Under the pieces are notes generated by a model, which searched no databases, had not been told where the DNA came from, and was given only the letters and a program-made list of their open reading frames with translations. Source: Thermosulfurimonas dismutans (GTDB lineage Bacteria; Desulfobacterota; Thermodesulfobacteria; Thermodesulfobacteriales; Thermodesulfobacteriaceae). From it: a stretch of 64,000 bases of DNA. Shown one piece after another: positions 1 through 64,000 of this stretch. Every line of letters begins with the position of its first letter. Position 1 is the first letter of the stretch. Made by a program: the position numbers and the translations under genes. Location: positions 32,387 to 96,386 of the forward strand of contig DRMH01000012.1 of assembly GCA_011322625.1 (NCBI GenBank). The letters run 5' to 3'.

Positions 1-518
1 TTCCGGCCTTTCTTGAGAATCCTCCGGACCGATGCTATTACTGCAAACGCGAGCTTCTGGTCCGTTTTCAGGAGGAAGCCGGGGGGAGGGTCCTCTGCGA
101 CGGGACCCAGGCCGATGACCTGCGAAGCGATCGTCCGGGGCTCAGGGCTCTGCGGGAACTCGGGGTAAGGAGTCCTCTGGCTGAAGCGGGTCTTTCCAAG
201 GAGGAGGTTCGGGCCCTGGCCCGAAATCTGGGGCTCCCTCAGGCCCGCAAACCCCCTTCACCGTGCCTGGCCACCCGTTTCCCCCCCGGGGAACCGGTGA
301 GGCGGGAGGCCCTGGTGAGGGTGGCCCGGGCCGAGGAGACCCTGAGGAAGAGGCTGGGCCTTGAGGTCCTTCGGGTGCGGTTTGTGCGCGGGGAGGCCCG
401 CCTGGAGGTACCCCCCTCCGAGATGGAAAGGGTCTTCGCCCGACGTCGGGAAATTTCCCGGTGTCTTCTGGATTTGGGATTTAAACGCGTAAGTCTGGAC
501 CTTATCGGTTATTTTTAG
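1..518 (+). CDS. larE: LarE-type ATP-dependent sacrificial sulfur transferase, C-terminal part (truncated by window start)
   Basis: Frame 3 is open from the window edge to the stop at 518; reads PDRCYYCKRELL...DGTQADDLRSDRPGLRAL...SPLAEAGLSKEEVRALAR..KPPSPCLATRFP, characteristic LarE motifs. The ORF track only starts at an internal codon (297). Confidence 0.88.
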   Translation, partial: PAFLENPPDRCYYCKRELLVRFQEEAGGRVLCDGTQADDLRSDRPGLRALRELGVRSPLAEAGLSKEEVRALARNLGLPQARKPPSPCLATRFPPGEPVRREALVRVARAEETLRKRLGLEVLRVRFVRGEARLEVPPSEMERVFARRREISRCLLDLGFKRVSLDLIGYF

Positions 519-558
519 TAGAATTTTTACGCGGAAATAAATCGAGGAGTCAGCCGGA

Positions 559-1881
559 ATGAGTATTCTGGTGGAAAGGGATCTGATGGAAATTCGTAAC
601 CATCTCCTAGAGATGTGTCATCTGGTGGTGGAGATGGTACGTTCGGCGGTGGTGGCCTTTGAGCGACGGGATCCGGAGCTGGCCCGCCGGGTGATCGAAC
701 AGGACACCCGGATCGATGAGCTGGATTTGAAGATCGACCAGATCTGTCTGGAGACCATCGCCCTCAAGCATCCGGTGGCCAGCGACCTGCGGTTTGTGGT
801 TTCCACCCTGGACATGATCCGGGATCTGGAGCGTCTGGGGGATCAGGCGGTCAACATTGCCGAAAGGGTGCCCCGGTTGCTTTCCCTGCCCCAGGTGTTC
901 ACCTGCCCGGTGGACCTTTCGGAGATGGCGCGCAAGGCCCTGCGTATGCTGGAGGAGGTCATCAACGCCTTCGTGGCCCGCGACGCCCAGAAGGCCCGGG
1001 AGATCAAGAGCTGGGATGACGAGGTGGATCGGTACAAGAAGATAGTGATCGAACGCATGGTGGAATGCATGGAGAGGAAACCGGAGGTGGTCCGGGCCGG
1101 GGTGGAGTATATCATTGTGGCCCAGAATCTGGAACGGGTGGCGGATCTGGCCACCAATATGGCCGAGGAGATCATCTATATCGTGGAAGGCAAACTGGTC
1201 AAACACGAGGAGGTGATTCCGGAATTCAAACCCGCGGAGCGTCCCGATCTCTTCGAGCTTCTGGAAAGACATGCCCGTCTGGTGATAGAATGCACCGAAC
1301 GTCTTCCCCTGGCGCTGGAGGCTTATTTTCAGCAGAACACCGGGCGGTTGCAGGAGATCTCCGAGGATATCATCGCCATCGAACGCGAGGCCGATCGCCT
1401 CAAGCAGAACATCCGGGGACATCTTCCCTACGGACTTATTACCCCGGTGGATAAGTTCGAGCTTTTCCTGTTTCTCAAGGAGCAGGATGCGGTAGCGGAT
1501 GCCGCCGAGGATATCCTCAAATGGTTAACCTTCAAACAGGTGAGGGTTCCGGAAGAGCTGGCCCGGGAGATCCTCCGGCTGCTCGAGGAGAACGTAAAGA
1601 CCGCGGAGTATCTGGTTCCCCTGGTGGAAAAGGCCAAGGTCTATATAGAGCGCGGGGATGACATCTCCCGTCAGGATGCCAAGGAAATCGTCCGCAATAT
1701 CCGGCAGCGGGAGCATGAAAACGATCTCCTGGCTACGGAGATCAAGCGCAAGATCTTCGCCCTTGATGAGGACTTCTTTAAGGTTTATTTTCTATTGAAG
1801 CTTCTGGAATACATCTGTGAGATTTCCGGGCGGACGGAGAATGCGGCGGATCTGATGCGAGCCATGATCGCCAAAGCCTAG
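559..1881 (+). CDS. PhoU-domain protein fused to a C-terminal DUF47/PhoU-like domain
   Basis: N-term VERDLMEIRNHLLEMC..HPVASDLRFVVSTLDMIRDLERLGDQAVNIAE is PhoU; C-term ..YGLITPVDKFELFLFLKEQDAVADAAEDIL.. is DUF47-like. Confidence 0.88.
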   Translation: MSILVERDLMEIRNHLLEMCHLVVEMVRSAVVAFERRDPELARRVIEQDTRIDELDLKIDQICLETIALKHPVASDLRFVVSTLDMIRDLERLGDQAVNIAERVPRLLSLPQVFTCPVDLSEMARKALRMLEEVINAFVARDAQKAREIKSWDDEVDRYKKIVIERMVECMERKPEVVRAGVEYIIVAQNLERVADLATNMAEEIIYIVEGKLVKHEEVIPEFKPAERPDLFELLERHARLVIECTERLPLALEAYFQQNTGRLQEISEDIIAIEREADRLKQNIRGHLPYGLITPVDKFELFLFLKEQDAVADAAEDILKWLTFKQVRVPEELAREILRLLEENVKTAEYLVPLVEKAKVYIERGDDISRQDAKEIVRNIRQREHENDLLATEIKRKIFALDEDFFKVYFLLKLLEYICEISGRTENAADLMRAMIAKA

Positions 1882-1891
1882 GGAGGACGGG

Positions 1892-3083
1892 ATGATAAAG
1901 GCAACCCTTCAGCCTGCGGAGATCAAAAACGAACTTCTTCGGGCCGAGGACAAGCTTTCCGAGTTAAGGAGGTGTCTTTGACCCGGCTTCCCTGAGGAAA
2001 CGTCTTTCCGAACTGGAAAAGGAGATTCTCCGTCCGGATTTCTGGGATTCTCCCTCGTCCCGAGAGATATTGAAGGAACGTTCCCGGTTGCAGGAGATCC
2101 TGTCCCGCTGGGAGGATCTAACCCGGGAGGTGGAGGATTTACGCGTTCTTTTTGAACTGGCGCTGGAGGAGGGCGACGAGGAGACCCTTCTGGAGGTCCA
2201 GAGGGGGCTGGCCAAGTTGCGGCGGGACCTGGAGGAGGAGGAATTGCGGATCCTTCTCTCCGGGGAGCATGATCACTCCAATGCCATTGTAACCATTCAT
2301 GCCGGGGCCGGGGGTACCGAGGCCCAGGACTGGGTGGAGATGCTTTTGCGGATGTACACGCGCTGGGCGGAGAAGAAAGGCTACCGGATCCGGGTGGTGG
2401 ATCTCCTCCCCGGGGAGGAAGCTGGGCTCAAGTATGTGACCTTCATGGTGGAGGGGCCCTATGCTTACGGGTACCTTAAGGCCGAAAAGGGGGTCCATCG
2501 ATTGGTGCGCATTTCCCCTTTCGACGCCAGCGGTCGCCGGCATACCTCCTTTGCCTCGGTTACGGTGATCCCGGAGATAGAGGAAAACATCGAGGTGGAG
2601 ATCCGTCCGGAGGACCTGCGCATTGAGACCATGCGGGCCTCGGGCCATGGGGGTCAACACGTAAACAAGACCGAAACCGCGGTGCGTATCACCCATCTTC
2701 CCACCGGGATTGTGGTCACCTGTCAGAACGAACGCAGCCAGCATCTGAACAAGGCTACGGCCCTGAAGATCCTCAAGGCCCGGCTTTACGAGCTGGAACG
2801 GCGTAAACTGGAGGAGAAGAAGGCCCAGTTAGCCGGGGAGAAGAAGGAAATCGCCTGGGGAAGCCAGATTCGTTCCTATATCCTTCAGCCCTACCGTCTG
2901 GTGAAGGACCACCGCACCGGTTACGAGACCGGCAATGTGGAGGCGGTACTGGATGGCGAGATAGATCCCTTTATTCGCACCTATCTTCTGACTCAGGCGG
3001 GCAAGGGTGGGGAGATGCCGGGATGGTCCGGTCCCGGCCCCCGGACGGAGAAGAAGGCGGAGGAGGTGCGTCTTGGCCCGTAA
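1892..3083 (+). CDS. prfB: Peptide chain release factor 2, expressed by programmed +1 frameshift at CTT-TGA-C
   Basis: ATG at 1892 opens a 29-codon ORF to TGA at 1979-1981, preceded by AGGAGG-TGT-CTT; the +1 frame from 1980 continues [25 protein letters not shown]..., with [16 protein letters not shown] and [18 protein letters not shown] motifs. Confidence 0.96.
1968..1982 (+). promoter_or_regulatory. prfB programmed +1 frameshift signal (internal SD AGGAGG + CTT TGA C)
   Basis: aggaggtgtctttgac: SD-like AGGAGG three nt before the CTT slippery codon and in-frame UGA followed by C, as in the classic RF2 autoregulatory site. Confidence 0.93.
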
Positions 3084-4206
3084 AAAGGGGGAAAGAGCCC
3101 TGGTTATGCTGGAGGACGGGACCCATTTCTGGGGCTGGTCTTTTACCGGTCCCGGTGAGGCCTTCGGGGAGATGGTCTTTAACACCGCCATGACCGGTTA
3201 TCAGGAGATCCTTACCGATCCCTCCTACAAGGGACAGATCGTGGCCATGACCTATCCCCTGATCGGGAATTATGGGGTGAATTCCGAGGATTCGGAGAGT
3301 CGGGGGATTCATGTGGAGGCCTTTGTGGTGCGGGAGTATCAGCCGCACTACAGTAACTGGCGAGCGGAAAAATCGCTGGCGGAGTGGCTTTCGGAAAACG
3401 GGGTGCTCGCCGTGGAGGGGATCGATACCCGGGCCCTTACCCGACACGTGCGCCTCTTCGGGGCCATGAAGGCCGGGATCACCACCGAGGACCTGGATCC
3501 CAAGAGGTTCCTGGAGCGGGTGAAGGAGAGTCCGGGGCTGGTGGGGCGGGACCTGGTGAAGGAGGTAACCTCCCCGCAACCCTACCGATGGCGGAAAGGG
3601 GCCATGGAGGAAGGAGTGGTTTCCTTTTCCGGAGAGGGGCGGATAAAGATCGCTGTACTGGATTGTGGGTTGAAGCTCAATCAGCTTCGGCTTTTTGAGG
3701 AAAGGGGTTGTGAGTGTGTGGTCTTTCCGGCCCATACCCCGGCCGAGGAGATTCTGGCTGCCGGGCCGGATGGGATCTTTCTTTCCAACGGTCCGGGGGA
3801 CCCGGCGGCCGTACCCTATGTGGTGGAAACGGTCAGGAATCTTCTGGGCAAGAGGCCCCTATTCGGTATCTGTCTGGGGCATCAGATGCTGGGGCAGGCC
3901 CTGGGGGCCTCCACCTATAAACTCAAATTCGGGCACCGGGGGGCCAACCATCCGGTAAAGGACCTCACCACCGGACGCATCGAGATTACCTCCCAGAACC
4001 ATGGTTTCTGCGTTCGGGCCGAGGAACTTCCTCCGGAGGTGGAGGTGACCCATATCAACCTGAACGATAATACCCTGGAGGGTATAAGACACCGGGAAAT
4101 TCCGGCCTTTTCAGTGCAATATCATCCGGAAAATGCACCGGGTCCGCACGATGCGGTGTATCTTTTCGATCGTTTCGTGGAGATGATTCGGGCCTATCTG
4201 GGATAG
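3073..4206 (+). CDS. carA: Carbamoyl-phosphate synthase small subunit
   Basis: [44 protein letters not shown]...[14 protein letters not shown]...[16 protein letters not shown] start after AGGAGGTG is likely, start uncertain. Confidence 0.94.
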
Positions 4207-5154
4207 ATGAAGATTTATTATCCGCGGGATTTTCCCCTGCATTTAAAGAATCCGGTAGCCACCCTGGGTAATTTCGACGGGGTTCATGTGGGGCACCAGG
4301 CCCTCATTCGGGAGACGCTGGCCTGGGCCGATAGCCTGGGGGGAGAGCCTCTGGTGATAACCTTTGAGCCCCATCCGCGTAAGGTTCTCCAGCCGGCGGT
4401 CCCCCTTCGCCTTCTTACCCCCTTCGAGGAAAAGCTGGAATTTTTCGAGGAACTGGGGCTTTCCTCGGTGCTGATCATCCCCTTCGATCGGGAGGTGGCC
4501 GATCTTCCGGCCGAGGAGTTTGTAGAGGAATATCTGGTTTATGGCTTGAGATTAAGTGGTCTGGTGGTGGGGTTCAATTATCGGTTCGGGCGGGGGCGTA
4601 GCGGCGATTCCGATCTTCTGCGTCAGATGGGAGAGAGATACGGATTTCAGGTCCGGGTGATCCCTCCCCAGGTCCTGGATGGTCAGACGGTATCCAGCTC
4701 GCTCATAAGGGATTTCCTGCTTGAGGGCAAGGTCCGGCGGGGAGGAATATTTCTGGGGCGCCCCTATACCTTGCGGGGAAGGGTGATCCGGGGGGAGGCC
4801 CGGGGACATAGGCTGGGGTTTCCCACCGCCAATCTGGAGATCCCTTCCGAAAAACTCCTTCCGGCCCGGGGGGTCTATGCGGTAAAGGTGTTTTTCCGGG
4901 GGGAAGGAAAACCCGGGTTATTCCCCGGGGGCTGGCCCGGGGTGATGAACATAGGAGAAAAACCCACCTTCGGCCGCCACGCTCTGAGCGTGGAGGTGCA
5001 TATCTTCGATTTCGAAGGAGACCTCTACGGCCAGCTCCTGGAAGTGGAGGTACTTACTTTCCTGCGGCCGGAGAAGAAGTTTCCTTCCCCGACCGCCCTG
5101 ATCCAACAGATAGCCAAAGATTGTATGCAGGCCAGAAAATTGCTTGAAGCCTAG
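4207..5154 (+). CDS. ribF: Bifunctional riboflavin kinase/FAD synthetase
   Basis: GNFDGVHVGHQALI, GFNYRFGRGRSGD, SSSLIRDFLLEGKV, GRPYTLRGRVIRGEARGHRLGFPTANL. Confidence 0.95.
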   Translation: MKIYYPRDFPLHLKNPVATLGNFDGVHVGHQALIRETLAWADSLGGEPLVITFEPHPRKVLQPAVPLRLLTPFEEKLEFFEELGLSSVLIIPFDREVADLPAEEFVEEYLVYGLRLSGLVVGFNYRFGRGRSGDSDLLRQMGERYGFQVRVIPPQVLDGQTVSSSLIRDFLLEGKVRRGGIFLGRPYTLRGRVIRGEARGHRLGFPTANLEIPSEKLLPARGVYAVKVFFRGEGKPGLFPGGWPGVMNIGEKPTFGRHALSVEVHIFDFEGDLYGQLLEVEVLTFLRPEKKFPSPTALIQQIAKDCMQARKLLEA

Positions 5155-5387
5155 CCCTTTTTGCCCTTCTTGAGTTCCTCCACGAACTCATCAATAGGGT
5201 TTTTGCGTTTACCGGCTTTCTTAGGAATATTTACCCCGCGCTTGCGCAATTCACTTACCACTTTGGTAACCTGAAAGCGGCTTATGCCTAGCTTTTCGGC
5301 GATCTCCTGGGAGGTCATTTTATGATAATTTTCATAAATGAAACGGACATCCTCTTTAGTGATCATTCTGCTTCTTTTGCGTGCCAT
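5151..5387 (-). CDS. Small helix-turn-helix DNA-binding protein
   Basis: 78 aa, MTSQEIAEKLGISRFQVTKVVSELRKRG is a clear HTH; basic tail. Confidence 0.75.
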   Translation of the reverse strand: MARKRSRMITKEDVRFIYENYHKMTSQEIAEKLGISRFQVTKVVSELRKRGVNIPKKAGKRKNPIDEFVEELKKGKKG

Positions 5388-5453
5388 GCTCTACCCCTCC
5401 TTTTCTGGATGTGATACTTTAACCTTAATAGATTGATTTTGTTTGTCAAGAGT

Positions 5454-6206
5454 TTAATAGGAGATTTTGATGCTTTCTAAGCGAGTGAGAATTTCAGAAT
5501 GGGTTAAATCATGATGTAGAGGCGTAATGCTTATATAGCCTTGTTTCAAAGCTACTACATCGGTTTCCGGGTCTTCCTCCATGAATTCCTCTCCGCATTG
5601 CCAGTAATAAACATTCCCGTGAGGATCCAGACGTTTTTCAAAACGCTCTCTTAGTCTATTGGTGCCCTGGCGGGTGAATTTGATGCCTTTTATCTGTTGC
5701 GGAGGGAGATGGGGGATATTGACGTTCAAGCAGAAAGGAAAGGGAAGAGACCAGTGGAAGACTTGATCCACTAATACAGAAACGAAGTAGGCGGCAAAAC
5801 AGTAACTCTCCTGGCGATAGGCATCCAGGGACACGGCCAGGGCCGGCATACCCAGGATCGTGGCCTCGGTGGCTGCGGAGACCGTACCGGAATAAAGCAC
5901 GTTGATCCCTACGTTGGCTCCCCGGTTGATCCCGGAGATGACCATATCCACCGGGCCCACCAGTTCATAGAAAGCGAGTTTTACGCAGTCGGCAGGGGTG
6001 CCGTTTACCGCGTAGCCCCGAAACTCGCGGCCCCGGCGGACCATTCTTACCCGCAGGGGAACGGAAAGGGTGATGGCATGGCCCACGGCACTGCGCTCGG
6101 CCTCCGGGGCCACCACAATGACCTCATGATCCAGGGAAAGACACCGATAGAGCGCACACAGCCCCTCGGCGTAGATGCCGTCATCGTTGGTGAGAAGTAT
6201 CCTCAC
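5454..6206 (-). CDS. surE: 5'/3'-nucleotidase SurE
   Basis: MRILLTNDDGIYAEGLCALYRCL, VVAPEAERSAVGHAITL, YAVNGTPADCVKLAFY, ISGINRGANVGINVLYSGTVSAATEA. Confidence 0.96.
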   Translation of the reverse strand: MRILLTNDDGIYAEGLCALYRCLSLDHEVIVVAPEAERSAVGHAITLSVPLRVRMVRRGREFRGYAVNGTPADCVKLAFYELVGPVDMVISGINRGANVGINVLYSGTVSAATEATILGMPALAVSLDAYRQESYCFAAYFVSVLVDQVFHWSLPFPFCLNVNIPHLPPQQIKGIKFTRQGTNRLRERFEKRLDPHGNVYYWQCGEEFMEEDPETDVVALKQGYISITPLHHDLTHSEILTRLESIKISY

Positions 6207-6390
6207 CGCGGTTTTCCCCTTCCCTGCCCCGGTGTTCCTCCTTCCAGATGAGATAAAGCATGCACCCCGGGCGATGGGGACAGTAGTCGTGGGGGTGACG
6301 ACACCCTCCGGAAAGAGGGACTTCTTCCTGATATTTCATGCAGAATCCCTTTTCTTCCATGGATGGTTCCTCAGGTTCGGTATTCGGCAT
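6181..6390 (-). CDS. Small Cys/His-rich hypothetical protein between argJ and surE
   Basis: 69 aa ORF co-oriented and overlapping argJ stop and surE start; CMKYQEEVPLSGGCRHPHDYCPHRPGC looks like a small metal-binding motif. Confidence 0.55.
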   Translation of the reverse strand: MPNTEPEEPSMEEKGFCMKYQEEVPLSGGCRHPHDYCPHRPGCMLYLIWKEEHRGREGENRGEDTSHQR

Positions 6391-7531
6391 TGATCTTAAT
6401 ATACTCGTAGGAAAGGTCGCAGGTAAGTATTTCCACCGAGGCCGACCCCCGGGAAAGCCTTATCCGGAACGTGAACTCCGGGCGGCCCATCTCCCTCCGG
6501 GCCTCCTCTTCGGAAAGACCCCGGCCTTCTCTTACCAGGGGCACCTCGTTCACCAGGATCTCCACCCCCCGGGGATCAAGGCCCAGGCCGAGTTTGCCCA
6601 GGGCCACAAGGATCCGCCCCCAGTTGGGGTCTTCGCCGAAGAAAGCGGTCTTTACCAGAGGGGAGTCGGCCACGGCCCGGGCGAGCCTTTCCGCCTCCGT
6701 CGCATCCCGCGCCCCCTCCACCCTTATGCGCACCACCTTGGTGGCTCCTTCCCCGTCCTTTACCATGAGGTAGGAAAGCTCCCGGCACACCTCAAAAAGC
6801 GTCTTTCGGAAGGTTTCTTCCGCCTCCCGGGGAAGAACCCCAGCCCTTCCGTTGGCCAGGAGATAGACCGTGTCGTTGGTGCTGGTGTCTCCGTCAACGG
6901 TGATGCGATTGAAGGATTGATTTACCGCCTCGGAGAGGAGGCGCCTTAAGGTTTCGGCCGGGACTCCGGCGTCGGTAAGCAGGAAAGCCAGCATGGTGGC
7001 CATGTTCGGGGCGATCATCCCCGCCCCCTTGGCCAGCCCCAGGATCACGGCCCCGGTGCCCGGGATCTTCCGGCTTACCACCTTGGGAAAGGTATCGGTG
7101 GTCATCATGGCCCGGGCCACGAGTGCGGCCTTATCCCGGGAAAGGCCGGAGACGAGCTCCGGAAGACGGTCCTTGATCCGGGGAACGGGGAGCCGGGTGC
7201 CGATGACCCCGGTTGAGGCCGGAAGGATCTCCTCCGGCAAGACCCCGAGGCTCTGGGCCAGGGTCGCAAGGATTTCCCGGGCATCCGAAAGCCCCTCCGG
7301 CCCGGTGCAGGCGTTGGCGCAGCCGCTATTTACCAGCACGGCCCGTGCCGTCTCCCGGTTTTTAAGGCGCTCAAGCGCGAGGAGGACCGGCGCGGCCTTA
7401 AAGTCGTTCCGGGTAAAGACCCCGGCCCAGGCCGCCGGAACCTCGGAGATAATCAGCCCCAGGTCCGGCCGCCCCTGATACTTGATCCCGGCCTCCACCG
7501 CGGAAAAGAGAAAACCCTCCGGCACCAGCAT
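6371..7531 (-). CDS. argJ: Bifunctional glutamate N-acetyltransferase/amino-acid N-acetyltransferase
   Basis: GVFTRNDFKAAPV, LVNSGCANACTG, ASTGVIGTRLP, AKGAGMIAPNMATMLAFLLTDA, SFNRITVDGDTSTNDT. Confidence 0.96.
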   Translation of the reverse strand: MLVPEGFLFSAVEAGIKYQGRPDLGLIISEVPAAWAGVFTRNDFKAAPVLLALERLKNRETARAVLVNSGCANACTGPEGLSDAREILATLAQSLGVLPEEILPASTGVIGTRLPVPRIKDRLPELVSGLSRDKAALVARAMMTTDTFPKVVSRKIPGTGAVILGLAKGAGMIAPNMATMLAFLLTDAGVPAETLRRLLSEAVNQSFNRITVDGDTSTNDTVYLLANGRAGVLPREAEETFRKTLFEVCRELSYLMVKDGEGATKVVRIRVEGARDATEAERLARAVADSPLVKTAFFGEDPNWGRILVALGKLGLGLDPRGVEILVNEVPLVREGRGLSEEEARREMGRPEFTFRIRLSRGSASVEILTCDLSYEYIKINAEYRT

Positions 7532-7559
7532 GCCCTTATCTTAAATCCTTTTTTCGGGG

Positions 7560-7588
7560 TTGACAAAGTAGAGAATGTCTATTAACTT
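7560..7588 (+). promoter_or_regulatory. Candidate sigma70 promoter for the rubredoxin-like gene
   Basis: TTGACA (7560-7565), 17 nt spacer, TAACTT (7583-7588); followed by GGAGG SD and ATG 7621. Confidence 0.45.
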
Positions 7589-7620
7589 ATCTACAGAAGC
7601 TAAAAGCCAGGAGGTTCGAG

Positions 7621-7773
7621 ATGGCGGTCTGGAAATGTGAAAAATGCGGGTTCAGTAAGGAAAGTCGGTGTAAGCCCCGGAAGTGTCCGGAATGCGGCGA
7701 GGCCGGCACCTTCGTAAAGGAAGGGGCCGGGGCGAAGTCCTCGAGCCGGGGCGGATGTAAGAAATGTAAGTAG
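7621..7773 (+). CDS. RCKP-type rubredoxin-like small protein (50 aa; below ORF-track cutoff)
   Basis: MAVWKCEKCGFSKESRCKPRKCPECGEAGTFVKEGAGAKSSSRGGCKKCK; CxxC pairs and RCKP motif; SD ggaggttcgag directly upstream. Confidence 0.85.
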   Translation: MAVWKCEKCGFSKESRCKPRKCPECGEAGTFVKEGAGAKSSSRGGCKKCK

Positions 7774-7810
7774 GCTTATTCCTGTCCCCCCTCCCTGCCT
7801 CCCTCCTCCT

Positions 7811-7840
7811 GCGGGGGCCCGCAACGGGCCCCCGCTTCTT
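7811..7840 (+). terminator. Intrinsic terminator-like hairpin between convergent genes
   Basis: gcgggggcccg-caa-cgggcccccgc perfect 11-bp stem followed by ttctt; lies between convergent 7621+ and 7843- genes and may serve both. Confidence 0.65.
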
Positions 7841-7842
7841 AT

Positions 7843-8397
7843 TTAAAAACGTCTTAAGAGCCGGGCGAGATAGGTCACGCGGGAGACCTTCTCGAGCACC
7901 AGGGCCAGGTTTACGGCCTCGGGAAGGTCCCGCCCCACACTTACGGCTCCGTGCCTTTCAAGGACCGCCACCCGGGCCTTCGCGAGGGCGCAGGCCACGG
8001 CCTCCGCAAGCTCCCTGGTTCCCGGGGGCTTAGGCGGAACCCGGGCCACCTCCCCGAGGAGGATCTCCCCCTCATAGAGGAGGTGCTCGCCGAAGTCGTG
8101 CCCGGCAAGGCTTAAGGCCAGGGTGTATGGGGGATGGGTGTGCACCACCGCGCGGACCCCGGGGTGTCGGCGATAAATCTCAAGGTGCATGGGAAGCTCC
8201 GAGGTGGGCCTTCCGGAAAGGACCCTCCCCGAGAGATCCACCTCGCAGATCTCCTCCGGGGAAAGCTCGGCCTTAAGCCCCCCTGAAGGGGTGATGAGGA
8301 TCTTCTCCCCCTCCCTTACGGAAAGATTCCCCTCGCTTCCGGAGATAAGCCCCTCCCGGGCGAGAAACCGCGTGTAGCGGGCAAGGGCCTTGCGCAT
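7843..8397 (-). CDS. Class II aldolase/adducin family protein
   Basis: GSEGNLSVREG..ILITPSGG, HLEIYRRHPGVRAVVHTHPPYTLALS, VLERHGAVSVG. Confidence 0.88.
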   Translation of the reverse strand: MRKALARYTRFLAREGLISGSEGNLSVREGEKILITPSGGLKAELSPEEICEVDLSGRVLSGRPTSELPMHLEIYRRHPGVRAVVHTHPPYTLALSLAGHDFGEHLLYEGEILLGEVARVPPKPPGTRELAEAVACALAKARVAVLERHGAVSVGRDLPEAVNLALVLEKVSRVTYLARLLRRF

Positions 8398-8398
8398 T

Positions 8399-9370
8399 TT
8401 AGACGGATATGTCTTTTAGCCAGTATTTATTTTCCAAATACCATTTCACGGTACGCGAAAGGCCTTCGTCAAGGGAGATCTCTGGTCGCCAGTCAAGAAG
8501 CCTTTCCGCCTTTCCGATCTCCGCCCAGGTGACCTTCATGTCCGCCCGGTGAAACTCCCGGTACTCCACCCGGGCCTTCTTTCCCAGGAGGTTTTCTATC
8601 TTTTCAATCAGGGTATTGATGGAGACCGGGTTTCTTCCTCCGCCGAGGTTGATGATCTCGTAGCCGAGAGGCCTTAGGGCCCGCACCGTGCCCCGGGCGA
8701 TGTCGTCCACATAGGTGAAGTCCCGGGCCTGGGTGCCGTCCCCATAGACCACCACCGGTTTTCCCTCGTCAATCCACTTGATGAAGCGAAAATAGCTCAT
8801 GTCCGGGCGTCCGGCCGGTCCGAAGACCGTAAAGTAGCGGAGGACGGAGATGTCAAGCCCGTAGAGGTGATGATAGGTATAGGCCAGGACCTCTGCGGCC
8901 TTCTTGCTTGCGGCATAGGGGGAGAGGGGACGGTTCACCGGAAGGTCCTCCCGATAGGGAAGGGGGGATCCGGCATAGACCGAGGAGGTGGAGGCGAGGA
9001 CCATCTTCTTTACGCCCCTATCCCGCATGATCTCTAAGAGATTGAGCGTCCCCTCCACGTTGGTGCGGTAATAGACCCAGGGGTCCTCCATGCTTGCCCG
9101 CACCCCGGCCCGGGCCGCAAGATTTATCACCGCCTCTACCGGAAAGGTTTCAAAGAGGACCCTGAGGGCCCCGTGGTTTTCGATATCCACCTCCAAAAAC
9201 CGGAAGTCCGGATGTTTTTTGAGCTTTTCAAGGCGCCAGAGCTTGAGCCTTACCGCGTAATAGTCGTTCAGGTTGTCCACCCCGAGGACCCGGGCTCCCT
9301 CGGAAAGCAGGAACTCGCAGGTCTTCCAGCCGATAAACCCCGCCGCCCCGGTGACCAGAATCCAGCCCAC
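8399..9370 (-). CDS. NAD-dependent epimerase/dehydratase (UDP-glucuronate 4-epimerase-like)
   Basis: ILVTGAAGFIGWKTCEFLLSEGARVLGVDNLNDYY, STSSVYAGSPLPYRED, SPYAASKKAAEVL, YGDGTQARDFTYVDDI. Confidence 0.92.
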   Translation of the reverse strand: MGWILVTGAAGFIGWKTCEFLLSEGARVLGVDNLNDYYAVRLKLWRLEKLKKHPDFRFLEVDIENHGALRVLFETFPVEAVINLAARAGVRASMEDPWVYYRTNVEGTLNLLEIMRDRGVKKMVLASTSSVYAGSPLPYREDLPVNRPLSPYAASKKAAEVLAYTYHHLYGLDISVLRYFTVFGPAGRPDMSYFRFIKWIDEGKPVVVYGDGTQARDFTYVDDIARGTVRALRPLGYEIINLGGGRNPVSINTLIEKIENLLGKKARVEYREFHRADMKVTWAEIGKAERLLDWRPEISLDEGLSRTVKWYLENKYWLKDISV

Positions 9371-9427
9371 AGAACCCCTCCTTTTTGAGGAGGCATTATA
9401 GGCCCGGTTGGGTCCTTTAGGAAGGGT

Positions 9428-10636
9428 TTAGGGCAGGGCCCCGTTCTTAAAGGAGAGGGCAAGCCCTATGATCACCATCACCACGATCCAGAGCCAGGAA
9501 AGGAGTACCGAGAGCCTTCCCCAGCCGTGAGCCCCTACCTCCTTCTGGCCCCTTCCGGCCCGATAAACCACAAGCCCCACGTAACCCAGGATCACCAGCC
9601 CCATAAGGAAGGTGAGGAGAAAGAGGGCCGTTGAGGACCAGCTGGGATGGACCGGATAGCTGGCAAAGGAATACCCGGCCCGGGAAAGATATTTCATGCG
9701 CAGGGCCTCCCGGGTGTAACTCATGAAAAAGACCGTGGCCGCAAGAAGGGCCCCGATTCTTCCGGCGTGGGGCTCGGGATTGTGCCGCACCAGAAGCAGA
9801 TAAAGGATGAAAAGGAGCCCGAATCCGGCCCCGAGGAGGAAGAGGGGATGGGTGTAAAAGCGGAATTCCGCGGGAAGGGAAAGAAGCCACCAGATACCGA
9901 CTGCAGCCTGAAGCAGGGAAAAGATGAGGGCCAGGCGAGCCCCGGTGCGGGCCGCCCAGGAGAGATAATTCGGATCGTAGTCCGCACGTGGACGGAAATA
10001 GCGGGCATAAAAGAGGAGAAAGATCCCGGTTGTGGCCATCGAAGCCAAGAGAAAGTGAAGCAGTCGCGGGAGGCTCAGGGCAAAGAGTTTGCCCCCGGAC
10101 TGGTATTCCGTGCCTCCTTTTGCAGCCCATTCCGGCCATTTTTCCGGATGTAAGGCCTGAAGGGAAAGGGCATGGATGATCACCGCCACGAGAAGGAGGG
10201 AGATAAAGGCCACCAGCGGCCAGAGCGGATTCCCGGCCCCCTCGTAGCCTCCCCGGAGGTAATAGAGGTAAAGGAGGGAAAAGGAGAGAGCGATCAGGGC
10301 CAGGAAGGCCAGCGCCCACCAGGCGGAGATCACGTTGGAGAAATACCAGAAGGGGTCGTAAAGGACCTGAATAAAGAGGAGCGGGGCTACTGCCAGGACG
10401 ATGACCCAGGAAAGGGTGATGGGAAGGGCCCGGGAAAGGGAACGCGAAAGCCTCCGGCCGTAGGAGCCCCCGAAGAGCCTACCCCAGAGGAGGACGAGTG
10501 TTCCCCCCAGAACGAGGTTTACGGCCAGGATGTGAAGGGTAAAGGTCAGGACCAGCAGAAAGTCAAAGAGCCAGGGATAGAAAGGAAGCCCGCTTACATC
10601 CCGTAAATGTTGAAGATAGAGGGCCAGAGGCTCCAT
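9428..10636 (-). CDS. Polytopic membrane protein, partner of the adjacent bd-oxidase-like/c-heme subunit
   Basis: About nine hydrophobic segments; co-oriented directly behind the 10650-11981 gene. Confidence 0.6.
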   Translation of the reverse strand: MEPLALYLQHLRDVSGLPFYPWLFDFLLVLTFTLHILAVNLVLGGTLVLLWGRLFGGSYGRRLSRSLSRALPITLSWVIVLAVAPLLFIQVLYDPFWYFSNVISAWWALAFLALIALSFSLLYLYYLRGGYEGAGNPLWPLVAFISLLLVAVIIHALSLQALHPEKWPEWAAKGGTEYQSGGKLFALSLPRLLHFLLASMATTGIFLLFYARYFRPRADYDPNYLSWAARTGARLALIFSLLQAAVGIWWLLSLPAEFRFYTHPLFLLGAGFGLLFILYLLLVRHNPEPHAGRIGALLAATVFFMSYTREALRMKYLSRAGYSFASYPVHPSWSSTALFLLTFLMGLVILGYVGLVVYRAGRGQKEVGAHGWGRLSVLLSWLWIVVMVIIGLALSFKNGALP

Positions 10637-10649
10637 CCTTCCCTCCTCC

Positions 10650-11981
10650 TTAGGGATTTTCTTTCACCAGGGTGGAGAGGTAGGCCCCGGCAGCCAGCCG
10701 CTCCTCCTCGGTGCCCACGAAAGGCGGCATATAGGGATAGCCGTCAAGCCCCTCCAGAAAGCCGGCGAGATCCTCCGGGGTTTTCAGCCCCAGACCCTTA
10801 AGAAGCCGGGGAAGACTCCGGAGTCCTTTCGGGGAAAGGGCGTGGCAGTTCGCACATTCGTGGGCCACCAGGATGCGCCCTACGGAAAGTCGGTTCTTCT
10901 CCGTGATGGTCCTTAGCTCCGGGGGAAGATAACCCAAACGGGAGAGATACCCCTTCTCGTTAAGGACCTCCACTTCGGAGGCTATGCCCTTGGCCGGAAG
11001 ATCCGCCCCCACCACCTGATGTGAGTACATGAAGCCGTTTATTATATAAGGACGACGTACGCCCTCTCGCAGCCCCTCTCCGGAGAGGATGCCCAGAAAG
11101 AGGATTATCAAGGTAAGAAGGGCCAGGGGGACATTATTTAATCTCGGAAAGAGGATCCCAAAGAGCAGGAAATAGAGGCCCACGATCCCTCCGGAGATCG
11201 CCGCCACCTTAAGAAGGGTGGAGAGATAGGGGAGGGTTCCTCCGAAGAGGAAATCCCGGGCCTCAGGGGGAAGTTTTTTAAGCCACCAGTAGCCGAAGAG
11301 GGTCCCGAGGATAAGCCCGAAAAGGCCCCAGGCCCCGGCAAGTCGGCTTACCTCCCGGGCCACCTCGCGCTCCTTAAGGGTGGCGGCAATAAGCAGCGCG
11401 TAGAGCCCGGCTATCCCGAACATGAAGAAGGTGCGGGCTCCGAGCTGGGGCCAGTAGGTGGGGTTGAAGAAGCCGTCGAAGAAACGACCGGTCTCAAGCC
11501 ACCTTCCCGGAGTGAGCATGAAGGCCAGGATCCCGGTGATGATGATCATGCTGATCCAGGCGGAAAGGGCGTAGAGATAGCCGATCCGAAGATGGGTGCG
11601 CTCGTCCACCTTGCCCAGGGTGTAATAGTAGGCATAGATGGTGGCCACCTCGATGAGGAAGAAGACCCACTCCGTGGCCCAGCCCCACACATAGTTGTGG
11701 ATCAGGGCCGAGATTCCCCGGGGGCTGGATACGGTGGCCGAATACCAGATCCCCACCCCGGAAAGCGAACCGAACACAAAACAGAAGATCAGGATGAGGA
11801 GGGTGTAGCGCCGGACAAAGGAAAGGAGCTCCGGCCGGCCCTCCCGATAGGCCTTCCCCTCAATATAGACATTGAACCAGAAGGCCCCCACTGCAAGATG
11901 GGAGGGAAGGATATGAAAGGAGGCGATAAGGCCGATTACCAGGGCCGAAGAAAGATAGGGTACCACCCAGATAGGATACAT
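10650..11981 (-). CDS. Cytochrome bd subunit I-like membrane protein with C-terminal c-type heme domain
   Basis: N-terminal TM bundle ([19 protein letters not shown]..., [16 protein letters not shown]..., [21 protein letters not shown]) resembles CydA topology; C-term [11 protein letters not shown] (CxxCH) and [13 protein letters not shown] (distal Met) give a c-type heme domain. Confidence 0.7.
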
Positions 11982-12010
11982 ACCCCACCTCCCGGAGAAG
12001 ATAATTTTAG

Positions 12011-12039
12011 ATTTTATATAAAAAATTTTTTAAGATCAA
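12011..12039 (-). promoter_or_regulatory. Candidate sigma70 promoter for the bd-like/c-heme operon
   Basis: Minus strand TTGATC - 17 nt - TAAAAT immediately upstream of the start at 11981. Confidence 0.5.
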
Positions 12040-12072
12040 GCCCAATTTTCGGGGTGGGTTCGCTCTCGGAGG

Positions 12073-12582
12073 TTAGGGGTGAGGGAGGTTTTTCTGGAGG
12101 AGGGTCCGGAGATAATCCTCGAGCAGGAAGAGGGTTCGGGCCTCGGGTTCCTGGGCCGCGGTGAGGAGGGTGAGTTTTTCCGCCGGGAACCTTTCCCGAA
12201 ACCAGGGACAGAAGAAGTTCCGGCAGAGGAGGGGGCGGGCGGGGAGGGAGCAGCCCTTTAGGCTAAGGAAGAAACAGCCGGAAGGAAAGGCCCTCCTTTC
12301 CGGAAGCCGGGCCCCTAGGGAGAGATTTATCAGAAGGAGTTCCCGGCTGACATGGAGTTCCATGTCCCGGCCGCAGCAGGTGGGCTCCCCCCGGGCCGCA
12401 CATTCCGCACAGAGTCGGTAGGCCCCGGTTTCGCGATAAAGCCTTTCGGTTTCCGCAAGGGCCTCCCGTAGATCCTCAAGGAGGCGAACTAAATAAGGGT
12501 CTTCGTAGAGCTGGGGCTTAAGCTTTCGCCACAGCTCGAGGGCTTCCTCCAGGGTGCGAAGGAAGAGGGTTTCGGATTTCAC
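12073..12582 (-). CDS. Cys-rich (YkgJ-like) putative metal/Fe-S-binding protein
   Basis: CAECAARGEPTCCGRDMEL...SGCFFLSLKGCSLPARPLLCRNFFCPWF: multiple Cys pairs. Confidence 0.6.
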   Translation of the reverse strand: MKSETLFLRTLEEALELWRKLKPQLYEDPYLVRLLEDLREALAETERLYRETGAYRLCAECAARGEPTCCGRDMELHVSRELLLINLSLGARLPERRAFPSGCFFLSLKGCSLPARPLLCRNFFCPWFRERFPAEKLTLLTAAQEPEARTLFLLEDYLRTLLQKNLPHP

Positions 12583-13823
12583 GGGCAGGGCGGTGAAGCC
12601 TCGGGATTTATGCGGAAGATGACCAGTCCGGTAAGGATTTTGGGGTAAAAGTAGGTGGATTTATGGGGCATGACCTTTCCGCTGCGGGCCACTTCCTCCA
12701 GTACCTTTGCCGGGGTGGGGGGAAGCAGAAAGGCCAGAGCCCCTTTGTCTGCTTCGTGGCGCACCTCCTCCGGCCAGGGAGTATAGGTGAGGAGACCCTT
12801 TTCCTTGAGGTCCTTTTCCGTTTCTCCGAAGAGCCGAAGCACGATCCGGGCGCACCAGGAGGCCGGGAGTCGGTTTTCCGGAAGCCCGCTTTCCCTTTCC
12901 CATCGTTCCAGGATCTCCCGGTGCAGGCGCACCTTATAGGCCCGGCGCTGAAAGAAAAGAAGAAAGGCCCCTTCCTCGGAGGGAAGGGATGCGGTGAAGG
13001 AGACCTCCCTCATCTCGCCCAGTTCCGTGAGGATCTCCCGTAGCCGGGACTCTTCAGGGACCCGTCTCAGGATACGATGGGTGGGCAATACCAGAAGTCC
13101 CGGGTCCTCGAAGGGGCACATGTACATCATCATGTAATGGAAACATCGGGGGCCTTCCGGACGCAGACGCGATTCCATTTCCTGGGCGTAGCGCAGAGCG
13201 GTGGTGTAGCGATGGTGGCCATCGGCGATATAGAAGGGCCTTTCCTGCCAGAAGGAACAGAGGGCCCGCTGTACTTCGGGGTCCCGGAGGCGATAGAGTT
13301 CGTGGCGCTGCCCTCCTTCGGTCTGAATTTCCAGGATTTTTTCCTCCGGGCGCGACTGAAGGGTGAAAAGTTCCGGATCGCGATAGAGAACAAAGATCTG
13401 GCTGAACTGAGCGGAGGTGGCCCGCAGGAGCTCCAGACGGTCCTCGGTCACCCGGGGGAAGGTCTTCTCATGGGGAAGGATTTTCCCCTGGGTAAAGGGA
13501 CTCAGCCGGACCAGGGCTATGAACCCCGTGCGGGTGTATTCTTTTCCGGCCACCGAGAAATGCAGACGATAGAGATAGATGCTGGGAGAGTCTTCCCGGA
13601 TGAGGATCCCTTCTTTTATCCACTGTTGGAGGGAGCGGGCGGCCTGGCGATAGCGTTCCGGCCCCCCGCCCAGCTCAAGATGAAAGATATTGTACGGATC
13701 GCGGCGCAGATATTCCTGGGCCTCCTCCGGCGTAACCACGTCGTAAGGCGGAGCCACCACCCGGGAGAGATCCACCCGCCCGGGATGATACCGCCAGCCG
13801 TAAAAGGGTCTTACCTCGGGCAT
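12579..13823 (-). CDS. DUF1015 family protein
   Basis: MPEVRPFYGWRYHPGRVDLSRVVAPPYDVVTPEEAQEYLRRDPYNIFHLELG; IADGHHRYTTALRY; KSTYFYPKILTGLV. Confidence 0.92.
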   Translation of the reverse strand: MPEVRPFYGWRYHPGRVDLSRVVAPPYDVVTPEEAQEYLRRDPYNIFHLELGGGPERYRQAARSLQQWIKEGILIREDSPSIYLYRLHFSVAGKEYTRTGFIALVRLSPFTQGKILPHEKTFPRVTEDRLELLRATSAQFSQIFVLYRDPELFTLQSRPEEKILEIQTEGGQRHELYRLRDPEVQRALCSFWQERPFYIADGHHRYTTALRYAQEMESRLRPEGPRCFHYMMMYMCPFEDPGLLVLPTHRILRRVPEESRLREILTELGEMREVSFTASLPSEEGAFLLFFQRRAYKVRLHREILERWERESGLPENRLPASWCARIVLRLFGETEKDLKEKGLLTYTPWPEEVRHEADKGALAFLLPPTPAKVLEEVARSGKVMPHKSTYFYPKILTGLVIFRINPEASPPCP

Positions 13824-13927
13824 GGCCTTTCACCTAATATGAAACCTCTTTTTCGTCAACTTGCCTCGCGGGGTTTAGTGTTTATATGTTGAAATAGACC
13901 CGGTGATATCCTTAAGGGAGGGGAGGA

Positions 13928-14530
13928 ATGCAGGTTTTACTGGCCATTCTGGTAGCCGTAGCCATTCTGGTCCTTTTGGTGCTGGGGGTGGTGCTCTGGA
14001 AGCTAAAGGAGGTGCTGGAGAGGGTGCAGGTTACGGTGGCACGCTCGGAGCAGACCCTGGCGGCCACGACCCAGACCCTGGAAAGGGTTAACCATCTGGC
14101 CGAGGAGGTGGCGGTGCTGCCCGGGGCCATCCGGGAACTCCTGGATTCCTTCCGGGAAATAGCCCGGGATCTCTCCGAAGAGGTTAAGGCGCGTCTGGAG
14201 CGGCTGGATACTCTGCTTGAGGCCCTGGAAGGAAGGGTCTCCGGAGAAATCCCCCGGGTACTGGTGCAGACCGAACGCACCCTCTCGGAGGTGGAGGGGC
14301 TGATAGCCGGTCTGCGGGAGAAGCTTTCGGCGCTGGATGAACTGACCGAGGCGGTGCGAACCCTTTCCCGCTCTTTCCGCGAGGTGAGCCGCACGGCCAC
14401 CGTGGCCGTGGATACGGTAAATCGTGAGTTGCAGGACCTGGTGGTGGAGCTTTCGGCTGCCGTGGCCGGAGTGAGGGAAGGGATGAAGGTGGTTTCCAAA
14501 TTAATACCTTTCCGAAAACGTAATCCTTAA
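13928..14530 (+). CDS. DUF948-like membrane-anchored coiled-coil protein
   Basis: Single N-terminal TM then long heptad-rich coiled coil. Confidence 0.65.
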   Translation: MQVLLAILVAVAILVLLVLGVVLWKLKEVLERVQVTVARSEQTLAATTQTLERVNHLAEEVAVLPGAIRELLDSFREIARDLSEEVKARLERLDTLLEALEGRVSGEIPRVLVQTERTLSEVEGLIAGLREKLSALDELTEAVRTLSRSFREVSRTATVAVDTVNRELQDLVVELSAAVAGVREGMKVVSKLIPFRKRNP

Positions 14531-14545
14531 AGGAGGTGGTCAAAG

Positions 14546-14938
14546 ATGGCGGAACGGGGAATCTCTCTGGGTAATGTAGCGGTGGCTTTTGTCCTGGGAG
14601 GGCTGGTGGGAGCCGGTCTGGCTCTGCTTTTTGCCCCGGCCAGCGGCGAGGAGGTAAGGGAGCGGCTGCGTTCCAAGGGAGAGGAGACCAGGGAAAGACT
14701 GAGGGAGAAGACCGGGGAACTCCGGATGCGGGCCGAGGAATTACGGGAGCGGGCCGAGGAGCTCAAGAGTCGAATCCTGTCCGGAGCCGAGGAGATCAAG
14801 GGCCGCGGGATAGAGACGCTGGAGGAGGCCAAACGGGTGCTGGAGGAGGCCATCGAGGCCGGTAAGGAGGCCATGCGTCGGGAGAAGGAAAAGCTGGCCC
14901 AGAAGCTGAAAAGGGAGGAAGCCGCGGGGACGGCCTAA
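14546..14938 (+). CDS. YtxH domain-containing protein
   Basis: ISLGNVAVAFVLGGLVGAGLALLFAPASGEEVRERLRSKGEETRERLREK. Confidence 0.85.
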   Translation: MAERGISLGNVAVAFVLGGLVGAGLALLFAPASGEEVRERLRSKGEETRERLREKTGELRMRAEELRERAEELKSRILSGAEEIKGRGIETLEEAKRVLEEAIEAGKEAMRREKEKLAQKLKREEAAGTA

Positions 14939-15717
14939 ATCTTGCTCTCCCCCCACCCGAGCTTATCCCTCAGGATGGTAAAATAGCTCCGGGTGGGGGA
15001 GGTGAGAAGTTTAAGCGGGCGCGGATGGCGCTGAATGGTTACCTTCCCCCCGGCCGGAAGTTCCCGGTTGATTCTTCCATCCACCACCAGATGCACCTCG
15101 GGAGAAGGGCTGATGAGCTGGATTTCCACCCGGGTTTCCGCCGGAAGGACCAGGGGCCGGGCGCTTAACATGAAGGGGCAGATAGGGGTCAGGACCAGGG
15201 CCTGAGTGCGGGGATGGAGAATGGGGCCCCCGGCGGAAAGATTATAGGCCGTGGAACCCGTGGGGGTGGCGGCGATGAGCCCGTCGCCGTAGTAGGTGGT
15301 GAGATATTCCTCTCCGGCCCGTACCCGCAGATGAATCATATGCCCCAGAGGCCCCTTGAGGATGGCGGCCTCATTAAGGGCCAGGAACTCCTCCCCCTTT
15401 AGGTTCACCCGCAGCAACATGCGTTCCTCCTGGGGCAGGTCTCCGCGGAGAAGACGGGAAAGAGCCAGTTCTGCTTCTTCCAGCTGAATTTCGGTGAGGA
15501 AGCCCAGTTTGCCGTAGTTTATCCCCAGGATGGGAAGATCCAGTTGATGGGCCACCGGAGCGGCCCGCAACAGGGTGCCATCCCCCCCCACCACCAGAAC
15601 GAAATCCGCTCCTTCCCCCCGGCGGGGGGATACGGTTTCAATGCCCATTTTCTCCAGGAGATCCACCAGAGGAGGTGGCAGGGAAAGCCCTTCCTTCAGA
15701 TAGAGAATGGCCCTCAT
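14935..15717 (-). CDS. nadK: NAD(+)/NADH kinase
   Basis: FVLVVGGDGTLLRAA, GINYGKLGFLTEI, LNEAAILKG, GDGLIAATPTGSTAYNLSAGGPILHP. Confidence 0.95.
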   Translation of the reverse strand: MRAILYLKEGLSLPPPLVDLLEKMGIETVSPRRGEGADFVLVVGGDGTLLRAAPVAHQLDLPILGINYGKLGFLTEIQLEEAELALSRLLRGDLPQEERMLLRVNLKGEEFLALNEAAILKGPLGHMIHLRVRAGEEYLTTYYGDGLIAATPTGSTAYNLSAGGPILHPRTQALVLTPICPFMLSARPLVLPAETRVEIQLISPSPEVHLVVDGRINRELPAGGKVTIQRHPRPLKLLTSPTRSYFTILRDKLGWGESKI

Positions 15718-15755
15718 TGGTTGACATTTTAGAAGGTCTGGGCGAAAGGTAAAGT

Positions 15756-17873
15756 GTGAAGATCCCGGCCCTGGTGTGTCTTATTTTGATCCTGTGGGGT
15801 GGTCTGGCGCGTGCGGCCTGGCGGATCGAGGCCCGAAAACTGACCCTCTACCACCAGCGCCATATAGCCATCGCCGAGGGTCAGGTGGTTATCTCCGGTC
15901 GGGGGCTTACCATTTTTGCCCCCCGGGCCCGTTATGAAATGGAGACCAAACGCCTGTGGCTCTGGGGGCCGGTGAAGATACTCACCCCGCACGGGGACTG
16001 GCTCAAGGGAAAATGGGCGGTTATAGATCTGCGTTCCGGCGAGGGAGAGATAGAAGGGGCTTATCTCTTCATCAAGAAGGACCGGGTCCAGGTGCGGGCC
16101 AAGAGGATGGTCCGCCTGGGGGAGGACCGCTACGAGGCCTATCAGGCGGTGATTTCCACCTGCGATCTGCGGTGCGAGGAGGCCCCTCCCTGGAGTTTTC
16201 ACGCCCGGAAGGTGGAGATCCGGGAGGGAAGGGCCCGGGCCCACTGGGTCTCCTTCTGGGTTAAACGTCTCCCCCTGGCCCTGAGCCCTCTGGTGACCAT
16301 GGCCATCAAACGGAAACGTAAAAGCGGTTTCCTGTTCCCCCGTCTGGTTACCGGTTCTCGCTCCGGAGTGGGTGTGGAGGCCCCGCTTTTCCTGGCCCTG
16401 CACGATAGCTTCGATGCCACCCTCTCTCCCCTCTGGATGAGTCGGCGAGGGGTGCTGTTTTCCGTGGAGGGACGCTGGCGGCTGTCCCGGGATGCGCAGG
16501 GGATAATTCGCTATCGCTATCTCCACGATCGCCTGGAAGACCGCGATTATAACCACGACGGCATCGTACGCGGCAACACCAGCCGTTACTGGATAACCGC
16601 CCGCGTGGATCAGAGGCTTTCCCCCCGCACCGATCTTCACCTGGACCTGGATCTCCTTTCGGATCGGGATTTTCTGGAGGAGTTCGAGGGAGGGCCCTTC
16701 GGATTTTCCGAGACCAATCGGGTCTATCTGAAATGGTTCGGCCGGAGCCTGGAGGAAAGGAATCAGCGCTACCGCACCTCCAGGCTCTGGCTGGCCCATC
16801 GACGGTTCAATACCTATCTGGAAGCGGGGGGAGCTTACCGCGACTGGGTGCTTCCCGGCGGGCAGGCCACGGTGCTCTCCCCGCTGGCCGATATATACCT
16901 CTTTTCCCTGACCCGTCCGCTCCGGGGGCCCTTTACCTTCAACCTGGGGGCCGAGGGGACTTACTGGTATCGGGAAGAAGGGTCCAGAGGATGGCGATTT
17001 CACCTGGCCCCGGAGCTGGCCCTTAATCTGCCCCTGGGGCCTCTGGAAAATCGCTTCAGTTATCAGCTCCTTCACACCCGTTACGCCGTGGACTGGGACA
17101 ACGGCACCACCCGGGATCTGACCCGAACCCTCTATCAGATCAAGGCCGAAAGCACCCTGGAGTTTTATCGGGTTTATCCCCTGAACCACGGAGACCTGGT
17201 GGGTCTGAGACACAGTCTGCGCCCCTACCTGCGTTATTTTTATCGTCCGCCCAAAAACCAGGAGGATCTGCCCCTCTGGGAGAGTGCCGACCGTCTTCCC
17301 CCGGCCCATTACCTGGAATACGGGGTCCTCCAGTTCCTCACCGCCAAGAGCCGGTCCGGAGGAAAACCGCATTACTGGGATCTCATGCGTTTTAATCTCT
17401 ATCAACGTTACGATTTTCGACGGGAGGCCTCAGCCGGAGAAGAACGACATCCCTTTTCCAATCTCTTTTCCGAACTGGAAGTTCGCTTCCCCTCCCGGCT
17501 CAGTTTGCGCTACGATCTGGTCTATAATTTCTACGGTCTGGGGCTTACCCGACAGGAACTGAACCTCTCCTGGTCGCGTTTTCTCCTGGATCGGGTCAAT
17601 GTGGGGTATCAGAGAGACAAACTCCGGAGGATAAAACAGCTCAATCTTTCCGGACGCAAACGTTTCTGGCATCATTTCATCCTCCACGGGGCCCTTTCTC
17701 GCAATCTCATCCGCCAGGAGACCTCCTCGGCCTCTCTGGGTTTGACCTATGAGGGCTCGTGTTTCAGCCTGGATTTCACCCTGGGGGTGACGCCGGAGGA
17801 GACCCGTTTTTCCTTCTGGGTGAACCTCTACGGGTTGGGAGGCTACGGAAGACAGTTCACCCGGGGGCCGTGA
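15756..17873 (+). CDS. lptD: LPS-assembly protein LptD (OstA)
   Basis: N-term signal + OstA domain (WRIEARKLTLYHQRHIAIAEGQVVISGRGLTIFAPRARYEMETKRLWLWGPV), central and C-terminal beta-barrel strands. Confidence 0.87.
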   Translation: MKIPALVCLILILWGGLARAAWRIEARKLTLYHQRHIAIAEGQVVISGRGLTIFAPRARYEMETKRLWLWGPVKILTPHGDWLKGKWAVIDLRSGEGEIEGAYLFIKKDRVQVRAKRMVRLGEDRYEAYQAVISTCDLRCEEAPPWSFHARKVEIREGRARAHWVSFWVKRLPLALSPLVTMAIKRKRKSGFLFPRLVTGSRSGVGVEAPLFLALHDSFDATLSPLWMSRRGVLFSVEGRWRLSRDAQGIIRYRYLHDRLEDRDYNHDGIVRGNTSRYWITARVDQRLSPRTDLHLDLDLLSDRDFLEEFEGGPFGFSETNRVYLKWFGRSLEERNQRYRTSRLWLAHRRFNTYLEAGGAYRDWVLPGGQATVLSPLADIYLFSLTRPLRGPFTFNLGAEGTYWYREEGSRGWRFHLAPELALNLPLGPLENRFSYQLLHTRYAVDWDNGTTRDLTRTLYQIKAESTLEFYRVYPLNHGDLVGLRHSLRPYLRYFYRPPKNQEDLPLWESADRLPPAHYLEYGVLQFLTAKSRSGGKPHYWDLMRFNLYQRYDFRREASAGEERHPFSNLFSELEVRFPSRLSLRYDLVYNFYGLGLTRQELNLSWSRFLLDRVNVGYQRDKLRRIKQLNLSGRKRFWHHFILHGALSRNLIRQETSSASLGLTYEGSCFSLDFTLGVTPEETRFSFWVNLYGLGGYGRQFTRGP

Positions 17874-17911
17874 GGTTGACCACCATATCCGGGCGCAGTA
17901 GTCTTTCGGGC

Positions 17912-19606
17912 ATGAGGATCGCCCTGGCCCAGATCAACCCCACGGTGGGTGATCTGGAAGGTAATCTGGAGAAGATCCTCGCTTACTGGGAAAGGGCCCG
18001 GGAGGTCTCGGCGGATCTGGTCTGTTTTCCCGAACTGGCCCTGTGCGGTTATCCTCCCCGGGATCTCCTCTACCGGCGGGAGTTCCTTGCCGCGCTGGAG
18101 GAGACCCTGCGGAAACTGGTCTCCCGGGTGGATCGGCCGGCCCTGGTCCTGGGGCTTCCGGAAAGGAACCAGGGCCCCGGACACCTCCTCTGGAACTCCC
18201 TGGTCTTTATTCGCGAACACCGGATCCTTTATCGCTATCGGAAGGGTTTGATCCCCTATTACGACATCTACGAGGAACCCAGGTATTTTGAAGGAGGCAC
18301 CGAGCCCGGGCTCCTTGAATTTTGCGGCCTGCGTCTGGGTTTCACCATCTGCGAGGATATATGGAACGAACCCGGTTTTGTCCCCAAACCCTATGCGCGA
18401 GATCCGGTGCGGGAGCTTTCCGCCTGTCGTCCCCAGGTGACCATCAATCTTTCCGCCAGTCCCTTTCACCTGGGAAAGCTTTCCACCCGGCTGGATCTCC
18501 TGGCCCGCAAGATCAGGCTCCTGGGCACGCCCTTTTTTTATGTCAATCAGGTGGGGGCCCAGGATCACCTCATCTTCGACGGGGCCAGTATGGTCCTTTC
18601 CCCGGAGGGGCGTATCCTGGCCCAGGCCCGGGATTTCGAGGAGGACCTCATCTGGTACGATCTGGCTACCGGAGAAGGCACCCTGCATCCCGTCTCCAGC
18701 CGCCGCTCCGAGGCCCTGCTTAAGGCCCTGGTCCTGGGGGTGAGGGATTTTTTCCGAAAGGTGGGGGCCCGCGGGGCCCTGATCGGTCTTTCCGGAGGGA
18801 TAGACTCCTCGGTCACCGCAGCCATCGCCGTAAAGGCCCTTTCTCCGGACCGGGTCATCGGGGTGCTGATGCCCTCCTCCTATAATCCCCCGGAAAGCGA
18901 GGAGGACGCCCTGCTTCTGGCCCGCAACCTGGGCATTCGAACCCTCAGGCTCCCCATTTCCGCCCCCTTTTCCGCCTTCCGGGAGGTCCTTTCCGAGGGA
19001 CTCGGAGAGAAGGTCTCCGGCCTGGTGGAGGAGAACCTTCAGGCCCGGATCCGCGGAGTCCTCCTTATGGCCCTTTCCAACCATTTTCCCGGATACCTGG
19101 TGCTCAATACCGGGAACAAGAGCGAAATCGCCGTGGGTTACTGTACCCTCTACGGGGATACCTGCGGGGCCCTTTCGGTCCTGGGGGACGTGACCAAGGA
19201 TCTGGTCTATGAACTGGCGCTGGAGATCAATCGCGAAGGGCCGGTAATCCCGGAACGGGTCCTGCGCAAGCCCCCCTCGGCGGAGCTGCGACCGGATCAG
19301 AAAGACGAGGACGATCTCCCCCCTTATTACCTGGTGAACAACGTGGTGCGCGCCTATGTGGAGCGGGGACTTTCTCCGGAGGAGATTATAAGGCTGGGGA
19401 TCCCGGAGAGGGTGGTCAGGGAGGTACTCGGAAGATTGCGTCGGGCGGAATTCAAACGCTGGCAGTTGCCTCCCACCCTGCGGGTAAGTCCCCAGGCCTT
19501 CGGTTACGGATGGCGCTATCCCATTGCCCACGGTTTCCCCCTGGAAAATCCGGAAAGGCTTTACCGATCCGGGGAACCGGAGAAAAAGACGCCGAGCGAG
19601 GGATGA
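17912..19606 (+). CDS. nadE: Glutamine-dependent NAD+ synthetase
   Basis: MRIALAQINPTVGDLEGN nitrilase domain; GALIGLSGGIDSSVTAAIA, NTGNKSEIAVGYCTLYGDTCGAL synthetase domain. ORF-track start (17759) overlaps lptD; ATG 17912 is preferred. Confidence 0.95.
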   Translation: MRIALAQINPTVGDLEGNLEKILAYWERAREVSADLVCFPELALCGYPPRDLLYRREFLAALEETLRKLVSRVDRPALVLGLPERNQGPGHLLWNSLVFIREHRILYRYRKGLIPYYDIYEEPRYFEGGTEPGLLEFCGLRLGFTICEDIWNEPGFVPKPYARDPVRELSACRPQVTINLSASPFHLGKLSTRLDLLARKIRLLGTPFFYVNQVGAQDHLIFDGASMVLSPEGRILAQARDFEEDLIWYDLATGEGTLHPVSSRRSEALLKALVLGVRDFFRKVGARGALIGLSGGIDSSVTAAIAVKALSPDRVIGVLMPSSYNPPESEEDALLLARNLGIRTLRLPISAPFSAFREVLSEGLGEKVSGLVEENLQARIRGVLLMALSNHFPGYLVLNTGNKSEIAVGYCTLYGDTCGALSVLGDVTKDLVYELALEINREGPVIPERVLRKPPSAELRPDQKDEDDLPPYYLVNNVVRAYVERGLSPEEIIRLGIPERVVREVLGRLRRAEFKRWQLPPTLRVSPQAFGYGWRYPIAHGFPLENPERLYRSGEPEKKTPSEG

Positions 19607-20118
19607 AGGGTTATATCCAGGTCTATACCGGGGAAGGAAAAGGGAAGACCACCGCTGCTCTGGGGCTGGCCCTGCGGGCCCTGGGGGCCGGGCTTCGGGT
19701 GGCCCTGATCCAGTTCCTCAAAAAGGGGGAGTACAGCGAGATTCGGGCCCTGACCAATTTCGGTCCCTGGGTGGAGGTCTGGCAGTTTCATTCCGGGGGG
19801 TTCGTGCGCGGGGAACCGGATGAGGCCGTAAAAGAGGCGGTGGCCCTGGGATGGGACAAGGCCCGAAGGATCATCCTCTCCGGGGATTTCGAGGTGGGGA
19901 TCCTGGACGAGATCAATCTGGTCCTGCACCTGGGCCTGATCCCGGTCTCCGAGGTGCTCGAGGTCCTTTCCTCCCGTCCGGAAGGGGTGGAGGTGGTGCT
20001 TACCGGGCGTTACGCCCCCCGGGCCCTGATCGAGGCCGCGGATCTGGTTACGGAGATGCGCAAGGTGAAACATTATTACGATCGGGGGGTGCCGGCCCGG
20101 AAGGGGATCGAAAAATGA
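19603..20118 (+). CDS. cobO: Cob(I)yrinic acid a,c-diamide adenosyltransferase
   Basis: [92 protein letters not shown]. Confidence 0.93.
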   Translation: [171 protein letters not shown]

Positions 20119-20718
20119 TTACCTGAGCACCTCTCGATAGGTAAGGGCCCGTTTCAGGGTCAGGGGGTCGGCGTAACGTACCTCCATCCCCAGGGCCAGG
20201 CCACAGGCCAGACGGGTAACCCGCACCGGATAGTCCTTGAGCAACTCCAGGATATAAGCCGAGGTGGCCTCCCCGGCTGCGGTGGGAGAGAGGCCCAGCA
20301 GAACCTCCCGGATTCCGTTCTGTTTTATCCGGCTCAGGAGTTCCGGAAGGCGCAGTTCCTCCGGCCCCAGCCCGTCCCGGGGCGAAAGCAGCCCGTGGAG
20401 AACGTGATAACGCCCGCGGAAGACCCCGGCGGATTCGATCACCGCGAGCGCCGCCGGGTCTTCCACCACACACAGTACCGAAGGGTCTCGCTGCGGGTCC
20501 TGACACAGGGAACACAGGTCCTCTTCGGTGAAGTTTCCGCATTCCCGACACAACCTGATGCGGGGAAGTTCCCCCAGGGCCCGGGATAGTTCCTCGGCCC
20601 GTTCAGGATGTGAGACCAGGTAAAGGGCCAGCCGGGTGGCACTTTTTTCTCCCAGCCCGGGCAGAAGGGCGAGAGCCCGAATGGCCCGTTTTAGGGCTTC
20701 GGGAAATCCGGCTTCCAT
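20119..20718 (-). CDS. recR: Recombination mediator RecR
   Basis: LPGLGEKSATRLALYLV, C-x2-C zinc finger CRECGNFTEEDLCSLCQDPQRD, Toprim CVVEDPAALAVIE, YHVLHGLLSP. Confidence 0.96.
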   Translation of the reverse strand: MEAGFPEALKRAIRALALLPGLGEKSATRLALYLVSHPERAEELSRALGELPRIRLCRECGNFTEEDLCSLCQDPQRDPSVLCVVEDPAALAVIESAGVFRGRYHVLHGLLSPRDGLGPEELRLPELLSRIKQNGIREVLLGLSPTAAGEATSAYILELLKDYPVRVTRLACGLALGMEVRYADPLTLKRALTYREVLR

Positions 20719-20721
20719 TCC

Positions 20722-21045
20722 CTACATGCCGAAAAGTCCCGGGATTTTGAGCCCGCCCGTGATCTTGGCCATTTCCTCCTGTACCATTTCCTGGGAGCGC
20801 CTCAGGGCTTCGTTTACCGCCGCCACGATCAGATCTTCCAGCATCTCCCGATCTCCGGCTTCAAAAACCTCGGGGTCGATCTTTATCGAGACCACCTCCT
20901 GGCGTCCGTTGACCACCGCGGTGACCATTCCGCCCCCGGCGCTGGCCGAAACGGTGCGCTCCGCCAGCGTTTCCTGCAGTTCCGCCATCTTTTTCTGAAT
21001 CTTCTGTACCTGTTTCATGAGCTGTTGCATCTGCGGTGGAAGCAT
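20722..21045 (-). CDS. YbaB/EbfC family nucleoid-associated protein
   Basis: MQQLMKQVQKIQKKMAELQETLAERTVSASAGGGMVTAVVNGRQEVVSIKIDPEV. Confidence 0.95.
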   Translation of the reverse strand: MLPPQMQQLMKQVQKIQKKMAELQETLAERTVSASAGGGMVTAVVNGRQEVVSIKIDPEVFEAGDREMLEDLIVAAVNEALRRSQEMVQEEMAKITGGLKIPGLFGM

Positions 21046-21049
21046 AGGT

Positions 21050-22567
21050 TCACTCCTCTGTTCGGGGTTTTACCCAGGCCACCTTACCTCCGAAAATGGC
21101 CAGGGCTTCTTTTACCTCGGGTCTTTCGAGAAGCCTTTCCTTGAGGTTCTGCCCCGGGCTCTCCTCCACCCGGATTTCCAGGATCTTTCCGGTGCGGGTA
21201 AAAAAGTATCCGCTGAGCTCCTCCTGGAGATCCCGATCCTCAAGCAGGGTCCCCCGGGGGACTTTCAGCACCAGATGTTCCCCCTCTCTTTCCGGGGGGG
21301 AGAGGGAGGCCAGCAGGGCCGCAAAACGGGGTTTTTCCTTGCGGGCCTGAGCCAGGAATTCCTCCCAGGAGGTATCCGTTTCCGGCTTCGAGGGTTCCCT
21401 GGTCACGGTCTCCGCAGCCGGGGGGCCCTCCGGGGTCTTCTGATAAAGCTCCTCCAGTTTGCGCAAGATCTCCCTCAGGGAGGCCAGTTTCCCGATTTCA
21501 CAGAGCCGGGCCAGATGGAGTTCAAAGCTTAGGTGGGGATAGGCACTGCGTTTCAGGGCCTCGGTGCCCCGAAGAAGATGCTGGAAGAGGAGGAGGGCCT
21601 CCTCGGGTTCCACCTCCATGGATAGGGCTCGCAGGGTGGCGATTTCGGCCGGAGAGAGTTCCTCCGCCGGCCCCTTTCGGCTTACCTTGAAGGCCAGGAG
21701 ATGCCGGAAGAATTCGGTAAGACTTTCCGAAAGATAGACCAGATCCACCCCCTGACGATAGGCCTCCTCGGAGAGGGCCAGAACCTCGGCCAGGTCCCGA
21801 TTGATGATGGCCCGGGCCAGTTTTTCCACCAGTTCCCTTTCGGCCAGACCGAAGGCCTCAAGAAGCTCCTCCCGGGTGCGAACTCCGTAAGCCAGGGCCT
21901 GGTCGAGCAGAGAAAGGGCATCCCGCAGGCTGCCCTCGGCCTCCCGGGCCATGATCAGCAGGGCGTCTTCCTCTATCTGGACCCCTTCCCGCCGGGCTAT
22001 GTCCTGGAGATGTTCCACCAGCACCGCCGGGGGAATACGCCGGAAGTCGTAGCGCTGACACCGGGAGAGGATGGTCACCGGTAGCCGGTGGGGTTCGGTG
22101 GTGGCCAGGATGAAATAGACATGCGGAGGAGGTTCCTCCAGGGACTTGAGCAGGGCGTTGGCCGCCTCACGGGTGAGCATGTGGGCCTCGTCGATGATGT
22201 AAATCTTGGCTCTCCCCCGGGCCGGAGCGAACTTGAGATTCTCGCGCAATTCCCTTACCTCATCGATACCCCGGTTGGAGGCCGCGTCGATTTCGATCAC
22301 GTCCAGGGACCGGCCCGCGGTGATTTCCTCACAGGACAGACACCGATTGCACGGCTCCGCCGGATCGTTTCCTTCACAATTCAGGGCCTTGGCCACGATC
22401 CGGGCCACGGTGGTCTTTCCGACCCCTCTTATTCCGCAGAAGAGAAGGGCATGGGCCAGACGCCCCTGGCGCAGGGCGTTCTGGAGGGTGCGCACCACGT
22501 GAGGCTGCCCCACCACCTCGGCGAAACGCTGGGGCCGATATTTCCGTGCCAGGACCAGATAGGCCAT
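21050..22567 (-). CDS. dnaX: DNA polymerase III subunit gamma/tau
   Basis: LARKYRPQRFAEVVGQPHVVRTLQNAL, GIRGVGKTTVARIVAKALNC, IDEAHMLTREAANALLKSLEEPP. Confidence 0.96.
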   Translation of the reverse strand: MAYLVLARKYRPQRFAEVVGQPHVVRTLQNALRQGRLAHALLFCGIRGVGKTTVARIVAKALNCEGNDPAEPCNRCLSCEEITAGRSLDVIEIDAASNRGIDEVRELRENLKFAPARGRAKIYIIDEAHMLTREAANALLKSLEEPPPHVYFILATTEPHRLPVTILSRCQRYDFRRIPPAVLVEHLQDIARREGVQIEEDALLIMAREAEGSLRDALSLLDQALAYGVRTREELLEAFGLAERELVEKLARAIINRDLAEVLALSEEAYRQGVDLVYLSESLTEFFRHLLAFKVSRKGPAEELSPAEIATLRALSMEVEPEEALLLFQHLLRGTEALKRSAYPHLSFELHLARLCEIGKLASLREILRKLEELYQKTPEGPPAAETVTREPSKPETDTSWEEFLAQARKEKPRFAALLASLSPPEREGEHLVLKVPRGTLLEDRDLQEELSGYFFTRTGKILEIRVEESPGQNLKERLLERPEVKEALAIFGGKVAWVKPRTEE

Positions 22568-22701
22568 TTCTTAGAGAACTATAGCGCCTTTCGGTCCGGA
22601 TAAAAAGGGGCCGGAGATTCGGCTCCGGGTTCGGATCCCCTTTCACACCCCGAGGGGTAGTGGAAAGCAGACCCCGGAAAAGGGGGTAAAATGATCGGGT
22701 G

Positions 22702-24129
22702 ATGGGAAAGGCCCTGGCCTTTGTGGGAACCATGTCCTCGGTGGGAAAGAGCCTGCTTGCGGCCCTGGCCTGCCGGTATTTTTCCCGCCGGGGGCTTCGG
22801 GTCTGGCCCTTTAAGGCCCAGAACATGAGTCTTAACGCCCTGGCCACCGAGGAAGGGGAGATGGCCTGGGCCCAGGCCTATCAGGCCTTGGCTGCCGGGC
22901 GCCGGCCCTCGGTGCGCATGAATCCCCTGCTGCTCAAGCCCCTGGCCGAACGTCGGGCCGAGATTATCTTCCTGGGGCGCCCGGAAGGGGTTCTCCCCGC
23001 CGGAGAATTCCGCGCGTTTCGCCGGCGCTACCGGGAACGCGTTTTCTCGGTGTTCGAGGAGGTGCTTTCCGCCAACGATCTGGTCATCGTGGAAGGGGCC
23101 GGAGGGCTGGCGGAATTGAATCTCCTGGACGGGGATCTGGCCAACTACGAGCTTCTGCGCACCTTCCGGGTTCCTTACGTCCTGATCGGAGACATCGATC
23201 GGGGAGGCATCTTTCCCCAGATCTGGGGGACCTACGCCCTCCTTCCCGAGCTCCGTGAACAATCGCTGGGTTTTGTGGTGAACAAGTTCCGGGGAGATCC
23301 CGGGCTTTTTGAGGAGGGAATGGAGCTTCTTGCCCGGCGCACCGGCAAACCGGCCCTGGGTCTCCTTCCCTATCTTCCGGATCATTTCCTGGAAGAGGAC
23401 AGCGCTTCCCTGCCCCTTTCCGCCGGGTTCAGGAAAGGGGAAGCCCTCCGGATAGCGGTCCTGGCCTATCCCTATCTCTCCAACTTTCTGGATTTCGATC
23501 CCCTGCGCCAGGAAGAGGAGGTGGAGGTGGTGTTTACCCGGGACCCCAGGACTCTCGCCGAGGCCCATCTGGTGATCCTCCCGGGGTCCCGCAATGTGGG
23601 CCAGAGCCTGAGATGGATAAGGGAACAGGGGCTTGAGGATCTCCTGCGGGAAAAGGCCCGCCGGGGTTTTCTGTTCGGTCTCTGCGGAGGTTTCCAGATC
23701 CTGGGAGAGGTTCTGGAGGACCCCGAAGGCCTGGAATTCGGGGGTCGGCTGGAGGGGCTGGGGATCCTTCCTCATCGGACCCTGTTCCGCCGACCCAAAC
23801 GGGCCGGAAGGCTGGAAGACCGCCCGGGGTTTCCCTTCTGGTCCGAACCCCTCTCGGGGTTTGAAATTCGCTACGGAAGGAGTTTTCTCGGCCAGAGAGA
23901 GATCGTGAGCCTGGCCTCGGAACGGGTGTTCGGCACCTACCTTCACGGGATCTTCTTTCAGGATCGCTTCCGGCACTCCTTCCTGGCCTATCTGCGTAAG
24001 ACCCTCGGTCTGCCGGCCGCCCCTCCTGTTTCCTATCAGAAAAGGGTGGAGGGGCTTCTGGACCGGGTCCTGGCCCGACCGGAATGGGCGGCCTTTTTCC
24101 GGCGCCTGGAAGATCTCTGGCTGGGCTAG
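22702..24129 (+). CDS. cobQ: Cobyric acid synthase
   Basis: MGKALAFVGTMSSVGKSLLAALACRYF, PFKAQNMSLNA, VIVEGAGGLAELNLLDGDLANYELLR, DIDRGGIFPQIWGT, GLCGGFQILG, GTYLHGIF. Confidence 0.94.
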   Translation: MGKALAFVGTMSSVGKSLLAALACRYFSRRGLRVWPFKAQNMSLNALATEEGEMAWAQAYQALAAGRRPSVRMNPLLLKPLAERRAEIIFLGRPEGVLPAGEFRAFRRRYRERVFSVFEEVLSANDLVIVEGAGGLAELNLLDGDLANYELLRTFRVPYVLIGDIDRGGIFPQIWGTYALLPELREQSLGFVVNKFRGDPGLFEEGMELLARRTGKPALGLLPYLPDHFLEEDSASLPLSAGFRKGEALRIAVLAYPYLSNFLDFDPLRQEEEVEVVFTRDPRTLAEAHLVILPGSRNVGQSLRWIREQGLEDLLREKARRGFLFGLCGGFQILGEVLEDPEGLEFGGRLEGLGILPHRTLFRRPKRAGRLEDRPGFPFWSEPLSGFEIRYGRSFLGQREIVSLASERVFGTYLHGIFFQDRFRHSFLAYLRKTLGLPAAPPVSYQKRVEGLLDRVLARPEWAAFFRRLEDLWLG

Positions 24130-24938
24130 AGACGGTGGAGAAAATACACCCGGGTCTTTCCGGAGGGATTCTGGGGGAGGGAAGGGGGAAGCTCAAGAAG
24201 CTCGCGGGTGGAAAGTGGATAGAGCCATTCCGTAACCTCCAGACCGGGACCGAGGGAGCGGGAACCCATCTTCTGAGGGGCTAGATCGGCCCACTCCTCC
24301 AGTAGGGCCGGTTGATCTACGATCAGGGTTTCCGGCAGTTCGGAAAGTACCGGCAGGAGTTTCTTCCAGGCCCTCAATCTCTCCGTAAGGGCCGGTAGTT
24401 CCCAGTGGGGCTCCCGGACCTCGGTGACCCAACGGGGAAAGCGCACCTCGATGATGTCCCCCACGATCATGCGGGAGAGAAAACGGCTTTTCTCCTCCAG
24501 ACGTTTGAGTTCCTCGTCCAGACTTTCCAGTTTGTGGTCCAGTCTTTCCGCCAGGGCCAGGATTATCCGGGCGGAAAGCACCGGATCGTCTTCCCTCTGG
24601 TCTTCTCCCCGGAGGGCGCGTTTGATTTCCGAAACGCTTTCCTCGAGAGGCCCGGGGCTCCCTTTAAAGAGGGCTACATTTTCCGGATAACGCATAAGGA
24701 GCCCCCATTCTTCGTAGCCCTGGATGAGATCCAGAAAGGTTTTGAGTCGTTCGCCCAGAGGGGGAGGGGTGAGAAAACGGACCCGCCCCTCCTGGTTCAG
24801 TTCCCGGGCGAGGCCCTCCGGGGGATATTCAGCCGGACGTAACAGGACCAGTTGTTCCACCGTCTGGAGAGCGGCTTCGGCCAGATCCCTCCGAAGATAG
24901 GTTTGCGGATAGAGCAGAGCCTCCACGCCTGAAAGCAT
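24126..24938 (-). CDS. Hypothetical protein, soluble, with a coiled-coil segment
   Basis: The longer track ORF (24126..25898) continues antisense to the antiporter; likely true start is ATG at 24938 (MLSGVEALLYPQTYLRRDL...). Confidence 0.6.
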   Translation of the reverse strand: MLSGVEALLYPQTYLRRDLAEAALQTVEQLVLLRPAEYPPEGLARELNQEGRVRFLTPPPLGERLKTFLDLIQGYEEWGLLMRYPENVALFKGSPGPLEESVSEIKRALRGEDQREDDPVLSARIILALAERLDHKLESLDEELKRLEEKSRFLSRMIVGDIIEVRFPRWVTEVREPHWELPALTERLRAWKKLLPVLSELPETLIVDQPALLEEWADLAPQKMGSRSLGPGLEVTEWLYPLSTRELLELPPSLPQNPSGKTRVYFLHRL

Positions 24939-25037
24939 AGCTTTTTCCTGGTTTCGGTCAAGCCCCGGACCGGAGATTCCGAGAGGCGGGAGAAAAAGGG
25001 TTACCCGGGGGGTACTTTCGGTAATAAACTCTAAAAC

Positions 25038-26297
25038 ATGGGCTCTCACTTTTTGCTGGATCTTCTTTTGGTCCTGAGCGGGGCCTGGGCTTTGGGGTAT
25101 CTGGCTCAATGGCTGGGGCTTCCGGTAATGCTGGGGGAGCTTGCCGCGGGTCTCCTCCTGGGGCCCACGGTGCTTGGGCTCATAAAGCCCTCCGAGGCCC
25201 TCGATCTTCTGGCCGAACTGGGGATCTTTTTGGCCATGTTTTACGCCGGGCTGGAGATGGATCCCCGGGAGCTTGTGGAACACTTCCGACCCTCGGTGGC
25301 GGTGGCTCTGGGGGGTTTCTTTCTGCCCTTTGTGCTGGGTGCCGGGGTGATTTATCTCCTGGGCGGGACCGTTTATCAGAGCCTGTTTGTGGGCATGGGC
25401 ACCTCCATCACCGCTATCGCCGTACAGGCGGTAATCCTTCAGAGCCTGCGCATTCATCGCACGCAGCTCGGCCACATCATCATAGGAGCCGCCCTGGTGG
25501 ATGATGTTCTGGCCCTGATCACCCTCTCCTTCCTGATCGGATTGGTGCGTCGGGGTCAGCCGGATCTCGCGGGTATGACTCTTCTCGCCCTCAAGGTCCT
25601 CCTTTTCTTCGGGCTCACCATTCTTATAGGCGAGTTTCTGGTCCCCAGGGTGGCCGGGAGGATCACCGATGAGGGCGGAAAGGCCCTTACCTTTGCCCTG
25701 CTGGTGGCCCTGATCATGGCCTATCTGGCCGAGAGGGCCGGGCTCCATCAGGTCATCGGGGCCTTTCTGGCCGGGCAGTTCGTGCGGCGGGAGATCCTGC
25801 GTCCGGAGGTCTATGAGAATATATCCCGGTATTTCTATGGCTTGAGCTATGGTTTCCTGTTGCCGGTCTTCTTCGTTACCCTGGGTTTTCAGTTGCACTG
25901 GAGTATGGAGCCCCGTTTCTGGCTCCTGGCGGGGCTCATCACCGCGGTGGCGGTGATAGGAAAATTCGCTGGAGCCGGGCTGGGGTTGAGGATCTTCGGC
26001 TTCGGATTCTGGGAATGTCTGGTGGTGGGGGCCGGAATGAATGGTCGGGGGGCGGTGGAGCTCATCGTGGCCGCGGTGGCCATGAACCTGAGCCAGGATC
26101 TCCTCTCCCGCGGGGTGATCTCGGCTCCCCTGCTCACCCCGAGCCAGTTTTCGGCCCTGGTAATCATGGCCTTCCTTACCACCTTTATGGCCCCTATTGT
26201 TCTGAAATGGGCGGCTTTGAGGGCCTGCCGCGGTTCGGAAAGGGCCGAGTTCTGTCGCTTGCTCCGGGAAGCCCGCCGGGAACCCGCTGCCGGTTAG
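25038..26297 (+). CDS. Cation:proton antiporter (CPA2/Kef-type)
   Basis: LPVMLGELAAGLLLGPTVLGLIK, LAELGIFLAMFYAGLEMDP, GMGTSITAIAVQAVIL, GAGMNGRGAVELIVA. Confidence 0.92.
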   Translation: MGSHFLLDLLLVLSGAWALGYLAQWLGLPVMLGELAAGLLLGPTVLGLIKPSEALDLLAELGIFLAMFYAGLEMDPRELVEHFRPSVAVALGGFFLPFVLGAGVIYLLGGTVYQSLFVGMGTSITAIAVQAVILQSLRIHRTQLGHIIIGAALVDDVLALITLSFLIGLVRRGQPDLAGMTLLALKVLLFFGLTILIGEFLVPRVAGRITDEGGKALTFALLVALIMAYLAERAGLHQVIGAFLAGQFVRREILRPEVYENISRYFYGLSYGFLLPVFFVTLGFQLHWSMEPRFWLLAGLITAVAVIGKFAGAGLGLRIFGFGFWECLVVGAGMNGRGAVELIVAAVAMNLSQDLLSRGVISAPLLTPSQFSALVIMAFLTTFMAPIVLKWAALRACRGSERAEFCRLLREARREPAAG

Positions 26298-26300
26298 GGG

Positions 26301-26705
26301 CTATCGGCTGAAGCGGAACCACAGGTCCCAGAGGATGGCCGCCAGGGAAAAGAGGGAAATAATGGTATAGTTCCAGCGCTCCTTGGACACCGCCAGACTG
26401 GCCACCAGATAACGCAGGGCCTCCAGATCGGCAGGGGAAAGATCGGACCGATTCTCCAGCTTTTCCAGAAGATGGAGCTCACGGATGGTGCGCCGGCGCC
26501 GGGCGGTGATGTAAGAGCGAAAGAGGAAAAAGATCATGTTCCCGCAGACCCCTATGTACCAAAGGAGATCGATGAGCTGGGGGCGATAGGCCTTGGCCAC
26601 CAGAATGAGCCGCAGGGAAAGGGAACCCGTTATCCCCAGGGCAAAAGCCAGCCAGGATACCCAGGTCGGAAACCGGTGAGGCACGTGAAACTTTTCCTCG
26701 GCCAT
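26301..26705 (-). CDS. Small hypothetical membrane protein
   Basis: 134 aa with hydrophobic segments WVSWLAFALGITGSLSLRLILV, LIDLLWYIGVCGNMIFFLF, YTIISLFSLAAILWDLWF. Confidence 0.6.
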   Translation of the reverse strand: MAEEKFHVPHRFPTWVSWLAFALGITGSLSLRLILVAKAYRPQLIDLLWYIGVCGNMIFFLFRSYITARRRRTIRELHLLEKLENRSDLSPADLEALRYLVASLAVSKERWNYTIISLFSLAAILWDLWFRFSR

Positions 26706-26783
26706 GTTCTATGAATGTAACGGGAAAGGGGCCGAAGGCCAAACCCTGTGGGAGGGGGAAGGTCCTGTGTTAAAATAGACCTC

Positions 26784-29276
26784 GTGCCGCAGGCCCTGGA
26801 ACTTCCCTTCTATCCCGAGCCGCGGGGGATTGTTCAGGTTTCGGCCTCCGCCGGAGCCGGGAAGACCTATCGCCTGGCCCTTCATTACCTGCGCCTTCTA
26901 AAAAGTCTTTCTCCCCCCTCGGAAGCGGGACTTTCCGCGGTGGTGGCCCTGACCTTTACCAACCAGGCCGCGGCCGAGATGCGCGAACGCATCCTCACCT
27001 TTCTTAAGCACATGGCTCTTGCGACCTCCCTGGGGCGCAGACTCTCGATGGAGACCGGGCTTTCGCCGGCTGAGGCCGAGGCCTGGCTGGAGACCATCTT
27101 TTCCGCCTATCCCGCCTTCCAGGTTCGCACCATAGACAGCCTCATCTTTACCCTCATTCGGGGACTGGCCTGGGAGCTGGGCTTAAGACCCGATCTTTCC
27201 GCGGAGATCCGGGAAGAATTCTTCCTTAATCGGGCCTTCGATCGTCTCCTCCTGCGTCTGCGCTCGGACCCCCGGGTGAGGTCCCTTTTCGAGGAGGCCC
27301 TCCAGACCTTCCTGGAGATCGAGGAACGGGGGGGATTCAACCCCGAAAGACACTTCCGCCGGCGTATGGAGGAGCTTCACCGGCTTCTGCGCCGCCGGGG
27401 AGGCGGAGGAAACTGGTCTCCCCCGCCGGCCTTTGAGGATCTGGTCGCCCTGGAGGAGGATCTGCGGGAACGGGGACGCAGACTCTCGGAAAGACTTTTC
27501 GGGCAACTGAGGCTTCAGCCCCGATACCCCGGCTGGCCCGAGGCCCTGGCGGATCCTCCACGTTATTTCGACCGCGCGGTTTTCAGGAAGGATTCCGTCC
27601 GGCAACTGGTGAAGGGCCGTATCCGGGCGGATCTGGAGCCCCTGGAGGAGGAGTTTCGGACCCTCAGGGCCCGTCTGGAGGTCTATCTCAAGGCCAAAGC
27701 CCGGGCCGAGGTGGCCCCTTACGAAAGGCTTTTCCGGGAGATCCTGCGCGAACTCCTCCATATCCGGGAGGAGGAAGGGGTGCTTCAGGCCGGAAGCTGG
27801 ACCGATCTCCTGGCCGAGCACGCCCGGGGACTCCTTCCCCTCATCTACCTGAAACTGGGTTCGCGTCTGCGACATTTTCTGCTGGATGAATTCCAGGACA
27901 CGGATCGCAAACAATGGGAGGCCCTGCGTCCCCTGGTGGAGGAGATCCTGGGAAGCGGGGGTTCGCTCTTTTATGTGGGGGATGTGAAACAGGCCATCTA
28001 TATGTGGCGCGGAGGGGATCCGGAACTTTTCTACGAGGTGCCCCGGAGTCTTCCGGCGGAACTCTCCGCAGAGATCCTCCCGGTGAACCGTCGTTCCGCA
28101 AGACGCATAGTCCTTTTCAATAACCTGCTTTTCTCGCGCCTACGCGAAAATCTGCCCCGGGTGGTCCGAAGGTTCCTTTACGGAGAACGCGAGCGAAGGG
28201 AATCCAGGGATTGCCCGATCTCTCAGGCGCTCACCCGGCGTCTTTCCGGGGTGTATCAGGCCGTGGAACAGGAGGTGCTTCCCGAAGCCCCGGAAGGGCG
28301 GGTGGAGTTTATCCGGGTCCCTTCGGACGAGGATCGGGAGGTCTTTCGTCAGGGGGTTTTCCGGGTCCTTGCGGAGATCATGCCCCGGCTCTATCAGGCG
28401 TATGTGGAGAAGGGGCGGAGCGTGGCCCTTCTGGTGCGGGAGAACCAGGAGGCCGAGGAACTGGCTACCTTTCTCTTCGGCCTGGGGATTCCTGCGGTCA
28501 CCGAACGGGCCCTGCGGCTCGAAAATTCGCCCCTGGTAAAGGGTCTCCTTTCCCTGCTCAAATACCTGGACTATCCCGCGGACGAGACCGCTCTGGCCGG
28601 TTTTCTGGCCAGTCCGTTTACCTCTCAGGGGGCGGAGATCCTAAGGGATTACTTTCGGGAGGGGAAAAGCCTGGAGGAGTTTCTGGCCCTGCGGGCCCCG
28701 GGGATCCTGAACCGGCTTCGGCGTCTCTCGGAACTTCACGAAAGAGGAATATCCATCTACGAACTGGTCCAGGAGATCCTCCGGGAATTCGGTCTTCGCG
28801 AACGTTTTCCCGAAGAGGAGCTTTATCTGATGCGTTTTCTTTCCACGGTCCTCTCTTATGAGGAGGAGGTTCTGGGGCTTTCGGATTTCCTGGCCCGCTG
28901 GGAGGAATCCGGCGGGGAGGAAAAGATCGGGCTTCCGCGCGAGCTTCAGGCCGTAAGGGTGTTTACCATTCATGCCTCTAAAGGGCTTGAATTCGACGCC
29001 GTGGTGATCCCTTTTCTCACTTGGGGGCCGAAAGGACGGGGAGAGGTGGTCCTTACCGACTGGGGGCTCATCCGGGCCCGAAGGGACTCGGCCGAGGAGG
29101 TGGCTCGCGCCCGGCTCGAGGAGAAGGCCCGGGAGGTCTTCGAGAGCCTGAACCTCCTTTATGTGGCTCTGACCCGTCCCCGCGAGGCCCTATATATTTT
29201 GCTTCCGGAAAAGACCCGCTACTACACCGTGGCCTCGGTCCTCCACGACCTCGGGGCCGAGAATCTTCTAGCCTGA
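26784..29276 (+). CDS. UvrD/AddA-type helicase lacking the C-terminal nuclease domain
   Basis: VQVSASAGAGKTYRLALHYLRLL (Walker A), VALTFTNQAAAEMRERIL, LLDEFQDTDRKQWEAL, VFTIHASKGLEFDAVVIP, LNLLYVALTRPREALYIL; stops directly after motif VI region. Confidence 0.88.
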   Translation: MPQALELPFYPEPRGIVQVSASAGAGKTYRLALHYLRLLKSLSPPSEAGLSAVVALTFTNQAAAEMRERILTFLKHMALATSLGRRLSMETGLSPAEAEAWLETIFSAYPAFQVRTIDSLIFTLIRGLAWELGLRPDLSAEIREEFFLNRAFDRLLLRLRSDPRVRSLFEEALQTFLEIEERGGFNPERHFRRRMEELHRLLRRRGGGGNWSPPPAFEDLVALEEDLRERGRRLSERLFGQLRLQPRYPGWPEALADPPRYFDRAVFRKDSVRQLVKGRIRADLEPLEEEFRTLRARLEVYLKAKARAEVAPYERLFREILRELLHIREEEGVLQAGSWTDLLAEHARGLLPLIYLKLGSRLRHFLLDEFQDTDRKQWEALRPLVEEILGSGGSLFYVGDVKQAIYMWRGGDPELFYEVPRSLPAELSAEILPVNRRSARRIVLFNNLLFSRLRENLPRVVRRFLYGERERRESRDCPISQALTRRLSGVYQAVEQEVLPEAPEGRVEFIRVPSDEDREVFRQGVFRVLAEIMPRLYQAYVEKGRSVALLVRENQEAEELATFLFGLGIPAVTERALRLENSPLVKGLLSLLKYLDYPADETALAGFLASPFTSQGAEILRDYFREGKSLEEFLALRAPGILNRLRRLSELHERGISIYELVQEILREFGLRERFPEEELYLMRFLSTVLSYEEEVLGLSDFLARWEESGGEEKIGLPRELQAVRVFTIHASKGLEFDAVVIPFLTWGPKGRGEVVLTDWGLIRARRDSAEEVARARLEEKAREVFESLNLLYVALTRPREALYILLPEKTRYYTVASVLHDLGAENLLA

Positions 29277-29396
29277 GGTTACTCCCCTCTCTCGGATACC
29301 CGCGCCCCGGGCTTCCGGAGATCTCCGTGTCGGGGGTTCGTTAGTAAATAACCGGGCGGGCGGAGGCGGGGTTCCGGAGGTAAAATAGGCCCCAGG

Positions 29397-29927
29397 ATGA
29401 GGCTCAGGATCTATCAGCAAAAGAGGGCCCTTGCCCTTCTCGGGGAAAGGGACGAGGAGCGGCAGCTCGGAGAGATGGCCCACCTGGCCCTCTATTTCCT
29501 GGAGGACTATGACGGAACCCCGGGGAGGATCGAAGAGGCCGTGTCCCGGGCCCTGGCCCTTTACACCGAACCCCTCCCGGAAAGGGAGAAATTTCGAAAA
29601 AGGCTCCTTGAGGTCCTTACGCGGGCCCTTTCCCATCCGGAGATCGCCCGCTTTTTTGCCCCGGGGATCCCGGACCTGAGGGAGCATCCCTTCGTCCGGC
29701 ATAAGGGGCGCGGCGGGGAACCCGAGGTCCACCGTCCGGATCGGGTGCTTCTCCTCCCCGAGGGGCCGGTGGTCCTGGAGTACAAGCTTCACCGGCCGGA
29801 GGACCCGGGCGAACACGAAAGACAGGTAAGGGAGTATCTCTCCGGGCTTTCCCTGGTGCTTAAGCAACCGGTTCGGGGATGTCTGGTCTATCTCGAGCCC
29901 CCGGAGGTGAGGGAGGTGCGTCCCTGA
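29397..29927 (+). CDS. Stand-alone PD-(D/E)XK nuclease module (AddA/RecB C-terminal-like)
   Basis: HRPDRVLLLPEGPVVLEYKLHR matches the D..(D/E)xK nuclease core; position between AddA-like helicase and AddB-like gene. Confidence 0.7.
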   Translation: MRLRIYQQKRALALLGERDEERQLGEMAHLALYFLEDYDGTPGRIEEAVSRALALYTEPLPEREKFRKRLLEVLTRALSHPEIARFFAPGIPDLREHPFVRHKGRGGEPEVHRPDRVLLLPEGPVVLEYKLHRPEDPGEHERQVREYLSGLSLVLKQPVRGCLVYLEPPEVREVRP

Positions 29928-32767
29928 TGTCCGGGAAGGCCTGGATCATACCCCCCCAGGCGGGTTTCCTTCCCACCCTCAGCCGGGAAATCCTCCGCCG
30001 ACACCGCGAGGATCTCTCCCGGGTCACCGTGATCTTTCCCACCCGCCGGGCGGCCCATTTCTTTCGCTATTACCTGGGTCGGCACCTGCGAGGTTCTTTT
30101 TTCCTGCCCCGGATCTATGCCTTTTCCGACTGGGTGAATGAACTTGCCGTGCGCCTGGATCCCCGGCCGATCATTCCGCCGGCGGAAAGGGCCTGGTGGC
30201 TCTACCGGGTCGTTTCCGGCCGACCGGGGTTCGAACAGGTCACGGAGAGCTTCGACCGGTTTCTTCCCTGGGGACTTAGGTTCTCCGAGGTGCTGGAGGA
30301 ATTCGAACGGGAGGCCGTACCCCTTAAGGATCTTCTGGAACCCCCGGAGGATCTCCCCCCGCACGGACAGGCCTTTCTTTCCGCCCTTTCGGAGATCGGA
30401 AGGGACTTTCGGGAGATCCTTTCCGGTGCCGGGGTCACCACACCCGCGGCCCGACTGAGGCTTCTTTCCGAAAGGCTCCCGGAGGTCTTTTCCCCGGAGG
30501 GGCCGGTGTATCTCTGCGGTTTTGCCGCCCTTTCCCGGGCCGAAAGGTTCCTTTTCCGGCGACTTCTGGAACTGGGAGCGGAGGTCTTCCTGGAGATGGA
30601 CCCCGGGTGCCGGGCCCCGGATTTCCTGGCCGAGGTCTTAAGGGACCTCAAACTCTCCCCGGAGATCCTCTCCCGCCCCCGTTCCCGGAGACCCCGGCTG
30701 CGCTTCTTTGCCGCCGCCGATGTACATCAGGAGGTGCGGGAGGCCGCCCGGCTCCTTCCCCCGGATCCCGAGACCCCGGATGAGGTCCTGATCCTCTTGC
30801 CCGTGGCCGGACATCTCCTACCCCTGCTTTATACCCTCCCCGAGGACCTTCCGGTGAACATTACCCTGGGATTTCCGGTAAAACGCTCCCTTCCGGCCAC
30901 CTTTCTCCTTCTTCTGTTTGAGCTTTACGAGAAGCGTCTTTCGGAACGTTATCCGGTACTTACCTATCTCTCCCTGCTCAAACATCCCTATGCCCGGGGG
31001 GTTCTCGGGGCCTGGGCGGCGGAACTTCATGCCTTCGAGACCCGACTCCGGGCCCACGGAAGCCCCTATCTGAGCCTTTCCGAGATCGAGGATCTGGCCG
31101 GGGGAGTGGATCCCCTGCGGCGTTTCCACCGGGAATTCCTGGAGGTCTTTTACGGGGTAAAGACCCCCCGGGACTTCGCCCGGGTGCTTAAGGAGATCCT
31201 GCACCGAGTCCTTGAACCCCATCGGGAAAGACTCCGTGAGGCCCGGGAGAACCGCGAGATCCTGGCCCGGCACTTCCTCTACGCCTTTGAGACGGAGATC
31301 CTTCCGGTCTTTGAGAGCTCATCCTTTTCCGGAGAGCCCATGCCCCTGGAGGGTCTCTTTCGCATGTTCCGGGAATTACTCCAGACGGTTTCGGCCCCCT
31401 TCGAGGGGGATCCCCTGTGCGGGGTCCAGGTCATGGGGTTGCTCGAGACCCGGCTTCTTTCCTTCCGAAAGGTGATCGTGCTCGATGCCAACGAGGGGGC
31501 GCTTCCCTCGCCGGAGGAGATCAATCCGCTCCTTCCCGAGGGGCTGCGCCCGGCCCTTTCCCTTCCCCGGCGTTCGCGCCAGGAGGCCCTGGAACGGTAT
31601 TATTTCGACCGTTTGATAGCTTCCGCCAGAGAGGTGGAAATTTTCTATCTTTCGGTAACCGAATCCTCCTCGCGTCTTCCTCCCCGGGTGCGGAGCCGTT
31701 ATGTGGAAGCCCTCCTTTGGGCGGAGGAAAAAAGGAAGGGAGAACTCTTTACCCCGGGAAAGGGGCCGGTGCGGCATCTGAGTTTATCTCTCACGGCTCC
31801 GGAGCCCTTTCCGGGTATCCCCCGGGGAGAGGCCGAACGCAGGGAGGTGGAAAGACTCCTTTCCGGGGAAATAAGCGCCACCCTGCTTGAGACCTATCTG
31901 GATTGCCCGGCCCGTTTCTATTTTCGCTATCTCCTGGGGCTAAAACCCCCGGAACGCCTAACCGAATACGACGCCACCGCTCTGGGGACCCTCATTCACG
32001 CCGTGCTCGAGGATTACTTTCGTCCCTATCTGGGCAGGGAATATCTGCCCCGGGAACACAACGATCCTTCCCGTTTGTTGACCCTGTTTCGGGAGCGCTT
32101 CGAGAGGGACGGTCTCTCCCGTCAGCTGGGGCCGGAACGACGCTTTTTCGTGGAAAAGACCGCGGAATTCCGTCTGCGACGTTATCTCCAGAGCCTGGAG
32201 GCCCTTCCTCCCTTTCGTATCCTTTCCTTGGAGGAAGAGAAACGGCGCGAACACCCGGGGCTGGGCCTGCGCTTTCGGGGAAAGCTCGACCGGGTGGATG
32301 AGTTCGAAACCGGCCGGGTGGTGCTGGATTATAAGACCGGGGCCGGGGTGCGTTCCCTGAGCCTGAGACGCCTGCGGGAGATTCTGGAGGAGGCCAGGGA
32401 TATTCCCCGGGTTGAACCCACCCTGGAGGGGCTTCGCTTCCTGCGCGACCGCCTGCCGGATCTCCAGCTCCTTCTTTACCTCTTCCTGCGTCCCGAGGCC
32501 GGCGAGGCGGTTTATGTTCAGCTGGCAAGCGGCAAAGGGCGCGAGATCTTTAAGCCCCTCTTTTACCGTCCCCCCTTCAGTCCGCGTTCCGGAGATTTCC
32601 TGCGCGAGGAGGAGATCGAATACCTCAGGGAACGGGTCTTTCCCGCGCTCCTGGAGCGTCTGATCGAACACCTGCTTGCGGCGCCTTACTTTTTCATTCC
32701 GGAAAAGCCTCCGGGCTGTCGCTGGTGCGATTACCTTTATGCCTGCCCGGGAAGAAAACGGGCCTAG
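29927..32767 (+). CDS. AddB-like helicase-nuclease subunit with C-terminal PD-(D/E)XK and Fe-S cysteine cluster
   Basis: VTVIFPTRRAAHFFRYYLG; YLDCPARFYFRYLLGL; FRGKLDRVDEF..RVVLDYKTG; CRWCDYLYACPG (four-Cys Fe-S pattern). Confidence 0.88.
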   Translation: MSGKAWIIPPQAGFLPTLSREILRRHREDLSRVTVIFPTRRAAHFFRYYLGRHLRGSFFLPRIYAFSDWVNELAVRLDPRPIIPPAERAWWLYRVVSGRPGFEQVTESFDRFLPWGLRFSEVLEEFEREAVPLKDLLEPPEDLPPHGQAFLSALSEIGRDFREILSGAGVTTPAARLRLLSERLPEVFSPEGPVYLCGFAALSRAERFLFRRLLELGAEVFLEMDPGCRAPDFLAEVLRDLKLSPEILSRPRSRRPRLRFFAAADVHQEVREAARLLPPDPETPDEVLILLPVAGHLLPLLYTLPEDLPVNITLGFPVKRSLPATFLLLLFELYEKRLSERYPVLTYLSLLKHPYARGVLGAWAAELHAFETRLRAHGSPYLSLSEIEDLAGGVDPLRRFHREFLEVFYGVKTPRDFARVLKEILHRVLEPHRERLREARENREILARHFLYAFETEILPVFESSSFSGEPMPLEGLFRMFRELLQTVSAPFEGDPLCGVQVMGLLETRLLSFRKVIVLDANEGALPSPEEINPLLPEGLRPALSLPRRSRQEALERYYFDRLIASAREVEIFYLSVTESSSRLPPRVRSRYVEALLWAEEKRKGELFTPGKGPVRHLSLSLTAPEPFPGIPRGEAERREVERLLSGEISATLLETYLDCPARFYFRYLLGLKPPERLTEYDATALGTLIHAVLEDYFRPYLGREYLPREHNDPSRLLTLFRERFERDGLSRQLGPERRFFVEKTAEFRLRRYLQSLEALPPFRILSLEEEKRREHPGLGLRFRGKLDRVDEFETGRVVLDYKTGAGVRSLSLRRLREILEEARDIPRVEPTLEGLRFLRDRLPDLQLLLYLFLRPEAGEAVYVQLASGKGREIFKPLFYRPPFSPRSGDFLREEEIEYLRERVFPALLERLIEHLLAAPYFFIPEKPPGCRWCDYLYACPGRKRA

Positions 32768-33129
32768 ACGTAAAAGCCCCGGCGAAGCTTTTCGGCCTCC
32801 ACCCCGAAAAAGAGCGCGGCTTCGGAAAGCCCCTGCCGCAGCGGGCCCTCGGGGATCTCCCGCAGCAGGGATTCTAGCACCCGGGCCCGTTCCTCAAGGA
32901 TATCGGCCAGGGTCTCGGCCTGGGTGCGGGAGGAAGGGTCCTGCGCGAATCTCTCCAGCAGGGGAAGGACCTCCTCCACCAGGTCCAGGGCCTGGGTAAG
33001 GGAGGGATCGGAACCCTTATTGGCGGAAAGGGCCTCCCGGAGATAACTTTCAAACCCCTTTTCCACTTTCCCGGTCTTTTTCTCGGGGGTAAAATCTGGA
33101 GACAAACGTGGGTCCCAGAAGATCTTCAT
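32764..33129 (-). CDS. Hypothetical protein, helical
   Basis: MKIFWDPRLSPDFTPEKKTGKVEKGFESYLREAL...; the track ORF start at 33522 reads antisense through the BON gene; ATG at 33129 with GGAGG upstream is preferred. Confidence 0.6.
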   Translation of the reverse strand: MKIFWDPRLSPDFTPEKKTGKVEKGFESYLREALSANKGSDPSLTQALDLVEEVLPLLERFAQDPSSRTQAETLADILEERARVLESLLREIPEGPLRQGLSEAALFFGVEAEKLRRGFYV

Positions 33130-33183
33130 GCCGGACCTCCTATCTCTTATCCTAAATAACTTTTCGGAAGGAGACAAGAAAAC

Positions 33184-33753
33184 ATGAGAGTGCGCCTCCT
33201 GATCCTTCTTCTCGGGCTGTTTATGCTTTCGGGATGCGGGGTGGCCCTTGTGGCCGGGGGAGCCACTGCGGGCTACAAGGTGGCCACCGATCCGCGCTCC
33301 GTGGGCACCCAGACCGATGACGCCGCCCTTACCGCCAAGGTAAAGCTGGCGCTGCTCAAGGATCCGGTAACCAAGGCCCGAAAGATCGATGTGGATACGG
33401 TAAACGGGGTGGTGACCCTCACCGGGATGGTGGAGACCGAGGCGGAACGCCGCCGGGCCGAGGAGGTGGCCCGCAAGGTGGCCGGGGTGCGGGCGGTGCG
33501 CAACAACCTTATGGTGGGGCACCGGAGTTTCGGGCGCAGCCTGGACGACAAGCTCCTTACCGCCCGGATCAAGGCCAAACTCATCGCCGAGCCCGGGATC
33601 CGCTCCCTCTCCATCGATGTGGATACGGTAAACGGGGTGGTGACCTTGACCGGAGTGGTGAAGAGCGAGGAGCAGCGCCGGCGGGTGCTCGAGATCGTGC
33701 GCACCACCAAAGGGGTAAAACGGGTGGTGGACAATCTCACGGTTGAGCCCTGA
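33184..33753 (+). CDS. BON domain lipoprotein/periplasmic protein (two BON domains)
   Basis: Lipobox LSGCGVAL; two BON repeats each with [14 protein letters not shown]. Confidence 0.9.
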
Positions 33754-33754
33754 T

Positions 33755-35638
33755 ATGGAGGTCTATCCCGAAAGGTTTGACGTCATCGTCATCGGGGCCG
33801 GGCACGCCGGGATAGAGGCCGCCCTTGCCGCCTCGCGCATGGGCTGTCGCGTCCTGGTCCTCACCGTAAACCTTGAACGCATCGGGGCCATGAGCTGCAA
33901 CCCGGCCATCGGGGGGCTGGCCAAGGGGCATCTGGTGAAAGAGATCGACGCCCTGGGGGGCGAGATGGCCCGGGCGGCAGACGAGTGCGGGATCCAGTTC
34001 CGCAGGCTCAACACCCGCAAGGGGCCGGCGGTGCGGGCCACCCGGGCTCAGGCCGACCGCATGCGCTACCAGGCCCGGATGTACCGGGTGCTCACCCGGG
34101 CCCCGCGGGTCACGGTGAAACAGGCCATGGTCTCCCGCATCCTTACGCGCGACCGGCGGGTCTATGGCGTTGAGACCCGGGTGGGGGAGGTCTATTACGG
34201 AAAGGCCGTGGTGGTGACCACCGGGACCTTCCTGCGGGGGCTCATTCATATCGGGCTCGAACACTTTGCCGCCGGCCGCATGGGGGACCCACCCTCAAAC
34301 CGTCTTTCCCGGTGCCTGCGAGAGCTCGGCTTTGAGATGGGCCGGCTTAAGACCGGAACCTGCCCCCGCCTTGACGGTCGCACCATAGACTATTCCCGGC
34401 TTGAGGTCCAGTGGGGCGACGATCCCCCGCCGCTTTTTTCCTTCCGCAACAAAGGAAAGCGCCCTCCGCTACCCCAGGTCCCCTGTTTCATCACCTACAC
34501 CACCCCCGAGACCCACGAGATCATCCGGGGAGCCGTGGACCGCTCGCCGCTCTTTACCGGGATTATCGAGGGGGTGGGGGCCCGATACTGCCCCTCCATC
34601 GAGGACAAGGTCTTTCGTTTCCCGGACCGGGAGCGGCACCAGATCTTCCTTGAGCCCGAGGGGCTTGATACCGTGGAGGTCTATCCCAACGGGATCAGCA
34701 CCAGCCTTCCGGTGGATGTCCAGTGGCGGATGGTGCGAAGCATCCCGGGGCTTGAGCGGGCGGAGATCCTGCGCCCGGGCTACGCCATAGAGTACGACTA
34801 CGTGAACCCCATCCAGCTCAAACACACGCTCGAGACCAAGCTCATTTCCGGGCTCTTCCTCGCCGGGCAGATAAATGGAACTTCCGGTTATGAGGAGGCC
34901 GCGGCCCAAGGGATCATCGCCGGGATCAACGCCGCCCTTTACGTGCGTGAGGAGGAACCCTTCATCCTGGACCGCTCCCAGGCCTATATCGGGGTCCTCA
35001 TCGACGACCTGGTGACCAAGGGCACCCGGGAACCCTACCGCATGTTCACTTCCCGGGCGGAATACCGCCTGCTTTTAAGGGAAGACAACGCCGACTTAAG
35101 GCTTACGCCCCTTGCCCGGCGCCTGGGGCTCATCTCCGATGAGGACTGGGCCCGTTTTGAGCGCAAGCGGGAGCTCCTTTCCCGGGGGCTTTCCCTGCTG
35201 CGGGAGCTTCGGGTGCGCCCGGAACGGGTGAACGCGGTGCTTGAGAGCCGGGGGGTGCCTCCCCTGCGGGAAACGGTGAAGCTTTACGACCTTCTGCGGC
35301 GCCCGGATGTGCCGCTCGAATGGATCCGGCCGCTCTTTCCGGAGCTTTCCGAACTTCCCGAGGAGGTGCTTGAGGAACTCGAGATCGAGACCAAGTATGC
35401 GGGCTATATCGAGCGGCAGCGGGCGGAGGTGGAACGTTTCCGCCGCTGGGAGAACATGCCCCTTCCCGAAGACCTTGATTACTGGAAGATCCCGGGTCTT
35501 TCAAACGAGGTGAAGGAAAAACTCTCTCGGGTTCGACCCCGGTCCTTCGGGCAGGCTTTGCGTATCTCCGGGGTCACCCCGGCGGCCATCGCCGCCATCC
35601 AGGTTTATCTCCGCAAACACGGCCACCGGAGTACCTGA
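33755..35638 (+). CDS. mnmG: tRNA uridine-5-carboxymethylaminomethyl(34) synthesis enzyme MnmG
   Basis: [85 protein letters not shown]. Confidence 0.97.
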
Positions 35639-35836
35639 TCAAATTACATAGTTCCAGGGGATGAGGAAGAGGTTAGGAGGGATCTCCAGGATCTCCTGAC
35701 CCAGATAGATGACCAGGCCGAAGGGGGCCCGGTTTTGAAAATCCCGCAGAAACTGCCTCAGGCCCGAGAGCTTTTTGGGTGAAACGGAGGAAGAGTTCTC
35801 TCCACGATAAGACGTTTCCGGTACATTGCTTGAAAA
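35639..35836 (-). pseudogene. 3' remnant of a DUF4143-type AAA ATPase gene
   Basis: Minus strand reads ..SSNVPETSYRGENSSSVSPKKLSGLRQFLRDFQNRAPFGLVIYLGQEILEIPPNLFLIPWNYVI*, like the DUF4143 ATPase C-terminus; in-frame TAA just upstream and no start or ATPase domain. Confidence 0.7.
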
Positions 35837-35863
35837 TTAACAAAACTCTTGTCGATTTTCAAG
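35829..35863. repeat. Inverted repeat upstream of the sigma factor gene
   Basis: cttgaaaat (35829-35837) and attttcaag (35855-35863), perfect 9-bp arms, 17-nt spacer. Confidence 0.6.
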
Positions 35864-35945
35864 TAAATTTTTTCATCCGAGGGGGGTGCGGGGTTGGTCG
35901 GGGGTGGCTATAGAAAAGGGGACGGGGTAGGGTATAATATCTTTC

Positions 35946-36938
35946 ATGGCTTCTAAGAAGAAGGCTTCCCCGAAGGATCCCTCGCTCCCCGAGGCCGAGG
36001 GACGGGGGCCCGAGGGCGAAGGCACCCTTCCGGTCCCGGCCCCCCTGGAGGAGGAAAAGAGGCTTCCCTCCGGGGTCGATCCCCTGCAGCGGTATCTTTC
36101 CGAGATCAGCAGGTTCCCTCTTCTTTCCCGGGAGGAGGAAGAACGCATCGCCAAGGAATATTACGAAACCCGGGACCCGCGCCTGGCCTACAAACTGGTG
36201 ACCTCCAACCTGCGCCTGGTGGTGAAGATTGCCCTTGAGTTTCAACAGTTCTGGAACCGCAACTTTCTGGATCTCATTCAGGAGGGGAATCTGGGGCTGC
36301 TTCAGGCGGTGCGCAAGTTCGACCCCTACCGGGGGGTGAAGTTTTCCTATTATGCCTCCTTCTGGATCAAGGCTTACATTCTCAAATACATTATGGACAA
36401 CTGGCGGCTGGTTAAGATCGGGACCACCCAGGCCCAGCGCAAACTCTTCTATAACCTCAAGAAGGAGAAGGAACGGCTCGAGGCCCTGGGGTTTAAGCCC
36501 ACCCCCAGGATGCTGGCCCAGAGATTGAAGGTGAAGGAGAAGGAAGTCATCGAGATGGAGCAGCGTCTTTCCGCCTCGGATGTGAGCCTGGAGGCCCCGC
36601 TCAAGGATGATTCCGAGGATACCTATCGCGATTTTCTGCGGGATCCCTCCCCTTCGGTGGAGGATCGTCTGGCCCGCGACGAGGTTCTGGCCCGTTTCTC
36701 CCAGATCCTCCATGAATTCGGTAAGACCTTACAGGACAAGGAAAAGGTGATCTTTTATGAACGCCTCCTTTCCGAGGAGCCGCTTACCCTTCAGGAGATC
36801 GGGAAACGTTTCGGGATTTCCCGGGAGAGGGTGCGGCAGATAGAGGAACGCCTGTTGAGAAAACTGCGCAAGTATCTTGAGGAGAGGTTGCCGGATGCGC
36901 ACAACTATCCGCTGGCCCTGGAAGGGGCTACTGCTTAG
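35946..36938 (+). CDS. RpoH-like sigma-70 family RNA polymerase sigma factor
   Basis: LVTSNLRLVVKIALEFQ, NFLDLIQEGNLGLLQAVRKFDPYRGVKFSYYASFWIKAYIL, RpoH-box-like TQAQRKLFYNLKKEK, ISRERVRQIEERLLRKLRKYL. Confidence 0.9.
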   Translation: MASKKKASPKDPSLPEAEGRGPEGEGTLPVPAPLEEEKRLPSGVDPLQRYLSEISRFPLLSREEEERIAKEYYETRDPRLAYKLVTSNLRLVVKIALEFQQFWNRNFLDLIQEGNLGLLQAVRKFDPYRGVKFSYYASFWIKAYILKYIMDNWRLVKIGTTQAQRKLFYNLKKEKERLEALGFKPTPRMLAQRLKVKEKEVIEMEQRLSASDVSLEAPLKDDSEDTYRDFLRDPSPSVEDRLARDEVLARFSQILHEFGKTLQDKEKVIFYERLLSEEPLTLQEIGKRFGISRERVRQIEERLLRKLRKYLEERLPDAHNYPLALEGATA

Positions 36939-38484
36939 TCTGCTGGTCTGGTTGGTTCTGGGAACCACGGCTCAGGCCGGGCGCAGGGCCGAGGCCTATT
37001 ACCATTTCCTGGTGGCCATGCGTGCCTATCAGGAGGGAAAGCTATCCCTGGCCCGGAAGGAGCTTTATAAAGTCCTGCAGGAAGATCCGCGGGCCCTTTA
37101 TCCTCGCAAACTCCTGATCGAGATATATGGGCGTCTGGGACAATACGAAAAGGCCGAGACCCTGGCTCACGAGGCCCTGAAGCAGGCCCCGGACGATAAG
37201 GATTTGCTGCTCCTTCTGGCCCGCATCTATCTCTCGGAAAAGCGTCCGGCCCGGGCGGCGGTAACCCTGGAAAAGGTCCTGGAAAAGGACCCCACCAATG
37301 AGGAGGCCCTGGGGCTGCTCCTCAGCGCCTATTTAACCCAGCACGATCTCTCCGGGGCCCTTTCCTCTCTGGAGAGATTGCTCAAGGTCCATCCCCGTTC
37401 CTACACCCTGTGGTTGCTCAAGGCCCGTGTGCTCGCCAGGGCCGGCAAGCCGCAGGAGGCCCGGGAGGCCTATCTGCGGGCGGCGGAGCTTTCCTCCTAT
37501 CGTCTGGAAATAGTGATGGAGGCCGGAAGTTTCCTGCGCCGGATGGGAGATCTTCCCCGGGCCGAGACCCTTTACCGGGAGTTTCTCCGTCGCAACCCCC
37601 AGGATATTCACGCCTATCAGGCCCTGATCCAGATCCTGGTTACCGAGGAAAAATGGGAAGAGGCCGAAAAGCTCCTGCGCGAGGCCTTACAGAAATATCC
37701 GGAAAATACCGGCTTCAGATTCTTCCTGGGGGTGATCCTGGAGAGACAGGGCCGGAAGCAGGAGGCCCTGCGGATCTATGGGGAGATCTCCCCGGGAAGT
37801 CCCTTTTATCGTGACGCCCTGCAGCGGATCTATGATCTTACCCGGGAGCTTAAAGGAGATCAGGCGGCCCTCTCTTTCCTGGAGAAGTTAATCCACAGCC
37901 AGCCCCAGGATCCCCAGATTTATTTTTTTGCCGCCAGTGCAGCCGAACAGATGGATTATTGCCCCCAGGGGTTAAAGTTCGTGCAGGCCGGTTTGAAACG
38001 CTTCCCCGGGGATCGGAGCCTTATCCTTACCCAGGGGCTGCTCCTTTCGTGTCTGGGACGTCTCCGGGAGGCCCTGAACCTGGTGGAGCCCCTGCTCGAA
38101 CGCTATCCCGACGATCCCCTGGTGCTCAACTTTGTAGGTTATACCTATGCGGAACTGGGAGAGAATCTGGAGGTGGCCGAGCGGTATATTCGCAAGGCCC
38201 TGAAAAAACAGCCCCAGGCCGGCTACATCGTGGATAGTCTGGCCTGGGTGCTTTACAAACAGGGGCGGCTGAAGGAGGCCCTGCGGGAGATTCAACGCGC
38301 GGTAAAACTATCCCCCAAGGATGCGGTGATCCTGGAGCACGAGGGGGATATCCTCCAGGCCTTAGGACGATGTAAAGAAGCCTGCGAGGTATATCGAAAG
38401 GCGCTCTCCCTGACCAAACACCGGCGTGATCGGGAGCGTATCCGCAAAAAGGTGGCCTCGTGCCCCGAAAAGCCTTCCTCCTGA
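36895..38484 (+). CDS. TPR-repeat periplasmic/secreted protein
   Basis: Signal sequence WPWKGLLLSLLVWLVLGTTAQA; multiple TPRs to the C-terminus. Confidence 0.88.
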   Translation: MRTTIRWPWKGLLLSLLVWLVLGTTAQAGRRAEAYYHFLVAMRAYQEGKLSLARKELYKVLQEDPRALYPRKLLIEIYGRLGQYEKAETLAHEALKQAPDDKDLLLLLARIYLSEKRPARAAVTLEKVLEKDPTNEEALGLLLSAYLTQHDLSGALSSLERLLKVHPRSYTLWLLKARVLARAGKPQEAREAYLRAAELSSYRLEIVMEAGSFLRRMGDLPRAETLYREFLRRNPQDIHAYQALIQILVTEEKWEEAEKLLREALQKYPENTGFRFFLGVILERQGRKQEALRIYGEISPGSPFYRDALQRIYDLTRELKGDQAALSFLEKLIHSQPQDPQIYFFAASAAEQMDYCPQGLKFVQAGLKRFPGDRSLILTQGLLLSCLGRLREALNLVEPLLERYPDDPLVLNFVGYTYAELGENLEVAERYIRKALKKQPQAGYIVDSLAWVLYKQGRLKEALREIQRAVKLSPKDAVILEHEGDILQALGRCKEACEVYRKALSLTKHRRDRERIRKKVASCPEKPSS

Positions 38485-39107
38485 TCCTTCTGATCCTGGG
38501 GGCCTGTGCCCGGCATCCCGTAGTACTTCCGGAAAAGGCCCTTTTTTCCGGAAGGAGCTATCAGGCCGTGGTGGTTTACCGGTTCCGGGGGGCGGGAAGG
38601 ACCTATCGGGGAAGGGCGGTCATCCTCACCGCAAAAGACCGGGTGTACGCGGAGGGACTTTCTCCCTTCGGGGGGGCCCTTTTTTCCCTGTGGCTTGAGG
38701 GTAGCCGGATCCGGTGGGTCTTCTATACCCGGGGGGCGACCGGTGGCTGGGATCTGATGCCTTCGGAGCCGCGTCTGGGGAGGCTCTGGCCGGCCCTTCT
38801 TCTGGGAAGGGTTCCCCGGGAGATGGCCCGGGATCTTGCCCGGCAGGGGAAGGTGTCTCTGGGACACGGCTATACTCTAAGACTTAAGGGGGCCCCCGTG
38901 AGATATCTCCTCACCTGGAAAGGAAGAAAGATCCTGGAGGTACGTCCCGGGGAAAAAGAGGTGGGGTTGAAGGTGCATCCCCTGCGCATCCAAGTGGTGC
39001 TCAGAGTGGCACGCGTCCTTCCCGGGCCCTGTCAGATTCCACCTCCTCCGCCGGTTCCGGTTTCCAGACTGGATTTGAATCGCTATCTGGGGATAAGCGG
39101 GGATTAG
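38460..39107 (+). CDS. LolB-like outer-membrane lipoprotein
   Basis: Lipobox LILLILGACARH; YRGRAVILTAKDRVYAEGLSPFGGALFSLWLEGSRIRW resembles LolB/DUF4292-type lipoproteins. Confidence 0.65.
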   Translation: MPRKAFLLILLILGACARHPVVLPEKALFSGRSYQAVVVYRFRGAGRTYRGRAVILTAKDRVYAEGLSPFGGALFSLWLEGSRIRWVFYTRGATGGWDLMPSEPRLGRLWPALLLGRVPREMARDLARQGKVSLGHGYTLRLKGAPVRYLLTWKGRKILEVRPGEKEVGLKVHPLRIQVVLRVARVLPGPCQIPPPPPVPVSRLDLNRYLGISGD

Positions 39108-40318
39108 GAAAGACGACGGAATTCGAGTTCTTCTATGGCCATGGGGGTGGTGCGCCTCACGATGATCTCCCAGTTCCGATAGCGAAATTTCTCTCCGGGT
39201 CGGGGGATGCGTCCGGCCAGTTTGAGGAGGAACCCTCCCACGGTTTCGTAATCCCCCTCCGGTAAATCTATTCCCAGGTCCCGGGCGGCCTCCACCTCCA
39301 GGAAGGCCTTGACCAGATATCGACCCTCCTCCAGTTTCCGGTAGGCCGGGGGTTCCGATTCCCGTTCGTCCAGGAAGTCCCCCAGGACCTCCTCCATAAG
39401 ATCTTCCAGGGTAAGGATCCCTATGGCCGCTCCGTATTCATCCACCACCACAGCGAAATCCTCGCCGGAACGCTGCATTTCGGAAAGGGCCTCTGAGGCC
39501 GGTTTAAACTCGGGCAGATAGCGCACCGGCCGGAGGTAAGAACCGAGAGGGGCCTCCAGCGGAGCGTCCAGCAGTTCCTGGGCCCGCACTATGCCCACCA
39601 CCTTATAGACCCGATGGCGATATACGGGCAGGCGGGAGAATCCGTAACGGGCCAGGATCCGCAGGGCCTCCTCCACCGGGGCCTCCTCCGGGAGCATCTT
39701 GACCCGCACCAGGGGAACCATGACCTGATCCACGGTCTTTTCCGTGAATTCAAAGAGTCGGGAGAGGACCTTTTTTTCCAGGGGTTCGAGTTGTTCCTCG
39801 GAGGTGATAAGCCCTTTGAGTTCCTCGCGCAGGATGCGGGGAAGAGGCCTTTCCGAGAGACCGAAGGTCCGGAAGGTGCGGTTGAGGAGCCCGGAGACCA
39901 CCCAGACCAGGGGCAGGAGCAACCGGGAGAGGAGATAGAGGGGAGGGGCCAGGAGCGGAGCCAGGGTGGCGGCCCGGGCCCGGGCCAGGTTCTTGGGGAT
40001 GATCTGACCGAAAAGGAGCATTACCGGCGGAAGCCCAAGGAGAGCCATCCAGGGACCGTGACGGGGAAAGATCTCCAGGAGAAAACCGGTGGTGAAAACT
40101 CCGTTGGCGATAACACAGAGATTGAGTCCCAGCAGGGTGGTGGTGAGGAGTCTTTCCGGCTGGCGCAGAAGTTCCAGGGCCAGCCGGGCTCCCAGGTGCC
40201 GGCGGGAGAGATTTTCCAGATGGACCCTTTCCGCCGAGAGGATGGCGATTTCCGCGGCGGCGAAGAAGGCCTCCCCCAGCAGAAGAAAAAGAAAGACCAG
40301 ACTAGCCAGAAGTTTCAT
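39104..40318 (-). CDS. Hemolysin-family (CNNM + CBS + CorC_HlyC) protein
   Basis: CNNM TM segment, CBS pair, DYEYGAAIGILTLEDLMEEVLGDFLDE-type motif. Confidence 0.92.
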   Translation of the reverse strand: MKLLASLVFLFLLLGEAFFAAAEIAILSAERVHLENLSRRHLGARLALELLRQPERLLTTTLLGLNLCVIANGVFTTGFLLEIFPRHGPWMALLGLPPVMLLFGQIIPKNLARARAATLAPLLAPPLYLLSRLLLPLVWVVSGLLNRTFRTFGLSERPLPRILREELKGLITSEEQLEPLEKKVLSRLFEFTEKTVDQVMVPLVRVKMLPEEAPVEEALRILARYGFSRLPVYRHRVYKVVGIVRAQELLDAPLEAPLGSYLRPVRYLPEFKPASEALSEMQRSGEDFAVVVDEYGAAIGILTLEDLMEEVLGDFLDERESEPPAYRKLEEGRYLVKAFLEVEAARDLGIDLPEGDYETVGGFLLKLAGRIPRPGEKFRYRNWEIIVRRTTPMAIEELEFRRLS

Positions 40319-41558
40319 GTTCGAGCCTGGTAATCAACAGGGTCTGGATACGACGTCCCCTTAGGGACTCTACCCGAAAACGGAATCCGAAACCCTCCAC
40401 CTCGTCCCCTTCGGAGGGGAGTTCCCCGAAGAGATGAAGCACCAGACTGGCCAGGGTCCGGAATTCCCCGGCCGGAAGTTCCGCCCCGGTCTCCCGATTG
40501 AAGTCTTCCACCTGCACCCATCCCTTGACCCGGTAGCACCCCGGGGCGATTTCCTGAAGCGGCGGTTCTTTGAGTTCTTTCTCCTGATAGATCTCCCCGA
40601 ACAGTTCCTCCAGTACGTCCTCCAGGGTAACCAGGCCGCTTATTTCGCCGTATTCGTTTACCACCAGAGCCAGTTTGACCCGTCGGCGCTGAAATTCCTC
40701 GAGCAGCCGACGCACGCGGGTCTTTTCGGGCACGAAGAAAGGCGGACGCACCAGATCCCCCAGGCGCACGGTTTGTTCCTGAAGCCGGGCCTTGAGCACA
40801 TCCTGAACATAGAGGATTCCCAGGGGGTGGTCCAGATTTTCGCGATATACGGGAATCTTGCGGAAGGGAGCCTTCCGCAGCCGGGAGAGGAGTTCCGGGG
40901 TTACCTCCTGGTCCGGAAGGGCCCAGATTTCCTGTCGCGGGGTCATAATGGCCGAGACCGGGGTTTCCTCGGTCTCGAAGAGACTATAGACGAAACGCCG
41001 TTCCTCCTCGCGCAGGGCTCCGGAGTGATAGGCCTCCTCCACCAGGCGCTTGATCTCCTCCTCGGGGGCCACCCGGAGGGAGGGGCCGTGAACCCCGGCC
41101 AGCCGGAAGAAGATCTGGGCCATTCCCAGTAACAGCCAGCGGAGCGGGGCGAGAACCGTTTCCGTCACCCGGAGGGGTCTGGAGACCACGCAGGCTACCC
41201 TTTCCCGAAAGCGTACCCCCAGCACCTTGGGGAAGAGGTCTCCCCATAGAAAGAGGATCCCGCTCATCAGGGGGTAGGCCAGCCATTTTCCGGCATGTCC
41301 CAGCCACTGAAAGAAGAACCAGCTGGCCAGGGAGGAGGAAAGGATATCCGCGATCTCGTTTCCCATGAGCACGGTGGTGAGAACACGCTGGGGGCTCCGG
41401 AGTAGCTGGGCCGCCAGGCGACAGGCGGCCCGCGAGTGGCGAGACAGTTTCCGGATCTCCAGACGGCTCAACGAGAAAAGGGCCGTCTCCGAACAGGTAA
41501 AAAAGGCCGAAAGGAGAACAAACAGGGTGATGAGGAGCCAGGTTGACCAGGGGTCCAA
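40302..41558 (-). CDS. Hemolysin-family (CNNM + CBS + CorC_HlyC) protein, tandem paralog
   Basis: ILSAFFTCSETALFSLSR; VVNEYGEISGLVTLEDVLEELFGEIYQE; overlaps preceding paralog. Confidence 0.92.
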   Translation of the reverse strand: MDPWSTWLLITLFVLLSAFFTCSETALFSLSRLEIRKLSRHSRAACRLAAQLLRSPQRVLTTVLMGNEIADILSSSLASWFFFQWLGHAGKWLAYPLMSGILFLWGDLFPKVLGVRFRERVACVVSRPLRVTETVLAPLRWLLLGMAQIFFRLAGVHGPSLRVAPEEEIKRLVEEAYHSGALREEERRFVYSLFETEETPVSAIMTPRQEIWALPDQEVTPELLSRLRKAPFRKIPVYRENLDHPLGILYVQDVLKARLQEQTVRLGDLVRPPFFVPEKTRVRRLLEEFQRRRVKLALVVNEYGEISGLVTLEDVLEELFGEIYQEKELKEPPLQEIAPGCYRVKGWVQVEDFNRETGAELPAGEFRTLASLVLHLFGELPSEGDEVEGFGFRFRVESLRGRRIQTLLITRLEHETSG

Positions 41559-41603
41559 GTTCTTCTTTCCTCCTCCCGGGTTATCCGGTAAAAAGATAAT
41601 ACC

Positions 41604-42671
41604 ATGAATGGGAGATGGGTAACCTATTTTCTAGGCGGGGCCCTGGTGATAGTAGTCTTCGGGGCCCTGTTGCGTTTGCTGGAGCCCTTTTTTCGTCCCA
41701 TCTTCTGGGCCCTCATCCTGGGGCTTTATCTTTTTCCGGTAAATCGCTTTTTCCGCCGGCGCCTTAAGGGAAGACGGGGGCTTTCGGCCCTTCTTCTCAC
41801 CTTTCTGGTGGTTTTTTTCGTCCTCCTGCCCCTGAGCTTTATCCTTACCGAGGTTACCCGGCAGGCCCTGGAGATCGTGGGGCAGGCCCGTAAGGTCCTA
41901 CAGAGCGGTCCGGAGGGGATTGTTTTTTCTCTCCAGAAATATCCCCGCATCTATGCCCTGTTCAAGAGTATCCTCCTCAAGCTCTCCCCCTTTGAAAATC
42001 AGCTCAAACAGCTTCTTGCTGCTATGGCCTCCAGTGCCGGGCAGTTTCTCCTCACCCAGGGGAAGGCCCTCTTCCGGAATACGGTCCAGCTTTTTCTGGA
42101 CCTGGTCTTCATGCTCATCACCCTTTTTTACCTCTTCCGGGACGGAGACCTCTTTTATGAAGAGTTGAAGAAACTTTTGCCCACCACCGTGGAGGAGACG
42201 GAAAGGATCACCGGGAAGGTGCAGGAGGTTTTGCGGGCGGTGCTCTTTGGCGGGCTGCTTACCGGCCTGGCGCAGGGGGTGGCGGCCCTTATCATTTATC
42301 TCCTTCTAGGGGTGTCCCCGGCGGTGTTGCTGGGGTTGCTTACCGCTGCTTCTTCCTTCGTGCCCCTGGTGGGGACCACCCTGGTATGGGGGCCGGTGGC
42401 CGTCTATCTGATCCTCAAGGCCTCGGTCATCAAGGCCCTGATCCTTCTGCTCTACGGAGCCCTGGTTATAAGTCAGATCGATTCGTTGCTGCGTCCCTTC
42501 ATTGTGGGTTCTCAAACCGAGATCCACACCCTTTTCCTCTTCTTCAGTATCCTCGGGGGGCTCAAGGTCTTCGGGCTTCTGGGGGTCTTCCTGGGGCCGA
42601 TCATCCTTTCCCTGGCCATCTCCCTGGTGGAGATTTACCGACTCAAGGTCCAAAATGCCCGAACTGCCTGA
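41604..42671 (+). CDS. AI-2E family transporter
   Basis: LLRLLEPFFRPIFWALILGLYLFPVNRFFRRR; LFYLFRDGDLFYEELKKLLP; HTLFLFFSILGGLKVFGLLGVFLGPII. Confidence 0.92.
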   Translation: MNGRWVTYFLGGALVIVVFGALLRLLEPFFRPIFWALILGLYLFPVNRFFRRRLKGRRGLSALLLTFLVVFFVLLPLSFILTEVTRQALEIVGQARKVLQSGPEGIVFSLQKYPRIYALFKSILLKLSPFENQLKQLLAAMASSAGQFLLTQGKALFRNTVQLFLDLVFMLITLFYLFRDGDLFYEELKKLLPTTVEETERITGKVQEVLRAVLFGGLLTGLAQGVAALIIYLLLGVSPAVLLGLLTAASSFVPLVGTTLVWGPVAVYLILKASVIKALILLLYGALVISQIDSLLRPFIVGSQTEIHTLFLFFSILGGLKVFGLLGVFLGPIILSLAISLVEIYRLKVQNARTA

Positions 42672-43458
42672 GGTGGAGACCATTCGCCGCGATCTGCTCC
42701 CCCTGGTGGGAAGCAGGTTGAGGGAAATAAGGGTAAAGCAACCCCGGCTGGTGCGGCCGGATCCGGTTACCTTCCGGGCCTGGCTCCAGGGGCGAACCCT
42801 GCGGGGGATTTCCCGCCGGGGAAAGCTGCTTCTTTTCGACTGGGGGGAGATCCTCCTTTTGGTCCACCTGGGGATGACCGGGGCCCTTGTCCTGGCCGGG
42901 GACACCGCGGAACCCTCGCATACCCGGGTGATTCTGGAACTGGACCGGGGCCGCGTCTATTACACGGATCCCCGGGGGTTCGGCTGGCTTGAAGCCCTGC
43001 CCCGGGAGGACCTTTCCGGGCATCCCTTTTACCGGAAGCTGGGACCTGAGGCCCTGGAGATCTCCCTGGCCGAGTTCGAGGCCCGGCTGGCGGCCTCCCG
43101 CAGCCGGATCAAGTCCCTGCTTCTCGATCAGCGCGTTCTGGCCGGCCTGGGCAACATCTACACCGATGAGGCCCTCTTTCGAGCCGGGATTCATCCCGCC
43201 CGTAGGGCCGCGGATCTCTCCCCGGAGGAAAGGAAACGTCTCTATGAGGCCATAAGGGAGGTGCTCCGGCGGGGGATAGAGCTGCGAGGGTCCTCGGTGC
43301 GCAATTATGTAGATGGTCGGGGAAAAAGCGGACGCTTTCAGGAGGAGCATCGTGTCTATGGTCGAAGGGGGCTCCCCTGTCCCTCCTGCGGACGTCCGCT
43401 TCAGTACCGGAAGATCGCCGGACGCGGCACCACCTTCTGTCCTTTCTGTCAGCGGTAA
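42655..43458 (+). CDS. mutM: Formamidopyrimidine-DNA glycosylase
   Basis: MPELPEVETIRRDLLPLVG, HLGMTGAL, LLLDQRVLAGLGNIYTDEALFRAGIHPAR, zinc finger CPSCGRPLQYRKIAGRGTTFCPFCQ. Confidence 0.97.
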   Translation: MPELPEVETIRRDLLPLVGSRLREIRVKQPRLVRPDPVTFRAWLQGRTLRGISRRGKLLLFDWGEILLLVHLGMTGALVLAGDTAEPSHTRVILELDRGRVYYTDPRGFGWLEALPREDLSGHPFYRKLGPEALEISLAEFEARLAASRSRIKSLLLDQRVLAGLGNIYTDEALFRAGIHPARRAADLSPEERKRLYEAIREVLRRGIELRGSSVRNYVDGRGKSGRFQEEHRVYGRRGLPCPSCGRPLQYRKIAGRGTTFCPFCQR

Positions 43459-43499
43459 GGCTTCTTACTCCTATCCCAAAACGGGTTTAAACTAAGATT

Positions 43500-45668
43500 G
43501 TGAAACGACCGCGCATAGTTCGTTTAAGCGATATCCTGGATCAGATTCAGAGTTATCTGCCCGGGGCCAACACCTACCTGGTGGAGAAGGCCTATGTTTT
43601 TGCCGCCCGGGCTCATGCCGGTCAGATCCGCAAATCCGGTGAGCCCTATCTCTCCCATCCCCTGGCGGTGGCTTACATTCTGGCCCGAATGAGGCTGGAT
43701 CTTCCCACCATCGCCGCCGGTCTTCTCCACGATACGGTGGAGGACTCTCCCTTCACCCTGGAGGATATCCGGCGCCACTTCGGGGAAGAGGTGGCCCTGA
43801 TCGTGGATGGGGTAACCAAGCTCTCCTCTCTGCCCTCCACCAGCCGCATCCATCAACAGGCGGAGAACTTCCGGAAGATGCTGCTGGCCATGGCCAAGGA
43901 CCTGCGGGTCATCCTGGTAAAACTGGCGGATCGGTTGCATAATATGCGGACCCTGGAATTTCAACCGGAACACAAACGCCGTCGGATAGCCCAGGAGACC
44001 CTGGACATCTACGCCCCCCTGGCCAGCCGTCTGGGGATCGACTGGTTGAAACAGGAACTGGAGGATCTTTCCTTTAAATACCTGTATCCGGAGGATTACG
44101 AGCGCCTGAAGGCCGAGGTGGAAAAACGGGTGGAGGAGGCCCAGAGTTATGTGGAGGAGGTCAAAAACCTGATTCGTGAGGCCCTGGAGGAACACGGTAT
44201 TAAGGCTCGGGTGCTGGGACGGACTAAACACCTCTGGAGTGTCTATCGCAAGCTCGAACGCTACGGCCTCACCATCGATCAGCTGGATCAGATCTATGAT
44301 CTCATCGGTTTTCGGGTCATCGTCAAGACGGTAAAGGAGTGCTACGAGGTCCTGGGGATCATCCATTCCCTCTGGCCCCCCATCCCGGGGCGCTTCAAGG
44401 ATTACATCAGCCTTCCCAAACCCAATCTCTATCAGAGCCTTCACACCACGGTGCTGGGGCCCAAGGGGAAACGCATCGAGATCCAGATCCGCACCGAGGA
44501 GATGGATCGCATCGCCAACGAGGGTATCGCTGCTCACTGGCTCTATAAGGAAGGGGCCATCCTTTCTCCGGAAAAGGTCAAGAAATTCGAATGGCTGGAG
44601 CGGCTGGTGGAACTGCAAAAGGAACTCCAGAATCCGCGTGAGTTCCTGGAATCCCTGCGCCTGGATCTCTTTCCGGAGGAGGTCTATGTGTTCACTCCGG
44701 ATGGCGACATCAAGGTCCTGCCCCGGGGGGCCACGCCGGTGGATTTTGCCTATGCCATTCATACCGAGGTGGGGAACCACTGTGTGCGGGCCTGGGTGAA
44801 CGGGCGTCTGGTGCCGCTGGATTATAAGCTGGAGACCGGGGATGTGGTTCGGATAGACACCTCGCCCCAGCAGCGTCCCAGCCGGGACTGGCTCAAGTTC
44901 GTAAAGACCAGTCGGGCCCGGAGTCGTATCCGACAGTGGCTGCGGCAGGAGGAGAAGGAACGGGTGATTACCGCCGGGCGGGAGATGCTGGCCCGGGAGT
45001 TCCGCAAGCGCAAGAAGAATCTGGCGGATTTTCTGGAATCCGAGGAGGCCCTGGAGGTGGCCCGACGTTTCAATCTCCGTAGCGTCGAGGACCTACTGGC
45101 GGCGGTGGGATACGGGAAGATCACCCCGCTTCAGGTGTTAAAGAAGTATCTCTGTGAGGAAAGAGAACCACCGCCCCCGCGGGACCTGCCGGAAAGGGAG
45201 CCGGAGTCTCTTGAGGTTTCCTCCTACGGGGAGGTGCTTCTCATGGATGGCACCCGGGATGTGCTCTTCCGGCTCAGTCGCTGCTGTAATCCGGTGCCCG
45301 GGGACGAGGTAGTGGGGTATATCACCCGGGGAAGGGGGATCTCCGTCCATCGGGTGAATTGTCCCAACGTAGCCGCCCTGGATGAGGACCGGAAGGTGGA
45401 GATCCGCTGGGACAAGGCCGACGGAAGGGCCCATCCGGTGCGACTATCGGTCATCACCCACGATCGCAAGGGTATGCTGGCCGCGGTCTCCGGAGCCATC
45501 AGTTCGGCCGAGGCCAATATCCTCAAAGCCGAGGTGCAGACCACCCCCGACCGCCGGGCTGTATTCGATATCGTGGTGGAGGTCACGGACCGCAGTCATC
45601 TGGAAAAGATCATGGCCAACCTGCGGTCCGTGGATGGGGTGCTTAAGGTGGAAAGACGTCTGGCTTAG
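43500..45668 (+). CDS. RelA/SpoT family (p)ppGpp synthetase/hydrolase
   Basis: HD ARAHAGQIRKSGEPYLSHPLAVAYILA..LLHDTVEDS; synthetase YDLIGFRVIVKTVKECYEVLGIIHSLW..PGRFKDYISLPKPNLYQSLHTTV; TGS and ACT domains. Confidence 0.97.
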   Translation: MKRPRIVRLSDILDQIQSYLPGANTYLVEKAYVFAARAHAGQIRKSGEPYLSHPLAVAYILARMRLDLPTIAAGLLHDTVEDSPFTLEDIRRHFGEEVALIVDGVTKLSSLPSTSRIHQQAENFRKMLLAMAKDLRVILVKLADRLHNMRTLEFQPEHKRRRIAQETLDIYAPLASRLGIDWLKQELEDLSFKYLYPEDYERLKAEVEKRVEEAQSYVEEVKNLIREALEEHGIKARVLGRTKHLWSVYRKLERYGLTIDQLDQIYDLIGFRVIVKTVKECYEVLGIIHSLWPPIPGRFKDYISLPKPNLYQSLHTTVLGPKGKRIEIQIRTEEMDRIANEGIAAHWLYKEGAILSPEKVKKFEWLERLVELQKELQNPREFLESLRLDLFPEEVYVFTPDGDIKVLPRGATPVDFAYAIHTEVGNHCVRAWVNGRLVPLDYKLETGDVVRIDTSPQQRPSRDWLKFVKTSRARSRIRQWLRQEEKERVITAGREMLAREFRKRKKNLADFLESEEALEVARRFNLRSVEDLLAAVGYGKITPLQVLKKYLCEEREPPPPRDLPEREPESLEVSSYGEVLLMDGTRDVLFRLSRCCNPVPGDEVVGYITRGRGISVHRVNCPNVAALDEDRKVEIRWDKADGRAHPVRLSVITHDRKGMLAAVSGAISSAEANILKAEVQTTPDRRAVFDIVVEVTDRSHLEKIMANLRSVDGVLKVERRLA

Positions 45669-45862
45669 CGTACCGCCTTCTGCACCTTTCCGGCCTTTAT
45701 GCACCGGGTGCAGACCCGCATACGTTTTACCTGGCCGTTGGGCAGTTTCACCCTTACCCTCTGGAGATTGGGATACCACCACCGTCCGGAACGTTTGGCC
45801 GAATGGCTGATCTGATGTCCGGTATGGGGACGCTTGCCGCAAATCTGACAGATCCTGGCCAT
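45665..45862 (-). CDS. rpmB: 50S ribosomal protein L28
   Basis: MARICQICGKRPHTGHQISHSAKRSGRWWYPNLQRVRVKLPNGQVKRMRVCTRCIKAGKV. Confidence 0.96.
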   Translation of the reverse strand: MARICQICGKRPHTGHQISHSAKRSGRWWYPNLQRVRVKLPNGQVKRMRVCTRCIKAGKVQKAVR

Positions 45863-45876
45863 GGCTTTCCTCCTGC

Positions 45877-48546
45877 TTAAAAGCTTCCTCCCAGCTGGAA
45901 GTTCCAGTTGCTGCTATCCTCGCCGGGTTTTCTATCTATATTCCATCCGAACTCAACACGCAAGGGGCCCATGGGGGAGAGCCAGCGTATGCCGAACCCC
46001 ACGCTCTTGCGCAGATCCGAGGTGTCAAACCCGTGTTCCTTGTCCCACACCGTACCGGTATCAAAAAAGAGAACCCCTTTCAGATTGATGCTTTTGACCA
46101 GGGTGAAGATGGTTTCCGCCTGCATGAAGGCCATGCGGGTGCCTCCGATGCGTTCGCCGGTTTCCGGATCTATGGGACTCACATCCCCGGAGCGATAACC
46201 GCGGATGGAATTCAGCCCTCCCAGGAAGAACCGTTCGTAAACCGGCACCCTCTTACCGGAACCCTCGGTGATGTAACCGGCTCCCAGATGGATATGCCCC
46301 ACGAAGTCGCGAGGCAGGGGAAGAGGAAAATAGAAATGGCCCTGATAGATGGTCTTGAGATATTCGCTGTCGCCGCCCAGGAACTTTCCGGCCAGCTGAA
46401 AATCCAGACGCTGCAGAAGCCCCCGGCTGGGGACAAACCAGCGGTTGCGGGTATCATAGACCAGGCCCCCCTCCAGAGCGCTGGTGACATGGATGCTCAG
46501 CGATTCCCGGATGACCTTGGAAACCCAGGGATTGAGATCGCTGAGGTCGGTATCGTCGTAGCGATACCCTCCGTAAACCCGGAGATCCGGAGTCAGGGGA
46601 TAGCCCAGCCGGAAGCTCCCCCCGGAGCTCTCCCGGGTAAAGTCCTCGTATTCCCGGCTCCAGTTGTAAAGGCTTAAGGCCAGGGAAAATTTGGTGTCCC
46701 GGAAATAGGGATCGGCAAAATCCAGAGCGTAACGGTTGGACCTGGTGCCCAGAATCCCCTGGAAGGAAAGGGTCTGCCCCTTGCCCAGGAAGTTGCGCTG
46801 GGAGATCTGCCCCATGAGGATGAGTTTATCCACCGAACTGTATCCCGCTCCCAGGCTGAAGGTCCCGGTGGGCTGTTCCTTTACCTTTACCCACAGGTCC
46901 ATATAATTCTTCTGGACACTCTTTTCCTTTTCGATGGAGACGTCCTCGAAATAACCCAGTCTTCGGAGACGGATTTCGCTCTTTTTCAGGCGACTGGCAC
47001 TGAAGGGGCGCTGTTCCACGATCAGCAGTTCTCGCCGGATGACCTTATCCCGGGTCTTGGTATTCCCCACGATCTCTATGCGATTCACATAGACCAGGGG
47101 ACCGCGGTTGACCCTGAAGGTTACATCCACCGTATGATTCTCGGGATTGCGTTTGAGTTCCGGCTTGACCTCGGCATAGGCGTAACCCTTGTCGGCGAAG
47201 AGATCCGCGATGCGCATCTGGTCCCGCCGCAGGGCCTCCACGCTGAAATATTTTTCCTTGGGCAGGGTCAATTCCTTGAGAACGCGCTTGGGCGGATAAA
47301 GATCCTGGATGACCTTTACCTTTCCCACCCGATAACGCGGGCCTTCTTCTATGGGGATGGTGATATAGACCCAGCCCTTTTTCTCCCGGATCCGGGGTTC
47401 TCCCACCCGGGCCTCGATGTAGCCGTGATTGCGATAGAAGGTCTCGATCTTTTCCAGATCCCGGTAAAGGAAGGCCCGGCTATAAACTCCGGGTTCCACC
47501 GAGGGGGCCGGGGAGAGGAAGCCTTTTACGGTTTGTACGGCCTTTTTGGCCCAGGAAAAGGGGGTTTTTTCGCTGAGGGAGAGCAATTTTTTGAGCTGTT
47601 TATCGGAAAAGGCCCGGTTGCCCACAAACTCGATCTTTTTGATGTAAAGCTTGCGTCCCTCATGGATACGGAAGACCACCTTGACCTCGCGGCCGGAAAG
47701 AGACTGGACCTCCGGGACCACGCGGGTATGGAAGTATCCCTTCTGCTGATAAAGGGCCTTGATGGTCTCGGCGGCCCGATCTACCTCCTTGAGATTGAGA
47801 ATGGAATGAGGCTTCAGCTTGACCACCTTCTTCAGGTCCGAGGTGCTTATGGCTTTGTTCCCCTGGAAAACTATGCTCTTGATGGCGGGCTTTTCCACCA
47901 CCCGGTAGGTAAGGATGAGCCCCTGGGGGGACTCCTCCACGTCTGCCTGTACGTCCTCGAAATAACCCAGCTGATAGATATTTTTGATATCATGCCGGAT
48001 CTTGGTCAGATCCAGGAAATCTCCGGGTTTCAGGGATACCTTGTCCAGGATGACTTCTTTATCCACCCGCATGTTGCCGGCCACCCTTACCGCCACCACC
48101 TTTTTCTTTTCCAGGATACCGGCCACCAGGACCTCACCGGCCTGATCTTCCAGTTCGGGCCAATCCGAAAGGGCTCCGGCTACGTAGGCATGGCGGGGGG
48201 TTTCCCAGTCCCGGCGCAGGAAGGAAAAATCGAAACTCACCTGCCCCCCAATCTCGGTGACCGTTCCCCAGACCGCCACCACCGCCCCTTCCTCTTCCAG
48301 GATTCGCCGGATCTCTTGAGGGGTGGGAGGGGGTCCGGCCCGGATCTTTACCCGAAATCCCTGTTCTCTCAGATAGTCGGTGAGGCTTTCCTCCAGGCGC
48401 TTAAGAAGCATGGGGCGGGGGTGCGGGCCCTGATAGCGCAGGGTATAGAGGATAAGGGGAAGGCGCACCTGGACCTGGGCCGGGGTCCTGGTTCCCACAA
48501 GAAACCAGCAGACCACCAGCCATACCACCAGGATGGGCCTTCTCAC
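45877..48546 (-). CDS. bamA: Outer membrane protein assembly factor BamA
   Basis: Multiple POTRA repeats (VEEGPRYRVGKVKV.., IEIVGNTKTRDKVIRRELLI..), C-terminal barrel with SIRGYRSGDVSPID and terminal aromatic. Confidence 0.95.
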   Translation of the reverse strand: MRRPILVVWLVVCWFLVGTRTPAQVQVRLPLILYTLRYQGPHPRPMLLKRLEESLTDYLREQGFRVKIRAGPPPTPQEIRRILEEEGAVVAVWGTVTEIGGQVSFDFSFLRRDWETPRHAYVAGALSDWPELEDQAGEVLVAGILEKKKVVAVRVAGNMRVDKEVILDKVSLKPGDFLDLTKIRHDIKNIYQLGYFEDVQADVEESPQGLILTYRVVEKPAIKSIVFQGNKAISTSDLKKVVKLKPHSILNLKEVDRAAETIKALYQQKGYFHTRVVPEVQSLSGREVKVVFRIHEGRKLYIKKIEFVGNRAFSDKQLKKLLSLSEKTPFSWAKKAVQTVKGFLSPAPSVEPGVYSRAFLYRDLEKIETFYRNHGYIEARVGEPRIREKKGWVYITIPIEEGPRYRVGKVKVIQDLYPPKRVLKELTLPKEKYFSVEALRRDQMRIADLFADKGYAYAEVKPELKRNPENHTVDVTFRVNRGPLVYVNRIEIVGNTKTRDKVIRRELLIVEQRPFSASRLKKSEIRLRRLGYFEDVSIEKEKSVQKNYMDLWVKVKEQPTGTFSLGAGYSSVDKLILMGQISQRNFLGKGQTLSFQGILGTRSNRYALDFADPYFRDTKFSLALSLYNWSREYEDFTRESSGGSFRLGYPLTPDLRVYGGYRYDDTDLSDLNPWVSKVIRESLSIHVTSALEGGLVYDTRNRWFVPSRGLLQRLDFQLAGKFLGGDSEYLKTIYQGHFYFPLPLPRDFVGHIHLGAGYITEGSGKRVPVYERFFLGGLNSIRGYRSGDVSPIDPETGERIGGTRMAFMQAETIFTLVKSINLKGVLFFDTGTVWDKEHGFDTSDLRKSVGFGIRWLSPMGPLRVEFGWNIDRKPGEDSSNWNFQLGGSF

Positions 48547-49232
48547 AGGGACACCTCCCTCAATCGTCCTGCCTCCAGCTTGAACACTCGATCCATGCGG
48601 GCCGCCAGCTCGAGATTGTGGGTGGCCACCACAAGGGTAGTATCATACTTTCGGTTCAATTGCAAAAGGATCTCCGTTACCTCCCGGGCGCTATCCACAT
48701 CCAGATTTCCGGTGGGTTCGTCCGCCAGGATCAGGCGGGGGGAAAGGACCAGGGCCCGGGCGATGGCCACCCGCTGGCGTTCCCCCCCGGAAAGCCCGGA
48801 AATCCGATGGTGGAGACGATGCCCCAGGCCGAGACGTTGCAGGAGTTCCCGGGCCCTTTCCTCCATTTCCCTGCGGGGACGGCCGGCCAGCAGACCGGGT
48901 AACATGACGTTTTCCAGGGGATCGAATTCGGGGAGGAGATAATGGAACTGAAAGATGAACCCCAGGTGGAGATTCCGATAGACGGAAAGGTCCTCATCGG
49001 AGAGGCTCAGAATATCCTTTCCGAAATGCAGTACCTGTCCGCGGGAGGGACGGTCCAGGCCCCCCAGGAGATGGAGGAGGGTGGTCTTACCCACCCCCGA
49101 GGGCCCCACGATGGCCACCTTTTCCGAGGGCCAGATCCGGAGATCTACTCCGCGCAGGATTTCCACCTCTCCCTCGGGGTGAGGAAAGACCTTGTGCAGG
49201 TTCCGGGCCTCCAGGGCCGGGATTTTATCCAT
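48543..49232 (-). CDS. lolD: Lipoprotein-releasing ABC transporter ATP-binding protein
   Basis: LEARNLHKVFPHPEGEVEILRGVDL, GPSGVGKTTLLHLLGGLDRPSRG, LSGGERQRVAIARALV, ADEPTGNLD. Confidence 0.92.
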   Translation of the reverse strand: MDKIPALEARNLHKVFPHPEGEVEILRGVDLRIWPSEKVAIVGPSGVGKTTLLHLLGGLDRPSRGQVLHFGKDILSLSDEDLSVYRNLHLGFIFQFHYLLPEFDPLENVMLPGLLAGRPRREMEERARELLQRLGLGHRLHHRISGLSGGERQRVAIARALVLSPRLILADEPTGNLDVDSAREVTEILLQLNRKYDTTLVVATHNLELAARMDRVFKLEAGRLREVSL

Positions 49233-50454
49233 GACGCAGGACCTCCGCCGGAGGGAGCTTGGCCGCCTGGCGCGCCGGAAAGAGGGCCGCAAGCAGGGTC
49301 AGGATCAGGGCCGAGATTACGATGATGGTTACATCCAGGGCTTCCACCCGCACCGGTAAATAGTCCACGGGATATACATCGCCGGGCAACCGGATCACCG
49401 GATACCGGGCCAGAAAGGCGCAGAGGGCAAGCCCCAGGGAGAGTCCCAGTCCGGTACCCAGGCCCCCCAGGAGCAACCCGCACCAGAGGAACAGGCGCAG
49501 AATGCTTCGTTCCGTGGCCCCCAGGGCCTTGAGCAGAGCGATATCCGGTCGTTTTTCCGAGATGAGCATGATCAGAGCGGCCACGATATTGAAGGCCGCC
49601 ACCACCACGATGAGGGTGAGGACCACGAACATGCCGGTCTTTTCCAGTTTGAGGGCCGAGAAAAGGCTTCGATTCAGGGTCTGCCAGTCCACCACATAGT
49701 AGGGGTAACCCAGGCTGGTGCGGATGAAACGGGCCAGTTTGCGGGCCTGGAAGGGGTGGAGAAGTTTGATTTCCAGGCCGGTTACCGCTTCCGGGGTCCC
49801 GGTAACCCGGCGGGCGGTGGAAAGCGGAGCCAGGGCCAAGGAGAGGTCGTAATCATAAAGACCGGTCTCAAAGATGGCCGCCACCCTGAGGGTGACGAAC
49901 CGGGGCATCAGGCCCAGGGGGGTGATGCGCCCCTGCGGCAGCAGCAATCTTACCCGATCCCCCACGCTAACCCTCAGCCGTTCGGCCAGACGCCGACCCA
50001 GGAATACCGGAGGCGGGGATCCTTTATCCGTAAGCTCTCCTGAGAGGAGGTGCAGGGTCTTGAGGTGTCGGATCTCCTCAAGCGGGATGCCCTTGAGAAA
50101 TACTCCGGCCTCCCCGGAGGGGGAGATCAGCAATCCCTGTTCGGAGATAAAGGGATAGATGCCCTCGAGCTTTATGCCTTTGCGCCGGGCCAGCTCTTCG
50201 AGGCGCCGGCCGATTTTTTTAAATTCCGTAAAGGGGCCATAGACCCGCTCCACCACCAGATGGGGATTGGCCGAGAGGATCTTTTCCTTCAGGATATCCT
50301 GAAAACCGCTCATCACCGCGATAACCACGATCAGGGCCGCCACTCCGATGGTTATACCGGCTACGGAGATATTGGCGATGACTCCGGTAAGGCGATCCCG
50401 CTTGCGGGAGAAGACGTACCGCCGGGCCACAAACCATTCAAAGGAAAATCCCAT
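49225..50454 (-). CDS. Lipoprotein-releasing ABC transporter permease (LolC/E family)
   Basis: FEWFVARRYVFSRKRDRLTGVIANISVAGITIGVAALIVVIAVMSGFQDILKEKIL; FtsX-like C-terminal TM region. Confidence 0.93.
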   Translation of the reverse strand: MGFSFEWFVARRYVFSRKRDRLTGVIANISVAGITIGVAALIVVIAVMSGFQDILKEKILSANPHLVVERVYGPFTEFKKIGRRLEELARRKGIKLEGIYPFISEQGLLISPSGEAGVFLKGIPLEEIRHLKTLHLLSGELTDKGSPPPVFLGRRLAERLRVSVGDRVRLLLPQGRITPLGLMPRFVTLRVAAIFETGLYDYDLSLALAPLSTARRVTGTPEAVTGLEIKLLHPFQARKLARFIRTSLGYPYYVVDWQTLNRSLFSALKLEKTGMFVVLTLIVVVAAFNIVAALIMLISEKRPDIALLKALGATERSILRLFLWCGLLLGGLGTGLGLSLGLALCAFLARYPVIRLPGDVYPVDYLPVRVEALDVTIIVISALILTLLAALFPARQAAKLPPAEVLRHG

Positions 50455-51947
50455 CAGGCCTCCGGTCGGAGATGCGGAAAGAGGATCACCTCCCGGATGG
50501 ACGGAGAGTCGGTGAAGAGCATTACCACCCGGTCGATGCCGATGCCCTCTCCGGCCGCCGGGGGCATACCGTACTCCAGCGCCCGGACGAAGTCCTCGTC
50601 TATCTCGGGATGGATCTCCGGGTCGTCCTCCAGGCGTTTCCGGATCTGTTCCTCGAATCGGGCCCGCTGATCGCGGGGATCGTTTAGTTCGGAGAAGGCG
50701 TTGGCCACCTCCCGTCCGGCTACAATAAGCTCAAAACGGTCGGTGATGGAGGGGTCCCGGTCGTTACGACGGGCCAGGGGCGAAAGCTCCACCGGAAACT
50801 CGGTAATGAAGGTGGGCTGGATGAGCTTGGGTTCCACCAGGGCGTCAAAGAGTTTGGCCCAGAGCTTCTGGAGAACGGGTTCGCGTGGATCCACCTTGAT
50901 TCCCTTTTCGGCGGCAAACTCCAGGATCTTCTCCCTGGACTCGAGTATCTCTTCCGGCACCCCTCCGATCTCTATCAGGGCCCGTCGATAGGGGATCCTG
51001 GGCCAGGGCGGAGTGAAGTCTATCTCCTGCCCCTGGTAGGTAATTTTCGGGCTTCCGTAAAGTTCCAGGGCCAGCCCCACAAAGATCTCCTCGGTGCGGC
51101 GCATGAGGTCTTCATAAGTGGCATAGGCCTCGTAGAATTCCAGCATGGTGAATTCGGGGTTGTGCTGGGTGGAAATGCCCTCGTTACGGAAGTTGCGGTT
51201 GAGCTCAAAGACCCGTTCGAAGCCTCCCACCAGGAGTCTTTTGAGATAGAGTTCCGGAGCAATGCGCAGATAGAGTTCGAGATCCAGGGCGTGATGATAG
51301 GTCTTAAACGGTCGGGCCGTGGCTCCGCCGGGGATGGGCTGCATCATGGGGGTTTCCACCTCCAGGAAACCGTTAGAGATGAAATAATCCCGCAGATAGT
51401 GAATGATGCGGGTGCGGGTGCGAAAGATCTCCCGCACGCGGGGATTCATGATCAGGTCCACGTAGCGCATACGATAGCGGAGTTCGGTGTCCCGGAGTCC
51501 GTGAAATTTTTCGGGAAGGGGACGGAAAGCCTTGGTGATCAGCCGTATATCCCTGGCCAGCACGGTGAGCTCCCCGGTTTTGGTGCGAAAGAGCGGCCCT
51601 TCCACCCCGATGATATCCCCGATGTCAAAGTACTTTTTAAAGAGTTTAAATTTTTCCTCTCCCACTTCGTCGCGTTTTACAAAGACCTGGATGCGACCGG
51701 TCTCATCCTGGATATGGGTGAAGACGGCCTTACCGAAGTCCCGTCGGGCCATCATTCGTCCGGCCAGCCGGAAGGTCTGTTCCAGTTTTTCCAGGGCCTG
51801 CTGATCGTATTCCCGGAAGAGTTCCTGGAGTACTCCGGCCCGATCCGTGGGCCGGAAATCGTTGGGGAAGAGGGGATGTCCCATCTGCTCCAGTTCCTCG
51901 GCCTTCCTGCGCCGGACCTCCAGAACCGTACTTTCCTCCTTCACCAC
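50454..51947 (-). CDS. lysS: Lysyl-tRNA synthetase, class II
   Basis: RHRD-type motif RYVDLIMNPRVREIFRTRTRIIHYLRDYF, FLEVETPMMQPIPGGATARPFKTYHHALD, GIGIDRVVMLFTDSPSIREVILFPHLRP. Confidence 0.97.
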   Translation of the reverse strand: MVKEESTVLEVRRRKAEELEQMGHPLFPNDFRPTDRAGVLQELFREYDQQALEKLEQTFRLAGRMMARRDFGKAVFTHIQDETGRIQVFVKRDEVGEEKFKLFKKYFDIGDIIGVEGPLFRTKTGELTVLARDIRLITKAFRPLPEKFHGLRDTELRYRMRYVDLIMNPRVREIFRTRTRIIHYLRDYFISNGFLEVETPMMQPIPGGATARPFKTYHHALDLELYLRIAPELYLKRLLVGGFERVFELNRNFRNEGISTQHNPEFTMLEFYEAYATYEDLMRRTEEIFVGLALELYGSPKITYQGQEIDFTPPWPRIPYRRALIEIGGVPEEILESREKILEFAAEKGIKVDPREPVLQKLWAKLFDALVEPKLIQPTFITEFPVELSPLARRNDRDPSITDRFELIVAGREVANAFSELNDPRDQRARFEEQIRKRLEDDPEIHPEIDEDFVRALEYGMPPAAGEGIGIDRVVMLFTDSPSIREVILFPHLRPEA

Positions 51948-52318
51948 CTTCCTCCTAAAAGGGATGTGTCCGAAAGCATATTGTTTTCTCGGGAATTCTT
52001 CAAGCCCGTGCCTTCTCTTTGGCCGGAGTCTTTTCCCTCCCGGGCTCGATTTAAAGTTTTATAGCCCGATCAGCCTGTTCCCCTTGTCAGAAGGTCAAAT
52101 TTTTGGGATAATTGGAAAAGGAATTGTTTTTTTGAGTTGGTAGGAGATGGATGCGCCCGGGGGAGCATTGTTTTCCTGTAATTGCTGCGTGACTCATCGT
52201 ATCATAAAAGAATATAATCTTTTCTCGCTCCCCGATCTATTTTCAAAGATTTTGCCAACTCCTCCCTATCCACTCCTGGTTTTTTTCATGCTTTCTCGGC
52301 CAAGAGAATCTTTTTGGC

Positions 52319-52346
52319 CTTATATCATCCGTCAGCTTTTTGTCAA
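52319..52346 (-). promoter_or_regulatory. Candidate strong sigma70 promoter on minus strand, upstream of lysS
   Basis: Minus strand TTGACA - 16 nt - TATAAG; implies an approximately 360-nt leader to lysS (start 51947) if it drives that operon. Confidence 0.5.
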
Positions 52347-52460
52347 ATTAAATACAAATTGTTTTTTGAAAAGTATTCAAAAAATATGGATAAAATTAAT
52401 ATTTTACATTGAAACATAGAATTATAAAAATTAATGGCAAAATTCTGGAATTTAGGGCAA

Positions 52461-52489
52461 TTGATTTATTGAAAAATAAGAGCTAAAAA
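52461..52489 (+). promoter_or_regulatory. Candidate cassette-array promoter (Pc-like)
   Basis: TTGATT - 17 nt - TAAAAA about 50 nt before the first GTTAGA core; AT-rich background makes chance matches likely. Confidence 0.3.
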
Positions 52490-52575
52490 TTTCTTAATAT
52501 AAACCCTTAAATCGGGGCCTCTATCTAATTAAAAGTAATGTTAGAAAAAATAATAAAAAAACAGAGATTAAAAAG

Positions 52576-52935
52576 ATGACTCGTGAACAATTTTTAAAAA
52601 AGTTACAGGAAGAAATTCCATATATTAAAGCTCATGAAGAAGATGATTGGGATTGGTACAATGAGGGGATGGAATTTCTCGAAAAAGGAGAACTGGAAAA
52701 AGCGGAGAAGAAATTTAAAGAGTTAATATTATCACAACCAGAACATCATGATGGGTATGAAGGGCTCGCCAGAGTTTATATGATGAAAGGAAGATTAAAA
52801 GAAGCAATATTTTTAATTGAAGAAGCTATTAAATTAGCAGAACGATTTTTAGAAGATGGTAGTCTGGATATAGAAGTTTTAGAAGAGTTAAAGCAATTAC
52901 GAGAGGAGATAAAAGGAAGAATACAACCTATCTAA
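52576..52935 (+). CDS. Cassette 1: TPR-repeat hypothetical protein
   Basis: YNEGMEFLEKGELEKAEKKFKELILSQPEHHDGYEGLARVYMMKGRLKEAIFLIEEAIKLA; stop codon lies in the TCTAAC box of attC1. Confidence 0.8.
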   Translation: MTREQFLKKLQEEIPYIKAHEEDDWDWYNEGMEFLEKGELEKAEKKFKELILSQPEHHDGYEGLARVYMMKGRLKEAIFLIEEAIKLAERFLEDGSLDIEVLEELKQLREEIKGRIQPI

Positions 52936-52990
52936 CAACTCTCTTCAGCGGACCCGGCATACTGCCGGGCCGCTGATTTTTAGCGTTAGA
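52931..52990 (+). repeat. attC site 1
   Basis: TCTAACAACTCTCTTCAGCGGACCCGGCATACTGCCGGGCCGCTGATTTTTAGCGTTAGA: CAGCGG-(A)-CCCGGCA / TGCCGGG-CCGCTG hairpin with bulged A and TCTAAC/GTTAGA outer boxes. Confidence 0.9.
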
Positions 52991-52995
52991 AAAAC

Positions 52996-53253
52996 ATGCC
53001 TATAATAAGCAGATTTTTAGGAATTCTCATTGTTATGTATTATCGAGATCATCTACCTCCTCATTTTCACGCCAAATACGGTGAATACGAAATTATTGTG
53101 GACATTAACTCCGGTCTCGTGGAAGGGAAATTCCCTAAAAGGGCTTTACGGCTGGTTCTAGAATGGTATGAATTATATAAGGAAGAATTATTGAGAAATT
53201 GGGAAAAAATGCAAAAGGGAGAACCTCCCGACCCAATACCTCCTTTGGAGTAA
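52996..53253 (+). CDS. Cassette 2: DUF4160 domain-containing protein
   Basis: MPIISRFLGILIVMYYRDHLPPHFHAKYGEYEIIVDINSGLVEGKFPKRALRLVLEW. Confidence 0.9.
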   Translation: MPIISRFLGILIVMYYRDHLPPHFHAKYGEYEIIVDINSGLVEGKFPKRALRLVLEWYELYKEELLRNWEKMQKGEPPDPIPPLE

Positions 53254-53257
53254 AGAT

Positions 53258-53551
53258 ATGAAAGATATGTTTATAAAAATAAAAAAAGCAGAATATATTA
53301 GAGATTACAAAATTAAGATAACTTTTGATGATGGGAGCGAAGGAATTGTAGATTTATCTGAAAGTTTAGAGGGTAAAGTTTTTGAAAGTTTAAAAGATAA
53401 GAAAAATTTCTCAAAATTTAAAGTAGATGAAGAGTTAGGAACGATCGTCTGGGAAAATGGTGCAGATTTAGCTCCAGAATATCTTTATTTTTTAGCTTTT
53501 AAAGATCGTAAAGATTTGCAATCAAAATTTAAAGAGTGGAAATACATCTAA
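53258..53551 (+). CDS. Cassette 2: DUF2442 domain-containing protein
   Basis: KITFDDGSEGIVDLSESLEGKVFESLKD..FSKFKVDEELGTIVWENGADLAPEYLY; stop overlaps attC2. Confidence 0.9.
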   Translation: MKDMFIKIKKAEYIRDYKIKITFDDGSEGIVDLSESLEGKVFESLKDKKNFSKFKVDEELGTIVWENGADLAPEYLYFLAFKDRKDLQSKFKEWKYI

Positions 53552-53606
53552 CAAACCTCTTCAGTGGACCCGGCTTAACGCCGGGCCGCTGAGTTTGAGC
53601 GTTAGA
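53547..53606 (+). repeat. attC site 2
   Basis: TCTAACAAACCTCTTCAGTGGACCCGGCTTAACGCCGGGCCGCTGAGTTTGAGCGTTAGA: CAGTGG-(A)-CCCGGC / GCCGGG-CCGCTG, one G:T wobble, same bulged A. Confidence 0.9.
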
Positions 53607-53638
53607 AAAAATAATAATTAATTCGAGGTGATGTAAAA

Positions 53639-53848
53639 ATGAAACTTAAAATTATTTTAGAACCAAGTGAAGAAGGGGGATATACTGTATATGTTCCCAG
53701 TTTGCCAGGATGTATCAGTGAGGGAGATACCAAAGAAGAAGCCCTTAAAAATATTAAAGAAGCCATAGAATTATATCTTGAACCGGTTGAAGATGATTTG
53801 ATACCTTTTGAACAAACGAAAATGGAAATAATCGAATTAACTTTATGA
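53639..53848 (+). CDS. hicB: Cassette 3: HicB-family antitoxin
   Basis: MKLKIILEPSEEGGYTVYVPSLPGCISEGDTKEEALKNIKEAIELYLE. Confidence 0.92.
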   Translation: MKLKIILEPSEEGGYTVYVPSLPGCISEGDTKEEALKNIKEAIELYLEPVEDDLIPFEQTKMEIIELTL

Positions 53849-54072
53849 GCAAAGTACCCAGTTTGAATTATGATAAAGTTATAAAGGCTCTTCAGAGAGA
53901 TGGATGGGTTGTGGTAAGGCAGAAAGGAAGTCATATTCGATTACATAAATACACAAAAGATAAGAAATTAAAATTGATAGTTCCCGCGCATAAACCTATT
54001 AAAAGATCAACGCTGGCTCATATATTGAAACAAGCTGGATTGACTATAGAAGAATTCTTGAAGCTTTTATAA
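53845..54072 (+). CDS. hicA: Cassette 3: HicA-family mRNA interferase toxin
   Basis: LNYDKVIKALQRDGWVVVRQKGSHIRLHK..LIVPAHKPIKRSTLAHILKQAGLTIEEFLKLL; ATGA overlap with hicB. Confidence 0.93.
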   Translation: MSKVPSLNYDKVIKALQRDGWVVVRQKGSHIRLHKYTKDKKLKLIVPAHKPIKRSTLAHILKQAGLTIEEFLKLL

Positions 54073-54075
54073 TTA

Positions 54076-54133
54076 TCTAACAACTCGCTTCAGCGGACCG
54101 GCGATACGCCGGCCGCTGAGTTGGGACGTTAGA
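54076..54133 (+). repeat. attC site 3
   Basis: TCTAACAACTCGCTTCAGCGGACCGGCGATACGCCGGCCGCTGAGTTGGGACGTTAGA: CAGCGG-(A)-CCGGCG / CGCCGG-CCGCTG with bulged A; GTTAGA overlaps the cusA stop. Confidence 0.9.
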
Positions 54134-57100
54134 TTTTTCGGCCCTGCCACCATTCGTAGAGTACGGGGATGAGGAAGAGGGTGACCAGGGTGGAGGTAAC
54201 CAGTCCCCCGATCATGGGGGCGGCGATGCGACGCATGACATCCGCCCCGGTCCCCCGAGACCAGAGAAGAGGCAGGAGCCCCACGATGGTGGTCATTACG
54301 GTCATCACCTTGGGACGCAGACGCAGCACCGCTCCCTCAATTACCGCTTCCCGCAGGTCGGCAGGATGGCGGAGTTTCCCGGATTCCAGGCGTTTTTTGC
54401 GGGCCACGTCCAGATAAACCAGCATTACCACCCCGGTTTCTGCCGCCACCCCGGCCAGGGCGATCATCCCCACCCCCACGGCCACGGAAAGATGATAGGA
54501 CAGAAGATAAAGAAGCCAGATGGAGCCCACCAGGGCGAAGGGCAGAGAAAGCATGATCAGGGTCACCTCCATAAAGTTACGGAAGTGAAGGTAAAGGAGA
54601 AAATAGATAAAAAACACGGTAAGAGGGATGAGCAGGGACAATCGGCGTTTGACCCGTTCCATAAAGAGGTATTGACCGCTCCACTCCAGAAAGTACCCCG
54701 GCGGAAGCTTTAACCTTTCCCGGACCAGCCGGCGGGCTTCTTGCACGTAGCTTCCTACATCTCTACCGGCTACATCCACATAGACATAACCCACCCGGAA
54801 GCCGTTTTCGTCCTTAATCATGGGAGGGCCGCCGATGGCCCGTATCTTTACCAGGTTCTTCAGGGGCACCATGGCCCCGGAGGGGGTCTTGATCAGGATT
54901 CGTTCCAGGTCCTCCGGAGTCTCCCGAAATTCCCGGGCGTACCGCACCAGAATGGGATAACGTTCCCGTCCCTCTACGGTGTAGCTCACGATGGTGCCTC
55001 CCACCGCGGTGCGGATGCGTTGCAGGACCTCCCCTACGTTCAGGCCGTAACGGGCGCAGGCCCACCGATCCGGGATCAGATCCACGTAGTAGCCTCCGAA
55101 GGTGCGTTCCGCATATACACTCCGGGTCCCCGGAAGATTCCGTAGCAGGGCCTCCAGTTCCTCACCGATGCGCTGGATCTGCCCCAGATCCTTACCGTAA
55201 ATCTTGATCCCTATGGGGGTGCGGATTCCGGTGGTGAGCATATCGATGCGGGCTTTTATGGGCATGGTCCAGGAATTGGTCCATCCCGGAAGACGTACCC
55301 GCTGATCCAGTTCGGAGATGAGTTTTTCCCAGGTCATTCCCGGACGCCACTGCCGGCGGGGTTTGAGAAGAATGGTGGTTTCCACCATGGAAAGGGGCGC
55401 GGGGTCGGTGGCTGTTTCCGCCCGGCCCACCTTACCGAAAACCCTCTTCACCTCGGGAAAACTGCGGATGAGGCGATCCTGAATCTGGAGGACCCTCACC
55501 GCCTCGGTGATGGAGATACCCGGGAGGGTGGTGGGCATGTAGAGGATGCTACCCTCGTTCAGCGGAGGCATAAATTCCGAACCCAGACGGGACCAGAGGG
55601 GCACGGTGAGCAGCAGGGCCACCAGGGAAGCCCCGAGTACGGCCCATTTGAACCGCAGGGCCAGCTTCAGCGCGGGACGATAAAGGGCTATGAGCAGGCG
55701 GGAGATGGGATTCTTCTCCTCGGATATGCCCCGTCGTACAAACCAGCTCATGAGGGCCGGGGCCAGGGTGATGGAGAGCAGGGCGGCAAAGAACATGGAA
55801 AAGGTCTTGGTAAAGGCCAGGGGCTTGAAGAGACGCCCCTCCTGGGCCTGAAGGGCGAAGACCGGGAGGAAGGAAAGGGTGATCACCAGGAGGGAGAAGA
55901 AGATAGGCGGCCCCACCTCCCGGGCGGCCCGCAGAATGATCTCCCGCCGGGCACCGGATTCGTGTTCCAGATGTTTGTGGGCGTTTTCCACCAGCACGAT
56001 CACCGCATCCACCATGGCTCCGATGGCGATGGCGATTCCTCCGAGGGACATGATGTTGGCGGTGATACGCAGCCAGTACATGGGAAGAAAGGAAAGGGCC
56101 ACCGCCACCGGGAGCACAATCACCGCCACAAGCGCCGAGGGAGGGTGGAGCAAAAAGATGAGGATCACCAGGGAGACCACCACCATCTCTTCCAGCAGGG
56201 TCTTTTTCAGGGTATGGATGGCCCGGAGGATGAGGTCCGACCGGTCATAGGTGGTAACGATTTTGACCCCCGGCGGAAGGGCGGGTTCGATCTCCTTCAG
56301 GCGTTCCTTCACCCGGCGGATGACATTAAGGGCGTTTTCCCCGTACCGCATGACCACGATTCCACCCACCACCTCGCCTTTCCCGTCGAGCTCGGCTGCT
56401 CCCCGGCGCAGGGCGGCACCGAGCCGGACTTCAGCCACGTCTTTCAGTCGAATCGGGGTCCCGGTGCGGGGGTCGTCGGCCACCACGATATTTTGCAGAT
56501 CCGTGAGGCTGCGAACGTAGCCCCGCCCCCGGATAAAGAATTCCCGCCCCGAGATTTCCAGTATCCGTCCCCCTACCTCCCGGTTGCTTTGTCGCACCGC
56601 CCGCACTATCTGCGGAAGGGAAAGGCCATGGGCGTAGAGTTTTACCGGATCGAGCAGGATCTGATATTCCTTGACGTATCCTCCCACACTGGCCACCTCG
56701 GCCACCCCGGGGACCGCCTCCAGCCAGTACTTGAGATAGAAGTCCTGGAAGGAGCGCAGCTCGGCCAGATCGTGGCGGCCGCTTTCATCCACCAGGGCGT
56801 ACTCGAAGACCCAGCCCACTCCGGTGGCGTCCGGCCCCAGGGTTACCCGGACCTCCGAGGGCAGACTACCTTTGACCCGGTCCAGATATTCCAGGACCCG
56901 GCTTCGGGCCCAGTAAAGGTCGGTTCCGTCCTGAAAGAGGATGTAGATAAAGGCCTGCCCGAAATAAGAATAGCCTCTTACGGTCTTTACCCGGGGGACG
57001 GAGACCAGGGCCGAGACCAGGGGATAGGTAACCTGATCCTCCATGAGATCCGGGCTGGCCCCGGGCCATTCGGCCACCAGGATTACCTGCACATCGGAGA

Positions 57101-57224
57101 GATCGGGTATGGCATCCAGAGGCACCCTCTTCAGGGCCCAGAGAGAGGCGGTGAGAAGAAAGGCGGTGAGGATGAGGACCAGAAAAGGATTTCGCCCGGA
57201 GACCTCAATGATGCGCGTGATCAC
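54129..57224 (-). CDS. cusA: CusA/CzcA-family heavy-metal efflux RND permease
   Basis: VPLDAIPDLSDVQVILVAEWPGASPDLMEDQVTYPLVSALVSVPRVKTVRGYSYFGQAFIYILF; GVKIVTTYDRSDLI; MTVMTTIVGLLPLLWSRGTGADVMRRIAAPMIGGLVTSTLVTLFLIPVLYEW. Confidence 0.95.
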   Translation of the reverse strand: MITRIIEVSGRNPFLVLILTAFLLTASLWALKRVPLDAIPDLSDVQVILVAEWPGASPDLMEDQVTYPLVSALVSVPRVKTVRGYSYFGQAFIYILFQDGTDLYWARSRVLEYLDRVKGSLPSEVRVTLGPDATGVGWVFEYALVDESGRHDLAELRSFQDFYLKYWLEAVPGVAEVASVGGYVKEYQILLDPVKLYAHGLSLPQIVRAVRQSNREVGGRILEISGREFFIRGRGYVRSLTDLQNIVVADDPRTGTPIRLKDVAEVRLGAALRRGAAELDGKGEVVGGIVVMRYGENALNVIRRVKERLKEIEPALPPGVKIVTTYDRSDLILRAIHTLKKTLLEEMVVVSLVILIFLLHPPSALVAVIVLPVAVALSFLPMYWLRITANIMSLGGIAIAIGAMVDAVIVLVENAHKHLEHESGARREIILRAAREVGPPIFFSLLVITLSFLPVFALQAQEGRLFKPLAFTKTFSMFFAALLSITLAPALMSWFVRRGISEEKNPISRLLIALYRPALKLALRFKWAVLGASLVALLLTVPLWSRLGSEFMPPLNEGSILYMPTTLPGISITEAVRVLQIQDRLIRSFPEVKRVFGKVGRAETATDPAPLSMVETTILLKPRRQWRPGMTWEKLISELDQRVRLPGWTNSWTMPIKARIDMLTTGIRTPIGIKIYGKDLGQIQRIGEELEALLRNLPGTRSVYAERTFGGYYVDLIPDRWACARYGLNVGEVLQRIRTAVGGTIVSYTVEGRERYPILVRYAREFRETPEDLERILIKTPSGAMVPLKNLVKIRAIGGPPMIKDENGFRVGYVYVDVAGRDVGSYVQEARRLVRERLKLPPGYFLEWSGQYLFMERVKRRLSLLIPLTVFFIYFLLYLHFRNFMEVTLIMLSLPFALVGSIWLLYLLSYHLSVAVGVGMIALAGVAAETGVVMLVYLDVARKKRLESGKLRHPADLREAVIEGAVLRLRPKVMTVMTTIVGLLPLLWSRGTGADVMRRIAAPMIGGLVTSTLVTLFLIPVLYEWWQGRKI

Positions 57225-58440
57225 CTTGGCTGCCTCCGAAACTCTTCAGGGCCGCTTTAAGCCTGGATTCGGCATCGATCAGGAAATTGGCCGAAACCAC
57301 CACCTCTTCCCCGGGGTGCAGACCGGAAAGAACGATCCGCTCATGTCCCACCCGGCGTCCCACCCTTACCATGCGGGGTTCGAAGGTCCCCGGACCCTTG
57401 CGCACGAAGACGTAATAGTGCCGCCCTCCGTAGATGAGGGCCTCGTCGGGGATGACCATCCGCATCCCCAGCGGGACCCGCACCCGCACCTCGGCCCAGG
57501 CCCCGGGACGGAGGACCATTCGGGGGTTGGCCAGGCTCAGGCGCACCCGGAAGACCCGGAGTTTTTCCTCCACCCAGGGATAAATTTCCTCGATGCGGGC
57601 CCGGAATTTATGCTCGGTACCCGGAACGAGTATCTCCACCGGCAGGCCCACCCGTAAGAGAGGGGCCTCGGTTTCGTAAAAATCGGCCTCTATCCAGACC
57701 CGGGAAAGGTCCGCCAGACGGTAAAGGACCGAGGCCGGGGTAATGCGTTTACCGGGAAAGATCCTCTTTTCCACCACGAAACCGGATACCGGACTGGGCA
57801 CAGGAAAGGCCCGGACCGGTCTCCCGGTGGAGCGGATTTGCTGCAGGGTTTGCCGGGAGAGCCCCCAAAGAAGAAGCCGTTCCTCCGCGGCCCGGGCCGT
57901 CCTGCGGGCCAGAGCCAGGGCTCCGGAGGCCCCCTGACGTTTGAGATCCCGGGCCCAGGTGAGGGAACGCAGGAATTCCTCCTCGGTGGAGAGCACCTCC
58001 GGGGAATACAGGGTGAAGAGCGGAGTGCCCTTTTTTACCCAAATCCCTTCCTGATCTACATATACCCTTTCCACCCATCCCGAAACCCGGGTATGGACTT
58101 CGTAGATCCGGGTCTCGTCGTAGGTCACGCGGGCCGGAGCCCGAAGCTCCAGGACCACCCTGCGGTGGACCACCGGAGCGGTGCGCACCCCGATGAGCTG
58201 CTGTCTTTCCGGGGAAATCTGAACCGGGACCAGACCCATGCCCCGGGAGGAAGGGGCAGGTTGGCGGGGCCGGGCGGTGGCCTCCTTTACCGGCACCAGA
58301 TCCATGCCACAGATGGGACATTTTCCCGGGTGATCGGAGCGGTAGCTGGGATGCATGGGACAGGTATAGATGGTCTTGGCTGAGACATTAAAGGCCGCCG
58401 GGCCGAGGAAAAGCCATCCGGCTAGAAACAGGGCCGCCAT
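57205..58440 (-). CDS. cusB: CusB-family efflux RND periplasmic adaptor with N-terminal heavy-metal-binding domain
   Basis: YTCPMHPSYRSDHPGKCPICGMDLVPV heavy-metal-binding domain; HlyD-type adaptor VHTRVSGWVERVYVDQEGIWVKKGTPLFTLYSPEVLS. Confidence 0.92.
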   Translation of the reverse strand: MAALFLAGWLFLGPAAFNVSAKTIYTCPMHPSYRSDHPGKCPICGMDLVPVKEATARPRQPAPSSRGMGLVPVQISPERQQLIGVRTAPVVHRRVVLELRAPARVTYDETRIYEVHTRVSGWVERVYVDQEGIWVKKGTPLFTLYSPEVLSTEEEFLRSLTWARDLKRQGASGALALARRTARAAEERLLLWGLSRQTLQQIRSTGRPVRAFPVPSPVSGFVVEKRIFPGKRITPASVLYRLADLSRVWIEADFYETEAPLLRVGLPVEILVPGTEHKFRARIEEIYPWVEEKLRVFRVRLSLANPRMVLRPGAWAEVRVRVPLGMRMVIPDEALIYGGRHYYVFVRKGPGTFEPRMVRVGRRVGHERIVLSGLHPGEEVVVSANFLIDAESRLKAALKSFGGSQGDHAHH

Positions 58441-58442
58441 CC

Positions 58443-61232
58443 TCACGGGATACCTCCTTGAGGCCCGGGGAGTTCCGGGACCAGGGTCCTCCCCAGAAGG
58501 GCCTGGATTCCGGCCAGGGCCGCCAGATAATTGACCCGATGCCGACACAGGGATAAACGGTGTTCCAGGAGCCGTCGAGCCCGCTCCAGGACGTTCAGAA
58601 AATCCAGTTTCCCGGTGAGATAATAAGTTCGGGCTGAATCCAGATCGGCCTGATCCTGCGGAAGGATCTCTTTTTCGTAGAGGCGAACGAGTTCGGCCTC
58701 GGTTCGAGCCTGATAGAGGAACCCCTGCAGGCGATAGCGCAGATCGGCCTTTACATCCTCCAGGTTTTCTCCGGCCGCCAGGGCCTCGTCCTTTTCGGCC
58801 CGGGCCAGAAGATCCTGTTTGCGGGAGATGAAGAGGGGGATGCTTATCCCGGCCCCGAATTCGTAAATCTCCGGGTAAGTCCCCCGGGAGTACCAGCCGG
58901 CGAAGAATTTGGGGTCCGGACGTTTTTCCAGTTCCGCCAGATGGGCCCGAAGCTCCCTCTCCCGAAGGTAGAGACGATAAAGGACTACCCGGGGAGCCTG
59001 TTCCAGAAAGGCGCTCAGGCGTTTTTCCTCGGGAAGGGAGGGAAGCCCGGCTGGAAGCTCAAGCTTCGGAAGCCGGGATACCCGGGTGAAAAGCAACCTT
59101 CGACTCAGACGCTCCCGGAGTACCTTCTGTCTTTCCAGATTGCGGGCCACTCTTTCCCTGAGGAGCCCCCTTTCCACCGCGGCCCGCAGGATATCGGCCT
59201 GGATCCCGGCTCCGGTCTGATATCTGGAACGGGCACTCTCTTCCAGTTCCCGCAGGATGCCGTCCATTTCCCGCAGGATCGCGGCCTCGCGTTCCAGATA
59301 GACGATCTCCAGAGCGCTTCGAACCAGATCCCGCCAGAGCTCCCAGCTCTTTTCCTCCCACTTAAGGCGCAGTTCCTGAGCCTTGAGGGCGGCTATCCTT
59401 TCCCGGGTCTTCCTCTTGCCCTTCCAGGGGACGGTCTGTTCGATCTTGATTCCGGCCATACTCATGGGTTCCTCGCCCAGGGTATTGGCCGGAACGGGAT
59501 CTCCGGCGTTACGGACCATGAAGGTAACCCGCGGGTCGGGCAGGGCTCCGGCCGGGGCGATGCGGTTTTCCTGGGCGCGGATCCGGGCCCGCAGGGCCGA
59601 AAGCACGGGATGATTCCGGAGAAGGAGCGGGGTTTGAAGCCGAAGAAAGTCGCGCAGGCTTTCCGCCCCGGCGGGAAGGACCAGCAGGAAAAGGAGCAGG
59701 AGGGCAAAGAGCCCCTGTTGCACGGCCCGGCGAGGGCGGGAGCCCTTCTCCGTGGTTAGCGGAAGGTGGCGGAGCCAGGGACATATCCGGCCCGGGAGGC
59801 GTTTTCCGAAAAGGGTCCTCTTGCCGGAGGCGGTGAAGAAAAACCTCCCTTTCGCCCGGGTAAGGGCCACGTAGAGCAGACGTTTCTCCTCCGCCGGATC
59901 CGCATCCGGAAATAGATTTAAGGGGAGAAGCCCCTCCTCGGCTCCCACCAGGATCACCGCCTCGGCCTCCAGTCCTTTGGCGCCATGGATGGTGAGGAGA
60001 TTTACCCCCTCCCGGGAAACGGAGATTAGATCCGCGGTGGAAAGAAACCTCAGCCTGGCGGCCAGTCGCTCCCTTTCTTCCCCGGAGAGGAGGTCCGAAA
60101 GGGAGGGCACCAGTTGGCGAACCTCTCGGCGTACCTCCTCCGGGGTGAGGGACCCTGCGGCGAGACCATCGGCGAGCCGGAGCAATTTCTGACGTCTTTC
60201 CTCGGCCTCGACCTCGGGTTCGGCTACCGGAAGCCCCTCCCGGAGCAGGGTCTCCTTCACCGGAGAGAGAACCGCCCGCAGCCTTGCCAGCACCAGGATC
60301 TCGTCCGGGGAGAGCCCCTCCCCGGCCCTTTCCAGATAGACTCCGCCGGTCAACTCCGCCACCAGTTTGGCCACACCTATGGCCTCGGCCTTTTCGGAGG
60401 GAAAGAGCCACCCCCGGATTTCTCCCCCGGAGCGGACCGCCTTAAGGGAGGCGGATCCGGAGAAGAGATCCTCCCGCAGGGATTCGGCCGTAGCCAGGAT
60501 CCTTTCCGGGACCCGGTAGGAGAGGGCCAGGGTATGGATGCTCAGGCCGGCTAACCCCTCAAGAAAGGTCTTGAGGGCCCGGGGATCGGCGCCGCGGAAA
60601 CCATAGATGGCCTGAGCAGGGTCTCCTACCAGGAAGAACCCCCCGGCCGGGAAAAGGGAGAGGAAACGGAAGATCTCCGGGGAGAGGTCCTGACATTCGT
60701 CGATGAGGACCTGATAGCCCGGGGGAAAAGGGGGCCTTTTTTCGGGCACCGCGAGGAGGAGCCGCAGGTAGTCGTAAAGATCGTTTGCGGAAAGGTAATC
60801 CAGATAGGCCTTGCGGAGGGAGGAATAGGCCGGGTGTCCGGAACGAACGGCCTCAAGAAGCTTGCGCGGAGATCCCGAAATTTTGAGCTTTCGGGCCAGA
60901 CGCTGGATCAGGTCCGTGGCCTCTTCCTCGGAAAGAAGCCGGGGCGGGGCGTCTGCGGCTTCATAAAGGAGGTCATAAGCCAGGGAATGAAAGGTCTCCA
61001 CGCGGGGCCCCGAGATTCCCAGGGCGGAGAGACGTTCGCGCAGCTCCCGGCAGGTCTTTACGGTAAAGGTGAGAAGAAAGATCCTTTCCGGAGGAACCCC
61101 CCGCCCCAGGAGATGAAGGACCCGGGCCAGGAGGAGGCGGGTTTTTCCGGCACCGGGGCCGGCTATCACCATGGCCGGCCCCGGGGTTTCGGCAGCCCTC
61201 TTCTGGAACTCGTCTAAAGGGAAACCCTTCAT
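58443..61232 (-). CDS. Continuous ORF: N-terminal UvrD-like helicase (about 61232-59724) joined in frame to a TolC/CusC-like outer-membrane efflux protein (about 59723-58443)
   Basis: Helicase motifs GPGAGKTRLLLARVLHLL, VLIDECQDLSPEIFRFL, LLTIHGAKGLEAEAVILVG, LYVALTRAKGRFFFT; then QGLFALLLLFLLVLPAGAESL signal peptide and outer-membrane efflux protein sequence. An in-frame GTG at 59723 could start the TolC-like protein separately. Confidence 0.8.
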   Translation of the reverse strand: MKGFPLDEFQKRAAETPGPAMVIAGPGAGKTRLLLARVLHLLGRGVPPERIFLLTFTVKTCRELRERLSALGISGPRVETFHSLAYDLLYEAADAPPRLLSEEEATDLIQRLARKLKISGSPRKLLEAVRSGHPAYSSLRKAYLDYLSANDLYDYLRLLLAVPEKRPPFPPGYQVLIDECQDLSPEIFRFLSLFPAGGFFLVGDPAQAIYGFRGADPRALKTFLEGLAGLSIHTLALSYRVPERILATAESLREDLFSGSASLKAVRSGGEIRGWLFPSEKAEAIGVAKLVAELTGGVYLERAGEGLSPDEILVLARLRAVLSPVKETLLREGLPVAEPEVEAEERRQKLLRLADGLAAGSLTPEEVRREVRQLVPSLSDLLSGEERERLAARLRFLSTADLISVSREGVNLLTIHGAKGLEAEAVILVGAEEGLLPLNLFPDADPAEEKRLLYVALTRAKGRFFFTASGKRTLFGKRLPGRICPWLRHLPLTTEKGSRPRRAVQQGLFALLLLFLLVLPAGAESLRDFLRLQTPLLLRNHPVLSALRARIRAQENRIAPAGALPDPRVTFMVRNAGDPVPANTLGEEPMSMAGIKIEQTVPWKGKRKTRERIAALKAQELRLKWEEKSWELWRDLVRSALEIVYLEREAAILREMDGILRELEESARSRYQTGAGIQADILRAAVERGLLRERVARNLERQKVLRERLSRRLLFTRVSRLPKLELPAGLPSLPEEKRLSAFLEQAPRVVLYRLYLRERELRAHLAELEKRPDPKFFAGWYSRGTYPEIYEFGAGISIPLFISRKQDLLARAEKDEALAAGENLEDVKADLRYRLQGFLYQARTEAELVRLYEKEILPQDQADLDSARTYYLTGKLDFLNVLERARRLLEHRLSLCRHRVNYLAALAGIQALLGRTLVPELPGPQGGIP

Positions 61233-61348
61233 GGAAATCTTTATAATCCCGCCCCCGGAGGGGAACAATATCCAATTAAAATTTCCTAAAACCTGGAAAA
61301 AATAGTCTAAACCTTGTTTCTGTAAACAGGCCTTATATACTTGGGCCC

Positions 61349-62092
61349 ATGGCGCTATATCATAAGTTGAAACGACTCATAGGTCGGGCCCTCCATCGGT
61401 ACGAGATGCTGGCCCCCGGGGATCGGGTTCTGGTGGCTCTCTCCGGAGGGGCGGACAGTCTGGTCCTCACCTATTTTCTGGCCGAGTGGCGTCGCAAGGT
61501 CCCCTTCGATTACGAACTGCTGGCGGTGCATCTGGATATGGGTTTTGACCGGGGCCCGGGGTACCGGCAGGGGCTTTCCGCCCTGGAACGATTCTGTGAA
61601 GAACTGGGGGTGCCCTTTCGGGTGCTCGATACCGACTGCGCCACCCAGGCCCTTAAGGCCGCGGAACGAGGAAAACCCTCGCCCTGTTTCGTCTGCTCCT
61701 GGCACCGGAGAAAGTATCTCTTTCGGCTGGCCGGGGAGGAAAACTTCAACAAGATCGCTTTCGGGCACCACCGGGACGATCTGGTGGTGACCTTTTTCCT
61801 GAATATGTGTTTCCACGGGGAACTCTCCACCATTGTTCCGGTGCAGGAGATGTTCGGGGGACGCCTCTATCTTATTCGTCCCCTGGTTCTGGTGGAAAAG
61901 TCCGCCCTTAAGGCCTTTGCCCAGAGGGAAGGGTTCCCGGTGCTGGAGAATCCCTGCCCCTTTTCCGGGGAAACCCGCAGGGTCTTTATGGAGCGATGGC
62001 TGGAGGAACATCTTTACACCATCAATCCCAAGGTGCGGGGCTCGGTGTTTCGGGCCATCTTTAACTGTCGTCCGGAATATCTCCCGCGCTGA
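61349..62092 (+). CDS. TtcA/TilS-superfamily tRNA-thiolation-type ATPase (PP-loop)
   Basis: VLVALSGGADSLVLTYFLAEW PP-loop; CFVCSWHRRKYLF CxxC; FGHHRDDLVVTFFLNM. Confidence 0.85.
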   Translation: MALYHKLKRLIGRALHRYEMLAPGDRVLVALSGGADSLVLTYFLAEWRRKVPFDYELLAVHLDMGFDRGPGYRQGLSALERFCEELGVPFRVLDTDCATQALKAAERGKPSPCFVCSWHRRKYLFRLAGEENFNKIAFGHHRDDLVVTFFLNMCFHGELSTIVPVQEMFGGRLYLIRPLVLVEKSALKAFAQREGFPVLENPCPFSGETRRVFMERWLEEHLYTINPKVRGSVFRAIFNCRPEYLPR

Positions 62093-62206
62093 ATCCCGCC
62101 TCCGGGGCCTTTTCGGGGCCGGGGTTTTGGTCCGAAGGAAGGGTTTACTTGAAGGAGAAAGGTTTTAAATTTTAAAGATCGGAAAGTTTAACGGGAGGTG
62201 ATGGAG

Positions 62207-62413
62207 ATGCCCATCTATGAATTTCGGTGTGACGATTGCGGGGAGCGTTTTGAGAAATTGTGTCTGAGCTCCCGTGACGAGCAAGAGACCCGGTGTCCGC
62301 GTTGCGGAAGTCCCCGGGTGCGGCGCGAATTTTCCACCTTTGCCTGTTCGCTGGGAGGCGGTTTCGGGTTCGGGTCCTGCGGCACCGGGGGGCACGGTTT
62401 CGGCTTCGGTTGA
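62207..62413 (+). CDS. FmdB-family zinc ribbon protein
   Basis: MPIYEFRCDDCGERFEKL...CPRCGSPRVRREFSTFA; Gly/Phe-rich tail. Confidence 0.9.
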   Translation: MPIYEFRCDDCGERFEKLCLSSRDEQETRCPRCGSPRVRREFSTFACSLGGGFGFGSCGTGGHGFGFG

Positions 62414-62450
62414 GCCTGAAGCCGGGAGGGGCGGTCCGTCCCTCGGAAAG

Positions 62451-62474
62451 GGCGGGGTGTTCCCCGCCTTTTTT
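62451..62474 (+). terminator. Intrinsic terminator after fmdB-like gene
   Basis: ggcgggg-tgtt-ccccgcc followed by TTTTTT. Confidence 0.85.
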
Positions 62475-62499
62475 CATCTTTACCGGTCCGAGAGGGTGA

Positions 62500-63123
62500 A
62501 TGCTTACGGAAGTGGTCCATTTTCTGCTTGAGACCATCGGGCGTCTGGGTTATCCGGGGATCTTTCTACTGATGGCCCTGGAGTCCTCGTTCTTTCCCTT
62601 TCCCAGTGAGGTGGTGATCCCTCCGGCGGCCTATCTGGCGGCCCGGGGGGACATGGATCTTTTTCTGGTGATCTTTTCCGGTACCGGGGGGAGTCTGGCC
62701 GGGGCCTGGTTCAATTATCTCCTGGCCCTGAAGCTGGGGCGTCCGGCCCTGGGACATTTTCTGCGTCGTTACGGGGGGTATCTCTTTCTTTCCGAGGCCG
62801 CTCTGGTGCGGGTGGAGGAATTTTTCGCCCGTCACGGACATATCTCCACCTTTGTGGGGAGGCTTCTGCCCGGGGTGCGGCAGTATATAAGTCTTCCCGC
62901 CGGTCTGGGGCGCATGAATCCGTTCCTTTTTAGCCTCTTCACCCTGCTCGGGGCCGGCATCTGGGTCACGGTTCTGGCCCTTTGCGGTTATTTTCTGGGG
63001 AAAAATCAGGCCCTTTTACGCCAGGCCCTGCACCGGGCCGGGCTCGGAGCGGTGCTTCTGGCCCTCCTGTGTACGGGCCTTTATCTCTGGTATCACCGCC
63101 GGGGCTCAAAGACTTCCGCCTAG
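62500..63123 (+). CDS. DedA/SNARE-associated (VTT domain) family membrane protein
   Basis: [69 protein letters not shown]. Confidence 0.93.
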
Positions 63124-63129
63124 GGCAGT

Positions 63130-63909
63130 TTATTCCTCCGGGATATTTATCTTATCCCAGTCGTCGGGAATGGTTTCCAGCCGGGCAAGCTGTGGTTCGT
63201 GAAGGGGCAGGATGAGATCGGCCATCTTCTTGATGCGCAGGGTTTGTTCGTAGGCCTGATAGGCGTCGGTATGGATCCCCGGGGGAATAACCTCCCAGCC
63301 CAGGGCCCGCACCTCCCGCGGAGGCCAGTAGTTGGTGAAGATGGTGCAGACCCCGGTCAGCGCGGCTTTTCCCTTTTCCGTATCCACCAGCACGGTCATC
63401 CCTCCGTAGGTATGACCGGGGGTGTGGATCATCCAGATCCCGGGAAGGATCTCCTTATCCTCGGTGAGTTTGACGAACTGTCCGGCCTGATCCAGTTCCT
63501 CCACGAAATCCGCGGCGTAGCGAAAATCCAGCGGATGGGGTTCATAGAGGCTTTTGAACTCCAGTTCATGGGCATAGAAGACCGCGTTGACACACTTGAA
63601 GTCGTTTTCGCAGTGGTCATTATGGAGATGGGTGTGGAGCACGATATCGATGTCTTTGGGGGCCAGGCCGTAACGAGCCAGGGCCTCCTCGAAACGCCAG
63701 ATCTTGGCTCCCAGGGCCTTCTCCCGGGCTTCGGTAATCACCGGGCCGAGGTATCCGGTATCCACCAGGACTACTTTATCTCCTCCCTCGATCAGCCATC
63801 CACACACCGGAACATGGATCTCGCGACCGTAACCGTGCTGATAGGTCATCATACCCTGGTCAAAAATCTTGCTTCCGAGGACCAGGGGATGAATGCGATA
63901 GAGGGCCAT
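63130..63909 (-). CDS. MBL-fold metallo-hydrolase (N-acyl homoserine lactonase-like)
   Basis: VVLVDTGYLGP; IDIVLHTHLHNDHCENDFKC (HxHxDH); HTPGHTYGGMTVLVDT. Confidence 0.9.
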   Translation of the reverse strand: MALYRIHPLVLGSKIFDQGMMTYQHGYGREIHVPVCGWLIEGGDKVVLVDTGYLGPVITEAREKALGAKIWRFEEALARYGLAPKDIDIVLHTHLHNDHCENDFKCVNAVFYAHELEFKSLYEPHPLDFRYAADFVEELDQAGQFVKLTEDKEILPGIWMIHTPGHTYGGMTVLVDTEKGKAALTGVCTIFTNYWPPREVRALGWEVIPPGIHTDAYQAYEQTLRIKKMADLILPLHEPQLARLETIPDDWDKINIPEE

Positions 63910-64000
63910 CCTCTTCCTCCTGCAAATTTTGTTGAGTCCAATTTACTTTTATAAGCCCCCGGATCCCTTAAGTCAAAGGGAGCCCGCCGGGAACAAATAC

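Follow-up and report, generated by a model that had tools for sequence, protein, structure and literature searches.

AddAB, RecBCD and the helicase–nuclease linker

In AddAB enzymes, one motor unwinds the DNA and two nucleases share the products, one in AddA that cuts the 3′ strand and one in AddB that cuts the 5′ strand. When Chi is bound, the 3′ strand is held away from the AddA nuclease. AddA and RecB are single chains elsewhere, and the coupling of helicase to nuclease in RecBCD and AddAB has been debated around the covalent linker. Crystal structures of AddAB place the AddA nuclease domain on a surface of AddB (PMC4824097). In RecBCD, the motor–nuclease linker blocks the active site until it is released (PMC5030088), and the nuclease can come off its docking site while a tether of about 60 residues holds it (PMC13101046).

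Here, we describe a locus in a 64,000-nt stretch of DNA (the window) from the heat-loving bacterium Thermosulfurimonas dismutans (Thermodesulfobacteria) in which AddA is encoded as two polypeptides. Very probably, the locus specifies an AddAB-type helicase–nuclease whose AddA was split by an ancient fission in the linker, such that an AddA helicase, a free AddA nuclease and AddB would form a heterotrimer; the three-subunit assembly, the assignment of strands and a Chi-type control are predictions from sequence. No description of a split AddA, of a three-subunit AddAB or of AddA in these genera was found in the open-access literature, a scope that leaves most subscription journals outside.

The three genes in the window

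All features of the locus lie on the + strand. The first gene (26784..29276) encodes the AddA helicase subunit, a UvrD/RecB-type SF1 protein of 830 aa counted from GTG 26784 (an alternative GTG start is at 26748). The protein matches the Pfam UvrD-helicase (3e-30) and UvrD_C domains as well as two NCBIfam models, the RecB-like helicase NF010485 (3e-76) and addA_alphas (8e-39), and a sequence search of the PDB matched RecB and AddA. The SF1 motor motifs of AddA are all present: Walker A (VSASAGAGKT, 26838..26867), Walker B, motif V and motif VI (LLYVALTR, 29154..29177). Motif VI is followed by 32 aa and there is no C-terminal nuclease domain, as the sequence-only reading had proposed when it placed the end of the helicase right past its last motif.

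The third gene (29927..32767) encodes an AddB-like subunit of 946 aa from ATG 29927, a start that overlaps the nuclease stop as TGATG and is likely to be used over an alternative ATG at 29879. AddB matches Pfam PDDEXK_1 (4e-33) and addB_alphas (3e-28). Judging by its motifs, the N-terminal part resembles an inactive helicase, and motif inspection found no Walker A; the C-terminal nuclease domain (31871..32749; Pfam and sequence motifs) contains D...DYK together with the Fe–S cysteines C...CxxC...C. AddB thereby appears to carry the full set of nuclease and Fe–S motifs, and both elements that had been claimed for it are there.

The small protein as an AddA nuclease domain

Between these two genes lies the gene of the detached AddA nuclease subunit (29397..29927), a protein of 176 aa with a PD-(D/E)XK fold. 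Its identity was addressed with a profile for which 20 nuclease domains of fused AddAs from the same phylum were the sole input. The window protein scored 84 bits against this profile and the 36 detached copies all scored 36–111 bits, compared with ≤24 bits for 42 AddBs. The last 60 positions of NF010485 match the protein at 3e-4, and Pfam PDDEXK_1 is matched by 12 of 16 members of the detached-nuclease family. The window nuclease taken alone gave no match or a marginal Cas4 match in Pfam, PHROGs and PADLOC, no separate helicase match in Pfam or NCBIfam, and no match by tblastn against plasmids. Because a sequence search of the PDB with the nuclease profile returned only designed helical repeats and marginal EndoMS/Cas4-like matches, the fold was compared instead. 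AlphaFold2, run on a 4-sequence alignment, gave a best model with pLDDT 80 and pTM 0.75 (the other four models, 51–59). In the PDB, this best model is closest to AddA from B. subtilis AddAB (4cei_A, E 3e-7, TM 0.63); next come the Cas4-family protein ACE1 and other AddA and AdnA chains.

The PD-(D/E)XK signature reported for this gene is real, and its residues are invariant across homologues. The features of an AddA-type nuclease (G...H, E, D, (E/D)xK, QxxxY) are all found, on a separate protein: the RecB/AddA-type motif GEMAH (G25...H29, 29469..29483), whose G and H never vary among 36 detached and 20 fused copies; the acidic residue E96 (29682..29684), conserved in 36/36 detached and 20/20 fused copies; the catalytic core RPDR...EYK (D115, E128, K130; 29733..29786), in which D115 and K130 are invariant and position 128 (E/D) is always acidic; and QVREY (Q143...Y147, 29823..29837), with Q in 35/36 and Y in 36/36 detached copies. 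Across the 36 detached and 20 fused copies, then, the sole departure from the catalytic residues is one Q-to-R change at Q143. Relative to the nearest relative (G002), dN/dS is 0.21 for the nuclease, 0.11 for the helicase and 0.07 for AddB, and the three genes are maintained intact under purifying selection throughout the order. The nuclease alignment has no invariant cysteine; membership in the Cas4 or solo Cas4 group was rejected on this ground, a four-Cys Fe–S cluster being the mark of that group, and because the Cas4 matches are only marginal. The 176-aa protein is the AddA nuclease domain.

The junction between helicase and nuclease genes

The gap between the two genes (29277..29396) is 120 nt long and has no full-length coding frame. 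The sequence-only reading had described stops in several frames and had argued against a simple frameshift; the argument stands, given that the junctions vary among relatives, but the description is refined, as one reading frame holds both ORFs, 40 codons apart, with two in-frame stops between them (TGA 29274 and TAA at about 29349). In G002, the gap is 109 nt and the frame relation is another one; in G003, the gap is 43 nt. Most other relatives have a start/stop overlap of 4 nt (ATGA or GTGA), which is 11 nt in the Thermodesulfatator-like family f3. Across species, the overlap is 4, 11 or 31 nt or absent, and the nuclease frame is 0, +1 or +2 relative to that of the helicase. Neither frameshift nor read-through explains the split, because junction lengths and frames differ among relatives.

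In an alignment with G002, little of the gap is conserved apart from an identical run of 33 nt (29360..29392) that precedes the nuclease start. This stretch contains GGAGG (29376–29380) and is probably a ribosome-binding region, possibly including a −10-like element. A sigma-70 scan of 29277–29396 found no promoter. The box TAAAATAG also lies within the stretch (29381–29388, 9–16 nt before the nuclease start, identical in G002) and recurs at 26771–26778, 6–13 nt before the helicase start; the window holds three copies, where 0.76 would be expected. Short-leader promoters might use the box as a −10-like element, and transcription of the nuclease–addB pair would then be uncoupled here.

A different junction involving a helicase was observed elsewhere in the window. 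One 941-aa open frame (58446–61268, − strand) joins a UvrD/PcrA-like helicase (residues 20–481) to a TolC/OEP-type outer-membrane efflux protein (550–928), and the adjoining gene (57208–58548) encodes a CusB-type RND adaptor. The fused frame crosses the junction (about residues 505–545) in six genomes of the Thermosulfurimonas group and in G008 (g4), with homologues at L126–L130 and L133, although contig ends truncate it in two drafts; G007 and more distant relatives match only as far as a stop codon near the helicase C-terminus. The helicase tail QxGLF runs directly into a stretch resembling a signal peptide (ALLLLFLLVLPAGA/ES). No start codon is conserved at the junction, and in several genomes no usable frame offers an ATG, GTG or TTG near it. 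The frame may have arisen as a fusion by stop loss, or it may encode a polyprotein that signal peptidase cleaves.

Distribution and gene layouts

Relatives were surveyed by genome-wide searches with the nuclease alignment and AddB, together with inspection of fetched loci; the survey covered the phylum of the window, and the distribution is therefore a lower bound. All three proteins were found in 32 of 36 genomes of the order and the fused form in none. The exceptions are G006 (helicase only), G034 (AddB only; 83% complete) and G030 and G033 (none of the three). The nuclease of G010 and G019 fell below threshold genome-wide and was found beside addB by profiles run on the fetched loci. A separate nuclease ORF was present in 15/15 relatives among the neighborhoods first examined in which the nuclease was found, and the helicase open frame is about 755–910 aa, too short to hold a nuclease domain, in nearly all genomes of the same genus, family and order (in G001, the 956-aa frame is extended upstream of the alignment, and the short values reflect contig ends). 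In every genome of the order that bears the system, helicase and nuclease are on separate polypeptides, and no separate fused AddA or RecB was found in G000. In the same phylum, AddA of families f10, f15, f27, f40, f42, f50, f56, f57, f73 and f85 is fused, at about 900–1220 aa, with a C-terminal nuclease. The split form has been retained across one order and several further families.

Gene order in the relatives, which had been suggested as a check, shows that the split is kept in three layouts. Helicase, nuclease and addB are clustered in that order in the genus of the window, g3, g4, f2, f13, f31 and f39 (on the f82 contig, only helicase and nuclease were seen); helicase and nuclease are together with addB elsewhere in the Thermodesulfatator-like f3; and nuclease and addB are together, hundreds of kb from the helicase, in g5 and g6 (putative Thermodesulfobacterium/Caldimicrobium). 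For instance, in T. geofontis OPF15 (G014), whose chromosome of 1,634,377 bp is finished (PMC3624685), the helicase is at 175–177 kb and the nuclease–addB pair at 509–512 kb, about 330 kb apart. The nuclease gene always has at least one of its two partners, helicase and addB, as a neighbor, and no genome with both partners lacks it.

Two further genomes deviate from these layouts. G006, a 97% complete genome of the same family, has an AddA-type helicase (L123:1271-3745, − strand) without detectable nuclease or AddB, and this helicase forms a long branch in the helicase tree. The helicase can live without the other two subunits, as this helicase-only genome indicates, and solo use of the motor is possible there; this counts against the three-subunit reading. 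In G138 (f39), a divergent nuclease–addB pair (L085) does not have the helicase alongside, other f39 members having the three-gene cluster; the helicase gene may have become unlinked a second time, independently, in this genome.

Origin of the split and alternative explanations

In the helicase tree, one branch parts 32 detached from 20 fused rows (ultrafast bootstrap 73, SH-aLRT 87), and the dividing branch received an aLRT of 91 in a quick search with 53 rows. The helicase and nuclease trees are unrooted, and the fused state was taken as ancestral because AddA and RecB are single chains elsewhere. The distance from motif VI to GxxxH is 73–156 residues in the 11 fused AddAs measured; in the window, this region is represented by the 32-residue helicase tail and a 24-residue nuclease head, which places the putative fission site in the helicase–nuclease linker. 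The detached state requires a single change on the best helicase tree in both searches, in line with a single ancient fission at moderate support (73/87). Parallel fissions, by which the detached state would have arisen more than once, are a less probable history that still deserves some weight: the short nuclease-domain tree requires two changes and the helicase bootstrap trees one to two, although distant families have the start/stop overlap style in common and the best helicase tree needs only the one change.

Three other explanations were considered. A pseudogene or sequencing lesion interrupting a normal AddA in this strain or assembly would fit the shared frame of the two ORFs and the mere two stops between them, and an intact AddA in relatives had been named as the sign of it; instead, close relatives and all system-bearing genomes of the order are split. 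A lesion is ruled out, to near certainty, by the varied junctions of these relatives and by the unlinked layouts, including that of the finished T. geofontis chromosome (PMC3624685), and intact catalytic residues and low dN/dS speak against it as well. A programmed frameshift or stop read-through that yields a fused AddA from two ORFs would have a workable geometry in the many relatives where the ORFs overlap. Yet no one frame relation or overlap length is shared, and most junctions have a start codon at the overlap or close to it. In the window, translation would have to pass two stops and 40 mostly unconserved codons, and g5 and g6 have the genes unlinked; junction variety and unlinked layouts rule this mechanism out, and we give it hardly any credence. 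The remaining idea, that the small nuclease was recruited to another job (e.g., as a solo Cas4-like or RecE-like exonuclease) while the helicase–AddB pair works without it, draws on the weak similarity to Cas4, on the distance between nuclease and helicase genes in Thermodesulfobacterium and on the helicase-only G006. We consider it quite unlikely, as the nuclease groups with AddA nuclease domains and not with AddB, lacks the Fe–S cysteines of Cas4 and accompanies both partners everywhere, always next to one or both.

Comparison with known systems and a model for the split enzyme

By every feature examined at the sequence level except a single-chain AddA, the system would be classed as AddAB. 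As in AddAB (RexAB), with B. subtilis 3U4Q/4CEJ as reference, there is a UvrD/RecB-like motor with SF1 motifs, an AddA-type nuclease, a gene cluster and an AddB with an inactive helicase-like part, a nuclease domain and Fe–S cysteines; here, however, AddA is two polypeptides, and the linker is replaced by a tail and a head. The best family match for both halves is the Campylobacterota AddA (NF010485, RecB-like helicase, 909 aa), which is a single helicase–nuclease chain. RecBCD also consists of three gene products and has a RecB-type motor and nuclease domain homologous to the split products, but its third subunit is the RecD motor, whereas here the third is a nuclease; its RecC nuclease is inactive, whereas the DYK motif of AddB is intact and active-looking; and its RecB linker, which blocks and releases the nuclease (PMC5030088), has no covalent counterpart here. 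Assignment to RecBCD was rejected for want of a RecD motor subunit and because the AddB nuclease motif is intact. AdnAB is likewise an SF1 helicase–nuclease with two nucleases and gives a weaker fold match to the nuclease (6ppr_A), but AdnB has a second motor with Walker A; the absence of Walker A from AddB excludes assignment to this group.

In the model we propose, the helicase motor would translocate 3′–5′, and AddB would scan for Chi and cut the 5′ strand. The free nuclease would dock non-covalently on AddB at the exit of the 3′ strand and, once docked, cut the 3′-ended strand until Chi or an equivalent is met. The pairing of the nuclease gene with addB in g5 and g6 fits docking on the AddB surface. 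With no covalent linker, docking would have to take over the gating of nuclease activity that RecBCD achieves by its linker helix. A bolder proposal, on which we would not rely, is that the detached nuclease is an exchangeable subunit and that the nuclease switch is its binding to AddB ahead of Chi and its release, either once Chi has been met or, where its gene is unlinked, by separate expression; if true, regulation would differ both from linker-helix gating in RecBCD and from the fixed geometry of AddAB.

Implications

Annotation that relies on AddA models may overlook the system in these organisms or cut it short, because the small protein scores far below the cut-off of its family and, taken alone, matches nothing in Pfam. 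For the debate on helicase–nuclease coupling, a lineage that lives without the linker tether is a natural experiment: a free subunit may be supplied, left out or mutated to test directly whether Chi control is exerted by the linker or by a docking site on AddB.
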